Positions 1 to 58,386 of a stretch of DNA of 58,386 nt are shown here, in pieces. A program made the position numbers and the translations under genes. The stretch spans positions 1 through 58,386 of the forward strand of contig CACKZH010000004.1 in NCBI GenBank assembly GCA_902604575.1, given 5' to 3'. Under the pieces are notes generated by a model. It did not search any database. It saw nothing but the letters and a program-made list of their open reading frames with translations, and was not told the DNA's origin. This stretch comes from an uncultured Pelagibacteraceae bacterium (GTDB taxonomy: Bacteria; Pseudomonadota; Alphaproteobacteria; Pelagibacterales; Pelagibacteraceae). Within the stretch, counting starts at the first letter, position 1. Each line of letters starts with the position of its first letter.

Positions 1-249
1 ATGGAAGGTGCAGTTCAAAATGATATTCCAGGAATAGATGCAGACTGTGGAGGGGGAATGGCCTGTGCTACTTGCCATGTTTATGTCAAAGAGGAATGGT
101 TAGATAAGCTTCAAGCAAAAGAAGATGGTGAAGAAGATATGCTTGATATGGCATTTGAACCAAAAAATAATAGTAGGTTGAGTTGTCAATTAATTGTTTC
201 AGACGAGTTGGAAGGATTAGAAGTAAACATTCCATCAAAGCAAGGCTAA
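1..249 (+). CDS. 2Fe-2S ferredoxin (5' end probably truncated by window edge)
   Basis: [14 protein letters not shown] cluster-binding motif plus C-terminal RLSCQL, typical of adrenodoxin-type ferredoxins. Confidence 0.85.
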
Positions 250-1266
250 ATGAATAAAACAGATGTATTAATTATTGGAGCAGGGCCAACAGGATTATTT
301 TGCGCTCATCAACTTGGAATTATAGGATTGAGTTGTGAGATAGTTGATAATTTGGATAAAGTAGGTGGCCAATGTATAGAACTTTATCCCGATAAACCCA
401 TTTATGATATCCCAGCCGTACCAGAATGCACTGGGGAAGAGCTAACCAATAATCTTCTAAAACAAATCAAACCTTTCAATTTCAAATTTCATTTAAATGA
501 AAGAGTAGAAGAGTTAAAAAAAAATCAAAATAGATGGCATGTTAAAAGTTCTGGTGGAGTAGAGTTTGATGTTGCAGCAATTGTAATAGCTGGTGGTGTT
601 GGTTCTTTTGAGCCTAGAAAATTTTCAGTAAAAGAATGTGAAAAATTTGAGGGAAATTCTTTATTTTATTCAATTAAAGATAAATCAATATTCAAAGATA
701 AAACTATTTCAATTTTTGGTGGAGGAGACTCAGCATTAGATTGGGCAATTGAATTATCAAATACATCTAAAGTAAATTTAATTCATAGAAGAGATGGTTT
801 TAGTGGTGCAGAAGCAAGTGTTCAAAAACTAAAAGATCTTAATGATCAAGGAAAGTTAAATTTATTTATAAAATATCAAATGGATTCAGTCGTGGGAGAC
901 AAAAACATTGAGACAGTAAAAATAAAACATGATGAGGGAGAAATAAAAGAAATTAAATCTGATTATGTATTGGGTTTTTTTGGTTTAATTATGCAACTTG
1001 GTCCTATTTTAGATTGGGGTTTAAATATAAATAAAAAAACTGTTGAGGTTAATACAGAAAATTTTGAAACCAATGTACAAGGAATATTTGCGATTGGTGA
1101 TATTTGCTCCTACCCAGGCAAATTAAAATTAATTCTTTCAGGATTTCATGAGGGTGCATTAGCTGCAAGAGGTTGTTTTAAATATGCAAAACCAGATGAG
1201 AAATTAAGATTTGAATTCACAACAACATCCAAGGCTGCACAACAAAGACTTGGAATTAAAAAATGA
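250..1266 (+). CDS. Ferredoxin/flavodoxin-NADP+ reductase, thioredoxin-reductase-like
   Basis: N-terminal GAGPTGLFCAHQLG dinucleotide fold, FGGGDSALDWA second Rossmann motif, GDICSYPGKLKLILSGFHEGALAA C-term; adjacent to ferredoxin. Confidence 0.85.
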   Translation: MNKTDVLIIGAGPTGLFCAHQLGIIGLSCEIVDNLDKVGGQCIELYPDKPIYDIPAVPECTGEELTNNLLKQIKPFNFKFHLNERVEELKKNQNRWHVKSSGGVEFDVAAIVIAGGVGSFEPRKFSVKECEKFEGNSLFYSIKDKSIFKDKTISIFGGGDSALDWAIELSNTSKVNLIHRRDGFSGAEASVQKLKDLNDQGKLNLFIKYQMDSVVGDKNIETVKIKHDEGEIKEIKSDYVLGFFGLIMQLGPILDWGLNINKKTVEVNTENFETNVQGIFAIGDICSYPGKLKLILSGFHEGALAARGCFKYAKPDEKLRFEFTTTSKAAQQRLGIKK

Positions 1267-1889
1267 TAGAACTTTTTTCTGCTAATACTCCAAATGGATG
1301 GAAAATTAGCATCATGCTTGAGGAAATTGGTTATGAGTATAAAGTAACCAAAATTGATCTTGGTAAAGATGAGCAATTCAAACCAGAATTCATAAAGCTA
1401 AGTCCATTTGGAAAAATTCCTGTCATCATTGATCATGAAAACAACAAAAGCCTTTTCGAGTCTGGTGCTATCTTAATGTATTTAGGGGATAAAAGTGGAA
1501 AACTTTATAATGAAAAAGAAAGAATAGTTATTAATCAATGGTTGATGGCTCAAATGGGAACAGTAGGACCCATGATTGGTCAACATCATCAGTTCCATCA
1601 CTACAATCCAGGTAAAAGTAAATTTGGTGAGGAAAGATATTTTAAAATCACTAAAAGAATTTATGGAGAATTAGACACAAGATTAAAGGTATCAAAGTTT
1701 CTTGCAGGACCTGATTACACAATCGCAGATATTGCTACGTGGCCATGGATGGCAAGACATGAATGGCATGATATTGGTTTAAAAAATTACAAAAATCTAT
1801 CCAGATGGTATTTAGAGATTTCTGAGCGGGAAGCAGTGGTTAGAGGTTATAGTTTTATGGATAAGAATGCTAAAATTCCTAAACTCTAA
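1263..1889 (+). CDS. Glutathione S-transferase family protein (YfcG-like)
   Basis: N-term SANTPNGWKISIMLEE, FGKIPVI, FESGAILMYL; GST fold motifs. Confidence 0.85.
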   Translation: MIELFSANTPNGWKISIMLEEIGYEYKVTKIDLGKDEQFKPEFIKLSPFGKIPVIIDHENNKSLFESGAILMYLGDKSGKLYNEKERIVINQWLMAQMGTVGPMIGQHHQFHHYNPGKSKFGEERYFKITKRIYGELDTRLKVSKFLAGPDYTIADIATWPWMARHEWHDIGLKNYKNLSRWYLEISEREAVVRGYSFMDKNAKIPKL

Positions 1890-1893
1890 AAAT

Positions 1894-1989
1894 TTACCCA
1901 AATAATCTATAAAGAGTACTAAGAATTCCATAACCTGAAAATTCAATAGCTACAATAATTATAATTATTAAAACTAATTTTTTATTCAT
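1894..1989 (-). CDS. Putative 31-aa single-pass membrane microprotein MNKKLVLIIIIIVAIEFSGYGILSTLYRLFG
   Basis: Read from the minus strand; start codon overlaps the upstream small ORF stop (ATGA); hydrophobic N-terminal helix. Confidence 0.4.
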   Translation of the reverse strand: MNKKLVLIIIIIVAIEFSGYGILSTLYRLFG

Positions 1990-2111
1990 TTTAAAAACAA
2001 ATATAGCAACAGCACAATCCAAAAGAAAGGATAGTAAAAATAAATATATTTCTTTGCAAATAGGAATGAGATTGAATCTTGCTTAGATGATTTCTTTTTC
2101 ATTTTAGTCAT
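1986..2111 (-). CDS. Putative 41-aa membrane microprotein MTKMKKKSSKQDSISFLFAKKYIYFYYPFFWIVLLLYLFLK
   Basis: Start overlaps the dksA 3' end, stop overlaps the next small ORF start; Lys-rich N-term followed by one hydrophobic helix. The ORF track's longer version (1986..2171) runs back into dksA. Confidence 0.4.
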   Translation of the reverse strand: MTKMKKKSSKQDSISFLFAKKYIYFYYPFFWIVLLLYLFLK

Positions 2112-2619
2112 CTGCATGAACTTTTTCTTCTTTTTCATGCTTTTCTTGTGCAGCAATAGTATATTTAGCAACAGGTCTTGCCATTAATCTTTTTAATCCA
2201 ATTGGCTCTGCAGTATCTAAACAATAACCATAAGTATCTTCTCTAATTCTTCTTAAAGCTTTATCAATTTCTGAAATTAATTTAATTTGTCTATTGATTG
2301 CTTTCATCTCTACATTGCTATCAATATAGGAGTTAGCTTGGTCAACAATATCTGCGGAAATATTATTGTCATCCATACCACCATTATATAGAGCTTCATT
2401 ATTCGCTTTGATTAGTTCCTTTTTCCATTCAGTTAGCCTCATTCGGAAATATACTTTATGTTTTTCACACATATATTTTTCTGTATCTTTTGGAATATAA
2501 GTTTTTGAAATTTTTACAGGACCTTTTGATGCAACTTTAGCTGCAATTGGTTTTGACTTACTTACAACTTTAGTTTTTGGCTTTGATACTTTTTTCTTTG
2601 CTTTAGCAGTCTTTGGCAT
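2104..2619 (-). CDS. dksA: DksA/TraR family RNA polymerase-binding protein with Lys-rich N-terminal extension
   Basis: YGYCLDTAEPIGLKRLMARPVAKYTIAAQEKHE matches the DksA C-terminal region (alphaproteobacterial form lacking most Zn cysteines). Confidence 0.85.
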   Translation of the reverse strand: MPKTAKAKKKVSKPKTKVVSKSKPIAAKVASKGPVKISKTYIPKDTEKYMCEKHKVYFRMRLTEWKKELIKANNEALYNGGMDDNNISADIVDQANSYIDSNVEMKAINRQIKLISEIDKALRRIREDTYGYCLDTAEPIGLKRLMARPVAKYTIAAQEKHEKEEKVHADD

Positions 2620-2697
2620 AGCGTAATTTTAATCGCTCGCAGTATATTCAGCAAATTAGGGGTGTCAAGCAAGCTTAATTGATATAAATATTTATAA

Positions 2698-4020
2698 ATG
2701 ACCATTAATAACAAAAATATTGATAATGTTTTTTATATTTTTGTTACAACTCATCTAATTTTTTGGACATTGATTCCATCACTCACAAATCATAATTTAC
2801 CACTGGATACTATCGAAGCTTTAGCTTGGGGAAGTAATCTAGATTGGGGATTTAATAAACATCCACCGATGAGTGCTTTTTTTCCAGAAGTTTTTTATCA
2901 AATTTTTGGATCACAAGATTGGGTTTATTATTTGTTAAGTCAAATTTTTGTAATTATTTCTTTTTATTATGTTTTTAAATTTTCAAATGAAATATTTAAC
3001 AATAAATTATTAGGTTTAATTTCTGTATTATTAATTGAAGCAATTTATTTTTATAACTTCACCACACCAGAATTTAATGTAAATGTGTGTCAATTACCTT
3101 TCTGGTCTTTAACAGTTTATTATTCTTGGAAAATATATAGTGGTAAAGAAATAAAATTTTTAGATTGTTTTCTAGTAGGTCTTTTTGCTGCTTTTGGTTT
3201 TTTATCAAAATATCTATTTATTTATCTTTTGGTTTCAGTTGACCTTTTATTTATTTATTTAATATTCTTTAAAAAACAGAGGAAATTTGATTTTAAATAT
3301 CTAATTACACTAGAAGTTTTTTTAGTAGTTTTAGTTCCACATTTTATATGGCTATATAATAATGATTTTATTACTATTACATATGGATTGGCCAGAACTG
3401 GCTTAGAACAATCTAGTTTTTTAGATCATATTAAATTTCCAGTAATCTTTTTGTTAAAACAAGTAGGGGTCTTAATTCCTTTTTTAATACTAATCTGGTT
3501 ATTAGTTAAAAAAATTAATTTTAAAATTAACCTCAAAGACAAAAAATTACTATTTTTATTAGCAATTAATATTTTGCCAATTGTCTTAATGTTTTTAACT
3601 TCATTAATTACTGGTTCAAAAATAAGAACAATGTGGATGACACCGTTTTATTTATTTTTTGGCACATTATTTGTTTATTTGTTTCAAGCTCAAATCAATT
3701 TAAAAAAATTAAAGCCATTTATGATTGGATTTATTTTCTTTTTCTTTTTATCACCAGGACTTTACGCTTATGTTTCAATTTCAAAAGACGATAAGAGAAC
3801 TGATTATCCAGGTAAAGAAATTGCATTGAAAACCCAATATGCATGGGATCAACAATTCAATTCAACAATTAATGTAGTTTTTGGAGATGAATGGAATGCT
3901 GGAAATCTAACTTATCATTTAAAATCCCGACCAGTTTGGGAAGGTTTTGTTTCAAGAGAAAAGCTTGATCAATTGAAAGATTATATGTGTCTTGATAGTA
4001 TTTGTGTAGGATCAAGATAG
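2698..4020 (+). CDS. Glycosyltransferase family 39 (ArnT/PMT-like) integral membrane protein
   Basis: LDTIEALAWGSNLDWGFNKHPPMSAFF motif with many TM helices. Confidence 0.8.
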   Translation: MTINNKNIDNVFYIFVTTHLIFWTLIPSLTNHNLPLDTIEALAWGSNLDWGFNKHPPMSAFFPEVFYQIFGSQDWVYYLLSQIFVIISFYYVFKFSNEIFNNKLLGLISVLLIEAIYFYNFTTPEFNVNVCQLPFWSLTVYYSWKIYSGKEIKFLDCFLVGLFAAFGFLSKYLFIYLLVSVDLLFIYLIFFKKQRKFDFKYLITLEVFLVVLVPHFIWLYNNDFITITYGLARTGLEQSSFLDHIKFPVIFLLKQVGVLIPFLILIWLLVKKINFKINLKDKKLLFLLAINILPIVLMFLTSLITGSKIRTMWMTPFYLFFGTLFVYLFQAQINLKKLKPFMIGFIFFFFLSPGLYAYVSISKDDKRTDYPGKEIALKTQYAWDQQFNSTINVVFGDEWNAGNLTYHLKSRPVWEGFVSREKLDQLKDYMCLDSICVGSR

Positions 4021-4890
4021 ATGAAGTACGTAATATTAATTCCAATATATAACGACAGAGAGTCTTTAAAGTTACTGGTGGAAAATATTAATTCTGAAAT
4101 AAAAGATTTAAATCACGAGATATCTTTAGTTGTAATAAATGATGCTTCTTCTCATCAGATTATTGATAGTTATCCAAATATTGAAAACATTAGCTCTCTA
4201 GAAATAATAAATATGAAAGATAATAGAGGACACACAAGATGTATTGCATCTGGTTTAAAATATATCTTTGAAAAAAAAGAATTTGATTTTGTCATCCCAA
4301 TGGATGGAGATGGAGAAGATAGACCTGAAGAAATTAAAAATTTCATTCAACTTTCAGAACAATCAGTCGAAAAATCTATTATCGGTGAAAGAGTTAAAAG
4401 ATCTGAAGGGATAATTTTTAAAGCTTGCTATCAGTTTCATAAATTTTTAACTTTAGCTTTTACTGGACAATCAATTAAATTTGGAAATTTTACTTGTTTA
4501 TCAAAATCAACTGTAAAGAAACTACTAGATGAAAAAGCTACCTGGAATAGTTTTTCTGGTTCATTAAAAAAAATACAAAAAGACTTAATTTCCATTCCAT
4601 CCACACGCGGCAAAAGATATTTTGGTCCATCTCAAATGAGTTTCTTCAATTTATTAAAACATTCACTCTCTATCATAAGTGTCTTTAGAAAAACTGTGTT
4701 GATACGATCAGCTTTATTTATTATTTTTTATATATTACTAATTAAAAGCTACGCATCAGCAATTTCATCAATACCTTTAGTATTGTTATTGATAATGATT
4801 TATTCAATCTCTAGTTTATCTTTGAGAGAAAACATTGATGAGTTTAAAAATTCCTTAACAAACATACATGATATTGATAAAATTAAATAA
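4021..4890 (+). CDS. Glycosyltransferase family 2
   Basis: ILIPIYNDRESLKLLVENI, PMDGDGEDRPEEI; C-terminal TM helices. Confidence 0.85.
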   Translation: MKYVILIPIYNDRESLKLLVENINSEIKDLNHEISLVVINDASSHQIIDSYPNIENISSLEIINMKDNRGHTRCIASGLKYIFEKKEFDFVIPMDGDGEDRPEEIKNFIQLSEQSVEKSIIGERVKRSEGIIFKACYQFHKFLTLAFTGQSIKFGNFTCLSKSTVKKLLDEKATWNSFSGSLKKIQKDLISIPSTRGKRYFGPSQMSFFNLLKHSLSIISVFRKTVLIRSALFIIFYILLIKSYASAISSIPLVLLLIMIYSISSLSLRENIDEFKNSLTNIHDIDKIK

Positions 4891-4893
4891 GTT

Positions 4894-6330
4894 ATGAAAA
4901 ACTTTTTTAGAAAAGTTGCTTTTGGCATTGGACCCAATGAGCAAGCTCCCTCTGATCCTTTGAAGTGGGCTCTCAATCAAGTAAATGATGTGCCAGAATT
5001 ATCTTGGAAAGGTAAAATATATTCTGAAAAAGAATTAAGAAAACATTATAGAGATTGGGTTTATGGTGACAGAAAAGTATTAAGAAAAAAGTATAAAGAT
5101 AACAAAACACTATATAAAACTCATAAAGATATACTTAGACATAAAACAGGACAAAAGTTTTGGGAGTCTTTAGAAATTTCTATCAGACATAATGAAGGAA
5201 TAAATAGTAGTAGTCCAGTTTTAGCTAAACTATGGATGTTTTGGGGAAATTTTTTTGCAATTAGTGAAAAAGATTTTTTAGCCAATTATTCAACCGGCCC
5301 TTATCAAAGAGAAATCATTCGACCAAATCTAAACCAATCATATGAAAAAATGGTTTACGATGTGACTACCTCATGGGCAATGATTCATCACTTAGATAAT
5401 AGCGAAAGTGCTGGACCTAAAAGTGTTACAGCAAGAGATGAATGGAGAAGAAAAAAAAAGGAACCTGCAACAATCAATGAAAATCATGCTAGAGAATTAT
5501 TAGAGCTTCATACAGTTTCTCCTAAAGCTGGTTATACTCAAGAAGATGTGATCCAATTAGCTTATATCATGACAGGCTGGCAGCATAAATGGAGCAAAAA
5601 AAATTTAGAAACAGGCAATGTCTGGTTTAATTCTGAATACCATCAACCAGGAAAGAAAAATGTTTTGGGAAAAGAATATAAAAGAGGAAAAAAAACGTTA
5701 GCAGTAGTTATTAAAGATTTAGTAAATCATCCTAATTGTAGAGATTTTGTTGCTGAAAGACTTTGTAGATATTTAATCACTGATGAACCTACAAAAGAAA
5801 TGAAACAACCTATTATTGATGCTTTCAAAAAGACAGATGGATTTTTGCCTGAAATCCATAAAGCTGCAATTAAAGTTGCTTTTGAATACAATGATAGATA
5901 TAAAAAATTTCAGATACCTGAAAATTGGTTAATTCAGATTGCAAAAGTTGCAGATTTAAATTGGCCCCCGTCACCAGATCTAATGGATAAATATGAGCTT
6001 GGTCAAAGACCATTCGATTCACAACGTGAACCAGAATGGATTTTGCAAAATATCGGCCACCATCCTTATAGAGCAAAACAACCAAATGGTTGGTCAGACC
6101 ATTCTGATGATTGGATTTCACCAGAATTATTAATTAGAAGACTTGTATATGCAAAAGCAAGTTACAATTTCTCTAGAATGGAAAATAATAAAAATGCAGA
6201 ATATTATGAACAAATGGTTGATAAAAATTTTGACAACTCAAGTCAAATAATGAAATACATAAATCAAAAAAATAGAGCTGTTGAAAAACATACTTTACTT
6301 TTTAACCACCCGGAGTTTTTAAAAGCATGA
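4894..6330 (+). CDS. DUF1800 family protein
   Basis: NENHARELLELHTVSPKAGYTQEDVIQLAYIMTGW is the DUF1800 signature; paired with DUF1501 downstream. Confidence 0.88.
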   Translation: MKNFFRKVAFGIGPNEQAPSDPLKWALNQVNDVPELSWKGKIYSEKELRKHYRDWVYGDRKVLRKKYKDNKTLYKTHKDILRHKTGQKFWESLEISIRHNEGINSSSPVLAKLWMFWGNFFAISEKDFLANYSTGPYQREIIRPNLNQSYEKMVYDVTTSWAMIHHLDNSESAGPKSVTARDEWRRKKKEPATINENHARELLELHTVSPKAGYTQEDVIQLAYIMTGWQHKWSKKNLETGNVWFNSEYHQPGKKNVLGKEYKRGKKTLAVVIKDLVNHPNCRDFVAERLCRYLITDEPTKEMKQPIIDAFKKTDGFLPEIHKAAIKVAFEYNDRYKKFQIPENWLIQIAKVADLNWPPSPDLMDKYELGQRPFDSQREPEWILQNIGHHPYRAKQPNGWSDHSDDWISPELLIRRLVYAKASYNFSRMENNKNAEYYEQMVDKNFDNSSQIMKYINQKNRAVEKHTLLFNHPEFLKA

Positions 6331-7475
6331 AGATATCAAGAAGAGATTTTTTAAAAACCACAGCTCTAACGTCGTTATATTTTGCTGGTTTTGGAACACC
6401 AACTTATGCATCGGGACCAAAAAAAAATTTAGTGATAATTATGCTTCGTGGTGGAATGGACGGCTTATGTGCAATTCCAATTAAGGGTGATAAAAATTTT
6501 GAAAAATTAAGAAGCAAAATTAATCTCGAAAGAACTTTAAAATTAACATCAGATTTTGATTTACACCCAGCATTAAAAACATTTAAAAGCCTTTGGGATC
6601 AAAACTTAAGTGCAGCAGTACATGCAACTAATATCCCTTATACTGGAAGATCACATTTTGATGGCCAAAACTTAATGGAGTCTGGTGGTAAAATACCTTA
6701 CCAAGAAAAAACTGGCTGGCTAGGAAGAGGAATGAAAACTGCAGGTTTAACAGGACAAGGATTGGCTTTAGCTTTACCGATGCCTTTATTAATTAGAGGT
6801 GTTCCAATGAATAATAATTATTTTCCTGTAGGACGTAGTTTGCCTTATCCTGATACTTTAAAATTAATAAAACAAGCATACAAAGAGCATGACGAAAAAT
6901 TATTAAGTGATAATTTAGAAATAATTCTAAATAGAGATTTTAACAATAGATCAAGAGATGATGCTTGGATTTTAGCTTCAAGTGCTGGTACAGAGTTATC
7001 AAAACCAGATGGTCCTAAAGTTGCAGTTTTTGAAGTGGATGGCTTTGATACGCATGCTGCACAAGGTGCAACTGATGGTGCTCATGCAGATTGTCTATCA
7101 GATTATGACAATATTGTTAGATCTTTAAAATCTTCAATGTCTGAAGAGGCATTTAATAATACTTTAGTTTTAACACTTACAGAGTTTGGAAGAACAATTA
7201 AGCAGAACAGTAGTAATGGGACAGAACACGGATATGGATCTGCTATTTTAATGGCAGGAGGACTTGTTAAAAAATCTCAAGTCCATACAGATTGGCCAGG
7301 ATTAAAGAAAAAAGAATTATTTGAAGGAAGGGATTTAAATTCTACAATAGATTCAAGAGCAATTTATGCTTCAGCAATGTCTACAGTTTTTGATATAGAT
7401 TTTAAGAAAATTACTGAAGAAGTATTTTGGGGAGAGAATTTACCAAATTTATCGGATAAGCTATTTAAAGCTTAA
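6327..7475 (+). CDS. DUF1501 family protein with Tat-like signal
   Basis: SRRDFLKTTALTSLYFAGFG Tat-type leader; LVIIMLRGGMDGLCAIP; TLTEFGRTIKQNSSNGTEHGYGSAILMAGG. Confidence 0.88.
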   Translation: MKISRRDFLKTTALTSLYFAGFGTPTYASGPKKNLVIIMLRGGMDGLCAIPIKGDKNFEKLRSKINLERTLKLTSDFDLHPALKTFKSLWDQNLSAAVHATNIPYTGRSHFDGQNLMESGGKIPYQEKTGWLGRGMKTAGLTGQGLALALPMPLLIRGVPMNNNYFPVGRSLPYPDTLKLIKQAYKEHDEKLLSDNLEIILNRDFNNRSRDDAWILASSAGTELSKPDGPKVAVFEVDGFDTHAAQGATDGAHADCLSDYDNIVRSLKSSMSEEAFNNTLVLTLTEFGRTIKQNSSNGTEHGYGSAILMAGGLVKKSQVHTDWPGLKKKELFEGRDLNSTIDSRAIYASAMSTVFDIDFKKITEEVFWGENLPNLSDKLFKA

Positions 7476-8618
7476 TTGATGAAAAAACTTTTACTAATTA
7501 TTTTTGCAATAATTTTTTCAACTTCTGTTAATGCAAATAAAAATAAAAATACTTGGGACTATCCACTCAGAGTTTATGAAGGTTGGGTAGTTAAAGGATC
7601 AGAAAATCATTACAAATTCAAATCAAATTTAAGACAAGATAAAAATGTTTTAAAAGAATTTAAAAAGAATAAAGATACAGGAATAATTAGCTATCTATTA
7701 TTTGAAAATGATCAAATTGTAATTGATGAGTCTGATATTCCATATTCAGTTCAAGGCGATAAAATTATTGATGGAATGTTACCATCGCACTCGATGGGTA
7801 AAAGTTTAGTTTCCTATGTTACTGGGCATGCTATTTGTGAAGGCTATATTGATAATATAAATGTAAAATTAAATGATTGGCCTTTAATTCAAAATACTCT
7901 TTATGAAAACTCAATACTGCTGGATCTTTTAAACATGAAAGGTGGAGATCAAAAGTGGGTTGGTGAAAGAAGAAATGTTGGATCTGACAATAGGATAAAA
8001 GGTTTAAAAAAAGAGGAAAATGTAAATGTCATTGGCCTAGTTAAGGTAATGAACAAATATTTAAAAGGAACAGAAAAAAGTAAATTAATTTATAATTACA
8101 GTGCCTTGACCACCAATGTGATTATGAATTATGTAAAATTCAAAGCTGGTGATGATTGGGATAAATTATTACACAAAGTATTTAATAAACATGTAGGAGT
8201 TAAAAATAAAGTTCAATTTCAGAAATCTAAAAAATATTTAAATAATGATTTTATTTCAGCAAGATATTCATTTTATGCAAATAGATATGATTACTTAAGA
8301 ATTGCTAAAACAATGATGGATGATTGGCATAATGATACTTGTGCTGGTAAATATTTAAAAACTATCTATGAAAATAGAATTAAAAAGAAAGATAATATAA
8401 AGCATGCAACTGATGTGGGTCTTTATACAAAATCATATGGTGGCCAGATCCATTTTGATATTTTTGGAATTGATAAAAAAAGAAAAATTTTAGGATTAAG
8501 TGGTTTTGCAGGACAACAAATATTAATTGATCTAGATAAAAAAAGAATAATAGTAGTTAGTTCACTATATAGAAACTATAATTGGAAAAAAATTGTTCAT
8601 TCAGTAATTAAAGGTTAG
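7476..8618 (+). CDS. Serine hydrolase, class-C beta-lactamase/NylB-like, secreted
   Basis: Signal peptide; SMGK (SxxK) nucleophile, KSYGGQ KTG-like box; paralog of 17484..18860. Confidence 0.75.
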   Translation: MMKKLLLIIFAIIFSTSVNANKNKNTWDYPLRVYEGWVVKGSENHYKFKSNLRQDKNVLKEFKKNKDTGIISYLLFENDQIVIDESDIPYSVQGDKIIDGMLPSHSMGKSLVSYVTGHAICEGYIDNINVKLNDWPLIQNTLYENSILLDLLNMKGGDQKWVGERRNVGSDNRIKGLKKEENVNVIGLVKVMNKYLKGTEKSKLIYNYSALTTNVIMNYVKFKAGDDWDKLLHKVFNKHVGVKNKVQFQKSKKYLNNDFISARYSFYANRYDYLRIAKTMMDDWHNDTCAGKYLKTIYENRIKKKDNIKHATDVGLYTKSYGGQIHFDIFGIDKKRKILGLSGFAGQQILIDLDKKRIIVVSSLYRNYNWKKIVHSVIKG

Positions 8619-8677
8619 GTAAAAAATACACATATTTTTAATTAGATTTAATTTTCATTAAGCACTATTCTTAAAAA

Positions 8678-10261
8678 ATGGGAAAAATTCGAAATATTCT
8701 TTTTATTATGGCAGATCAACTTAGGTGGGATTATTTATCTTGCTATGGTCATCCTCATTTGAAGACTCCACATATTGATAGTTTAGCAAAAAAAGGAGTT
8801 CAGTTTGATTCTGCGTTTGTGCAATCACCGGTGTGTGGACCTTCAAGAGCATCATATTACACAGGTAGAACAGTTTTTAGTCATGGCTCTACATGGAACC
8901 AGGTTCCACTCCCAATAGGAGAATTAACTATTGGAGATTATCTACGTCAATCAGGAATAAGAACAGGAGTTGTTGGTAAAACGCATATGAGACCAGATTT
9001 AGAAGGTATGAGTAGACTTGGTATTACTAAAGATACAGAAATAGGATTAATTGTTAGTGAACCAGGATTTGATCCATATGAAAGAGATGATGGACTTCAT
9101 CCAAATAATCAAATTAAAAATTCAAAAAAAACTTTATCTTACAATGAATGGTTAAATAAACTTGGATATGATGGACCTAATCCATGGAATGATTGGGCAA
9201 ATTCTGCTGAGGGAGAAAACGGCGAAATATTAAGTGGTTGGAGATTAAGAAACTCTAATAAGCCTGCTAGAATTCCTGAGGAGCACTCCGAAACAGCTTT
9301 CATGACTAATCGTGCAATGGAATTTATTGAAGAGAGTAAAGATAAACCATGGTTTTTACATTTATCTTATATAAAACCCCATTGGCCTTACATGGCACCA
9401 GCTCCTTATCATAATATGTATTCAGCCAATGAATTTTATCCTGTGCATAGAAATGATGCTGAAAGAAATAATGATCATCCAGTCTACAAAGCATTTATGG
9501 AAAATAGTATTTCTAAAACTTTTTCAAAAGACGAAGTCAGAAACACAGTTCTATCTGGATACATGGGTTTGATTAAACAAATTGATGATAATTTGGGAAG
9601 ATTATTTAAGTTTTTAGAAGATACAGGTTATATGGATGATACAATGATCATATTTACCTCAGATCATGGAGACTACCAAGGCGATCACTGGCTAGGTGAG
9701 AAAGAATTATTCCATGAACAATCAGTCAGAGTTCCAATGATTATTTATGATCCGAGTGATTATGCAAATAAAACTAGGGGGACAAAAGAACAAAGATTTA
9801 TTGAAGCAATAGATTTACTTCCAACTTTTTTAGATGCAGTAGAAAGCCCGGTAAGCAAACATAGATTAGAAGGAAATTCTTTAATGCCTATTATTAAAGG
9901 AGAAGATCCAACAAACTGGAAAGATTCTGTTTTTAGTGAAATTGATTATTCATTTAATGAAGCTAGAAAAATATTAAATTTAGGTGCATCGGATGCAAGG
10001 GCTTTTATGATTAGAAATAATGAGTGGAAGTATATTTATTATAAAGGATTTGACCCTCAACTATTTGATTTAAAAAATGATCCTGATGAGTTTAATGATT
10101 TGGGAAAATCTGAAAAATACTCAAAGATTAGAGAAGAAATGAAAGAATTACTTCTTAAAAGAATTATTGATAGAAAAAATAGAGTTGCAGCAAATGATGA
10201 GTTTGTAACTAAAGAAAGAGACTATACCAAAGATGATGGTATAATGATTGGAGTATGGTAG
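8678..10261 (+). CDS. Sulfatase family hydrolase (arylsulfatase/phosphonate monoester hydrolase superfamily), no signal peptide
   Basis: C-x-P-S-R motif CGPSRASYYTGR (Cys at 8834..8836), ADQLRWDYLSCYGHPHLKTPHIDSLA, TSDHGDYQGDHWLGEKELFHEQSVRVPMII. Confidence 0.88.
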   Translation: MGKIRNILFIMADQLRWDYLSCYGHPHLKTPHIDSLAKKGVQFDSAFVQSPVCGPSRASYYTGRTVFSHGSTWNQVPLPIGELTIGDYLRQSGIRTGVVGKTHMRPDLEGMSRLGITKDTEIGLIVSEPGFDPYERDDGLHPNNQIKNSKKTLSYNEWLNKLGYDGPNPWNDWANSAEGENGEILSGWRLRNSNKPARIPEEHSETAFMTNRAMEFIEESKDKPWFLHLSYIKPHWPYMAPAPYHNMYSANEFYPVHRNDAERNNDHPVYKAFMENSISKTFSKDEVRNTVLSGYMGLIKQIDDNLGRLFKFLEDTGYMDDTMIIFTSDHGDYQGDHWLGEKELFHEQSVRVPMIIYDPSDYANKTRGTKEQRFIEAIDLLPTFLDAVESPVSKHRLEGNSLMPIIKGEDPTNWKDSVFSEIDYSFNEARKILNLGASDARAFMIRNNEWKYIYYKGFDPQLFDLKNDPDEFNDLGKSEKYSKIREEMKELLLKRIIDRKNRVAANDEFVTKERDYTKDDGIMIGVW

Positions 10262-10264
10262 TAG

Positions 10265-11578
10265 CTAAGGGGTCATTAAACTTGGTAAATATAAACATAT
10301 TGCTGGAAATGCAATAATCAATGCAAGTCTAATTACATCAGTTAGTAAAAAAGGAATAGTTCCAAACCATATAGTTTGAAGAGGTGTGTTTTGCATCACT
10401 CCTTTAATAACAAACAAATTCATTCCAACTGGAGGTGAAATCAAACCAAATTCAACAACTATTACTGCAAAGATACCAAACCAAACAGGGTCTATTCCTG
10501 CATCAACAATTACAGGATAAAAAACTGGAATAGTTAAGAATAACATTGCCAAAGAATCCATTACTGTTCCAAGCACTAGATAGATTACGCATATAACTAG
10601 AATAATTCCTAATGGTGTTAGCTCTAAATAATTTATAAAGTCAACAACTGCAAAAGGTAATTGTGTGACTGTAATTAAATAATTAAAAATACTTGCTCCA
10701 ATTACAATTAAATATAAAGAACCAACAGTTTTAATTGTTGTCCATAAGGCTTCTTTCAATAAATTTAAAGTAAGTTGCCCCCTTGCAAAAATAAATATCA
10801 AAACCAAGATTACTCCAACAGCTGCACTTTCTGTAGCTGTAAAGAAACCTAAATAAAGACCCCCCATAATTATTGCAAAGATTAAAAAAATTGGGAATAC
10901 TTTTGAAATTGCTGAAATTCTCTCGTTAATAGGCATTTTTTCTCCGTAACCTCCATGAGACGGATAGATTACTAGATAAACTCTAATTGCAATCATGTAT
11001 AAAATTACTGCTATTAGACCTGGAATTAATGCTGCGAAGAATAGTTCTTGAACCGATTGTTCTGTTAAATATGCATAAATAACCAAAATGACACTTGGTG
11101 GAATTATAATTCCAAGTGTCCCTCCAGATGCAATTGAACCACTTATTAAAGCATCGCTATAACCATGTCTTTTCATTTCTGGTCCTGCCATTTGAGACAT
11201 AGTAGCTGCAGTTGCAATAGAAGATCCACAAATCATTCCAAATCCAGCACAAGCTCCTACAGTTGACATTGCTAAACCACCTTTGTAATGACCAACAACT
11301 GCGTATGCAGCATCATATAAATTTCTAGATAAATTTGCACTATTAGCAAGATTTCCCATCAAAACAAAAAGCGGAAGTACTGATAAGGTGTATTTTGATA
11401 CCGCATCAAATGGTGCTGTACCTAAAACAAAAATAGCAGGATCAAATCCTGAGATTAACGCAAAACCAGTGAACCCCACAAGCAACATTGCAATTCCGAT
11501 TGGAATATTTAAAACCATAAGTATTAAGACTGCTGCAAACGCTATACCTCCATTAATGATTGGACCCATTTCCATCAA
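10265..11578 (-). CDS. TRAP transporter large permease (DctM)
   Basis: GFGMICGSSIATAATMSQMAGPEMKRHGY, GTLGIIIPPSVILVIY, FFTATESAAVG, FGLISPPVGMNLFVIKG. Confidence 0.93.
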   Translation of the reverse strand: MMEMGPIINGGIAFAAVLILMVLNIPIGIAMLLVGFTGFALISGFDPAIFVLGTAPFDAVSKYTLSVLPLFVLMGNLANSANLSRNLYDAAYAVVGHYKGGLAMSTVGACAGFGMICGSSIATAATMSQMAGPEMKRHGYSDALISGSIASGGTLGIIIPPSVILVIYAYLTEQSVQELFFAALIPGLIAVILYMIAIRVYLVIYPSHGGYGEKMPINERISAISKVFPIFLIFAIIMGGLYLGFFTATESAAVGVILVLIFIFARGQLTLNLLKEALWTTIKTVGSLYLIVIGASIFNYLITVTQLPFAVVDFINYLELTPLGIILVICVIYLVLGTVMDSLAMLFLTIPVFYPVIVDAGIDPVWFGIFAVIVVEFGLISPPVGMNLFVIKGVMQNTPLQTIWFGTIPFLLTDVIRLALIIAFPAICLYLPSLMTP

Positions 11579-12054
11579 AAATCTTTCCTTAAAGAGTTTG
11601 TTTGAGATAATTCCTTAATAAACCAAAAAACAATAGCTAGTACACTCAACCACATACCAAAAGCACAAATAAAATAAAACGGATAAAAATATAGTTCTAA
11701 ATCAATCGTAACTCTTTCATTTGACATAAATTTTAAAGATGTTTTTGTCGTTGCATAAGCCATTAAAGACATAATGATTATCATTAAAAAGAATTTAAGA
11801 ATTATGAGCCAAGTTTTAAATATTCCTAAATTTAAATTATTAATAAAATCAGCAGATACATTTGCGTTTAGAAAAAAAGCTCTTGGCATTGCTAAGAAAG
11901 CAACTAAAGCCATACCAATTTCAACTAATTCGATTGTTCCTGTAACAGGAGAGTTTAAAAATCTTCGACCAAATACGTCACAGAAAGTTAATACTGATAA
12001 TAGTAAAAGTATTAAACCAGAGGCAATTGCTGAGTAATCAAATATTTTATTCAT
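11575..12054 (-). CDS. TRAP transporter small permease (DctQ)
   Basis: Four-TM protein, CDVFGRRFLNSPVTGTIELVEIGMA; overlaps dctM. Confidence 0.88.
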   Translation of the reverse strand: MNKIFDYSAIASGLILLLLSVLTFCDVFGRRFLNSPVTGTIELVEIGMALVAFLAMPRAFFLNANVSADFINNLNLGIFKTWLIILKFFLMIIIMSLMAYATTKTSLKFMSNERVTIDLELYFYPFYFICAFGMWLSVLAIVFWFIKELSQTNSLRKDF

Positions 12055-12126
12055 ATTTTAAAAAACTATCTTCAAATATATGAAACATTAGCATATAAGG
12101 TTGGTTTAAAACAGAAAGTATTATTT

Positions 12127-12978
12127 ATGAAGTTTATTTCTTATTCGCACAACGATGAAGATAAATTTGGTATTTTAGATAATGATCTTATAACAGATCT
12201 TACAGGTAAAATATCAGGAGCAACTTCTTTAAAAGATCTAATTTTAAAAAAAGGTATCTCGGAAGCAAAGAAATATGCTTCTGCAAACCCTGGTAATTTG
12301 AGTGTAAATGATATTGAGTATTTACCACTAATACCAAATCCTGGAAAAATTATTTGTGTAGGATTGAATTATAGTGAACATGTTAAGGAAACCAATAGAA
12401 CTGTAGAGGAAAATCCAGTAATTTTTCATCGTTTCCCAGAAAGTCAAACCGCACATTTGCAATCAATTCAAAGACCTATTGCTTCAGATAATTTAGATTT
12501 TGAAGGTGAGATGGCTGTAATTATGGGAGAAGCCGGCAAACATATAAAGCCAGAAGATGCTTTAAAACATATAGTTGGTTATTCTTGTTATAATGAAAGT
12601 ACTATTAGAGATTGGCAGAGACATACTAGACAATTTGGAATGGGAAAAAATTTTGAAAAGACCGGAAGCTTTGGACCACACATGGTTCTTGCAGAAGACA
12701 TTAAAGATTATAAAGAGCTTACTCTTGAAACTAGATTAAATGGTGAAGTCATGCAAAATGCAAAATTAAGCCAATTAATTTTTGATATCCCAATATTGAT
12801 TTCTTATGTTTCAAAAGCAATGGCTTGGAGAGCTGGAGATGTACTGGTTACCGGTACACCTGGTGGAGTAGGATTTAAGAGAAATCCACCTATTTTCATG
12901 AAACCTGGCGATAAAGTTGAAGTAGAAGTGACCCAAATCGGTGTTTTATCTAACACAATAAAAGATGAAATAATCTAA
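12127..12978 (+). CDS. Fumarylacetoacetate hydrolase family protein
   Basis: PGKIICVGLNYSEHVKE, DFEGEMAVIMGEAG, GYSCYNESTIRDWQRHTRQFGMGKNFEKTGSFGP, VTGTPGGVGFKRNPPIFMKPGD. Confidence 0.92.
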   Translation: MKFISYSHNDEDKFGILDNDLITDLTGKISGATSLKDLILKKGISEAKKYASANPGNLSVNDIEYLPLIPNPGKIICVGLNYSEHVKETNRTVEENPVIFHRFPESQTAHLQSIQRPIASDNLDFEGEMAVIMGEAGKHIKPEDALKHIVGYSCYNESTIRDWQRHTRQFGMGKNFEKTGSFGPHMVLAEDIKDYKELTLETRLNGEVMQNAKLSQLIFDIPILISYVSKAMAWRAGDVLVTGTPGGVGFKRNPPIFMKPGDKVEVEVTQIGVLSNTIKDEII

Positions 12979-13028
12979 ATTTCACGTTACTATTTTAGAA
13001 TAATTTTAAACAATAAGGGGATAATTTT

Positions 13029-14039
13029 ATGAAAAAGAAATTAATTGGATTAATTATTGGAATTTTTTCTTTCAGTATAGTTAGTGCATCTTCTGCAACC
13101 GAGCTTAAGTTGGCAACTTTTGAACCACCAAAAGCATTTATTGCAAGTAAAATTCTTGCAGCTTGGGCAACAAAAGTTAATCAATGTTCGGGAACATTAA
13201 ATGTAAAAATGTATGCTGGTGGAGTATTAGGAAGTCCTCCTAAACAATATGATATCGTAACATCAGGTGTTGCAGATATTTCATGGACAGTTTTAGGATA
13301 CATTGGAGGTCAATTTCCTTTAAGTTCAGTAATTGAATTACCGTTTCTTACAAGAACGTCTAAAGCTGGAACTACAGCTCTAAACACTCTTTTTAATGAG
13401 GGATATTTAGATAAAGAAATGGCAGGAATTAAAGTAATTGGTCTTCACTCTAATCCTGGATATCAAATTCATATGAAAGATACTAAAGTTGTTAAACCTG
13501 CAGATTTTAAAGGTAAGAAAATGAGAGTACCAAGTAAAATTGCTGGAACAATTTTAAAAACTTTGGGTGCAACGGGAGTGAAAGTACCTGCTCCAGGAAC
13601 TTCTGAAGCTTTAAGCAAAGGTGTTGTAGATGGAACTCCATTTCCATACACTGCTGTAGGTTCATTCAGATTGTTTGATGTAACTAAGTATCATACTGAA
13701 GTTAATATCACTAACGCTACATTTGGTTTAATTATGAATGAAGATAAATTCAATAGTTTATCAGCAGGAGATCAGGCTTGTATAAATAAATATAGTGGCC
13801 ATGCTTTCGGTGATTGGGCTTCAGGTTTAATTGATAATCAAAATGCGATTATGAAAAATGAAATCTCAAAAAGAGATGGGCATGAAATTATAATTGCATC
13901 AGATGATGTTATTGCCGAATACAAAAAAATCTTAGCACCAATTGAATCAAATTGGTTAAAAGAAATGAGTGGAAAAGGTCTTGATGGTGATGCTGTTCTA
14001 AATAGAGCAAGAGAAATTATTACTGCAGTAGAAGGCTAA
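13029..14039 (+). CDS. TRAP transporter substrate-binding protein (DctP)
   Basis: Signal peptide, LKLATFEPP, YDIVTSGVADISWTVLGYIGGQFPLSSVIELPFL, KMRVPSKIAGTILKTLGA. Confidence 0.92.
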   Translation: MKKKLIGLIIGIFSFSIVSASSATELKLATFEPPKAFIASKILAAWATKVNQCSGTLNVKMYAGGVLGSPPKQYDIVTSGVADISWTVLGYIGGQFPLSSVIELPFLTRTSKAGTTALNTLFNEGYLDKEMAGIKVIGLHSNPGYQIHMKDTKVVKPADFKGKKMRVPSKIAGTILKTLGATGVKVPAPGTSEALSKGVVDGTPFPYTAVGSFRLFDVTKYHTEVNITNATFGLIMNEDKFNSLSAGDQACINKYSGHAFGDWASGLIDNQNAIMKNEISKRDGHEIIIASDDVIAEYKKILAPIESNWLKEMSGKGLDGDAVLNRAREIITAVEG

Positions 14040-14057
14040 AAATAACGCACAGTGTTT

Positions 14058-14090
14058 ATGAGCCCACATTTATGTGGGCTCATTTAATTT
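14058..14090 (+). terminator. Hairpin with weak U-tract between dctP and the dioxygenase gene (terminator/attenuator)
   Basis: ATGAGCCCACA-TTTA-TGTGGGCTCAT perfect 11-bp stem followed by TTAATTT. Confidence 0.65.
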
Positions 14091-14102
14091 AAGGAATTCT
14101 AA

Positions 14103-15077
14103 ATGGCTATAAAAGCTCTAAGTTACATTGGAGTAAACTCAGATAAATTTGAAGACTGGTCAGATTACAGTCAAAAAAATTTAGGAATGCAACAAGTTGA
14201 TAGGGGAAAAGATATTTTATCTTTTCGAATGGATGACCAGAAACAGCGTCTGACTATAACCGGTGACAAAGGTGATAACCTTGGATTTTTGGGTTGGGAA
14301 GTGGAAAAAAAAGAAGACTTATCATTTTTTGCATCAAAACTAGAAAAAAATAAAATAGAAGTTCATCAAGGAAAATCTTCATTTGCTGACATGAGATTTG
14401 TCGAGGACTTAATATATTTTGATGATCCACAAGGAAATAGAATTGAATTAATTTATAATCCAATGAACGATACTGATCCATTTAAACCAGGTCGTCCTAT
14501 CTCTGGATTTAAAACTGGCGCATTAGGAATGGGTCATGCCGTAGTACATGTTAAAAAAATTGACGATTTAATTCCATTTTATACAGAGGTTTTAGGTTTT
14601 AAAATTAGCGACTACAGTCACACACCTATCTCTTTATGTTTTTTTCATGTGAATGGAAGACATCATAGTTTAGCATTATTTGGATCTGGCAGAACAGGCT
14701 TTCATCATTTTATGGTTGAATACAATAGCCTTGATGATGTTGGTCAAGGATACGATTTATTGCAATATGAAGATAATAAAATTGCTTACACTTTAGGTCG
14801 ACATACTAATGATTATATGACTTCATTTTATTCAATAACACCATCAGGTTTTTTTATTGAAAATGGTTGGGGTGGAAGAGTTATTGACCCAAATACATGG
14901 AAGCCTATAGAAACTTTTGAAGGACCAAGTTTTTGGGGTCATGAAAGATTATATTTACCAGATGAAGAAAGAATGAAATTTAGAAATAAAAGATTAGAAA
15001 CTGCTTCAGAAGGAAAACAAGCACCACTTTTTATTGATTGCCCTTGGTTATATTCGAATACTATAAACAAAAAATAA
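14103..15077 (+). CDS. Two-domain extradiol ring-cleavage dioxygenase, BphC-like (VOC superfamily)
   Basis: MGHAVVHV, GRHHSLALF, GFHHFMVEYNSLDDVGQGYD, TLGRHTNDYMTSFYSITPSGFFIENGWGGR: matches the BphC core including His/His/Glu metal ligands. Confidence 0.88.
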   Translation: MAIKALSYIGVNSDKFEDWSDYSQKNLGMQQVDRGKDILSFRMDDQKQRLTITGDKGDNLGFLGWEVEKKEDLSFFASKLEKNKIEVHQGKSSFADMRFVEDLIYFDDPQGNRIELIYNPMNDTDPFKPGRPISGFKTGALGMGHAVVHVKKIDDLIPFYTEVLGFKISDYSHTPISLCFFHVNGRHHSLALFGSGRTGFHHFMVEYNSLDDVGQGYDLLQYEDNKIAYTLGRHTNDYMTSFYSITPSGFFIENGWGGRVIDPNTWKPIETFEGPSFWGHERLYLPDEERMKFRNKRLETASEGKQAPLFIDCPWLYSNTINKK

Positions 15078-15096
15078 CAGGATTATTATTTTGTAA

Positions 15097-16554
15097 ATGA
15101 AAATGTATGATGTTGTAATTGTAGGATTTGGTCCAACGGGTGGAACTTTAGCAAATTTATTAGCCCTAAATGGTTTTTCAATATTAGTTTTGGAAAAGGA
15201 AAAAAGTTTTTATCCATTACCAAGAGCAGTACATTTTGATGACGAGATTATGAGAGTGTTTGAAACTATTGGTATAACCAACACTTTTTTAAAACACACA
15301 ATAATTAATAAAGGAACCAAGTTTGTTGATAAAAAAAATAGAGTAATTTTAGATTGGCCAAGACCAAGAGAAATCACTGAGAATGGATGGTATCCTAGTT
15401 ATAGATTTAACCAACCTGATTTAGAAAGAGAACTTAGAAAGAAACTAAAGTCTTACAAAAAAGTTGAAATTAGACAAAGCTCCAATGTTAAAAAAATCAT
15501 AAATAAAAAAAATGAAGTAGGTATTGTATTTGAAGATATTAATTCAAAAAAAATATTTAACATAAAATCAAAATATTTAATTGGTTGTGATGGCGCTAAT
15601 TCAATAACAAGATCACAAATGAAAACAAAAATGAATAATCTTGGTTTTACTCAAAAATGGGCTGTAATAGATTTAATACTAACCAGAGAAAAGAAAAATT
15701 TACCGGATAGAACAATCCAATATTCAAATCCTGCAAGACCCGCTACTTATTGTAGAAATGTAGGTAAAAGAAGAAGATGGGAGTTTGCAATTAAAAAAAC
15801 TGAAAAAATAGAAACTATTCTTTCTGATAAGTATATTTGGAATTTTTTAAAACCCTGGCTTAAAAAAAATGAAGCTAAAATGGAAAGGAAAACTATCTAT
15901 ACATTCCAATCTGCATTAGCCAAAAGTTGGAAGAAAGGCAGAATTTTTTTAGCCGGAGATGCTGCTCATTTGATGCCACCATTTATGGGTCAAGGAATGT
16001 GTGCTGGTATCAGAGATGTTTCAAATCTTGCATGGAAGATTTCACATTGTATAAAGAATGAACATAATGATAAGCTTTTAAATACATACCAATCTGAAAG
16101 ATCTTCAAATGTTAAAGAGTACATAGAAACTACGATGCGTATGGGTGAATTTGTAAATGCAGTAGGAAAGTCCCCGATAACTAGTAATATTTCTGCAGAT
16201 AGTAAAGGTAGAAAAAGTATGAAATCAATAAAACCTAGACTTGGACATGGCTTAGGCGATTTAAAAGATAAGTTTCGAGGAAAAATTTTTCCACAATTTA
16301 TAATTAAGAAAAATAAAAAATTAGATGAAAAGTTTTCTTTAAAACCAGCTTTAATTATATCTGATGAAATAAAAAATATATCTTCAAAAATTAAATTAAT
16401 AAAATCTAAAAATATTAAAAACTTAGAACTCTTTTTTAAGGAACATAACTGTAAAGCTGTTATAGTGAGACCAGATAGATTTATTCTCTCTTCATGTACA
16501 TCGGTTAAAAATTTTAATTCTTATTTAAATAAGAATTTATCTTTATTGGCTTAA
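15097..16554 (+). CDS. FAD-dependent aromatic monooxygenase, MhpA/PheA-like
   Basis: IVGFGPTGGTLANLLALNG, RAVHFDDEIMRVFETIG, YLIGCDGANSITR, GRIFLAGDAAHLMPPFMGQGMCAGIRDVSNLAWKI. Confidence 0.88.
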   Translation: MKMYDVVIVGFGPTGGTLANLLALNGFSILVLEKEKSFYPLPRAVHFDDEIMRVFETIGITNTFLKHTIINKGTKFVDKKNRVILDWPRPREITENGWYPSYRFNQPDLERELRKKLKSYKKVEIRQSSNVKKIINKKNEVGIVFEDINSKKIFNIKSKYLIGCDGANSITRSQMKTKMNNLGFTQKWAVIDLILTREKKNLPDRTIQYSNPARPATYCRNVGKRRRWEFAIKKTEKIETILSDKYIWNFLKPWLKKNEAKMERKTIYTFQSALAKSWKKGRIFLAGDAAHLMPPFMGQGMCAGIRDVSNLAWKISHCIKNEHNDKLLNTYQSERSSNVKEYIETTMRMGEFVNAVGKSPITSNISADSKGRKSMKSIKPRLGHGLGDLKDKFRGKIFPQFIIKKNKKLDEKFSLKPALIISDEIKNISSKIKLIKSKNIKNLELFFKEHNCKAVIVRPDRFILSSCTSVKNFNSYLNKNLSLLA

Positions 16555-17331
16555 TTTAAATAATTTATTTATTGCATCAACTTTCATATGATTATCAGTT
16601 GCAATTTCACCATTAGGCATGAATAATGAATTTTCAAATCCAACTCTAATTTTACCTCCAAGGCTCACAGCTTTTTCCAAGCAGCTCATTTCTTCCTTTC
16701 CAAAGGCACATATTGACCAATCAAGTTTTATATTTTGCTCTTCCATTTTTTTTACAAATAAAGAAATATTTTCTGGATAACTTATTCTTCCGCTATAATG
16801 CCCAATAACAAACAAACACCAAGCATCATTAATTTGAATTTCTGCTTTATTAAGTAATTTGATTAACAAATCTATATCTTCAGGCTGATAAAGTATGTGT
16901 TGAATTTTTGTTCCTGCTTCAGTTAGGTATTTATAAAGTTTAATATCTTCATCTTCTGGATTTCTTGAAGGGATTAATTCCGATGTTCCAATTGATGCTC
17001 CTGGTGGTGTTACATCATATGCAAGCTTTCTCATATCAGCTGGAGAGTATTTTCCAACTGCTTCAGTAGTAACTTGTATATGCATGTTTGGTACCTGATG
17101 CTCTAATTCGTTTAACGCTTCTTTATAAAGTCCAGCATCTAAAACGTGTTGTCCTTCCTTATCTCTAACATGTAAATGGATTGCACCAGCACCTGCTTCG
17201 TAACAAGATTTCGCTGTTGCAACTGTTTCACTAATTGTTAATGGAACAGCTGGATGATCTTTTTTTATTTTTCTAGCTCCATTTGGAGCTACCATTAACT
17301 TAGGTAATTTTTCTGGCTGATAAAAACCCAT
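16543..17331 (-). CDS. BKACE / 3-keto-5-aminohexanoate cleavage family enzyme (DUF849)
   Basis: LMVAPNGARKIKKDHPAVPLTISETVATAKSCYEAGAGAIHLHVRD; GGKIRVGFENSLFMPNGE. Confidence 0.92.
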   Translation of the reverse strand: MGFYQPEKLPKLMVAPNGARKIKKDHPAVPLTISETVATAKSCYEAGAGAIHLHVRDKEGQHVLDAGLYKEALNELEHQVPNMHIQVTTEAVGKYSPADMRKLAYDVTPPGASIGTSELIPSRNPEDEDIKLYKYLTEAGTKIQHILYQPEDIDLLIKLLNKAEIQINDAWCLFVIGHYSGRISYPENISLFVKKMEEQNIKLDWSICAFGKEEMSCLEKAVSLGGKIRVGFENSLFMPNGEIATDNHMKVDAINKLFKLSQ

Positions 17332-17483
17332 AAATTTATATTAGTTTAACTTAATTATATTGTAAAAAGGTTTCTGTTTATTGACATTACATTTAATAAA
17401 AATTAAAGTAGATTATATCTGACTAAAGTCTGGTTGTGCTGACTTTTAAAAAAGGGACAACAAATTTAAAAGGAGCATAACAT

Positions 17484-18860
17484 ATGAAAAAATTATTTCT
17501 AATCGTTGTATTAATCTTTTCATTTCAAAATAATCTTTTAGCTGAAAACTTTAATAAATTTAATAAATGGCTTTTGAAAAATGGCCACTCTCAATATTTA
17601 AAAGATGGGGGTGCAAAGGTTGATCTTTGTGCAACATTTAAAAAAAATAGTGATGCTTGGTTAAATGAAGAATGTGGGAATTATCCTAAAGGAAAAATGA
17701 TAACGATGAACAATTTAGATATTAAGATAAAAAATAAAGCATTATCAGCCACCAATATTTCTTATCATTCAAACCCAAACAGAGATACCCTGATTTATTA
17801 TTTATGGAAATACTCTTATAGAGATAGAAGCTCACATTTAAAAGAATTTAAACCGACAAATAGTTCCTACGATTTTAAATTCAACTTAATTGAAGATGAA
17901 TTTTTAAAAAAACAAATGAAAACCAAAGGTATCCTTAGTTATTTATATTACCAAGATGACGAAGTATTAATTGACGAACTTTCTCCCAAAGAAAGACTGG
18001 GAGAGTTTTTGAATAATGAAACAAAATTTTATTCAATGTCGATGGGTAAGTCAGTAACTTCTTATTTAGTAGGTCATGCCATATGTGAGGGCTATATTGA
18101 TGGAGTTGATGCAAGAGTAAATGACTGGCCTATTATAAAAGACTCAATTTATCATAATCAAAAATTAATTAATTTTTTAAATATGAATACTGGTGATCAA
18201 ATATATATCGATGAGTTTGAAGATGGTACCAGTAAATTAGGGGCATATGAAGATAGAGATATAGAGACAACTATGCGTTTATTCTTTAGAAACAAAAATA
18301 TAAAAAAATCTAAGGAAAGATACAATTACAATGGATTTGTTACTCAGTTAATTTTGAACTACATGAAATTTAAAATCGGTGAAGATTATGACAAATTTTA
18401 TAGCAAAGTTTTCAATGATAAAATAAAGATCAAACATAGCATTCGTTATGGCTATACTAGTTTTAAAGAACATTTTGGAAATGGACATCCTAACATAATG
18501 GCAACGAGATTTGACTATCTTAGAATTGCAAAAGCTATAATGGACGATTATCAGAATGGCACTTGTGTTGGAAAATATTTAAAAGAGATTTACGAAAGAA
18601 GAATACCAAAAGGAAGTAAAGAAAAAGAAGAGCCCTTATTTAATCGTACAAAATCGTACGGGGGTCAATTTCATATGGATTTTCCAGGATTAAAAGACAA
18701 AATTATATTTGGTATGGGTGGCTATGGCGGGAATATGATTTTAATTGATGTAGAAAATTCAAGAATACTAGTTGTAAATTCCCTTCATTATAATAATAAA
18801 AAATATAAATATAATCACAAAAAACTACTGTACGATCCATTTAAAAAAGTAAAAGGTTAA
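17484..18860 (+). CDS. Serine hydrolase, class-C beta-lactamase/NylB-like, secreted (paralog of 7476..8618)
   Basis: Signal peptide; SMSMGKSVTSYLVGHAICEGYID, RTKSYGGQFHMDF, ILIDVENSRILVVNSL. Confidence 0.75.
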   Translation: MKKLFLIVVLIFSFQNNLLAENFNKFNKWLLKNGHSQYLKDGGAKVDLCATFKKNSDAWLNEECGNYPKGKMITMNNLDIKIKNKALSATNISYHSNPNRDTLIYYLWKYSYRDRSSHLKEFKPTNSSYDFKFNLIEDEFLKKQMKTKGILSYLYYQDDEVLIDELSPKERLGEFLNNETKFYSMSMGKSVTSYLVGHAICEGYIDGVDARVNDWPIIKDSIYHNQKLINFLNMNTGDQIYIDEFEDGTSKLGAYEDRDIETTMRLFFRNKNIKKSKERYNYNGFVTQLILNYMKFKIGEDYDKFYSKVFNDKIKIKHSIRYGYTSFKEHFGNGHPNIMATRFDYLRIAKAIMDDYQNGTCVGKYLKEIYERRIPKGSKEKEEPLFNRTKSYGGQFHMDFPGLKDKIIFGMGGYGGNMILIDVENSRILVVNSLHYNNKKYKYNHKKLLYDPFKKVKG

Positions 18861-19697
18861 ATGAAAAAAATTATATTAATCATTTCATTTATATTATTTT
18901 CTGGTGCAGCATTTTCAGATGGGCACAAAGTTAAATTCAAAGATATTAAAGGCTATAAAAAGCAATTTATTTCTATGCATAAAAAAAAAGTAAATAGAAT
19001 TATAGAAGTAAAAGCATCTGAGGGATTTCCAGTATATGAGGGAGAAACAAGTATTCAAGTTACTGTAAATAGAGAAGATGCAGGTTGTGGTACAGGAAAG
19101 GCACAAACAACTCAAATTCAATGTGATGGTAAGGGCAATAGAAGTAGACAAGAATTAAATTTGGGTGATATGAAACTTAAAAATAAAGAACATATTTTTG
19201 AGTACGCTGTTTATTTTGATGAAACTTATGAACCTTTAAAAAAGGGTGCTGTAGTAATAATTGGACAGATGCATACTGACAACAAAGCAAAAGGTTGTCA
19301 TAGTTGTTGTCATTTTTGGGCTCAAGATTTTAAATATAAAGGGGAGCATTATTATAGTTGGGCTAGCAAAGCAGCCTATTCATCTGAACCTGTTGTAATT
19401 GGAAAAATTGAAGATCTAAAAGGAAAATGGACACACCTAAAGTTTCATGTCCTTTGGAAGCTTGATGAAACAGGTAGGTTTAAAATTTATAAAAATAATG
19501 AAGTTATCGCAGATCTTAAAAATATAAAAACTTTAGCTGATACTTGCACGGGTGGTTATATGAAATTTGGAATTTATAGACATCGTACAATTGGTTATTG
19601 GAATTCAGATTGGGAAAGTTTGCCAGACCAAAGAGTTTATTTAGATAGTATAGTTTTTAGAAAACCAAAAAAAGAAGAGAAATTTAAAAATCAATGA
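18861..19697 (+). CDS. Secreted polysaccharide-lyase-like protein (heparin lyase I fold family), Cys-rich
   Basis: Signal peptide; NRSRQELNLG, YAVYFDETYEPL, IIGQMHTD, GYMKFGIYRHR, VYLDSIVF; divergent paralog of next gene. Confidence 0.55.
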   Translation: MKKIILIISFILFSGAAFSDGHKVKFKDIKGYKKQFISMHKKKVNRIIEVKASEGFPVYEGETSIQVTVNREDAGCGTGKAQTTQIQCDGKGNRSRQELNLGDMKLKNKEHIFEYAVYFDETYEPLKKGAVVIIGQMHTDNKAKGCHSCCHFWAQDFKYKGEHYYSWASKAAYSSEPVVIGKIEDLKGKWTHLKFHVLWKLDETGRFKIYKNNEVIADLKNIKTLADTCTGGYMKFGIYRHRTIGYWNSDWESLPDQRVYLDSIVFRKPKKEEKFKNQ

Positions 19698-20632
19698 AAA
19701 AAATTTTAGGTATTCTATTTCTTAGTTTGTTATTAAGTGGAAATAGTTATGCAAAAAAATTTGTCAAACTTCCAAAAGATGTAGGCTCTGGATCAAAATT
19801 TTATAAAAGTTTAACTGGTAAAGGCTATAAGAAACATGGATTTCAAATTGTAAATAAAGAAGACGGTCATCCAGTTAGAGCTGGAAGCCAATCTGTAAGA
19901 TTTGAAGTGAGACAAGGAGATTGTGGAAAGGACTCGGACGGAGGTTGGAGTGATTGTAAAAATGACAGAGAGCGTCATGAGTTAAGTGGAGGTGACAGCG
20001 CAATGTCTAGCGGAGAACATTGGTTTTCTTGGTCAATATATTTTCCAAAAGATCACCAAAACCTTTACCCATTGAGTAATGCATTTGGTCAATTTCATCA
20101 AAAAAATGGAAATCCAATATTTATGTTCAAAGAACTTCGAAAAGGATACACAATTGTAAGAACTATTACAGATAATGATTGGGATTATCACGAACAAAAT
20201 TTGATAACTAATGATGAGGCTCTAGGTAATTGGTTTGATATATTGATAAATGCAAAATGGTCAAAAAAAGAAGATGGATTTTTTAAAATTTGGGTCAATG
20301 GTGACCTAAGATATGATTACAAAGGTCCAACAAAATCAAAATCTAAGGTTTATCAAAAGTTTGGTGTCTATAGAACAGGAATAACCAGATATTTAAATTA
20401 TGTAAATGTTGATGGAATTGATAAATGTTTACGTGAAAAAGAATCTACTAATAAAGATTATACCACTTTGTATAAATTAAAGAGAAAAAAATTTCCCGGA
20501 CATAAAAACTCAATAAATCTTTTTAAAAAGTGTAATAGTTATTATGATGTTAAGAATGTTCCAACAACAATAATCTATTTTGATGAAGTTAGAAGAGGAA
20601 AATCTAAAGAAAAAGTTGGTATATTTAATTAA
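19694..20632 (+). CDS. Secreted polysaccharide-lyase-like protein (heparin lyase I family, PF14099-type)
   Basis: Signal peptide; NDRERHELSG, WFSWSIYFPKDH, FGQFHQKNGNPIF, KKEDGFFKIWVNG, YQKFGVYRTG, IIYFDEVRRGK. Confidence 0.7.
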   Translation: MKKILGILFLSLLLSGNSYAKKFVKLPKDVGSGSKFYKSLTGKGYKKHGFQIVNKEDGHPVRAGSQSVRFEVRQGDCGKDSDGGWSDCKNDRERHELSGGDSAMSSGEHWFSWSIYFPKDHQNLYPLSNAFGQFHQKNGNPIFMFKELRKGYTIVRTITDNDWDYHEQNLITNDEALGNWFDILINAKWSKKEDGFFKIWVNGDLRYDYKGPTKSKSKVYQKFGVYRTGITRYLNYVNVDGIDKCLREKESTNKDYTTLYKLKRKKFPGHKNSINLFKKCNSYYDVKNVPTTIIYFDEVRRGKSKEKVGIFN

Positions 20633-20644
20633 ATAAAAAATAAT

Positions 20645-20866
20645 CTAACAACAACTGCAGCTTTTCTTAGCAGCTTTTGGTTGATTGTCAGCTTTTGCAG
20701 ATTCTAATTCTTTTTGTTCTTCCTCAAGAGCCTTTTGTTTCTTTGAAATCTTATCTTCAAAGTAATCATAAAGAGAAGCAAAGCCTAATTTAGAGGCTCT
20801 TTTTTCCTCATAATCTCTTCGCCCTTTAAGGTTTTCAATTATTTTAACTATTTCTTGGTTCTGCAT
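20645..20866 (-). CDS. Small coiled-coil protein with C-terminal KKSCSCC tail, function unknown
   Basis: ORF directly downstream of umuC (30-bp gap), same strand; charged helical body. Confidence 0.6.
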   Translation of the reverse strand: MQNQEIVKIIENLKGRRDYEEKRASKLGFASLYDYFEDKISKKQKALEEEQKELESAKADNQPKAAKKSCSCC

Positions 20867-20896
20867 GCTCTCTTTTTATTAAAAAAGCCAATTAAA

Positions 20897-22174
20897 TCAA
20901 CCTCTAATAGTTGGCAAACTATAAAAGTCAGCAGTATCAATTTTAGAGGAATATTGCCTTCTCATGTTCCATTTTTTATGAACTCCTGCACTTGCAACAC
21001 TTAAAGTAGATCTTCCATATCGGTGATTAGTATTATCAATTGATCGCATCAAGCTATTTATTTTTTCATCTTTCTCAGATGTAAACAAATTTGTTTTATC
21101 ACTAGCATTAGAAAGTCCTGTAAGCATCACACCTGCTTTTTGATAACGGTAACCATTTTTAAATATGCTTTCCAAAATTGAAACTGCTGTCTTAACTGTT
21201 TCAATACTGTTGTTTGTTGCAATTGGAAAATCAACTGTCTTTGCATTTGAGTAATAACCAAAGTTTCTTTGGAAAGGACTAGTTCTAACAAACACAGTGA
21301 TTGCTTTTGCAACCAAAGACTCTGATCTAATTTTTTCAGAGGCATTCAAACAATAATTTGCAACTGCTTCTTTTAATTCTTGAAATGTTTCAATTCTTTT
21401 TCCAAATGATCTTGAAACCACACAGCTCTTTCTTTTAGTTGTAGTGGTCTCTAATCCAATACAAGAAATTCCTCTAAGCTCCATAGCAGTTCTTGAACTT
21501 AGAACATTTGAAGATTTTTTGATCCAGGTATTAGATTTATTTTTTAATTGCTTGGCATTATAAATTCCATGCTTTTGATAAAATTTGGTTAGTTGCCTTC
21601 CAACACCCCAGACGTCATTGATTTCAACTTTTTCTAAAATAGGATCTAAGTTTTCGATGCCAATTAAACTTGTCACCCCAGATTGTTTTTTCTTTGCAAT
21701 ATGATTTGCAACTTTACTTAAAGTTTTTGTATTGGCTATTCCAATACTAGTTGGAATGCCAGTCCATTGTAAAACAGTTTCTCTAATTTCTTTCCCAACT
21801 TTTTCTACATCTTGATCTTTAAAGTTTGATAAATCTAAAAATGCTTCATCAATGGAGTAAACTTCTATTTCTGAATTAAATCTTTTAAGAGTTCGCATTA
21901 CTCTTCTAGATAAATCTCCATATAAAGAATAATTAGACGAGAAAACTTCAACTTTATTTTTAAGAATAATATCTTTTGCTTTAAAGTAGGGCTCACCCAT
22001 TTTAATACCTAAAGCTTTTGCTTCATTTGATCTTGAAATAATGCAGCCATCATTATTAGACAAAACGACAACAGGTTTTCTTCTTATTTTTGGATTAAAT
22101 AATCTTTCACAAGAAACATAAAAAGAATTACAATCAATTAATGCTATTTTTTTAGTATGTTGAATGGATGACAT
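20897..22174 (-). CDS. umuC: DNA polymerase V catalytic subunit UmuC (Y-family)
   Basis: [87 protein letters not shown]. Confidence 0.95.
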
Positions 22175-22547
22175 AAGTAACAACTCCCCAAATAAAAATA
22201 TCTTGTTCTTCGTTAATTAAGATTCTGTCTGAAAACTCTTTAGATCCAGAAGTTAAAAATTTTTTATCTCTTTCTTGAACTAAAGTTTTAACTACAAGTT
22301 CGTCATGAACATTCGCAATCACTGTTGAAAAGTTTTTTGGTTTTAAACTTTTATCAACTACCAATAAGTCACCATCATTAATTCCAACGTCGACCATGGA
22401 TTTACCTTGAACTCTAATGATGAAAGTTGCCGGAACATTTCTTATTAAATGCATGTTCAGATCAATATCTTCCTCGATATAATCAGTAGCAGGGGAAGGA
22501 AAACCAGCTCCTGCTTTATGTAGATAATAAGGGATTGTTAGTTTCAT
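22152..22547 (-). CDS. umuD: UmuD, LexA-like self-cleaving polymerase V subunit
   Basis: [22 protein letters not shown] catalytic Ser, ELVVKTL catalytic Lys; overlaps umuC. Confidence 0.95.
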
Positions 22548-22562
22548 GTTCTTGTTTTGTTC
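22548..22562 (-). promoter_or_regulatory. Alphaproteobacterial-type LexA/SOS box (GAAC-N7-GAAC on minus strand; GTTC-N7-GTTC on plus)
   Basis: Plus strand gttcttgttttgttc; exact match to the direct-repeat consensus, directly abutting the umuD ATG. Confidence 0.8.
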
Positions 22563-22565
22563 TAA

Positions 22566-22594
22566 TTTATAGACTATTTATACAATACACTCAA
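22566..22594 (-). promoter_or_regulatory. Putative sigma70-type promoter of umuDC
   Basis: Minus strand TTGAGT - 17 nt - TATAAA; predicted TSS would fall inside the LexA box. Confidence 0.5.
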
Positions 22595-22734
22595 GAGGTT
22601 GTATTTTGAGTCTGTAACTGAATCAAAAGTGAATCAAAACGTGAACATCCAAACTACATTTTGTATGCTTGTGGATAACTTCAACCACTAGTAGTTTAAG
22701 TTGGTTATTAAGTTATATAAATTTTAATTTGATT

Positions 22735-23118
22735 ATGAGTATTTTAGATTTTGTAATGGTTGGTTCTAATGATTATAAGAAATCGAGCGAGTTATATGAT
22801 GCTGCTTTTGAACCATTAAATTTAAAAAAAATTCTAACGACAGAAAAATATATTGGTTATGCTCATTCAAGCGAACCTGAGAAAGTAATATTTTATATAA
22901 CCAATCCAGTTAATGGTAAACCAGCGACTATGGGTAATGGGTCACAAGTAACACTGTTAGCAGAGTCTAAAGAGGCAGTAGAAAAGTTTTATGAGATTGC
23001 AATTTCGAAAGGAGCAATAGATGAGGGGGCGCCAGGGGTTAGAAAAGATGGAAATTACTATGGGTATATCCGCGACTTAGACGGAAATAAAATTGCAGCA
23101 AAAAGTGTTTTAAAATAA
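22735..23118 (+). CDS. VOC/glyoxalase family protein (start at internal MSILDFVMVG preferred)
   Basis: MVGSNDYKKSSELYDAAFEPL, GYIRDLDGNKIAA. Confidence 0.8.
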   Translation: MSILDFVMVGSNDYKKSSELYDAAFEPLNLKKILTTEKYIGYAHSSEPEKVIFYITNPVNGKPATMGNGSQVTLLAESKEAVEKFYEIAISKGAIDEGAPGVRKDGNYYGYIRDLDGNKIAAKSVLK

Positions 23119-23129
23119 AAAGGAGATAT

Positions 23130-23495
23130 ATGAAATTGAATTGTCATTGTGGAGCTATTGAAGCAGAAATTAATGCTACATTTAATGAATTAGCAAAAAT
23201 TGTAAGATGCAATTGTTCTATTTGTAAAAGAAAAAATGCAACAATGGGCATGGTTAAAAATGAAGATTTTAAAGTTACAAAAGGACAAGAGAAATTAAAA
23301 CTTTATCAGTACCATACTAAAGTCGCTAATCATTATTTTTGTACTGAATGTGGAATTTACACTCATCATAATCCAAGAAGTGCGCCAGCGATGACTGGTT
23401 TTAATTTAGGGTGTGTTGATGAGGTTAAAGTAGAAGACTTAAAAGAAGTAGCTAACTTTGATGGTTTAAACCATCCAATGGATCAAAAAAAATAA
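23130..23495 (+). CDS. GFA family (glutathione-dependent formaldehyde-activating-like) zinc protein
   Basis: CHCGAIEAE, RCNCSICKRKNATMG, YFCTECGIYTHHNPR. Confidence 0.9.
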   Translation: MKLNCHCGAIEAEINATFNELAKIVRCNCSICKRKNATMGMVKNEDFKVTKGQEKLKLYQYHTKVANHYFCTECGIYTHHNPRSAPAMTGFNLGCVDEVKVEDLKEVANFDGLNHPMDQKK

Positions 23496-23502
23496 AAATC
23501 CA

Positions 23503-24432
23503 ATGAGATTATCTGAAGAGTGTTTTAAGAAAGTTAAAAAAGATTGTTTTAAATTTATTAAATCACAAGAAACTTCAACTGAAAAGTTTAGCAATAAAGA
23601 TGGGATGATTAAGAATTTTTTAATCCCAATATGTTTTTGGATTGCAAAAAAAGCTGATAACAAAAAACCGTATTTTGTTGGATTAGCTGGAGGACAAGGA
23701 ACTGGCAAAACAACTATAAGTTCTATAATACAGATAATATTAGAAAAGTATTTTAAATTAAAAGTATTCAAAATTTCTATTGATGATTTTTATAAAACTA
23801 GAAAAGAAAGAATAGCTTTATCAAAAAAAGTACACCCAATGTTACTTACTAGAGGAGTTCCTGGAACTCATGACATCAATATGATGTTGGATTTCTTTAA
23901 AAAATCAAAAAGTAAAAAATTCAAAAAATTAAAATTACCAAATTTTAATAAGGCAATTGATGACAGATTTCCTAAAAATAAATGGAATAAAATAAATCAA
24001 AGACCAGATGTTATTATTTTTGAAGGATGGTGTGTGGGAGCAAGAGCAGAAACAAATAAGACATTAATAAAGTCTATTAATTCTATGGAAAAAGCTAATG
24101 ATCACAAACTAGTTTGGAGAAAATATGTAAATCAGCAACTAAAAACTAAGTATAAAGAGTTATATTCTCAGTTAAATTGTATGATTTACTTAAAAGCAAA
24201 AAACTTTAGTTTATTACAAAAGTGGAGATTAAAGCAGGAGCATAAACTATGGTTAAAAACAAAGAAAAAAGGCGGTCATAAAATAATGAGTAAATGGGAC
24301 GTAATAAATTTTATGCAAACCTACCAAAGAATTACTCAAAATATGTTTAAAAATATGCCGAAATACGCATCTATAATTTTAAATTTAAACAGTAACCATC
24401 ATATTAAAACTGCTGTATATAAATCGAAATGA
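23503..24432 (+). CDS. P-loop kinase, D-glycerate 3-kinase (GLYK)-like
   Basis: FVGLAGGQGTGKTTISSII Walker A, ISIDDFYKTRKER, LTRGVPGTHDINMM. Confidence 0.82.
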   Translation: MRLSEECFKKVKKDCFKFIKSQETSTEKFSNKDGMIKNFLIPICFWIAKKADNKKPYFVGLAGGQGTGKTTISSIIQIILEKYFKLKVFKISIDDFYKTRKERIALSKKVHPMLLTRGVPGTHDINMMLDFFKKSKSKKFKKLKLPNFNKAIDDRFPKNKWNKINQRPDVIIFEGWCVGARAETNKTLIKSINSMEKANDHKLVWRKYVNQQLKTKYKELYSQLNCMIYLKAKNFSLLQKWRLKQEHKLWLKTKKKGGHKIMSKWDVINFMQTYQRITQNMFKNMPKYASIILNLNSNHHIKTAVYKSK

Positions 24433-25721
24433 AAAAAATATTTATCATAGTTATCACATCAATATTCTATTTTAGTAATGCTTTTGCAGTTACACTTCTC
24501 GATGCATTAAATCAAACTTATCAAAACAATATTCAATTAAATGCTGAAAGAGAAAATATTAAAGTTTCAGAAGAAGATGTAAATATTTCAAAGGCTGATT
24601 ACAAACCTTCTTTAACTGTAAAAGGATCAAAAAGTTTTGAGAATACAAACAAATTAACCAATCAAAGTGGTGGCGATGCAAGTGTCAGCGATGTAGACCC
24701 ATTTACCACTTCAATCAAATTAGAACATACATTGCTTGATTATGGAAGAGATCTTACACTTGAAAAAAATATTACTGCTTTAGATTTAGCTAAAGCACAG
24801 TTGGTTAAAAAAGAACAAGATATTTTACATAAAGCAATTGATGCATTTACAAATTTAGTTCTAGCTAGAGAAACACTAGACATTAACGCTAAAAATTTAA
24901 ATCTTTTAATTAGACAAGTTGAAAATGATAAAATTAGAAGAGACAGAGGTCAAATTACAAATACTGACTTAGCACAATCAGAGTCGTCACTTGCAGGCGC
25001 TCAAGCACAATTTGCAAAAGCAAAAAGTGACTTATTAATTAGTAAACTAAATTATGAGAATATAATTGGTAAAATCAATGATCCAAATCAATTACAAAAA
25101 AATTCAAATGCGATAGTTAATATTCCAAGCACTTTAAGTGAAGCAATTAATCTTTCAAAACAAAATAACCCTGATATTCAGATTGCAAAATTTGATTTAT
25201 CAAAAGCAGAAAAGGAATTAGCAATTTCAGAGTCAGATTTAAAGCCAACTGCTTCTTTATCTTTAGAAAGATCTTATACAGAAGACCTTAGTTCAACTTA
25301 TGATGAGAGAGAAAAAGATATTTTAAAAGCAGAGATTAGTTGGCCTTTTTATTCAGGTGGAAAAAAGAGATCAACTATTTCTAAAAATTCAAATTTAACT
25401 ACTAGAAAAAGATTATTATTAGATGATGCGGTAAAAACAAACGAAATAAATGTTGCAAGCGCATGGTCTAGTCTAGAATCTTCTGAAAGTTTTTTAAATT
25501 CAGTTAGAGTTCAAGTAAATGCTGCTGAAATAGCTAATGAAGGAATTGCTGCAGAGTACGAAAGAGGTTCTAGAACCACTTTAGATGTTATTCAATCAAA
25601 TACCTTATTGCTTTCTGCTCAAATTTCTTTAGCAAGTTCTGAAAAAAATTATCTTATGGCCCAATACAATCTGCTTAAAGCAGTAGGTTTGTTAAACAGC
25701 CAATATCTAAAACTTAAGTAA
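24429..25721 (+). CDS. TolC family outer membrane efflux protein
   Basis: Signal peptide, TLLDALNQTYQNNIQLNAERENIKVSEEDVNISKADYKPSLTV, YERGSRTTLDVIQSNTLLLSAQ. Confidence 0.9.
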   Translation: MKKIFIIVITSIFYFSNAFAVTLLDALNQTYQNNIQLNAERENIKVSEEDVNISKADYKPSLTVKGSKSFENTNKLTNQSGGDASVSDVDPFTTSIKLEHTLLDYGRDLTLEKNITALDLAKAQLVKKEQDILHKAIDAFTNLVLARETLDINAKNLNLLIRQVENDKIRRDRGQITNTDLAQSESSLAGAQAQFAKAKSDLLISKLNYENIIGKINDPNQLQKNSNAIVNIPSTLSEAINLSKQNNPDIQIAKFDLSKAEKELAISESDLKPTASLSLERSYTEDLSSTYDEREKDILKAEISWPFYSGGKKRSTISKNSNLTTRKRLLLDDAVKTNEINVASAWSSLESSESFLNSVRVQVNAAEIANEGIAAEYERGSRTTLDVIQSNTLLLSAQISLASSEKNYLMAQYNLLKAVGLLNSQYLKLK

Positions 25722-25764
25722 TTATTTGATTTTTAAGGCCAAAAAATAAATATATTGATAATGA

Positions 25765-25779
25765 GAACAAAATGTGTAC
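25765..25779 (+). promoter_or_regulatory. Candidate degenerate LexA/SOS box upstream of recA (GAAC-N7-GTAC)
   Basis: gaacaaaatgtgtac; one mismatch to GAACN7GAAC; shares GAACAAAA with the umuD box. Confidence 0.45.
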
Positions 25780-25828
25780 ATTTAATTCATGATTCGAGTG
25801 TTAAAAAATTTAAAAAAAGAGGCAAAAA

Positions 25829-26983
25829 ATGACGAAAAATAACCTAAAAGTAGTTAAATCTACTAAAGATCAAGAAATGGACGTTAAAGAAAAGAACAAA
25901 GCGTTAGACGCTGCGATAGCTCAAATTACAGATAATTTTGGAAAAGGCTCTGTAATGAAGCTTGGTGAAAAAAGAGCGATGGATATCGAGTCTGTTTCAA
26001 CAGGTTCTTTAAGTCTTGATTTAGCTTTAGGAATAGGCGGATTACCAAAAGGAAGAATTGTTGAAGTTTACGGACCAGAATCTTCTGGAAAAACTACATT
26101 AGCATTACAAGTTGTTGCTGAAGCTCAAAAAGCAGGTGGAATTTGTGCATTTGTTGATGCAGAACATGCTCTAGATCCAGTTTATGCAAAAAAATTAGGT
26201 GTAAATACAGAAGAACTTTTAATTTCACAGCCTGATACTGGTGAACAAGCATTAGAAATCGCTGATACACTAGTAAAATCAGGCTCTATTTCAGTAATTG
26301 TCATCGACTCTGTTGCAGCTTTAACCCCTAAAGCTGAAATCGAAGGAGAGATGGGAGATCATCATGTTGGTCTTCAATCAAGATTAATGAGTCAGGCTTT
26401 AAGAAAATTAACAGGTTCAATTTCAAATACAAATACAATGATGATTTTCATTAACCAAATCAGAATGAAAATTGGAGTTATGTTTGGAAGTCCAGAGACA
26501 ACATCAGGTGGTAATGCACTTAAGTTTTACTCATCTGTAAGAATGGATATTAGAAGAATTGGTGCCATCAAAGATAAAGATGAAATTATTGGTAACTCTA
26601 CAAGAGTGAAGGTAGTTAAGAATAAAGTAGCACCACCATTCAAAGTTGTTGAATTTGACTTGATGTATGGAAGAGGAATTAGCAAGATGGGTGAACTAGT
26701 CGATCTTGGTTCTAAAGCAGATATTATTGAAAAATCAGGTGCTTGGTATGCTTACAAGGGTGAGAAGATTGGTCAAGGTAGAGAGAACGCCAAGACTTAT
26801 CTAGCTCAAAATCCTAAAGTTGCTGCAGAAATTGAAATGGCAATTAGGGAAAAAGCAGGTGTGATTTCTAAGAAAATAGAAGGAAATCCAATTGATCCTG
26901 AGAAATTAGAGAAAGAAAAGAAAGTAGCTGAAAAAGAAGAGGCTGACAAAGTTGAAGCTACTCCTCCATCTAAAAAGAATTAA
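25829..26983 (+). CDS. recA: Recombinase RecA
   Basis: [65 protein letters not shown]. Confidence 0.99.
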
Positions 26984-27002
26984 TAGGTCATCTTTATTAA
27001 TA

Positions 27003-27031
27003 AAAGGCGCTTAATTTAAGCGCCTTTTTTC
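27003..27031 (+). terminator. Rho-independent terminator downstream of recA
   Basis: aaggcgctta-att-taagcgcctttttt. Confidence 0.85.
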
Positions 27032-27076
27032 CCTTCGATATCTAGACATAGAATAAAAAAGCTGTATTTTAAAAAT

Positions 27077-29743
27077 ATGGCAGACAAAACACTCAATGAA
27101 ATAAGAAATACTTTCTTAAAATATTTTGAAAAGAACGATCACAAGATTGTGGAATCTAGTAATTTGGTTCCAAACAATGATCCTACATTGATGTTTGCCA
27201 ACTCTGGTATGGTTCAGTTTAAGAATGTTTTTACAGGATTAGAAAAAAGAGATTATGTAAGAGCTACAACTTCACAAAAATGTGTAAGGGCTGGTGGTAA
27301 GCATAATGATTTAGAGAATGTTGGTTATACACCAAGGCACCATACATTCTTTGAGATGTTAGGAAACTTTTCTTTTGGTGATTATTTTAAAGAGCAAGCA
27401 ATTTATTATGCCTGGGATTTAATAACCAAAGATTTTGGAATAGATAAAAACAGGCTTTATGTAACAGTATTCCATGAGGATAATGAAGCCTTCAATTTTT
27501 GGAAGAAAATAGCAGGTTTTAGCGATGATAGGATTATAAGGATAGCAACTTCTGATAATTTTTGGTCAATGGGTGAGACAGGTCCATGCGGTCCTTGCTC
27601 AGAAATCTTTTTTGACCACGGAGATCATTTACCAGGAGGTTTACCTGGAACTAAAGATGAGGATGGAGATAGATTTATAGAAATTTGGAACTTGGTCTTT
27701 ATGCAGTTTGAACAAGTTACTAAAGATAAAAGAATTAATCTTCCAAAACCGTCAGTTGATACTGGAATGGGATTAGAGAGAATTGCTGCTTTATTACAAG
27801 GTTCACATGATAACTATGAAACAGATCATTTCAAAAAAATAATTGGTTCTGCATCTGAAATTACAAAAGTTAAATCTGACAAATCTAATCTAGCAAGTTT
27901 TAGAGTAATAGCTGATCACTTAAGAGCGAGTTCGTTTTTAATAGCTGAGGGAGTTTTACCTTCAAATGAGGGAAGAGGATATGTTCTCAGAAGAATTATG
28001 AGAAGAGGAATGAGACATTCTCATTTATTAGGATCTAAGGAACCAGTTTTTTATAATTTGTTTGATACTCTTAAAAATGAAATGTCTGGAAATTATCCAG
28101 AACTTGTAAGAGCAGAGTCTTTAATTAAAGAAACTTTAAAAATGGAAGAAGAAAAATTCTTAGTTCTCTTAGATAGAGGAATAAAAATTTTAAATGATGA
28201 AATATCTAAAATAGATAAAGTACTACCAGGTGAGGTAGCTTTTAAATTATATGACACTTATGGTTTCCCGTTAGATCTTACCGAAGATATTTTAAGAAAC
28301 AAATCAATGTCAATTGATACTGAAAAGTTTCAATCTTTAATGAAGGAAAGTAGAGAGCTTGCTAAAAAAAATTGGAAAGGCTCTGGTGATGCAGCGGTTG
28401 AAGATATTTGGTTTGGAATAAAAGATAAATTAGAAGCAACTGAATTTTTAGGATACGAAACTAATCAAGCCGAAGGGGTCGTATTATCTCTTTTAAAAGA
28501 CAACAAAGAGGTAGATCAGTTAAAAGAAAATGAAGAGGGAATGATTATAGTAAATCAAACTCCTTTTTATGGTGAGTCAGGTGGACAAGTTGGTGATACT
28601 GGTGAAATAGTTTCGAATGATTTTAAATTTGAGGTAACTGATGTCCAAAAAAAATTAGGTGATTTATTTGTCCATTATGGAAAGGTCAAGAGTGGATCTA
28701 TAAAACTACAGGAAAGTGTAGAGTTAAAAATAGATGTGGAAAGAAGAGATAATACTCGAGCTTATCACTCAGCTACTCATCTATTACACGAGTCCTTAAG
28801 AAGAGTTCTTGGTACGCATGTCACTCAAAAAGGATCTTTAGTAGAGCAAAGCAGATTAAGATTTGATTTCAGTCATATGAAGCCTATTTTGAATGAGGAA
28901 ATTGATAAAATAGAGGAGTTTGTAAACAAAATGGTTTCAAAAAAATCTGATGTAAAAACTAGATTAATGACACCTGATGAGGCAGTTGAAAATGGTGCTT
29001 TAGCATTATTTGGGGAAAAATACGGGGATGAAGTAAGGGTTCTTTCAATGGGTGACGAGGATGGAAAGTATTTTTCAACAGAATTGTGCGGTGGAACACA
29101 CGTTAAAAACACTGGTGATATTGGTAAATTTAAGATTGTAAGCCAGTCCTCTATCGCTGCAGGAGTAAGAAGAATTGAAGCATTAAGAGATAAACAACTA
29201 GAGGAATATTTAAAAAACAAAGAAAAATTATCAAATCTATCTGCGGAAAAAGATGAAGAGACTATTAAAAATTTGAGTCAGCAAATTATTAAATTGGGAG
29301 GAAAATCAAGTTTAGAAGAAGCTGATCAAAAAACTTTAATAAAAAATTTAACTAAACAATTAGAGACCATCTCAGTAAATAAAATTTTAGAGGATAAATC
29401 TAAAAATATTATTAAAGACGAAGAAATTAATGGAGTTAAGTTAAGACTTCAAAAAATAGATGGATTATCTCCAAAAGAATTAAGAAAACTTGTAGATAAA
29501 GGTAAAAAAAATTTAGGCGAAGGTATTGTGGTTGTGTTTGCAAATAAAGATGACAAGGTTGGATTAGCTGTTGGAATAACTGACAATTTAACCAACAAGT
29601 TCGATGCTGTTCAGTTTGTTAAAGTTGGATCTGAAATAATAGGTGGCAAAGGTGGTGGAGGAAGAAAAGACTTTGCGCAAGCAGGTGGACAAGATCAATC
29701 AAAAATTGAAGAAGCTTTTGAAAAGCTTAAGAGTTTAGTTTAA
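27077..29743 (+). CDS. alaS: Alanyl-tRNA synthetase
   Basis: [66 protein letters not shown]. Confidence 0.99.
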
Positions 29744-30949
29744 TTTCTTTTTTAAATTACCATCAATTTCATCTAAAAATTGATTTGTAGTTAAGAATTT
29801 ACTATTTGGACCAACAAGAATTGCTAAATCTTTAGTCATTGATCCACTTTCCACACATTCAATACAAACTTTTTCTAAAGTTTGTGCAAATTTGATTAGT
29901 TCTTCATTACCATCTAATTTACCTCTGTGAGCTAATCCTCTAGTCCAAGCAAAAATTGATGCGATTGGGTTGGTTGAAGTTTCTTTTCCTTGTTGATGCA
30001 TTCTATAATGTCTAGTTACTGTTCCGTGTGCAGCCTCTGCTTCCATTACTTTTCCATCTGGAGTTAACAATGTACTCGTCATCAATCCTAAAGATCCATA
30101 ACCTTGTGCCATAGTATCAGATTGCACGTCTCCGTCATAATTTTTGCAAGCCCAAATATATTTTCCACTCCACTTCATTGCACATGCAACCATGTCATCA
30201 ATTAACCTATGTTCATAAGTTAAATTATTTTTTTCAAAATCTTCTTTGTATTCTTTATCGAAAATATCTTGAAAAATATCCTTAAATCTTCCATCGTATT
30301 GTTTTAGAATTGTATTCTTTGTAGACATGTAGACAGGCCATTTTTTAATCAACCCATAACTAAAACAAGATCTTGCAAAGTCCTCTATTGACTTATCTAA
30401 ATTGTACATTGATAAAGCAACACCAGGACCAGTAAAATTAAATACTTCATATTTAATTTCATCTTTTCCATCTTCTGATGTCCATTTCACTTCCATTTTT
30501 CCTTTTCCAGGTACTTTAAAATCAGTTGCTCTATATTGATCTCCAAATGCATGTCTTCCTATAATTACTGGATCTGTCCAAGAGGGAACAAGTTTTGGAA
30601 TATTTTTACAAATAATTGGTTCTCTGAATACTGTTCCTCCAATTATATTTCTTATGGTTCCGTTAGGAGATCTCCACATTTTTTTTAGATTAAATTCTTC
30701 TACTCTTGCTTCATCAGGGGTAATCGTTGCGCACTTAATTCCAACACCAATTTTTTTGATAGCATTCGCAGAATCGATGGTGATCTGATCATCAGTATTA
30801 TCTCTGCTTTTCATGCCTAAATCGTAATATTCGATACCAAGATCTAGATATGGAAGAACTAATTTATTTTTGATGAACTCCCATATAATACGAGTCATTT
30901 CATCGCCATCCAGCTCAACAACTGGGTTTTTTACCTTGATTTTGCTCAT
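29735..30949 (-). CDS. icd: NADP-dependent isocitrate dehydrogenase
   Basis: [55 protein letters not shown]. Confidence 0.98.
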
Positions 30950-31025
30950 TAAATAAAAATTATCTTATTAATTGAATTTGATCATTTTATATACATATTA
31001 ATCGAAAATTAGCAAATAGAAGAAT

Positions 31026-31673
31026 ATGTTTAGTAAGATATTTCCAAAGATTCACACTGAAGGATACAAGTTTATAGTCATTGCTGTATTCTTAACTATC
31101 ATTTTTCTAATTATTAATAATTTTTTAGGATTAATAGGAATTTTACTAACTGTCTGGGTTTATTATTTTTTTAGAGATCCAGAAAGAGTTATCATTGGAG
31201 ATGATAGCTACTTAGTTAGCCCTGCTGATGGAGAAGTAATTAAAGTTGAAGAGGTGGACGGTCCAAAAGAGCTTGGACTAGAAAATAAAAAATTTAAAAA
31301 AATAAGTATTTTTATGAATGTCTTTGACTGTCATGTTAACAGAACACCATGCTCAGGTATTGTTGAAGATATTTTATATAAACCAGGTAAATTTTTAAAT
31401 GCATCTTTAGATAAAGCAAGCGAAGACAATGAGAGAAATTATTATAAAATTAAAGACAAACATGGAAATGATATTGTAGTCGTTCAAATTGCAGGATTAG
31501 TTGCAAGAAGAATAGTTTGTGAAACAAATAAAAATCAGGAATTGAGCCAAGGTGATAGAATTGGGATGATTAGATTTGGTAGTAGAGCAGACGTTTATTA
31601 CGAAAATTATGAACCACTAGTTAAAGTTGGTCAATTAGCAATTTCAGGGGAAACACTGCTGGCTAAAAATTAA
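31026..31673 (+). CDS. psd: Phosphatidylserine decarboxylase (short proenzyme type)
   Basis: FFRDPERV, VSPADGEV, FMNVFDCHVNRTPCSG, IRFGSRADVY. Confidence 0.95.
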   Translation: MFSKIFPKIHTEGYKFIVIAVFLTIIFLIINNFLGLIGILLTVWVYYFFRDPERVIIGDDSYLVSPADGEVIKVEEVDGPKELGLENKKFKKISIFMNVFDCHVNRTPCSGIVEDILYKPGKFLNASLDKASEDNERNYYKIKDKHGNDIVVVQIAGLVARRIVCETNKNQELSQGDRIGMIRFGSRADVYYENYEPLVKVGQLAISGETLLAKN

Positions 31674-31676
31674 TTT

Positions 31677-32486
31677 ATGGAACAACCAAAAAACAATTTA
31701 AAAATTGTTACTGATAAAAAAACTAACGCAAGAGTGATTTTACCAAATATGCTAACTCTTATTGGGGTTTGTATAGGTTTATCATCAATTAGATTTGCAC
31801 TAGATGGAAAATTTGAATTTGCGATTATAGCAATTATGTTTGCTGCTCTTATTGATGGATTAGATGGAAGAATAGCAAGATTAATTAAAGGGACATCAAA
31901 AGTTGGTAAAGAGCTAGATTCTTTAACAGATATGATTAGTTTTGGAGTAGCCCCAGCATTTATTATGTATTTCTGGAAATTAAATACATTAGGAAGATTT
32001 GGATGGTTGCTATGTTTAATATATGTAATTTGTGTTGCATTACGTTTGGCTCGTTTTAATGTGAATACAGGTCAAGCATCATCATGGAGAGATAATTTTT
32101 TTGAAGGCGTTCCATCTCCAGCAGGAGGCATCTTAGTGCTAACCCCATTAATTTTTAGTCTTACAAGTTTTGATTTTATAAAAATAAATTATGATATTAT
32201 TGTTCCAGTTTTTTTTATTACTACATCTCTCTTACTGATCAGCAAATTTCCAAGTTATTCATTTAAAAAAATTGTAATTCAAAGAAAAGCCACTATTTTT
32301 CTATTATTTGGAATAGTTTTATTTTTTGGATTACTTCTAATATATCCTTTTAATGTTATATCAATTAGTGCAATAATATATTTAGGTATGCTTCCAATTA
32401 GTTTTTTTCATTATCAAAAATTAAAAAAACAAAACGAAGATCAGAATTATAAAGATGAAGATGATGATCTCGAAGATATTTTATAA
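31677..32486 (+). CDS. pssA: CDP-diacylglycerol-serine O-phosphatidyltransferase
   Basis: DGLDGRIARLIKGTSKVGKELDSLTDMISFGVAPA CDP-alcohol phosphotransferase motif. Confidence 0.95.
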   Translation: MEQPKNNLKIVTDKKTNARVILPNMLTLIGVCIGLSSIRFALDGKFEFAIIAIMFAALIDGLDGRIARLIKGTSKVGKELDSLTDMISFGVAPAFIMYFWKLNTLGRFGWLLCLIYVICVALRLARFNVNTGQASSWRDNFFEGVPSPAGGILVLTPLIFSLTSFDFIKINYDIIVPVFFITTSLLLISKFPSYSFKKIVIQRKATIFLLFGIVLFFGLLLIYPFNVISISAIIYLGMLPISFFHYQKLKKQNEDQNYKDEDDDLEDIL

Positions 32487-33397
32487 TGAAAAAAAATGTC
32501 ATTGTATCATTAGCTGATTCAAATTATTTCCCTTTATTAAATGAGCTAATAGACTCTATTAAAAGATTTAAAGAAAGTTCTAGCGTTGCGATTTGTATTT
32601 TAGATGCAGGATTATCAGAAGAACAAAAGTTACAATTATTATCAAAAGTAGATGAAATTAAATCTGCAGAATGGGATATAAAAGTCCCAGAAAGCAAAAT
32701 TAAAGGTCGTGAATGGTTAAAGAGCCAAGTATCTAGAGCTTTTTTACCTAATTATTTTCCAAGCTACGAAAAATATTTATGGATTGATTGCGATGCATGG
32801 GTAAATGATTGGAGTTGTATAGAATTATATTTCAAAGCCTGTGATAATGGTAAGTTAGGAATTACTCAAACTTTAGGTCCAGGTTATAAAATTACCTCTA
32901 GAGTAAATTGGATATTGGGAAAACTAGCTATTATCAAATCTCAAAATTTTAAACATGCTGTAAAATCTAAAATTAGTATGAATAAAGCTAGGAAGTTAGC
33001 TTTTGCACCTCATATAAATATTGGTGTGTTTTCTTTAGAAAAACATTCAAAGGGATGGAATTCATGGCAAACTAATTTATTACAAACTCTAAAAGCAGGA
33101 AATATTTTTGGTTCAGAGGGACTAGCAATTAATATGTCTGTTTATATAGACAATTTAGAAACAGAATTTTTGCCACTCAACTGCAACTGGATTACTAGTA
33201 ATCTTCTACCAAAATTTGATGAGGATAAAGATACTTGGGTAGAGCCTTATTTACCTAACTATAAAATTGGAATTATGCATTTAGCTGCTGGTATCTGGAA
33301 AGATAACGAAGATATGAGATTAAACAAAAATATTAAAATAGATATTCAAACTCTTACAGGTAAAATTTTAAATAAAAGTTTAAGATTTAATGATTAA
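32486..33397 (+). CDS. Putative glycosyltransferase (GT8-like fold)
   Basis: YEKYLWIDCDAWVNDWSC (DxD-like), INIGVFSLEKHSKGWNSWQ. Confidence 0.55.
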   Translation: MKKNVIVSLADSNYFPLLNELIDSIKRFKESSSVAICILDAGLSEEQKLQLLSKVDEIKSAEWDIKVPESKIKGREWLKSQVSRAFLPNYFPSYEKYLWIDCDAWVNDWSCIELYFKACDNGKLGITQTLGPGYKITSRVNWILGKLAIIKSQNFKHAVKSKISMNKARKLAFAPHINIGVFSLEKHSKGWNSWQTNLLQTLKAGNIFGSEGLAINMSVYIDNLETEFLPLNCNWITSNLLPKFDEDKDTWVEPYLPNYKIGIMHLAAGIWKDNEDMRLNKNIKIDIQTLTGKILNKSLRFND

Positions 33398-34009
33398 TTG
33401 AAAAAAAATAAAATCTCCAAGAACTGGGTTAATAAACAGCGTAGGGATATCTATGTAAGACAATCTAAAGTAGATGGGTATCGTGCTAGATCAGCTTACA
33501 AATTAATTGAAATTGATGAAAAATTTAAAATTTTTAAAGGTGGATTATCAATAATTGATATTGGTGCAGCTCCAGGAAGCTGGTCACAATATGCTCTTAA
33601 AGCAGCTAAAAATGGAAAATTGATATCTATAGATTTAAAAAAAATGGAACCAATAGGCAATAGTGCTCAAATCCAAGGAGATTTTACTGAAGAAAAAATT
33701 CAAGAAGAAATTAAAAAAAATATAAACGGTAAAGTTGACGTTGTAATGTCTGATATGGCCGTTGATACAACTGGTATTAAAAATATAGACTCAATCCAAA
33801 CTGGAGAATTGTGTAAAGAGGCAATGTTTTTTGCAAAAGATTTAATGAAAGAAAATGGTTATTTTATTTCAAAAATTTTTATGGGAGGAACATTTAACGA
33901 AATCGTCGCAGAGGGAAAAAAATATTTTAAAGAAGTTAAGGTTTTTAAACCAAAATCTAGCAGAAAAGATTCAAAAGAAAGCTTTATAATTTGTAGAAAA
34001 ATTCGATAG
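33398..34009 (+). CDS. rlmE: 23S rRNA 2'-O-methyltransferase RlmE/FtsJ (TTG start)
   Basis: DGYRARSAYKLIEIDEKF, DIGAAPGSWSQYAL, DVVMSDMAVDTTG. Confidence 0.95.
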   Translation: MKKNKISKNWVNKQRRDIYVRQSKVDGYRARSAYKLIEIDEKFKIFKGGLSIIDIGAAPGSWSQYALKAAKNGKLISIDLKKMEPIGNSAQIQGDFTEEKIQEEIKKNINGKVDVVMSDMAVDTTGIKNIDSIQTGELCKEAMFFAKDLMKENGYFISKIFMGGTFNEIVAEGKKYFKEVKVFKPKSSRKDSKESFIICRKIR

Positions 34010-34046
34010 AGACTTTTAATTTAAAAGGAATCGTATATAAAAGATT

Positions 34047-35123
34047 ATGGTTCCCATAAAAGAAGCACTTACCTTTGATGATGTTACATTAGCTCCAAAG
34101 TATTCAGAAATATTACCCTCTGATGCAATCACTAGTGTATCTTTAACAAAGTATTTGAAGCTTAAAATTCCACTTTTATCATCTGCAATGGATACTGTCA
34201 CAGAGAGTAGAATGGCAATAGCTATAGCTAAAGCTGGTGGTATTGGAGTGATTCACAGAAACCTTGATATAAAAAAACAATTATCAGAGATAAAAAAAGT
34301 AAAAAAACAAAAACTAATTGTTGGAGCAGCTGTAGGTGCAGCACCAAATGAATTTATCAGAGCTAAAAAAATAATTAAAGAAGGTGTAGATTTAATCGTA
34401 GTAGACACAGCACATGGCCATACAAAGAAAGTTGCCGAAATAATTAGATATATTAAAAAAATAAAAACTAACAAAATTGCTTTGTGTGCAGGAAATATTG
34501 CAACACCAGAAGCTGCAAAATTCCTTATAAAGTTAGGAGTAGATATAATTAAAATTGGTATTGGGCCAGGTTCTATTTGCACAACAAGATTGGTTGCTGG
34601 AATAGGAGTTCCTCAATTAAGCGCAATTTTAGCTGTAAGAAGTGGTTTAAAGAATAAAAATGTTAAAATAATTTCAGATGGAGGAATAAAATATTCTGGT
34701 GATTTAGCAAAAGCTTTTGCTGCAGGAGCGGATGCTGTAATGATCGGTTCTTTATTTGCAGGTACAAACGAAACTCCAGGGAAATTAATTAAAAAAAATG
34801 GACAGCTTTTTAAAAGTTTTAGAGGTATGGGTTCCGTAGGAGCTATGAATAAAGGGTCGGCTGATAGATACTTTCAGAAAAAACAAAAAGACTCCTCAAA
34901 ATATGTACCTGAGGGTGTTGAAGGTTTTGTGAAATACAAAGGAGATGTTGGGAGTATTATTTATAAATTAATTGGTGGATTGAAATCTTCCATGGGTTAT
35001 CTTGGATCAAAAACAATTATTAAATTAAGAAATAAACCACAATTTGTGAAAATTACAAAAGCTGGATTTTATGAAAGTATGGTTCATAATGTAGATGTGG
35101 TAAAAAAAGATAGTAAATATTAA
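34047..35123 (+). CDS. guaB: IMP dehydrogenase lacking CBS domains
   Basis: [69 protein letters not shown]; 358 aa with no Bateman module. Confidence 0.93.
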
Positions 35124-35563
35124 TGAGCAATTTTTTCAAATTAATAGGATTAATACTTTTAATAGTTTCTTTTAACAGCACGTCTTTTAGTAAAGAAAAT
35201 TTTTTTAACGAAGCTTTAAAATTGTTTAAAAAAGAAAAATATGAAGATGCGCGTTTTTTATTTGAGAGAAATATAGTTTTTAATCCAAAAGATGCAAACT
35301 CATATTTATATTTAGCAAAAATTTATAACCAAGAAGAAAATCAAAGAAAAGAAGAATATAATTTAGAAACAACGCTTTTAATTGAGCCAGATAATGAGGA
35401 AGCTTTATTAATGTTAATGAAAATTGCTTTAGAAAAATCAAATTATGAAAAAGTCAAAGATCTTTCAGATAAATTTGTTAAGGTATGTAAAAATTTATGT
35501 GATGAAAACAAAGATATCCAAGAGTCATTAAAAAATATAGAACCTGAAAATAATGAGTCTTGA
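35123..35563 (+). CDS. TPR-repeat periplasmic protein
   Basis: Signal peptide; [41 protein letters not shown]. Confidence 0.7.
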
Positions 35564-37115
35564 TCAAAATCTTAACAAAATTTTAATAATAGATTTTGGT
35601 TCTCAATTTACTCAATTAATTGCAAGAAGAGTAAGAGAAATAGGTGTGTTTTCAGAAATAGTTAGTCACAAAAAAATAAAATTAAAAGACATAAATCATA
35701 GTATTAAAGGAATAGTATTATCTGGTGGCCCATTAAATGTTTATCAAATTAACAAGTATTCGTTTGATAAAAAAATTTTACAACTTGATGTACCAGTTCT
35801 TGGAATATGTTTTGGGCATCAAATTTTGTCAAAGCTTAATGGCGGAACAGTAAAACAATCAAAACATAGAGAATTTGGTTTAGCTAATGTTTATAAAAAA
35901 AAAAACAGTCTTTTAACAACTAATTTTTTTGGAATTAAAAAGTCCAAACAAGTTTGGATGAGCCATGCTGATCAGGTTTCAAAACTCCCTAAGAATTTTA
36001 AAGTTGTTGCATCAAGCACGAATTCAAAATTTGCAATCGTTGAAAATAAAATAAAAAAATATTATGGGATACAATTTCACCCAGAGGTAACACACACAGA
36101 GAACGGAAAAAAATTAATAAGTAATTTTATTTTTTTAATTTGTAAAATTAAAAGAAATTGGTCCTCTATGGATCAAAAAAATCAGCTTATTAAAGATATT
36201 AGAAAACAAGTTGGAAATAATAAAGTTATTTGTGCATTATCAGGAGGTGTTGATAGTAGTGTGGTTGCTCAGTTATTAAATAAAGCCATTGGAAAAAAAC
36301 TTTATTGTATCTTTGTAAATACTGGCCTTTTAAGAAAAAATGAGGAAGTACAAGTAGTTCAAACTTTTAAAAAACGTTTAAAAATGAATTTAATTTATGT
36401 AAATGCTGAAAAGGAATTCTTAAAAAAGTTAAAAAATGTTTCTGATCCAGAGAAAAAAAGAAAAATAATTGGTAATTTATTTGTTAAAATTTTTGAGCGA
36501 TATGCCAATAAAATTAAAAATGTTAAATTTTTAGCTCAAGGCACTCTATATCCAGATTTAATTGAGAGTAAATCTGTTACTGGAAGCCAAACCTCAAAAA
36601 TAAAATCTCATCATAATGTTGGTGGGTTACCAAAAAAAATGAATTTAAAATTAGTAGAACCACTTAAATTCTTGTTTAAAGACGAGGTGAGAAAATTAGG
36701 ATTAGAGCTTAATTTAAGTAAAGAAATTATTTCAAGACATCCTTTTCCTGGACCAGGCTTAGCAATTCGAATGCCAGGAATAATAACTAATGAAAAAATC
36801 AAAATCCTAAAAGATGCTGATTATTATTTTATTCAAGCTTTAAGAGAACATGGACTCTATCACAAGATTTGGCAAGCTTATGCAGCCTTGCTGCCTGTAA
36901 AAACAGTTGGGGTAATGGGTGATAATCGTACTTATGAATATCTCTGCTTACTAAGAGCAATTACCTCCGACGATGGAATGACAGCAGATTATTATGAATT
37001 TAAAAAGTCTTTTATGCAATCTATATCAAATAAAATAGTGAACAGTATTAGAGGTATCAATAGAGTTGTTTATGATGTTACATCAAAGCCACCAAGTACT
37101 ATTGAATTAGAGTAA
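35553..37115 (+). CDS. guaA: GMP synthase (glutamine-hydrolysing)
   Basis: [52 protein letters not shown]. Confidence 0.98.
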
Positions 37116-37136
37116 TTTTTAACTATAAGTATTATT

Positions 37137-37556
37137 ATGAAATATTTACATACTATGATTAGAATTAGCGATGTTGATGCATCTCTAAGGTTTTTTTGTG
37201 AAGGTCTTGGACTTAAAGAAACAAGAAGAAAAGATAGTGAAAAAGGAAGATACACTTTAATCTTTCTTGCTCCGCCAAATGACAAAAATGCAGAGATTGA
37301 ATTAACATATAATTGGGATGGTGATGATCTAGGAGAGGGATCAAGAAATTTTGGTCATCTAGCTTACAGAGTAGATAATGTTTATGATACATGCCAAAAA
37401 CTTATGGACATGGGTTACGCTATTAACAGACCACCAAGAGACGGTCACATGGCTTTTGTTAGATCACCGGATAAAATTTCAATAGAATTACTTCAAGATG
37501 GATATTTAGATCCTCAAGAACCCTGGTCTTCAATGGAAAATACTGGCATTTGGTAA
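37137..37556 (+). CDS. gloA: Lactoylglutathione lyase (glyoxalase I)
   Basis: MKYLHTMIRISDVDASLRFFCEGLGLKETRR, IELTYNWD, FGHLAYRVDN, ISIELLQ. Confidence 0.95.
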   Translation: MKYLHTMIRISDVDASLRFFCEGLGLKETRRKDSEKGRYTLIFLAPPNDKNAEIELTYNWDGDDLGEGSRNFGHLAYRVDNVYDTCQKLMDMGYAINRPPRDGHMAFVRSPDKISIELLQDGYLDPQEPWSSMENTGIW

Positions 37557-37571
37557 TCTCTACCAATGTGA

Positions 37572-38342
37572 ATGAGCAAAATTAAAAAAATAATTTCTAA
37601 AAAAAATAAAACTAAAATAGTTAGTCTAACTGCATATTCAAAAAATGTTGCATCTATTTTAGATAATTATTGCGATATTATACTTGTTGGAGATTCTCTT
37701 GGATCTGTTTTGTATAATTATAAATCTACGAGAGAAGTGACTTTAAGTACTATGATTGAACATTCTAAAAGTGTCAGAATGGGTATTAAAAAAAGTTTAA
37801 TGATTGTTGACATGCCGCATAACACCTATCGAAATCCTAAAGAAGCTTTGAAAAATGCAAAACAGATAATGAAAAAAACTAAATGCGATGGAGTAAAGTT
37901 AGAAGGTGGAAAAAAAATTTATGCAATAATCAAAACTTTAGTTAAAAATAAAATTCCAGTTATGGGACACTTAGGGTTGCTTCCTCAGTCAGATAGAACT
38001 TATAAATTTAAAGGTAAAAAAAAACCCGAGAGAGATAGGATTATACAAGATTCCCACTTATTAGAAAAAGCTGGAGTATTTTCAATTGTTTTGGAATGTG
38101 TCGAAACTTCTTTAGCGAAGCTTGTAACTCAAAACTTAAAAGTTCCAACTATTGGAATTGGAGCCTCTAAATATTGTGATGGCCAAATACTAGTTATTGA
38201 TGATCTAATTGGATTAAATCCAATGAACTATAAGTTCGTAAAAAAATATGCCAATATTAAGAGCGAAATTTCTAAAGCTGTTTCAAATTATTCAAAAGAA
38301 GTTAGAAAAATTAAATTTCCTAATAAAAAAAATTCTTTTTAA
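37572..38342 (+). CDS. panB: 3-methyl-2-oxobutanoate hydroxymethyltransferase
   Basis: VSLTAYSKNVASILDNYCDIILVGDSLG, KLEGGKKI, PVMGHLGLLPQS, FSIVLECVE, TIGIGASKYCDGQILVIDD. Confidence 0.95.
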   Translation: MSKIKKIISKKNKTKIVSLTAYSKNVASILDNYCDIILVGDSLGSVLYNYKSTREVTLSTMIEHSKSVRMGIKKSLMIVDMPHNTYRNPKEALKNAKQIMKKTKCDGVKLEGGKKIYAIIKTLVKNKIPVMGHLGLLPQSDRTYKFKGKKKPERDRIIQDSHLLEKAGVFSIVLECVETSLAKLVTQNLKVPTIGIGASKYCDGQILVIDDLIGLNPMNYKFVKKYANIKSEISKAVSNYSKEVRKIKFPNKKNSF

Positions 38343-38954
38343 TTAAAAGTATTTTTTAAATTCTTCATTAATATTTAATATTTCAAGATCAACCAATCCG
38401 CCAATTACTAATTGTAGACCTACGATTAATATAAATACTAATCCAATATAAGCTATCCAAATATGTGTTTGTATGTAATTAGCCATATATGTCGCTAAAG
38501 CACCAGTTAAAACAACTGATAACATCAGTCCAAATATCATAAACCCTAAATATCCTTTTGCTGCTGCAACTACACCTATGACATTATCAAAACTAATCAT
38601 GATATCTGCAAATAAAACTTTCCCAACGCTACTAATGTATGAAGGCTCTTTCCCTTTTTTAGTAGTGGGTTTTGCTTTTTTAATATCTAATAAATCTTTC
38701 CTTAAATCATTTACAATCCAAATTAACAATAAACCACCTAAAATTTTTATAAAATAAAATTCAAATAAAAAAGTCGCAAAAATTGCAAAAAAGATTTTAA
38801 AAACAAAGGCCCCAATTACACCCCAAAGAATTATTTGTTTTCTATTTTTTGGAACAAAATTTGAAGCAATAGATCCGACTATCACTGCGTTATCAGCTGT
38901 TAATATAATTGTGATAAAAATTATATTGGTTAAAATTATGAGTTCTTCAATCAA
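38343..38954 (-). CDS. TerC/YjbE family integral membrane protein
   Basis: TIILTADNAVIVGSIASNFVPKNRKQII; DIMISFDNVIGVVAAAKG. Confidence 0.88.
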   Translation of the reverse strand: MIEELIILTNIIFITIILTADNAVIVGSIASNFVPKNRKQIILWGVIGAFVFKIFFAIFATFLFEFYFIKILGGLLLIWIVNDLRKDLLDIKKAKPTTKKGKEPSYISSVGKVLFADIMISFDNVIGVVAAAKGYLGFMIFGLMLSVVLTGALATYMANYIQTHIWIAYIGLVFILIVGLQLVIGGLVDLEILNINEEFKKYF

Positions 38955-39065
38955 GATAGTATTATAATAGTATAATCTGACAATTTTTCAATGAGACCAT
39001 AATGATAATTTTATTGATTTAATGTCTAAGAGATAATTAAATGTTCATTTTAAAAAGGAGGATAG

Positions 39066-40037
39066 ATGAAATTATTCAAATTATTTATATCTATAATTAC
39101 TTCAGTACTATTATTTGCAAACGTTACCTTAGCTGAAAAATGGGATATGGCACTAGCTTATGGTGCTGGAAATTTTCATTCTGCTAATGCAACAGAATTT
39201 GCAAAGAATGTAACTGAAAAAAGTGGTGGAAAACTTACAATTGTTACTCACCCAGGTGGCTCATTATTTAAAGGTGGTGAAATTTTCAGAGCTGTAAGAA
39301 CAGGTCAAGCACCTATCGGTGAAAGATTTATGTCTGCTCTTGGAAAAGAAGATCCTTTATATGAAATTGACTCATTACCTTTCTTAGCAACTACTTATGA
39401 TGATGCTATGAAATTATATGAAGCTTCAAAGCCATATATTGTTAAGAGTCTTGATGAAAAAGGATTGGTGTTTCTTTATGCAGTGCCATGGCCTGCACAA
39501 GGACTTTACAGTAAAAAGCAAATTAAAAAAGTTGGCGATCTAAATGGTTTAAAATTTAGAGCATACAACTCTGCAACAATTAGAATTGCTGAGTTAACAG
39601 GTATGGCACCAACTAAAATTGAAGCAGCTGAAATTAGCCAAGCATTTTCTACAGGTGCCGTTGAAAGTATGATTACTTCTCCTACAACTGGAAAAAATAG
39701 CAAGATTTGGGAAAATGGTGTTAAATACTTTTATGATATAGCAGCATGGTTTCCAAAAAATATGATCATAGCTAATAAAGCCGCTTGGAATAAACTTGAT
39801 AAAGCAACTCAAGATCTTGTCATGAACCAAGCAGCAATTGCTGAAGAAAAAGGTTGGGAATTATCTAAACAAGGTAATACTGGAGATAAGAAAGCTTTAT
39901 CAGATGCTGGAATGGAAGTAGGCGAAGTTAATTCATCTTTGAAAAAACATTTTGAAAAAGTTGGAGCAACTATGTCTGAAGAATGGAAAGCAAAAGCTGG
40001 AGATAGAGGTGCTGCAGTTTTATCTGCTTACAAATAA
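39066..40037 (+). CDS. TRAP transporter substrate-binding protein (DctP)
   Basis: Signal peptide, FAKNVTEKSGGKLTIVTHPGGSLFKGGEIFRAVRTGQAPIGERF; strong SD AAAGGAGG upstream. Confidence 0.93.
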   Translation: MKLFKLFISIITSVLLFANVTLAEKWDMALAYGAGNFHSANATEFAKNVTEKSGGKLTIVTHPGGSLFKGGEIFRAVRTGQAPIGERFMSALGKEDPLYEIDSLPFLATTYDDAMKLYEASKPYIVKSLDEKGLVFLYAVPWPAQGLYSKKQIKKVGDLNGLKFRAYNSATIRIAELTGMAPTKIEAAEISQAFSTGAVESMITSPTTGKNSKIWENGVKYFYDIAAWFPKNMIIANKAAWNKLDKATQDLVMNQAAIAEEKGWELSKQGNTGDKKALSDAGMEVGEVNSSLKKHFEKVGATMSEEWKAKAGDRGAAVLSAYK

Positions 40038-40048
40038 ATAGTCTTAAA

Positions 40049-40081
40049 AAAAAGGCCAACTTGTAGTAAGTTGGCCTTTTT
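40049..40081 (+). terminator. Hairpin terminator/attenuator between dctP and dctQ
   Basis: aaggccaacttgtagtaagttggcctttttt. Confidence 0.8.
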
Positions 40082-40086
40082 ACTAA

Positions 40087-40575
40087 ATGTTACAATCAAT
40101 AAATAACAATCTTAATAAGCTTTATAAATTTTCAGGATATTTAGCTGCTTTTTTTTTAATACTTGTTGCAGTTTTTATTTTAATTGGAATTTCCTCAAGG
40201 ATTTTTGGTTTTTACATAAGAGGTTTAGCTGAGTACTCAGGTTACTGTATGGCTGCAGCTTCCTTTTATGCGTTAGCATTTACTTTTGTTGAGGGTGGAC
40301 ATATTCGAATTACCCTTTTCTTAGAAAAAGCCTCTTTATCTTATAAAAGATTTTTAGAAATATGGTGTTTGACTGTAGCAACAATTTTTTCAGGCTATTT
40401 GTCTTTTTACTTATGGAAAATGTTATTTATATCTTATGATTTTCAAGAGAGAAGTGAAGGTGCAGATGAGATTTTAATATGGATTCCTCAAACTAGTGTT
40501 GCTATTGGATCTTTAATTTTTTTTATAGCTGTTTTACATAAATTTATTTTAACAATTATAAGCAAGAATGACTGA
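40087..40575 (+). CDS. TRAP transporter small permease (DctQ)
   Basis: Four TM helices; GLAEYSGYCMAAASFYALAFTFVEGGHIRITLFL. Confidence 0.92.
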   Translation: MLQSINNNLNKLYKFSGYLAAFFLILVAVFILIGISSRIFGFYIRGLAEYSGYCMAAASFYALAFTFVEGGHIRITLFLEKASLSYKRFLEIWCLTVATIFSGYLSFYLWKMLFISYDFQERSEGADEILIWIPQTSVAIGSLIFFIAVLHKFILTIISKND

Positions 40576-41878
40576 AATATTTCTCATAATATTTTTTATA
40601 AGTGTACTTTTGTTTTTTCTTGGATCTGGCATCTGGGTAGCGATAAGCATGATAGGAGTTTCAACAATTGGGATGATGTTATTTACTTCAAGGCCAGTTG
40701 GGGATGCCATGGCAACTACAATATGGGGAACTTCATCATCATGGACATTAACAGCTTTACCATTGTTTGTTTGGATGGGTGAAATATTATTTAGGACGAA
40801 GTTATCTAAAAATTTATTTGCTGGACTATCACCATGGATGCAAAAATTACCTGGTGGATTAATTCATGTAAATGTCGTTGGTTGTGCACTTTTTGCTGCA
40901 ATTTCTGGCTCTTCTGCTGCAACCGTTGCAACAGTAGGCAAGATGTCTATCCCAGAACTAAGAAAAAGAAAATACCCAGAGAAAATTTTGTTAGGTAGTC
41001 TAGCAGGCTCAGGAACTTTAGGACTTCTTATACCTCCTTCAATAATATTAATAATTTATGGAGTAACTGTTCAAGAGTCCATAGCAAAGCTATTTATTGC
41101 AGGAATTATTCCAGGGATAATGATTGCACTTATATTTATGTCTTACGTGATTATCTGGTCTTTAATAAATAAAAAAATCATGCCAAAATATGTAGAAAAT
41201 TTTTCCTTTCTAGAAAAAATAAGAAAATCAAAACAATTACTACCAGTAATTATTTTAATATCAGCAGTGATAGGATCAATATACACCGGAGTTGCAACAG
41301 CAACTGAGGCTGCTTCTTTAGGTGTAGTAGGGGCTTTAATTTTATCTTACTTTCAAAAGAGCTTAACCATTGAAACATTTAAACAATCCTTATTAGGAGC
41401 AACTAAAACCTCTTGTATGATTGCTTTTATTTTAGCTGGCTCTACTTTTTTATCATTAGCTATGGGATTTACGGGCCTTCCAAGAAATCTAGCTATCTGG
41501 ATACAAAATATGGAGTTATCACCTTATGTATTAATTTTTGTATTAATGATTTTTTATATTATTCTTGGAATGTTTCTTGATGGAATTTCAGCAGTAGTAT
41601 TAACAATGGCAATTATTGAACCAATGATTAGACAAGCTGGTTTTGATATGATTTGGTTTGGAATATTTTTAGTTATTGTAGTTGAGATGGCTCAAATCAC
41701 ACCACCTGTAGGATTTAATTTATTTGTTTTACAAGGAATGGCCAACAAAGATATGGGATTTATTGCAAGAAGTGCTTTTCCATTATTTTTATTAATGATA
41801 CTCGCAGTAATACTTGTTGTTATTTTCCCTGAAATTGCATTATGGATGCCGCAACAAATGGTTCAAAATATAAATTAA
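40568..41878 (+). CDS. TRAP transporter large permease (DctM)
   Basis: ALFAAISGSSAATVATVGKMSIPELRKRKY, GTLGLLIPPSIILIIYG, MAQITPPVGFNLFVLQG. Confidence 0.95.
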   Translation: MTEIFLIIFFISVLLFFLGSGIWVAISMIGVSTIGMMLFTSRPVGDAMATTIWGTSSSWTLTALPLFVWMGEILFRTKLSKNLFAGLSPWMQKLPGGLIHVNVVGCALFAAISGSSAATVATVGKMSIPELRKRKYPEKILLGSLAGSGTLGLLIPPSIILIIYGVTVQESIAKLFIAGIIPGIMIALIFMSYVIIWSLINKKIMPKYVENFSFLEKIRKSKQLLPVIILISAVIGSIYTGVATATEAASLGVVGALILSYFQKSLTIETFKQSLLGATKTSCMIAFILAGSTFLSLAMGFTGLPRNLAIWIQNMELSPYVLIFVLMIFYIILGMFLDGISAVVLTMAIIEPMIRQAGFDMIWFGIFLVIVVEMAQITPPVGFNLFVLQGMANKDMGFIARSAFPLFLLMILAVILVVIFPEIALWMPQQMVQNIN

Positions 41879-42360
41879 TATTTTGATTGTTTTGTTCCAT
41901 CAATAATTTCTTTTAACTCTGTATACTCTTCGCAATTACAACTTTCTAATACTTTTAATCTTTCTTTTGCTAAATCCAATCTATTGGTAACTACGTATAA
42001 TTCACCCAAATATTCATTTATACCAACGTGATTTGGATCAATTTCTAAACCTAAAAGATAATACTTTTCTCCATTTTCAAAATCTCCAAGTTTTCTAGTT
42101 GTAAAACCAAGATAGTTTAAAGTATCTGCTTTGAGTGGTTTATCTTTATTTGATTTTATTAACAACGCTAGAGCTTTTTCATATCGTTTGTTGGCTTTTT
42201 CTATTTTTCCTTTTTTTTCATATTTTTTAGCTGCTTTAATTAAAGTAACAGCCTGAGTATAATCTGATTTAACTTTACTAGTACTGTCTGATCCTGCTGT
42301 ATATGATTTTGTTGATAGTAAAATTAAAAACAAAAGTGAATAAAAAGTTTTTTTGATCAT
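41875..42360 (-). CDS. TPR-repeat protein with signal peptide
   Basis: AKKYEKKGKIEKANKRYEKALALLIK; NYLGFTTRKLGDFENGEKYYLLGLEIDPNHVGINEYLGELY. Confidence 0.8.
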   Translation of the reverse strand: MIKKTFYSLLFLILLSTKSYTAGSDSTSKVKSDYTQAVTLIKAAKKYEKKGKIEKANKRYEKALALLIKSNKDKPLKADTLNYLGFTTRKLGDFENGEKYYLLGLEIDPNHVGINEYLGELYVVTNRLDLAKERLKVLESCNCEEYTELKEIIDGTKQSKY

Positions 42361-43130
42361 ATAAATTTTTTCATTTGGTTAAGTGGTTTTAATTGCAGCC
42401 CATTTTCTATTAAATTTTCTCTAATTGATTTTGCAGTAGATAATGAACTTTCATTATCTCCATGTATGCATACAGAGTCTATTTCACAAGGTATCTGCTT
42501 TCCACTGTGACAATTAAGTGACTGATTTTTAACCATATTTAATATGTGTTTTTTAGCTTCTTCTGGATCAGTAATAAGAGCATGTGGTTTTTTTCTAGAA
42601 ACTAAATTTCCATCATCTTCGTAATTTCTGTCAGCAAATATTTCACAAGCTATTCGCATGTTTAGTTTTTTGGCTGCTTCTTCCATTTTAGATCCAGTAG
42701 GAACCAAATAAATTAAATCTTTACTTATCTCGTTTATAGCTTTTGCTAAAGTAGTAGCTAAATCTATATCCTCACAAGCCATATTGTTTAAAGCACCATG
42801 TGGTTTTATGTGAGTAACATTCTCACCATGATCTTGGGCAATTTTTTGAAGAATTTCATATTGATTAATAATCAATTGCCTTACATCATTAGGTGGAAGA
42901 TTCATTCTTTGCCTTCCAAAATTTTCAGGGTCATTAAATGACGGATGCGCTCCAATACTAACACCATTTTTTTTTGAAATTTGAATTACTTGATTCATCG
43001 ACTCATCATCACCTGCATGGTAACCACATGCGACATTGGCAGAATTAACTATTTCTAGTAAATCTGGATCATACTTATTTGAATGATGTTTTGATTTTTC
43101 ACCTAAATCGCAATTTATATTAATTTCCAT
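42357..43130 (-). CDS. pxpA: 5-oxoprolinase subunit A, LamB/YcsF family (start MEININCDLGE preferred)
   Basis: ININCDLGEKSKHH, VNSANVACGYHAGDDESM, GVSIGAHPSFNDPENFGRQ, HIKPHGALNNMA. Confidence 0.95.
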   Translation of the reverse strand: MEININCDLGEKSKHHSNKYDPDLLEIVNSANVACGYHAGDDESMNQVIQISKKNGVSIGAHPSFNDPENFGRQRMNLPPNDVRQLIINQYEILQKIAQDHGENVTHIKPHGALNNMACEDIDLATTLAKAINEISKDLIYLVPTGSKMEEAAKKLNMRIACEIFADRNYEDDGNLVSRKKPHALITDPEEAKKHILNMVKNQSLNCHSGKQIPCEIDSVCIHGDNESSLSTAKSIRENLIENGLQLKPLNQMKKFI

Positions 43131-43138
43131 AGTCTCTA

Positions 43139-43154
43139 ATGTTAAGTATAACAT
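43139..43154. promoter_or_regulatory. 16-bp inverted repeat in the divergent pxpA/pxpB intergenic region (candidate operator)
   Basis: ATGTTA-AGTA-TAACAT perfect 6-bp arms. Confidence 0.45.
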
Positions 43155-43157
43155 GAC

Positions 43158-43832
43158 ATGATAAAAAATATATCAAATCTTGGTGACGCAGCTTTGTACT
43201 GTGATTTTGGTAATGAAGTAAATAAATCAATTAATTCACAAGTTATAAAATACTTTAAAACTATTAAAGAAAAAAAATTTGAAGGGATAAATAATTTAAC
43301 ACCTTCTTATAATAAATTAATTATTTCTTATGATTTAAAAAAAACAAATTTTAAAGAAGTTAAAAATTATGTTGAAAATATAAATCCTGAAGATTCAATA
43401 GATATAAATTCTAAAAAATTAGAAATACCAGTTTGTTGTCATGAAAATTTCTCAATGGACATTAAAAGATTGGAAGAAATATTAAAATTAAGTAGAGAAA
43501 AAATTTTAGAGAATTTTTTAAATAAGGAATATTTTTGTTACATGACAGGATTTATTGCTGGTATGCCTTTTCTTGGTGACTTAGATGAGAATATGAGAGC
43601 TCAACGTTTAGAAACTCCAAGAGTAAAAGTACCCAAGGGATCTGTTGCATTAACTGAACAATTTGCAAACATTTATTCATTTGAAAGCCCAGGTGGATGG
43701 AATATTTTAGGAAACACACCTTTGGGTATCTTTGATAGTTCAAAAGAGGATAAACCAAATCTAATTAACCCAGGAGATACAGTAATTTTCAAGGAAATTT
43801 CTTTAGATCAGTATAAAAATTATAATGAGTAA
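43158..43832 (+). CDS. pxpB: 5-oxoprolinase subunit B
   Basis: FCYMTGFIAGMPFLGDLDENMRAQRLETPRVKVPKGSVALTEQFANIYSFESPGGWNILGNTPL. Confidence 0.95.
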   Translation: MIKNISNLGDAALYCDFGNEVNKSINSQVIKYFKTIKEKKFEGINNLTPSYNKLIISYDLKKTNFKEVKNYVENINPEDSIDINSKKLEIPVCCHENFSMDIKRLEEILKLSREKILENFLNKEYFCYMTGFIAGMPFLGDLDENMRAQRLETPRVKVPKGSVALTEQFANIYSFESPGGWNILGNTPLGIFDSSKEDKPNLINPGDTVIFKEISLDQYKNYNE

Positions 43833-44769
43833 TAATTATTTAGATATAATTAGACCTGGAATTAATACTACCTTTCAAGATAAAGGCAGGGATCATCTTT
43901 ATCATATTGGCATTCCATTTAGTGGTGCTATGGATAATCGAAACTATATGATAGCTAATAAACTTGTTAATAATAATTTAGACTCTGCAGTGATAGAGTT
44001 TGCATATCAAGGTCCTCATATAAAATATTCAGGAGAAAATATTAATTTTGCTGTTACTGGAGATGTAATTTTTTCAATTAAAAAAAAAGATACTGAAATT
44101 GAGGGCAAATGTTACGAAAGTTATGAAATTGAAAATGGAGATGAAATCAATATCATATCTACAAATAAATCAGTTTATGGATATTTGGCATTAGGTGGAG
44201 AACTCGATTTAAGATTTCAATGGAATAGTTGTTCTATAAATACGAAAGCAAATATTGGATCTAATGATGGAAAAAAATTAGATGTAGGACAAAGAATTAA
44301 TTTAAAAAAAATAAATTCAAATAAGGATATTAAAAAAACCAATTACATTAATACTAAAATAGAAAACATAAGGGTGATTAAAGGCACTAATTTTAAGTAC
44401 TTTTCTGAAGAGGGTAAAAAAATATTTTATGAAAAGGAATTCACAGTATCGAAACTTTCAGACAGAATGGGCATGAGACTAGAGGGAGCTAAAATTGATA
44501 ATATAGTTAATACCAACATAAAATCAGAGGGTTTGATTAAAGGTGTAATCCAAGTACCTGCAGACGGAAATCTAATTATAATGCTTTCAGATCATGGCAC
44601 AATTGGTGGCTATCCAAAAATTGGAGTTGTGGCTAGTGTCGATTATGACCGATTAGTACAAATGTCTCCTGGTTCAAAAATAAAATTTAAAGAAATTAAT
44701 TTAACTGATGCAGAAACACTTTTTAAATTATATGAAATGGAGACACAAAATTTACTTTCACAAATTTAA
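43825..44769 (+). CDS. pxpC: 5-oxoprolinase subunit C
   Basis: IIRPGINTTFQDKGRDHLYHIGIPFSGAMD, SDRMGMRLEGAKI, DHGTIGGYPKIGVV. Confidence 0.95.
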   Translation: MSNNYLDIIRPGINTTFQDKGRDHLYHIGIPFSGAMDNRNYMIANKLVNNNLDSAVIEFAYQGPHIKYSGENINFAVTGDVIFSIKKKDTEIEGKCYESYEIENGDEINIISTNKSVYGYLALGGELDLRFQWNSCSINTKANIGSNDGKKLDVGQRINLKKINSNKDIKKTNYINTKIENIRVIKGTNFKYFSEEGKKIFYEKEFTVSKLSDRMGMRLEGAKIDNIVNTNIKSEGLIKGVIQVPADGNLIIMLSDHGTIGGYPKIGVVASVDYDRLVQMSPGSKIKFKEINLTDAETLFKLYEMETQNLLSQI

Positions 44770-45641
44770 TGAATTTTTTATCAAAAATACCAGGACCTTT
44801 TTTAGTTTTTTTTGGAGCATGTGCACTAAGTTTTGGTGGCTTAATAGTTAAATCTTTTGATGGATCTACACTTTGGCAAATATTATTTTGGAGATCACTT
44901 TTCTTTATTGGAGTAATTACAATTTTTTTAATATTTACTTACAAAGGAAAAATTTTTAGTGCTCTTTATAAATCTGGAATTCCAGGTTTATTTGGAGGAA
45001 TAATATTATCTATTGGATTTGCAAGCTATGTATTTGCTATGTATGAAACAACAGTAGCTAATGCTAATTTTATAATACAAACCCAAGCTTTGTTTTTAGC
45101 AATTTTTGGTTATGTGTTTTTAAAAGAAAAAATTTCAAAAATTACATTAACTTGTATCATTACAGCAGTAGTTGGTATCATTTTAATGTTGGGAAGTTCA
45201 CTAGCACCAGGTCAAATGACTGGAAACTTAGTTGCATTTATTATGCCGATATCGTTTGCGATCTTAATTTTAATTGTCAGAAAATATCCAAAAGTCGATA
45301 TGATACCTTTGCAACTGGTTGCTGGAATTTTTGCAACGTTTATAGGCTTGTTCATGTCACCAAGTATTATTGTTTCAACGAATGATATTTTTTTAGGTTT
45401 TATTGCAGGATTTTTTCAAGTTGGACTTGGCTTTATATTTATAACAATTGGAGCAAGATCAACCCCTTCAGCATTTGTTGGAATAATTATGTTAACTGAA
45501 GCTGTCCTAGGACCTATGTGGGCATGGATGTTTGCAAACGAAAATCCACCACTTACTGTACTTTTTGGGGGAGCTGTAGTTATTACAGCAGTAGTTATAC
45601 AGTTTTTGTCTCCATTACTTGTTAAAAAGCTAGCTAAATAA
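44769..45641 (+). CDS. DMT superfamily (EamA) transporter
   Basis: Ten hydrophobic segments, ALSFGGLIVKSFDGSTLWQILFWRSLFF, LFLAIFGYVFLKEKIS. Confidence 0.88.
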   Translation: MNFLSKIPGPFLVFFGACALSFGGLIVKSFDGSTLWQILFWRSLFFIGVITIFLIFTYKGKIFSALYKSGIPGLFGGIILSIGFASYVFAMYETTVANANFIIQTQALFLAIFGYVFLKEKISKITLTCIITAVVGIILMLGSSLAPGQMTGNLVAFIMPISFAILILIVRKYPKVDMIPLQLVAGIFATFIGLFMSPSIIVSTNDIFLGFIAGFFQVGLGFIFITIGARSTPSAFVGIIMLTEAVLGPMWAWMFANENPPLTVLFGGAVVITAVVIQFLSPLLVKKLAK

Positions 45642-45679
45642 ATTTCACATAAACATTTTAAATGTGTTATAAATTTATA

Positions 45680-45749
45680 TACGGGAGAGACTACTTTTGT
45701 AGCGCCGAAGGAGCAACCACCCCGGAAACTCTCAGGCAAAAGGACCGTA
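45680..45749 (+). ncRNA. Glycine riboswitch, aptamer I
   Basis: TACGGGAGAGACTACTTTTGTAGCGCCGAAGGAGCAACCACCCCGGAAACTCTCAGGCAAAAGGACCGTA; glycine aptamer core GCCGAAGGAGCAA...CTCTCAGGCAAAAGGACCG. Confidence 0.95.
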
Positions 45750-45756
45750 CATATTA

Positions 45757-45820
45757 ACTCTGGAAAGAGAATTATTCTCGCCGAAGGAGCAAATCTCTCA
45801 GGCACCAAGACAGAGGGGGC
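45757..45820 (+). ncRNA. Glycine riboswitch, aptamer II
   Basis: ACTCTGGAAAGAGA...TCGCCGAAGGAGCAAATCTCTCAGGCACCAAGACAGAGGGGGC; second tandem aptamer, 14 bp before gcvT. Confidence 0.95.
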
Positions 45821-45834
45821 AAAGAAGAGTTAAT

Positions 45835-46938
45835 ATGGAAATAAAAAAAACATCACTAAATAAACTTCATCAAAGTAACAACGCTAAGTTTGTTGAATTT
45901 GCTGGCTATGAAATGCCTATTCAGTATAGCAAAGGTATTATTGAAGAGCATAAATTCACAAGATCCCACTCTGGAATCTTTGATGTATCACATATGGGCC
46001 AACTATTTATATATGGTGATGAAAGTTTAACTGAAGAATTAGAAAAAATTTTTCCATTAGATTTAAAAAATCTAAAACAAAACTGTTCTAAGTATAGTTT
46101 TTTAATGAATGAGGATGCGGGAATTTATGATGATTTAATCATCACCAAAATAGAGGAAGGGTATTTAATTATCTTAAATGCTGCATGCAAAGATAAAGAT
46201 TTTGAGATTTTATCTAATTTACTAGGTTCAAAATTTAAAATGAATTTAGACAACAATAGATCTTTAATAGCAATTCAGGGACCTAAATCTGTTGAAATTT
46301 TAAACTCAATTATAAATGGAGTTGATCAACTAAATTTTATGACAGGAAATTGGTTTAATTCTGATAATCAAAAATTATTTGTCACAAGATCAGGTTATAC
46401 AGGGGAAGATGGATTTGAAATTTCAATTACTAACGATAAAGCTGAAAAGTTCGTTGAAAATTTAATAGAAAAGGGAGCAAAACTTATAGGACTTGGGGCA
46501 AGAGATACCTTGAGATTAGAAGCTGGATTATGTTTATATGGTCATGAATTAGATATTAATAAAACACCAGTTGAGGCAAACCTTAGATGGGCAATCTCAA
46601 AATCTAGATTATCAAATGGGGGTTTTATTGGATCGAAAAAAATTATGAATCAAATGCAAGATGGAGCAAGTCAAATAAGAGTAGGGATTAAGCCTGAAGG
46701 TAGACTGATTGCAAGAGAAAAAACTAAAATATTTAATGATACAGATAAACAAATTGGTGAGATAACTAGTGGAACGTTTGGACCAAGTGTAAACGGTCCT
46801 ATAGCGATGGGTTATGTTGATAAAGAGTTTTCAAAGGTTGATACTAAAATTTTGCTTGAGGTAAGAGGGAAAAAACATCCGGCAAATGTTTGTGCATTAC
46901 CATTTTATAAAAAAAATTATGTGAAAGGAGTAAATTAA
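45835..46938 (+). CDS. gcvT: Glycine cleavage system T protein
   Basis: [66 protein letters not shown]. Confidence 0.98.
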
Positions 46939-47318
46939 TGAGTGAAGTAAAATTTTCTAAAGAACATGAGTGGATTACTTTGGAGGGAGATGTAGCCACA
47001 ATAGGAATTACAAAACATGCAACAGAAATGCTTGGCGACATCGTTTTTGCAGAACTTCCTGAAAAAGGATCTAATGTTGAAAAAGATGGTACTGCAGGAG
47101 TAGTAGAGTCTACGAAAGCTGCTAGTGATGTTTATACTCCAGTTAGTGGTGAGGTAGTAGATACAAACCAAGCTATTGTAGATGATCCTTCTAAAATTAA
47201 TGAAGATCCAGAGGGTGCAGCATGGTTTTTTAAACTCAAAATGAAAGATCAATCTGAAATGGATAGTCTTATGAACAAAGAAGAATACGATAAATTTGCA
47301 AAGGAGAGTGCTAGCTAA
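46938..47318 (+). CDS. gcvH: Glycine cleavage system H protein
   Basis: [56 protein letters not shown] (lipoyl Lys). Confidence 0.98.
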
Positions 47319-50188
47319 TGTTACATAATTCACAAAAAGATTTTTTAAAAAGACACATTGGACCTTCAGATGAAGATCAAAATAAAATGCTTAAGGAACT
47401 TAATTACAAATCTCTAGATGATTTAATCAAAAGTACAGTTCCAGAAAAGATCCAATTGAAAGATGAATTAAATATTGGAGAATCTAATTCAGAATATGAA
47501 GCATTAAGAAAATTAAAAGCAATTTCAAAAAAAAATAAAATTTACTCTAACTTCATAGGAATGGGTTATTATGGCACTTATACACCATATGTAATTCTTA
47601 GAAATATTTTAGAAAATCCAGGTTGGTACACTTCTTATACACCTTATCAACCCGAGGTAGCTCAAGGAAGATTGGAAATGCTACTTAATTTCCAACAAAT
47701 GATAGTTGATTTCACAGGAATGGATATCGCAAACGCATCTTTATTAGATGAAGGAACAGCAGCTGCAGAAGCGATGGGATTAAGTCATAGATTAAATAAA
47801 AAAGATAATAATTTAGTTTTTGTCTCAGAAAATTGTCACCCACAAACAATAGATGTAATTCAAACAAGAGCGGAACCGATGGGATTAAAAGTACTTGTTG
47901 GTGATGAAGATAAAGTATTAGATCAATTAAAAGAAGATTTAGTTTGTGGTATATTACAATATCCAGGAACGTTAGGAGATATAAAAGATCCAAGTGAATC
48001 AATTAGCAAAATTCATAAAAAAAATGGTAAAGCAATTTTAGCTTGTGATTTATTGGCACTTGCCAAGTTAAAAACACCAAGAGAACTAGGAGCAGATATT
48101 GCCGTAGGAAGCTCTCAAAGATTTGGAATTCCAATGGGTTATGGTGGACCTCATGCAGCCTTCTTTGCAACTAAAGACGAATACAAAAGATCTATGCCTG
48201 GAAGAATTGTTGGGGTATCTGTTGATAGACATGGAAACAAAGCATATAGATTATCATTACAAACTAGGGAACAACATATAAGAAGAGACAAGGCTACAAG
48301 TAATATTTGTACTGCCCAAGCTTTATTAGCAATTGTGTCAGCAGCATATGCTATTTATCATGGTCCAAAAGGTATTCGAACTATTTCTGAGAGAGTTTCT
48401 CAATTAGCTAAAAACTTTGCAGATAAATTAAAACAATCAGGATATGAAATTTATTCAGATCATTTCTTTGATACGGTTACAATTGTTACTAAAGACAAAA
48501 CTGATCAAATCTATAAAAATGCTTTAGATCAAAAAGTAAATATCAGAAAAGTAAATTCTGAAATGCTAGCAGTTTCTTTCGATGAAAAGAAAAATGTTTA
48601 TAGAGTAAATCAATTATTAAAAATTTTTAATGCAGCAGAATCAATTAAAAAGGAAGATCCAACAGTAAGTTTGCCCAATCTTCCAAAAAATTTATTAAGA
48701 ACTTCAAAATATTTAGAGCACCCAGTTTTTAATTCATATCATTCAGAAACTGAGATGCTTAGATATTTAAAAAAATTAGAAGACAAAGATATAGCTTTAA
48801 ATAGAACTATGATTGCACTTGGTTCATGTACTATGAAATTAAACGCTACTGCAGAAATGATACCTATTTCATGGAGAGAATTAGCAGAGCCTCATCCATT
48901 TGTGCCTATTGAGCAGATGGAAGGATATAGAGATTTATTTACTGATCTTAAAAATTGGCTTAGATCAATTACTGGTTTTTCTGGTGTTTCACTTCAACCA
49001 AATGCAGGCGCTCAAGGGGAATATGCAGGATTAATGGTGATTAGAAAGTATCATTTAGATAGAGGTGAAGAAAACAGGAATATATGTTTAATTCCAAGCT
49101 CAGCACATGGAACTAATCCTGCTAGCGCACAAATGGTTGGAATGAAAGTTGTTGTTGTTGATTGTGACAAAGAAGGAAATGTTGATTTTGAAGATTTAAA
49201 GAAAAAAGCAGAAATGCATTCTGAAAATCTTGGAGCATTAATGGTCACATATCCGTCTACTCACGGAGTATTTGAGGAAAAAATTACAGATATATGTGAG
49301 TTAATTCATAAACACGGTGGCCAAGTTTATATGGATGGTGCAAATTTAAATGCGCTTGTTGGTATAGCAAGACCTGGAAATTTTGGTCCAGATGTTTGTC
49401 ACATAAACTTACACAAAACATTCTGTATTCCACATGGTGGTGGAGGACCAGGAATGGGACCAATTGCATGTAAAAGACATTTACAAGTTTATTTGCCTAA
49501 TCATCCAGTTGTTAAAGACTGTGGACCCGCAACAGGAATAGGACCAGTTTCAGCAGCACCTTGGGGAAGTTCAAGTATTTTATCAATTTCCTGGATGTAT
49601 ATTAAAATGATGGGTTCTGAAGGTTTAAAATTAGCTACTCAAATTGCAATACTAAATGCAAATTATATAGCTCATAGACTTAAAGATCATTACCCAATTC
49701 TTTATAAAGGTTCAAACGGTAATGTAGCTCATGAATGTATTATTGATATTCGATCTATTAAAACTGAAACAGGGATTACTGAAGAAGATATAGCTAAAAG
49801 ATTGATCGATTATGGTTTTCATGCACCAACAATGTCATGGCCAGTAGCAGGCACAATGATGATTGAACCAACTGAAAGTGAAAGCTTGTCCGAACTAGAT
49901 AGATTTTGTGATACTTTGATTAGCATTAAATCAGAAATAGATATGATCAAATCAGGAAAATTTGATAAAGTTGATAATCCAATTAAAAATGCACCTCATA
50001 CAGACATTGAATTAGCTTCAGATGAATGGAATCATAAATATTCAAGAGAGCAAGCTGCATATCCAGCAAAATTCTTAAAAGCAAATAAATTTTGGCCTCC
50101 AGTTGCAAGAGTAGACAACGTATATGGAGATAAAAATATTTTTTGTACTTGTCCAAGTATGGATGAGTTTAAAGAAGATGCAGCATAA
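47318..50188 (+). CDS. gcvP: Glycine dehydrogenase (decarboxylating), single-chain P protein
   Basis: FLKRHIGPSDEDQNKML, NLHKTFCIPHGGGGPGMGPI PLP-Lys motif; 956 aa. Confidence 0.98.
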   Translation: MLHNSQKDFLKRHIGPSDEDQNKMLKELNYKSLDDLIKSTVPEKIQLKDELNIGESNSEYEALRKLKAISKKNKIYSNFIGMGYYGTYTPYVILRNILENPGWYTSYTPYQPEVAQGRLEMLLNFQQMIVDFTGMDIANASLLDEGTAAAEAMGLSHRLNKKDNNLVFVSENCHPQTIDVIQTRAEPMGLKVLVGDEDKVLDQLKEDLVCGILQYPGTLGDIKDPSESISKIHKKNGKAILACDLLALAKLKTPRELGADIAVGSSQRFGIPMGYGGPHAAFFATKDEYKRSMPGRIVGVSVDRHGNKAYRLSLQTREQHIRRDKATSNICTAQALLAIVSAAYAIYHGPKGIRTISERVSQLAKNFADKLKQSGYEIYSDHFFDTVTIVTKDKTDQIYKNALDQKVNIRKVNSEMLAVSFDEKKNVYRVNQLLKIFNAAESIKKEDPTVSLPNLPKNLLRTSKYLEHPVFNSYHSETEMLRYLKKLEDKDIALNRTMIALGSCTMKLNATAEMIPISWRELAEPHPFVPIEQMEGYRDLFTDLKNWLRSITGFSGVSLQPNAGAQGEYAGLMVIRKYHLDRGEENRNICLIPSSAHGTNPASAQMVGMKVVVVDCDKEGNVDFEDLKKKAEMHSENLGALMVTYPSTHGVFEEKITDICELIHKHGGQVYMDGANLNALVGIARPGNFGPDVCHINLHKTFCIPHGGGGPGMGPIACKRHLQVYLPNHPVVKDCGPATGIGPVSAAPWGSSSILSISWMYIKMMGSEGLKLATQIAILNANYIAHRLKDHYPILYKGSNGNVAHECIIDIRSIKTETGITEEDIAKRLIDYGFHAPTMSWPVAGTMMIEPTESESLSELDRFCDTLISIKSEIDMIKSGKFDKVDNPIKNAPHTDIELASDEWNHKYSREQAAYPAKFLKANKFWPPVARVDNVYGDKNIFCTCPSMDEFKEDAA

Positions 50189-50194
50189 TAATTA

Positions 50195-51433
50195 ATGAAA
50201 ATTGCTGTTGTTGGCTCAGGTATTTCCGGATTAAGTGCTGCTTATTATTTATCTAAAAAACATCATGTAGATCTTTTTGAGCAAGAAGATCATTTTGGTG
50301 GACACTCACATACAATAGATATTTTTTTTGATGAAAAAAAAGTTTCTGTAGATATTGGTTTTATTGTTTTTAATTTTCAAACTTATCCAAATTTAATTAA
50401 TTTTTTTAAGGAAAATGATATTCAAATTGAAAAAAGCAATATGTCTTTTTCAGTTTCAGTAGATAATACAAACTTTGAATATTGTGGAAAAGGGTTAGGT
50501 GGAATTTTCTCTAATAAATCAAATTTGTTTAACATAGAGTTCTTAAAAATGTTTTTTGATATAATTAAATTTTATAAAAAAAGTGATCAAGTAAATGTAT
50601 CAAATGATAAAATTACTTTAGGTGAATATTTAAAAATCAACAAATTATCCAAAACTTTTATCGATTATCATATAATTCCAATGGTATCTGCAATTTGGTC
50701 TATGCCTCCTTATGAAGCGAGCAAGATGCCAATAAGTTTCTTTCTTAGATTTTTCCAAAATCATGGTTTGTTTAAATTGAAAAATAGACCGCAGTGGTAC
50801 ACAGTAACCAATAGAAGCAGAACTTATGTTAGTAAAATACTTTCCCAAATAAGTGGTGAACATTACAAAAATTACAAAGTTACAAGAGTTAAAAGAAAAT
50901 CATCAGGATTAGACCTTTACTATGGTGGAGAAAGCGAATTTTTTGATTATGATAAAGTTGTTTTAGCGACACATGCTGATGAAGCCTTAAAGTTAATTGA
51001 AAATCCAACTGAGGATGAGAGAAATATTCTTTCGAATTTTAGCTACAAAGAAAATATAGCTTACATACATACAGACCAGCGGGCCATGCCAAAAAATAAA
51101 AAAGCTTGGTCTTCTTGGAATTCATCAATAGATGACAAGAATTTAGAGAAAAATTCAATAACCTACTGGTTAAATTTATTACAAAATTTAAAGTGTGATG
51201 AAAATATTTTCTTAACACTAAATCCTTACTTCAATATTGATGAGAAAAAAATATTGAGAAAAGTAAAATTTACACATCCATATTATGATCAAAAAGCGTT
51301 AGATGCTCAATCAGAGCTTATTAAAATACAAAATCAAAAAGATTTACTTTTTTGTGGCAGTTATTTTGGTTATGGATTCCATGAAGATGGAATAAAATCA
51401 TCTATTGAAATGCTGAAAAACATTAATGATTAG
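50195..51433 (+). CDS. FAD-dependent amine-oxidase-like oxidoreductase
   Basis: IAVVGSGISGLSAAYYLSKKHHVDLFEQEDHFGGHSHT; first gene of the CFA/DUF1365 cluster. Confidence 0.88.
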   Translation: MKIAVVGSGISGLSAAYYLSKKHHVDLFEQEDHFGGHSHTIDIFFDEKKVSVDIGFIVFNFQTYPNLINFFKENDIQIEKSNMSFSVSVDNTNFEYCGKGLGGIFSNKSNLFNIEFLKMFFDIIKFYKKSDQVNVSNDKITLGEYLKINKLSKTFIDYHIIPMVSAIWSMPPYEASKMPISFFLRFFQNHGLFKLKNRPQWYTVTNRSRTYVSKILSQISGEHYKNYKVTRVKRKSSGLDLYYGGESEFFDYDKVVLATHADEALKLIENPTEDERNILSNFSYKENIAYIHTDQRAMPKNKKAWSSWNSSIDDKNLEKNSITYWLNLLQNLKCDENIFLTLNPYFNIDEKKILRKVKFTHPYYDQKALDAQSELIKIQNQKDLLFCGSYFGYGFHEDGIKSSIEMLKNIND

Positions 51434-52190
51434 TTCTTGTATATATAATGGAAATGTAATCCATAAGAGATTCAAACCAAAAGAACATTTTTTTAAATAT
51501 AAAGTATTTTCACTTTTTATCGATCTATCAGAGTTAAATGAGCTTAACGATAAATTAAAATTTTTTTCATTAAATAAATTTAATCTTATTAGTTTTTATG
51601 AGAAAGATCATGGTGATCGTGATGGCTCATCTCTTTTTGAGTGGGTAAAAAAAAATCTAATCAATAACGAAATCAGCATAGATAATATAAAGGTTAAACT
51701 TTTATGTTATCCAAGAATACTAGGTTATGTTTTTAATCCACTGAGTATTTTTTTTGTATACGACAGAAATGATAATTTAATTTCAATTTTATATGAGGTT
51801 AAAAATACATTTGGTGAGCAACATACATATGTATTTAAAGTAGAGGGACTAAACAAATTAATTCAAAATAATTGTTCAAAGAAATTTCATGTTTCACCAT
51901 TTATTGAAATGGATTGCAATTATTTTTTTAGGATATTAAATCCAGAGCAGAAGTTGTCAGTTGTAATAGATCAATATGATCAAGAAGGAAAAATTCTTTT
52001 TGCGTCTCAAGATGGTGAAAGATCTGCTTTGACAAGCAAAAACTTAATGAACTCTTATCTTAAACACCCATTAATGACATTTAAAATTATTTCTGCGATA
52101 CATTTTGAAGCGTTTAAATTATGGATTAAAGGAATTAAATTTATTAAGAAAAAATTTAAAATTAAAAATAACTTAACAGTAGAGAATTAA
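51426..52190 (+). CDS. DUF1365 family protein
   Basis: IYNGNVIHKRFKPKEHFFKYKVFSLFIDLSEL, CYPRILGYVFNPLSIFFVYDRN, KKFHVSPFIEMDCNYFF. Confidence 0.92.
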   Translation: MISSCIYNGNVIHKRFKPKEHFFKYKVFSLFIDLSELNELNDKLKFFSLNKFNLISFYEKDHGDRDGSSLFEWVKKNLINNEISIDNIKVKLLCYPRILGYVFNPLSIFFVYDRNDNLISILYEVKNTFGEQHTYVFKVEGLNKLIQNNCSKKFHVSPFIEMDCNYFFRILNPEQKLSVVIDQYDQEGKILFASQDGERSALTSKNLMNSYLKHPLMTFKIISAIHFEAFKLWIKGIKFIKKKFKIKNNLTVEN

Positions 52191-53368
52191 TGTTCTTAAA
52201 TAATGTAGCAGATAAATTGGTTTTTAAATTTCTTAATGAAATAAGTCATGGTTATCTAGAGCTAACTACACATGACAGAAAAGTATTAAAGTTTGGAAAT
52301 CCAAATGAAAAATTACATGCAAATATTTTAATCAAAAAACCTGATTTTAATTATAATTTATTTAGAGGTGGTAGTGTTGGATTTGCTGAGAGCTATATGA
52401 GAGGTGAATTTGAAACTGATAATTTATCAAATTTAATTGAATTAACTGCAAGAAATATAGAAGTAATATATAAATTCTCAGGCCTTCTAGATTTTCCAAT
52501 AATTAATTTTTTTAAAAATCAAATTATCAAAAATACAAAAAGTAGGAGCAAAGAAAATATTGCTAAACATTACGACCTTGGTAATGATTTTTTTTCTCTT
52601 TGGTTAGACGAAACGCTCACTTACTCGAGTGCTATTTTTGAAGATAAGTCAAAAAATCTTTCTGATGCTCAAAATAACAAATATCAAAAATTAATTGATC
52701 TAATTAAACCAAATAATGGTGACAAAGTTTTAGAAATAGGATGTGGTTGGGGAGGTTTTGCCGAGTACTTAGGTAAAAAATATGATGTGAAACTAGACTG
52801 TATTACAATATCAAAAAAACAATTTGAATACGCAAAAGAAAGAATTTTTAATTGTGGATTAAACGAAAAAGTAAATATTGAAATAAAGGATTACAGAGAT
52901 CTTAAAGGCAAATATAATTCAATTGCCTCTATAGAAATGATTGAGGCAGTTGGTCAAAATTATTTAGAGGGTTATTTTAAAACTATTAAAACTAACTTAT
53001 CTGATGGTGGTAAAGCAGCTATTCAAGCAATTACCATCGATGATAGGTTGTTTGATAGATATAAAAACAAACAAGATTTTATTCAAAAATATATCTTTCC
53101 AGGTGGTTTTTTACCAAATAAAAATAGCATTAATCGTTATGTTTCTGACAACGGTTTAACTATAAATTCATATATTTCTTATGCTGATCATTATGCAAAT
53201 ACATTGTCTATATGGAGAAATGAGTTTTTAAAAAAATGGGATTTAATAAAAAATCAAGGTTTTGACTCAACATTTAAAAGAATGTGGGAGTTTTACCTTT
53301 CTTATTGTGAAGCAGGATTTAAGTCAAAAAATATTGACCTGATACAATTTTCAATGCAAAACAAATAA
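52190..53368 (+). CDS. Cyclopropane-fatty-acyl-phospholipid synthase family SAM methyltransferase
   Basis: GSVGFAESYMRGEFETDNL, ENIAKHYDLGNDFFSLWLDETLTYSSAIF, VLEIGCGWGGFAEYLG, IEMIEAVGQNYLEGYF. Confidence 0.93.
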   Translation: MFLNNVADKLVFKFLNEISHGYLELTTHDRKVLKFGNPNEKLHANILIKKPDFNYNLFRGGSVGFAESYMRGEFETDNLSNLIELTARNIEVIYKFSGLLDFPIINFFKNQIIKNTKSRSKENIAKHYDLGNDFFSLWLDETLTYSSAIFEDKSKNLSDAQNNKYQKLIDLIKPNNGDKVLEIGCGWGGFAEYLGKKYDVKLDCITISKKQFEYAKERIFNCGLNEKVNIEIKDYRDLKGKYNSIASIEMIEAVGQNYLEGYFKTIKTNLSDGGKAAIQAITIDDRLFDRYKNKQDFIQKYIFPGGFLPNKNSINRYVSDNGLTINSYISYADHYANTLSIWRNEFLKKWDLIKNQGFDSTFKRMWEFYLSYCEAGFKSKNIDLIQFSMQNK

Positions 53369-53373
53369 AAATA

Positions 53374-53934
53374 ATGGAGATATTTATGCGACATATAAAA
53401 ATAATTAAATCAATTTCATTGATAATTTCATTATTCTTAATTACAAGTTGCTCAAATAATAGTGCTATGAAACCAGAAGACTTTAAAAACAAAGAACCAA
53501 GATTAATTATTGAGGAATATTTATCTGGAAATATTAAGGCTTGGGGTGTTCTACAAAATAGATCAGGAAAAGTTACAAGACAATTTTCTGCAGACTTAAA
53601 TGGAACTTGGGATGGAAAACAATTAATTCTTAAAGAAAAATTCAATTGGGACGATGGTGAGGTTCAAGACCGAGAATGGATAATAAATAAAATTGATGAG
53701 CACAATTATGAAGGAACAGCAGGGGATGTTGTAGGTAAAGCAATAGGATACTCTTATGGACCAGCGTTTAAATTTGAATATGTTTTATTAGTTCCTGTTA
53801 AAGGTAAAGAATTAAAAATAACTTTCGATGATTGGATTTTTAAACAAGATGATAGAGTTGCAATTAATAGAGCAACAATGACTAAATTTGGTTTTAAAGT
53901 AGCTGAATTAACAGTTGTATTTGTAAAAGATTAA
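53374..53934 (+). CDS. DUF3833-type lipoprotein
   Basis: LFLITSCSNN lipobox; Y.G.hA-like EEYLSGNIKAWGVLQNRSGKVTRQFSADLNGTW. Confidence 0.85.
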   Translation: MEIFMRHIKIIKSISLIISLFLITSCSNNSAMKPEDFKNKEPRLIIEEYLSGNIKAWGVLQNRSGKVTRQFSADLNGTWDGKQLILKEKFNWDDGEVQDREWIINKIDEHNYEGTAGDVVGKAIGYSYGPAFKFEYVLLVPVKGKELKITFDDWIFKQDDRVAINRATMTKFGFKVAELTVVFVKD

Positions 53935-54693
53935 CTATTTTTTTTGATATTTTGTTAGTTTTCCAACTAAACCAAAATAAATTTTACTCGGTAAAAGACT
54001 CAATAGTTTTAATGTAATTGTAAGTGATTTTGGAAAATGTATTTCAAATATATTTTTGCTAACTAATCCTTCATAAATTTGATCTGCTGCATACTCAGGA
54101 GTTTTCAAAAAAGGCATTTTAAAATCATTTTTATCTGTCATTGGTGTTTTAATAAATCCAGGAGATACTAAACAAACACGCACATTGTATCTTTTAAAAT
54201 CAAAGTACAAACTTTCGGCCAAGTTATTCAATGCAGATTTAGATGGTCCATATCCAGTTGAATTAGGTAACCCCCTATATCCTGCAATTGACGAAACAAT
54301 AGTAATTATACCGTTTTTTTTATCTCTAAAGTATTGTTCAACTGCTTTGATGCTATTCACAGTTCCAAAAAAATTTACTTTAAATACATCTTCCATTTGA
54401 TCGACATTAATATCTTTTTCTTTTTTGGGATCCCATGTTCCAGTTGAAAAAAAACAAATATCTATATTTTCATATTTGTTTTTAATTTCATTAAATACTT
54501 CTTTGCACTTTTCTTTATCTGTTACATCTAAAGGAAAACTTGAAATATTTTCATAAGAATTTGAAAGCTCATTTAGTAATTCAGCTCTTCTTGCAGATAC
54601 AGCAACATTCCATCCCTTGCTTGCAAACTTAATTGCTAAAGCTTTACCAATTCCAGTGCTGCCGCCTGTAATCCAAATAGTTTTTTTATTCAT
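53935..54693 (-). CDS. Short-chain dehydrogenase/reductase
   Basis: IWITGGSTGIGKALAIKFASKGWNVAVSAR, SSIAGYRGLPNSTGYGPSKSALNNLAESL. Confidence 0.93.
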   Translation of the reverse strand: MNKKTIWITGGSTGIGKALAIKFASKGWNVAVSARRAELLNELSNSYENISSFPLDVTDKEKCKEVFNEIKNKYENIDICFFSTGTWDPKKEKDINVDQMEDVFKVNFFGTVNSIKAVEQYFRDKKNGIITIVSSIAGYRGLPNSTGYGPSKSALNNLAESLYFDFKRYNVRVCLVSPGFIKTPMTDKNDFKMPFLKTPEYAADQIYEGLVSKNIFEIHFPKSLTITLKLLSLLPSKIYFGLVGKLTKYQKK

Positions 54694-54701
54694 TTTTTGT
54701 T

Positions 54702-55184
54702 ATGTATATATTTAACATGTTTAAAAATAAATTTTTAACATTTATATTGTTTCTTACTATTACATTCTCTGCTTCATTGATTGGTGGTTTAGCTACCATT
54801 ACATTTAAAGAGCCATGGTACTTATTGTTAAATAAACCATCATTTAATCCACCAGATTGGATATTCGGACCTGTTTGGACCAGCTTGTATACATTGATGA
54901 CAATTTCAATATGGCTTTACTGGCATACAAAAAACAGAAATATGAATACTGTTTATATTTATTTTATTCATTTAGTATTCAATACAACTTGGAGTATAGT
55001 TTTCTTTGTTTTTCATAATATGGTTTTGGCTCTTTTAATATTAATCATATTAATAGCATTGATAATCAATCTTATTTTAAGGTTTAAACGCGTCAAGATG
55101 TTGAGTGCCTACTTAATGATTCCATATTTACTTTGGTGTAGCTTTGCACTAATTCTGAATACAAGCTTAATTATGCTAAATTAG
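54702..55184 (+). CDS. tspO: TspO/MBR family protein
   Basis: WYLLLNKPSFNPPDWIFGPVWTSLYTLMTISIWLYW. Confidence 0.93.
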   Translation: MYIFNMFKNKFLTFILFLTITFSASLIGGLATITFKEPWYLLLNKPSFNPPDWIFGPVWTSLYTLMTISIWLYWHTKNRNMNTVYIYFIHLVFNTTWSIVFFVFHNMVLALLILIILIALIINLILRFKRVKMLSAYLMIPYLLWCSFALILNTSLIMLN

Positions 55185-55186
55185 AT

Positions 55187-56290
55187 ATGGATGATGTTGT
55201 AGTAATTGGTGGTGGAATAATAGGGGCGGCAACCGCTTATTTTTTATCCAAAGAAGGTAGAAAAGTAAAAGTTATTGAAAGAGATCCTACTTATAAAACA
55301 GCTTCATTCCCATTATCTCTTGGTGGTTTTAGAAGACAATTTTTCCAAAAAGAAAATATTTTATTAGGAAAATTTGCAAGAGAATTTATTTTTCAAATAC
55401 CAGAATTATTAAAAACAGAAAAAAATCCTAATCCTACAGCTAGTATGGTAACCAATGGATATCTTTTAATGTTTGGTCCCGAACATGCTGAAGAACAATA
55501 TAGAGCATTAGAAAATCATAAAGAATGTGATGCAGGAACAAAAAATATTAAAGGGTCAGAATTATCTAAGGTTTTCCCCTATGTGAATAGTGAAGGGATA
55601 GAGACTGCAACTTATACGGATAATCAAAGTGAAGGATGGATTGATCCATTTATGTTTCATAGTGCTCTTAAAAGTAAAGCAATAGAGCTTGGAGCAGAAT
55701 TTATTAAAGGTAAAGTAAAAAGTATTTCTGAAATAAATGCCAAAACAATTGTTTCTGCAGCTGGTTGTTGGACAAAAGAGTTGTTAGAAGATATTCCTGT
55801 TGTTCCTCAAAAGCATACTGTCTTTAGAGTTAAATGCCCAACTTACATAAAAGAAATGCCACTAAGTGGAGACTTAACAACGGGTGTTTATTGGAGACCA
55901 GAAGGAGGAGAGTATTTAGCAGGATCTCCTATTTCTGTATTCGATGCAGAAGATTTAGAACCAGCTTGGAATGATTTTGAGGAGTTGGTGTGGCCTGCAT
56001 TAGCCAAAAGAATACCCGCCTTTGAAGAACTAAAGTTAACAGGTGGATGGGCAGGTTACTATGATTGCAATAGATTAGATAACAATGCAGTAGTGGGTAA
56101 ACATCCAAAATATGAGAATGTATACATGGCATCTGGGTTTACAGGTAGAGGATTAATGCAGGCACCAGGTATTGGTAGAGCTTTGACTGAATTAATTACA
56201 ACAGGATCTTATCAAACTATTGATATAAGTGATTTTGCTGTTGAAAGGGTGCTAGGTAATTCTGCTAGGCCAGAACCTTATGTTTTGTAG
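55187..56290 (+). CDS. FAD-dependent oxidoreductase (DAO family, FOXRED1/glycine oxidase-like)
   Basis: VVVIGGGIIGAATAYFLSKEGRKVKVIERD, GGWAGYYDCNRLDNNAVVGKHPKYENVYMASGFTGRGLMQAPGIGRALTELI. Confidence 0.9.
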   Translation: MDDVVVIGGGIIGAATAYFLSKEGRKVKVIERDPTYKTASFPLSLGGFRRQFFQKENILLGKFAREFIFQIPELLKTEKNPNPTASMVTNGYLLMFGPEHAEEQYRALENHKECDAGTKNIKGSELSKVFPYVNSEGIETATYTDNQSEGWIDPFMFHSALKSKAIELGAEFIKGKVKSISEINAKTIVSAAGCWTKELLEDIPVVPQKHTVFRVKCPTYIKEMPLSGDLTTGVYWRPEGGEYLAGSPISVFDAEDLEPAWNDFEELVWPALAKRIPAFEELKLTGGWAGYYDCNRLDNNAVVGKHPKYENVYMASGFTGRGLMQAPGIGRALTELITTGSYQTIDISDFAVERVLGNSARPEPYVL

Positions 56291-56299
56291 TATAAAAAA

Positions 56300-56809
56300 A
56301 TGAAATTAAATATTGGAGGAGAAGAAAAAAAAGAAGGATGGAAAATTTTAAATATCCAAAAAAAACCACATGTAGATTTTATTGGAGATATTAGTGATCT
56401 TGGACAATTTGAAGATAATTCAATTGATGAAATTTATGCAAGCCATGTAATCGAACATGTTCCTCAAAAAAAAATTAAACAAACATTTGAGGGTATTTTT
56501 AGAGTTTTAAATCAAAATGGAAAAGTTTATATATCTGTTCCAGATATGGATATACTTTGTACAATTTTCATTGACCCAAAGGCCCCAATAAAAGTAAAGC
56601 ATCATGTAATGAGAATGATGTTTGGTGGACAAACTGATGATTTTGATTTTCATTATTATGGATGGAATATTGAATTTATGAAAAACACTTTATCTGCAGC
56701 AGGATTTAAAAAACTTGAAAGAGTAAAAAGTTTTTCTCTATTTAAAGATACAAGCGAATTTGCTCCATACGGCTCTCCAATAAGCTTAAATGTTATAGGT
56801 TATAAATAA
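56300..56809 (+). CDS. SAM-dependent methyltransferase (type 11-like)
   Basis: LNIGGEEKKEGWKILN, DNSIDEIYASHVIEHVPQKKIKQTFEGIFRVLNQNGKVYISVPDMD. Confidence 0.8.
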   Translation: MKLNIGGEEKKEGWKILNIQKKPHVDFIGDISDLGQFEDNSIDEIYASHVIEHVPQKKIKQTFEGIFRVLNQNGKVYISVPDMDILCTIFIDPKAPIKVKHHVMRMMFGGQTDDFDFHYYGWNIEFMKNTLSAAGFKKLERVKSFSLFKDTSEFAPYGSPISLNVIGYK

Positions 56810-56813
56810 AATC

Positions 56814-58259
56814 TTAAGTGCCACAAAAAGTTTGATATTTTTTCTTGTTTAATGGAGCAGGAACTTGATATTCTTCAATATAATTCTGATTTTTATATGG
56901 ATTTTTTAAAATATTTAATAATTTTTTTATTTTATCCAAATTTCCTTCGTCCGCTTCAGCTAAAGCTTCCTCTACTTTATGATTTCTAGGAATAACAATT
57001 GGATTATTTTCTCTCATTAATTTATTTTGCTTTTCCTTAGTTGAATTATTTAATTCAGATCTTTTTTTCCAGCTTTTTTTCCAATTAGCAAAATTATCGT
57101 TGTTATATAAATCGTCAGAATTGATATTCATCAAATTGCAAAAGGTATTGGTATAATCTGCTTTATTTTTTTTCATCCAATCAAACAAATCATTAATTAA
57201 TTTTTTATCATATTTATCTTCACCAAATAGACCAAGCTTATCTCTCATCATATTTAACCATTTATCTTCATAAATATTTTGGAAATTATCTATTAAATCT
57301 GTTGCTAATTTAATTGCAGTATCTTCATTTTTATCAATTAGGGGGATTAAACATTCTGCAAATCTTGCTAAATTCCACTTTGTAATTGGTGGTTGATTAG
57401 AAAAGGCATATCTTCCAAATTTATCGATTGAGCTAAATACAGTTTTTGGATCATAATTATCCATAAATGCACAAGGACCGTAATCAATAGTTTCACCTGA
57501 AATTGCCATGTTATCAGTATTCATAACTCCATGAATAAATCCAACTCGCATCCAATTGATTACAAGTTGACATTGTTTTTCCATAACAAGATTTAACAAG
57601 TCTAATGCTTTTGAATTTGATTTTTTAATTTCTGGATAATGTCTGTTTATTGTGTAGTCGACTAACGTATTTAAATTTTCAATTTTTTGAGTAGTAACAA
57701 TATATTGAAATGTTCCAACTCGAAGATGACTTGATGCAACTCTTGTTAATATAGCACCCTGCAAAAGATTTTCTCTTACAACTTTTTCTCCTGTTTTTAC
57801 AACAGCAAGGCTTCTGGTAGTTGGAATATTTAATGAATGTATCGCTTCGCTGATAATATATTCCCTAAGCATAGGTCCCAGAGCCGCTCTTCCATCACCA
57901 CCTCTAGAAAAAGAAGTTCTTCCCGAACCTTTAAGCTGAATATCAAAACGATTGTCATTGTTAACTAAATGTTCGCCCAACAAAACTGCTCTACCATCCC
58001 CTAACATAGTAAAGTGTCCAAATTGATGTCCTGCATATGCCTGCGCAATGGTATTAGTTTTTTCTGGTATGGAGTTACCAGAAAATATTTCTGCTAATTT
58101 TTTTTTGTCTGTTTTTGAAAAATCTAAATTTAAAGTAGATGCTAGTTCCGCATTTAAAATTACTAATTCAGGATCATGAACAGGAGTTGGTTTAATATTT
58201 TCTTTAAAAGTATTTGATAACTTTGAATATGTATTATCAAAATGCCAACCAATGGTCAT
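56814..58259 (-). CDS. selO: Protein adenylyltransferase SelO (YdiU family)
   Basis: YAGHQFGHFTMLGDGRAVLLGEHL, QLKGSGRTSFSRGGDGRAALGPMLREYIISEAIHSLNIPTTRSLAVV, MRVGFIHGVMNTDNMAISGETIDYGPCAFMD. Confidence 0.95.
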   Translation of the reverse strand: MTIGWHFDNTYSKLSNTFKENIKPTPVHDPELVILNAELASTLNLDFSKTDKKKLAEIFSGNSIPEKTNTIAQAYAGHQFGHFTMLGDGRAVLLGEHLVNNDNRFDIQLKGSGRTSFSRGGDGRAALGPMLREYIISEAIHSLNIPTTRSLAVVKTGEKVVRENLLQGAILTRVASSHLRVGTFQYIVTTQKIENLNTLVDYTINRHYPEIKKSNSKALDLLNLVMEKQCQLVINWMRVGFIHGVMNTDNMAISGETIDYGPCAFMDNYDPKTVFSSIDKFGRYAFSNQPPITKWNLARFAECLIPLIDKNEDTAIKLATDLIDNFQNIYEDKWLNMMRDKLGLFGEDKYDKKLINDLFDWMKKNKADYTNTFCNLMNINSDDLYNNDNFANWKKSWKKRSELNNSTKEKQNKLMRENNPIVIPRNHKVEEALAEADEGNLDKIKKLLNILKNPYKNQNYIEEYQVPAPLNKKKYQTFCGT

Positions 58260-58264
58260 TTTAA

Positions 58265-58386
58265 TTAACTAACTTCAGCTTGATTTTCTTTTGCTTTTAC
58301 TTCTGTTTTAAATTGATTAGAGATTTTTTGTACTTCAACAGAAGATACTTTGTATTCAGCACACATTGTTTCTTCATCTTTACCAT
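58265..58386 (-). CDS. C-terminal fragment of an unidentified protein (runs off window)
   Basis: Minus-strand open frame ...GKDEETMCAEYKVSSVEVQKISNQFKTEVKAKENQAEVS* ending upstream of selO. Confidence 0.5.
   Translation of the reverse strand, partial: GKDEETMCAEYKVSSVEVQKISNQFKTEVKAKENQAEVS

Follow-up and report, generated by a model that had tools for sequence, protein, structure and literature searches.

Does this SAR11 locus encode a route for breaking down an aromatic ring, and do the sulfatase and transporter beside the ring-active enzymes belong to it? SAR11 bacteria are among the most abundant in the ocean and are usually described as users of small, simple substrates, and such streamlined cells would not normally be expected to break down rings. 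The window (the whole stretch analysed, 58,386 nucleotides of a Pelagibacteraceae draft genome) contains eight genes for a sulfatase (SULF), a TRAP transporter, an FAH-family hydrolase, an extradiol dioxygenase (DIOX), an FAD monooxygenase (MONO) and a BKACE-family enzyme (Table 1). We give a probability of roughly 0.5 to the reading that the island works as a single unit for the catabolism of an aromatic carboxylic acid, built on a short meta-cleavage route that includes the sulfatase and the TRAP transporter. If so, part of SAR11 would use phenolics or phenolic sulfates in dissolved form, which are a little-understood fraction of marine organic matter. The genes also suggest that ring cleavage finishes with FAH and BKACE in place of the textbook lower-pathway enzymes, and that the sulfatase has no known maturase.

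Table 1. Features of the island, with positions counted from the first nucleotide of the window.
Feature	Position	Strand	Basis or remark
Sulfatase (SULF)	8678..10261	+	PF00884; 527 aa
TRAP large permease DctM	10265..11578	-	PF06808; TIGR00786 over cut-off
TRAP small permease DctQ	11575..12054	-	PF04290
FAH-family hydrolase, proposed acylpyruvase	12127..12978	+	PF01557
TRAP solute-binding protein DctP, TarP-like	13029..14039	+	Best sequence matches 7nr2, 5i5p
11-bp hairpin, intergenic between dctP and the dioxygenase gene	14058..14083	+	Region folds stably in 86/86 loci
BphC-type extradiol dioxygenase (DIOX)	14103..15077	+	324 aa; profile matches and alignment to 1han
MhpA-subfamily FAD monooxygenase (MONO)	15097..16554	+	485 aa; NF004829
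BKACE-family enzyme	16543..17331	-	262 aa; PF05853

All eight open reading frames named in the initial annotation are intact, and its family calls were right, including BKACE. Its wording that FAH is inserted between the TRAP genes needs a correction: FAH is not among the permease genes, and FAH, DctP, DIOX and MONO form a plus-strand operon that diverges from the minus-strand DctQM pair across a gap of 72 bp (12055–12126). A promoter scan gave no signal beyond that of shuffled sequences. The flanks of the island are variable, and strain-specific genes were found between SULF and DctM.

By its profile match, MONO is an MhpA-type FAD monooxygenase, as initially called (NF004829, MhpA subfamily; 501.7 bits against a cut-off of 390), a membership that does not imply a substrate. 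DIOX is, by its active-site residues, a type I extradiol (VOC/BphC) dioxygenase with predicted activity: the ligands H145, H202 and E253, which the initial annotation had described as intact, and the second-sphere residues H188, H234 and Y243 align with those of BphC (1han), and none of them varies among 91 SAR11 copies and 9 copies from outside SAR11. Its score against the BphC biphenyl-2,3-diol dioxygenase equivalog (TIGR03213) is 261 bits, under the cut-off of 366, and we consider it related to BphC, not an assigned BphC. FAH has an acylpyruvase-type dyad (H85/E88) and metal-binding Glu 126/128, all invariant. It matches the models for HpaG and 2,4-didehydro-3-deoxy-L-rhamnonate hydrolase, both below cut-off, and as it lies under every equivalog cut-off, no reaction was assigned. 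In BKACE, the His, His and Glu ligands of Zn and an Arg are kept, but Asn234 stands where the solved relatives shown have Asp, and it does so in 77/77 copies; the Zn-ligand and catalytic Arg/Asp roles are those that we assume from Kce.

The initial annotation had suggested that the TRAP transporter imports an aromatic compound, and DctP agrees with this, being closest to TarP and to marine aromatic-acid solute-binding proteins (SBPs). Its best matches are 7nr2 (E = 3e-50) and 5i5p (E = 1e-44), and the titles of the matching structure entries name coumarate and aromatic acid ligands. It also has Arg166, which we take, from the alignment and family knowledge, to be the carboxylate-binding Arg. 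A transporter of the aromatic-acid (TarP) type is supported by these features. The AF2 model of DctP, built on a shallow alignment of SAR11 sequences alone, had a pLDDT of 47 and was too weak to use, so Foldseek was used just for the titles of entries already matched by sequence.

How might these proteins form a pathway? The island had been called incomplete for want of a meta-cleavage hydrolase, hydratase and aldolase, and it is true that BphD, DmpE and hydroxy-oxovalerate aldolase were all absent at curated cut-offs from 42 carrier entries (~36 distinct genomes; some locus-derived genomes are also genus genomes, which leaves a few duplicates in these counts and in the maturase counts below). 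Matches to 4-hydroxy-2-oxovalerate aldolase were weak and fragmentary, mostly in proteins of ~530 aa that are probably isopropylmalate-synthase-like, and were rejected. The pathway itself is probably not incomplete, as the conserved partner of DIOX is FAH. Most likely, FAH cleaves the ring-opened product itself, in which case MhpC, MhpD and MhpE would not be needed. In the order of steps that we propose, DctP-DctQ-DctM would import an aromatic acid, probably as its aryl sulfate ester, and the cytosolic arylsulfatase would free the phenol, presumably inside the cell. MONO would add a hydroxyl to give a vicinal diol, DIOX would open the ring beside the substituent to give an acylpyruvate, and FAH would split this into pyruvate and a beta-keto acid (R-CO-CH2-COO-). 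BKACE would then convert the beta-keto acid and acetyl-CoA into R-CO-CoA and acetoacetate. Pathway logic points to a ring of the 5-substituted resorcinol type, with 3,5-dihydroxyphenyl-R hydroxylated to 2,3,5-trihydroxyphenyl-R, as such a ring would let the route close without a C-C hydrolase, hydratase or aldolase; with propionate as R, the beta-keto acid would be 3-oxoadipate. Counting against the short route are the lack of any detected FGE or anSME, the Asn for Asp in BKACE, the sub-cut-off scores of FAH and the generic alpha/beta hydrolases of the carrier genomes, which, like all genomes compared, are drafts.

Those hydrolases bear on an alternative that is close to the initial hypothesis and that we consider unlikely, in which DIOX acts on a conventional 3-substituted catechol, the meta product is cleaved by an unlinked alpha/beta hydrolase, and other acyl products are the substrates of FAH and BKACE. 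BphC-like and MhpA-like enzymes do classically act on rings without the extra hydroxyl, and 40/42 genome entries have alpha/beta hydrolases that weakly match the BphD model. However, the best of these reaches 81 bits against a cut-off of 462 and none is linked to the island, while hydratases and aldolases over cut-off are lacking and the conserved neighbour of DIOX is FAH, not an alpha/beta hydrolase.

Under the short route, the sulfatase would act first. It has the CxPSR motif (C53-G-P-S-R) and no signal peptide upstream of it, in agreement with the intact motif and the likely cytosolic location given in the initial annotation. Its best solved relatives are 4upi (E = 1e-180) and 4upl (E = 5e-175), and the Cys of CxPxR, K101/H103 and the metal residues are invariant in 85 SAR11 copies, some of them from the same genome. 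By motif and by K101/H103, it is an SpAS1-type arylsulfatase with predicted activity, a Lys/His pair of this type being the signature of the arylsulfatase branch (PMC5488252). The reported absence of FGE holds for its own genome (69.9% complete) and extends to 55 SAR11 genomes, whose lone PF03781 match (genome G064) is EgtB (522.7 bits to TIGR03440). Radical-SAM matches, considered as anSME candidates, occurred in 26/40 genomes and were rejected as weak (≤43.8 bits against a cut-off of 349). The initial annotation had listed a missing FGE as grounds for rejecting its hypothesis. Neither FGE nor anSME was found, but we do not take this as a refutation: the Cys never varies and no island has lost the sulfatase, so we read the result as maturation that is unknown or dispensable.

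A second alternative, also unlikely in our view, keeps the aromatic pathway as proposed and gives the sulfatase a different role, whether on another compound, on phosphate or phosphonate esters, or as a poor enzyme for want of maturation. Besides the missing maturases, this would fit the promiscuity of the enzyme class towards phosphate and phosphonate esters (PMC5488252), the separate transcription of SULF, the insertion of other genes beside it, and the related DIOX/FAH clusters outside SAR11 that are without this sulfatase type. Against it, SULF never leaves the island wherever contigs permit a test, it carries the K101/H103 mark of the arylsulfatase branch, its genome has no other sulfatase, and its relatives outside the island often adjoin TTT or TRAP transporters.

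Conservation across SAR11 argues for a single unit. All eight genes occur in identical order in 68/80 SAR11 loci, and the remaining 12 are truncated by contig ends. Among 300 genomes of the same genus, the sulfatase was found in 42, the dioxygenase in 37 and both in 36 (Fisher p ~4e-39, with relatedness left uncorrected); MONO co-occurs with both. The sulfatase-only genomes (n = 6) and the dioxygenase-only genome (n = 1) were rejected as true exceptions, as all are at contig ends. The co-occurrence check proposed in the initial annotation thus revealed strict co-conservation, with clustering far from chance. Carriers make up ~12–14% of the genus (about 1/8), and the nearest named relatives are Pelagibacteraceae single cells (98% dioxygenase identity). 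That the genes are independent and neighbours by history only, as the variable flanks and the strain-specific genes between SULF and DctM might suggest, is very improbable and already largely refuted by this co-occurrence, by the order kept in 68/68 uncut loci and by the recurrence of a related core in other Alphaproteobacteria.

Of the initial hypothesis, the aromatic island, the TRAP transporter for an aromatic compound (here of the TarP type), the arylsulfatase-type cytosolic sulfatase, the extradiol dioxygenase and the co-conservation are supported, and the view that the pathway is incomplete is probably wrong. A stronger version is rather doubtful: that this is a complete, previously undescribed SAR11 short meta-cleavage pathway from a sulfated resorcinol-type acid to pyruvate, acetoacetate and an acyl-CoA, and that its sole sulfatase is matured without FGE or anSME or works unmodified. 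Literature searches, mostly of titles and abstracts and with few subscription journals, returned no report of the SAR11 island, which is weak evidence of novelty, and nothing useful as precedent for orcinol/acylpyruvate genes.

Several parts of the island resemble known systems. SpAS1/SpAS2 of Silicibacter (Ruegeria) pomeroyi (4UPI/4UPL) match the sulfatase over its full length and share its Cys and K101/H103, and a copy on an R. pomeroyi plasmid is ~52% identical; in contrast, the SAR11 enzyme is fixed in an aromatic island, in a host lineage without detected FGE or anSME. Nearest to DctP by sequence are the SBPs of TarPQM, the R. palustris TRAP transporter for lignin-derived aromatics (PMC3610893), TarP_Sse, TarP_Csal and SBP structures for aromatic acids from marine metagenomes. 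These TarP-type entries have coumarate, cinnamate, caffeate or ferulate bound or are titled aromatic-acid specific, although at ~30% identity similarity does not settle the ligand of DctP; unlike TarPQM, the SAR11 transporter is linked to a sulfatase and ring cleavage. The mhp/bph meta-cleavage pathways share the MhpA-type hydroxylase followed by a BphC-type dioxygenase, whereas island carriers have FAH and BKACE instead of MhpC/BphD, MhpD and MhpE at cut-off. Outside SAR11, DIOX is accompanied by FAH in 6/7 loci and by an orthologous MONO in 4, and no MhpC/D/E is annotated in the five annotated loci. Martelella, Rhizobium ACO-34A, Pannonibacter and Roseinatronobacter plasmids carry clusters of DIOX (54–58% identical), FAH (41–48%) and an FAD monooxygenase (a different one in three), with TRAP genes in 4/5; they are without the SAR11-type sulfatase, BKACE is nearby in Roseinatronobacter only, and we found no characterisation of them. 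Likened by description, the fde/ifc flavonoid A-ring meta-pathways (FdeE/FdeC in Herbaspirillum, IfcA/IfcB in Variovorax) use an FAD monooxygenase on a resorcinol- or phloroglucinol-type ring and then a VOC dioxygenase, but have a candidate alpha/beta C-C hydrolase where the SAR11 island has FAH and BKACE (PMC11069340).

The island is confirmed: all eight genes are intact, with the coordinates and family classes of the initial annotation. An operon on the + strand encodes the FAH-family hydrolase (FAH), the TRAP solute-binding protein (DctP), the BphC-type extradiol dioxygenase and the MhpA-subfamily FAD monooxygenase. The small and large TRAP permease genes (DctQ, DctM) run in the opposite direction across a 72-bp gap, the sulfatase gene (+) is convergent with DctM, and the gene for BKACE (PF05853; -) is convergent with the monooxygenase. 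GC content is 31.6% in the island versus 29.7% in the remainder of the window, which is contig 4 of a 0.92-Mb draft genome (69.9% complete). The host had rightly been called SAR11-like, as the window's dioxygenase is 98% identical to copies from Pelagibacteraceae single cells. Our literature search, largely without subscription journals, gave no report of this SAR11 island.

Co-occurrence across genomes had been proposed as a check, and the genes do travel together. Among 80 SAR11 loci retrieved via the dioxygenase, 68 carry all eight genes in identical order and orientation, and the remaining 12 lack genes only past a contig end; no counter-example to the eight-gene unit was found in this set. 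Minimum identities to the window are 81% (sulfatase), 92% (DctM), 79% (DctQ), 83% (FAH), 82% (DctP), 87% (dioxygenase), 67% (monooxygenase) and 59% (BKACE), while the flanking genes vary. In 300 evenly drawn same-genus genomes, the sulfatase was present in 42, the dioxygenase in 37 and the monooxygenase in 35, always with the dioxygenase. Sulfatase and dioxygenase were found together in 36 genomes, with ~5 expected by chance (Fisher p = 4e-39, not corrected for relatedness), and contig ends explain 7/7 mismatches. No internal stop occurs in the 42 sulfatase copies, and 6/44 genomes at least 90% complete carry the island.

Some loci (L004, L012, L017, L024, L030) hold differing strain-specific genes at the convergent sulfatase/DctM junction, by sequence reading a GFA-like protein, a PhyH-like protein, a ROK-like kinase and a 114-aa membrane protein, the last without a significant match in a Pfam search; the sulfatase is kept in the island despite these insertions. 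Divergent monooxygenase and BKACE alleles inside otherwise near-identical islands (L003, L005-L007, L009, with BKACE at about 12447-13235 of those loci; BKACE alleles 59-64% versus 97% identical to the window) suggest recombination at the island's 3' end.

Features beside and within the island
Feature	Window positions	Location or family
DUF1800 + DUF1501 gene pair	4894-7475	upstream of island
380-aa protein, related to the 458-aa protein	7476-8618	flanks island
11-bp hairpin	14058-14083	after dctP, before dioxygenase
458-aa protein	17484-18860	flanks island
Two adjoining exported polysaccharide-lyase-like proteins	18861-19697, 19694-20632	PF14099

The hairpin is strong, the intergenic region holding it folds stably in 86/86 loci, and it may raise binding-protein mRNA relative to that of the enzymes. 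The 380- and 458-aa proteins match no Pfam or NCBIfam family; each begins like a signal peptide and contains an S-M-G/x-K-S motif that recalls SxxK serine hydrolases. The PF14099 pair is unexpected for a SAR11 genome, and other strains have partial homologues close to the island. The DUF1800/DUF1501 pair precedes the island in many strains, not all, and DUF1501 has a weak TAT signal match.

By sequence, DctP is closest to TarP-type binding proteins. Its best solved relatives (7nr2, 5i5p, 5iga, 5im2, 7nsw, 7nrr, 7nqg; E 3e-50 to 3e-36) are followed by a few more TRAP receptors (E 1e-34 to 1e-23), all other matches starting from 1e-14. Entry titles of these relatives and companions name TarP with coumarate, cinnamate, caffeate, ferulate or 4-hydroxyphenylacetate, and another reads "marine metagenome TRAP solute binding protein specific for aromatic acid ligands"; as the AF2 model of DctP was poor, its structure-search output was taken for titles only. 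Arg166 is invariant, and from the alignment and family knowledge we take it to be the TRAP carboxylate Arg. The Kd values of TarP for coumarate, caffeate and ferulate are nanomolar (PMC3610893). Considering these relatives, their ligands and Arg166, the imported compound is most likely an aromatic acid.

The closest structures to the sulfatase are the S. pomeroyi arylsulfatases 4upi (E 1e-180) and 4upl (E 5e-175), the latter presumably SpAS2. 4UPI is SpAS1; arylsulfatases have Lys101/His103 where phosphonate hydrolases have Tyr and Thr/Asp (PMC5488252). The window's sulfatase has K101 and H103, sharing the SpAS1-type signature, and its C53, P55, R57 and metal residues show no variation across 85 sequences. 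Its catalytic domain begins at residue 4, so it has no signal peptide, as originally described. It is the sole sulfatase of the source genome; relatives on other bacteria's plasmids often adjoin TTT or TRAP transporters, some with cupin or FAH genes. FGE, already noted as missing, was found neither in the source genome (69.9% complete) nor in 55 SAR11 genomes, and anSME was not found in 40 SAR11 genomes. The single PF03781 match among the 55 (locus L108, genome G064) was rejected as FGE because it is EgtB (ergothioneine synthase); it adjoins a PhyH-like gene. We consider that these absences do not exclude sulfatase function, since unmodified choline sulfatase retains slow turnover and E. coli makes formylglycine via an unidentified route (PMC6189696). 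A sulfated substrate of the island is hypothetical.

The dioxygenase aligns to BphC (1han) nearly end to end and shares six of six active-site residues, none of which varies among 91 copies from SAR11 and 9 from elsewhere; its score is under the BphC equivalog cut-off. The pathway had been called incomplete for want of a C-C hydrolase, hydratase and aldolase. Searching beyond the window, no BphD-type hydrolase, DmpE-type hydratase or 4-hydroxy-2-oxovalerate aldolase reached cut-off in 42 island-bearing genome entries (~36 distinct genomes); generic alpha/beta hydrolases below the BphD-type cut-off occur there. Seven loci outside SAR11 have dioxygenases 54-61% identical (two Martelella, Rhizobium ACO-34A, Pannonibacter, Roseinatronobacter and two other alphaproteobacteria). 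FAH adjoins the dioxygenase or lies nearby in six; four have an orthologous monooxygenase (39-41%) and three a different FAD monooxygenase. In Roseinatronobacter, a distantly related BKACE and TRAP permeases lie close by, and no MhpC/D/E genes are annotated in the five annotated loci, whose gene tables are incomplete. FAH retains the NYxxHxxE dyad and metal Glu pair and matches the HpaG and 2,4-diketo acid hydrolase models, both below cut-off. Its place beside the dioxygenase, together with the lack of classical enzymes at cut-off, points to FAH as the putative enzyme receiving the ring-opened product, and the pathway was probably wrongly called incomplete. At family, linkage and active-site level, the aromatic-catabolism reading itself has good support.

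Hydroxylation of a 5-substituted resorcinol by the monooxygenase would leave a hydroxyl positioned meta to the diol so formed, and extradiol cleavage of such a ring would give a 2,4,6-trioxo acid, an acylpyruvate. FAH, acting as an acylpyruvase, would release pyruvate and R-CO-CH2-COO-, a BKACE-type substrate that would yield R-CO-CoA and acetoacetate; for R = propionate, this beta-keto acid would be 3-oxoadipate. The NCBIfam BKACE model for 3-oxoadipate matches the window's BKACE below its cut-off. The Zn ligands and Arg of BKACE are invariant, and it is the weakest link of the route, because the Asp that the solved relatives shown have after the metal Glu, which presumably plays a role in Kce, is Asn in 77/77 copies. 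The exact ring substrate is hypothetical. Precedents for the route are the orcinol and DntD/DntG routes. The proposed hydroxylation and ring opening also have a documented parallel in the fde/ifc pathways, in which flavonoid A-rings are hydroxylated and then dioxygenated (PMC11069340).
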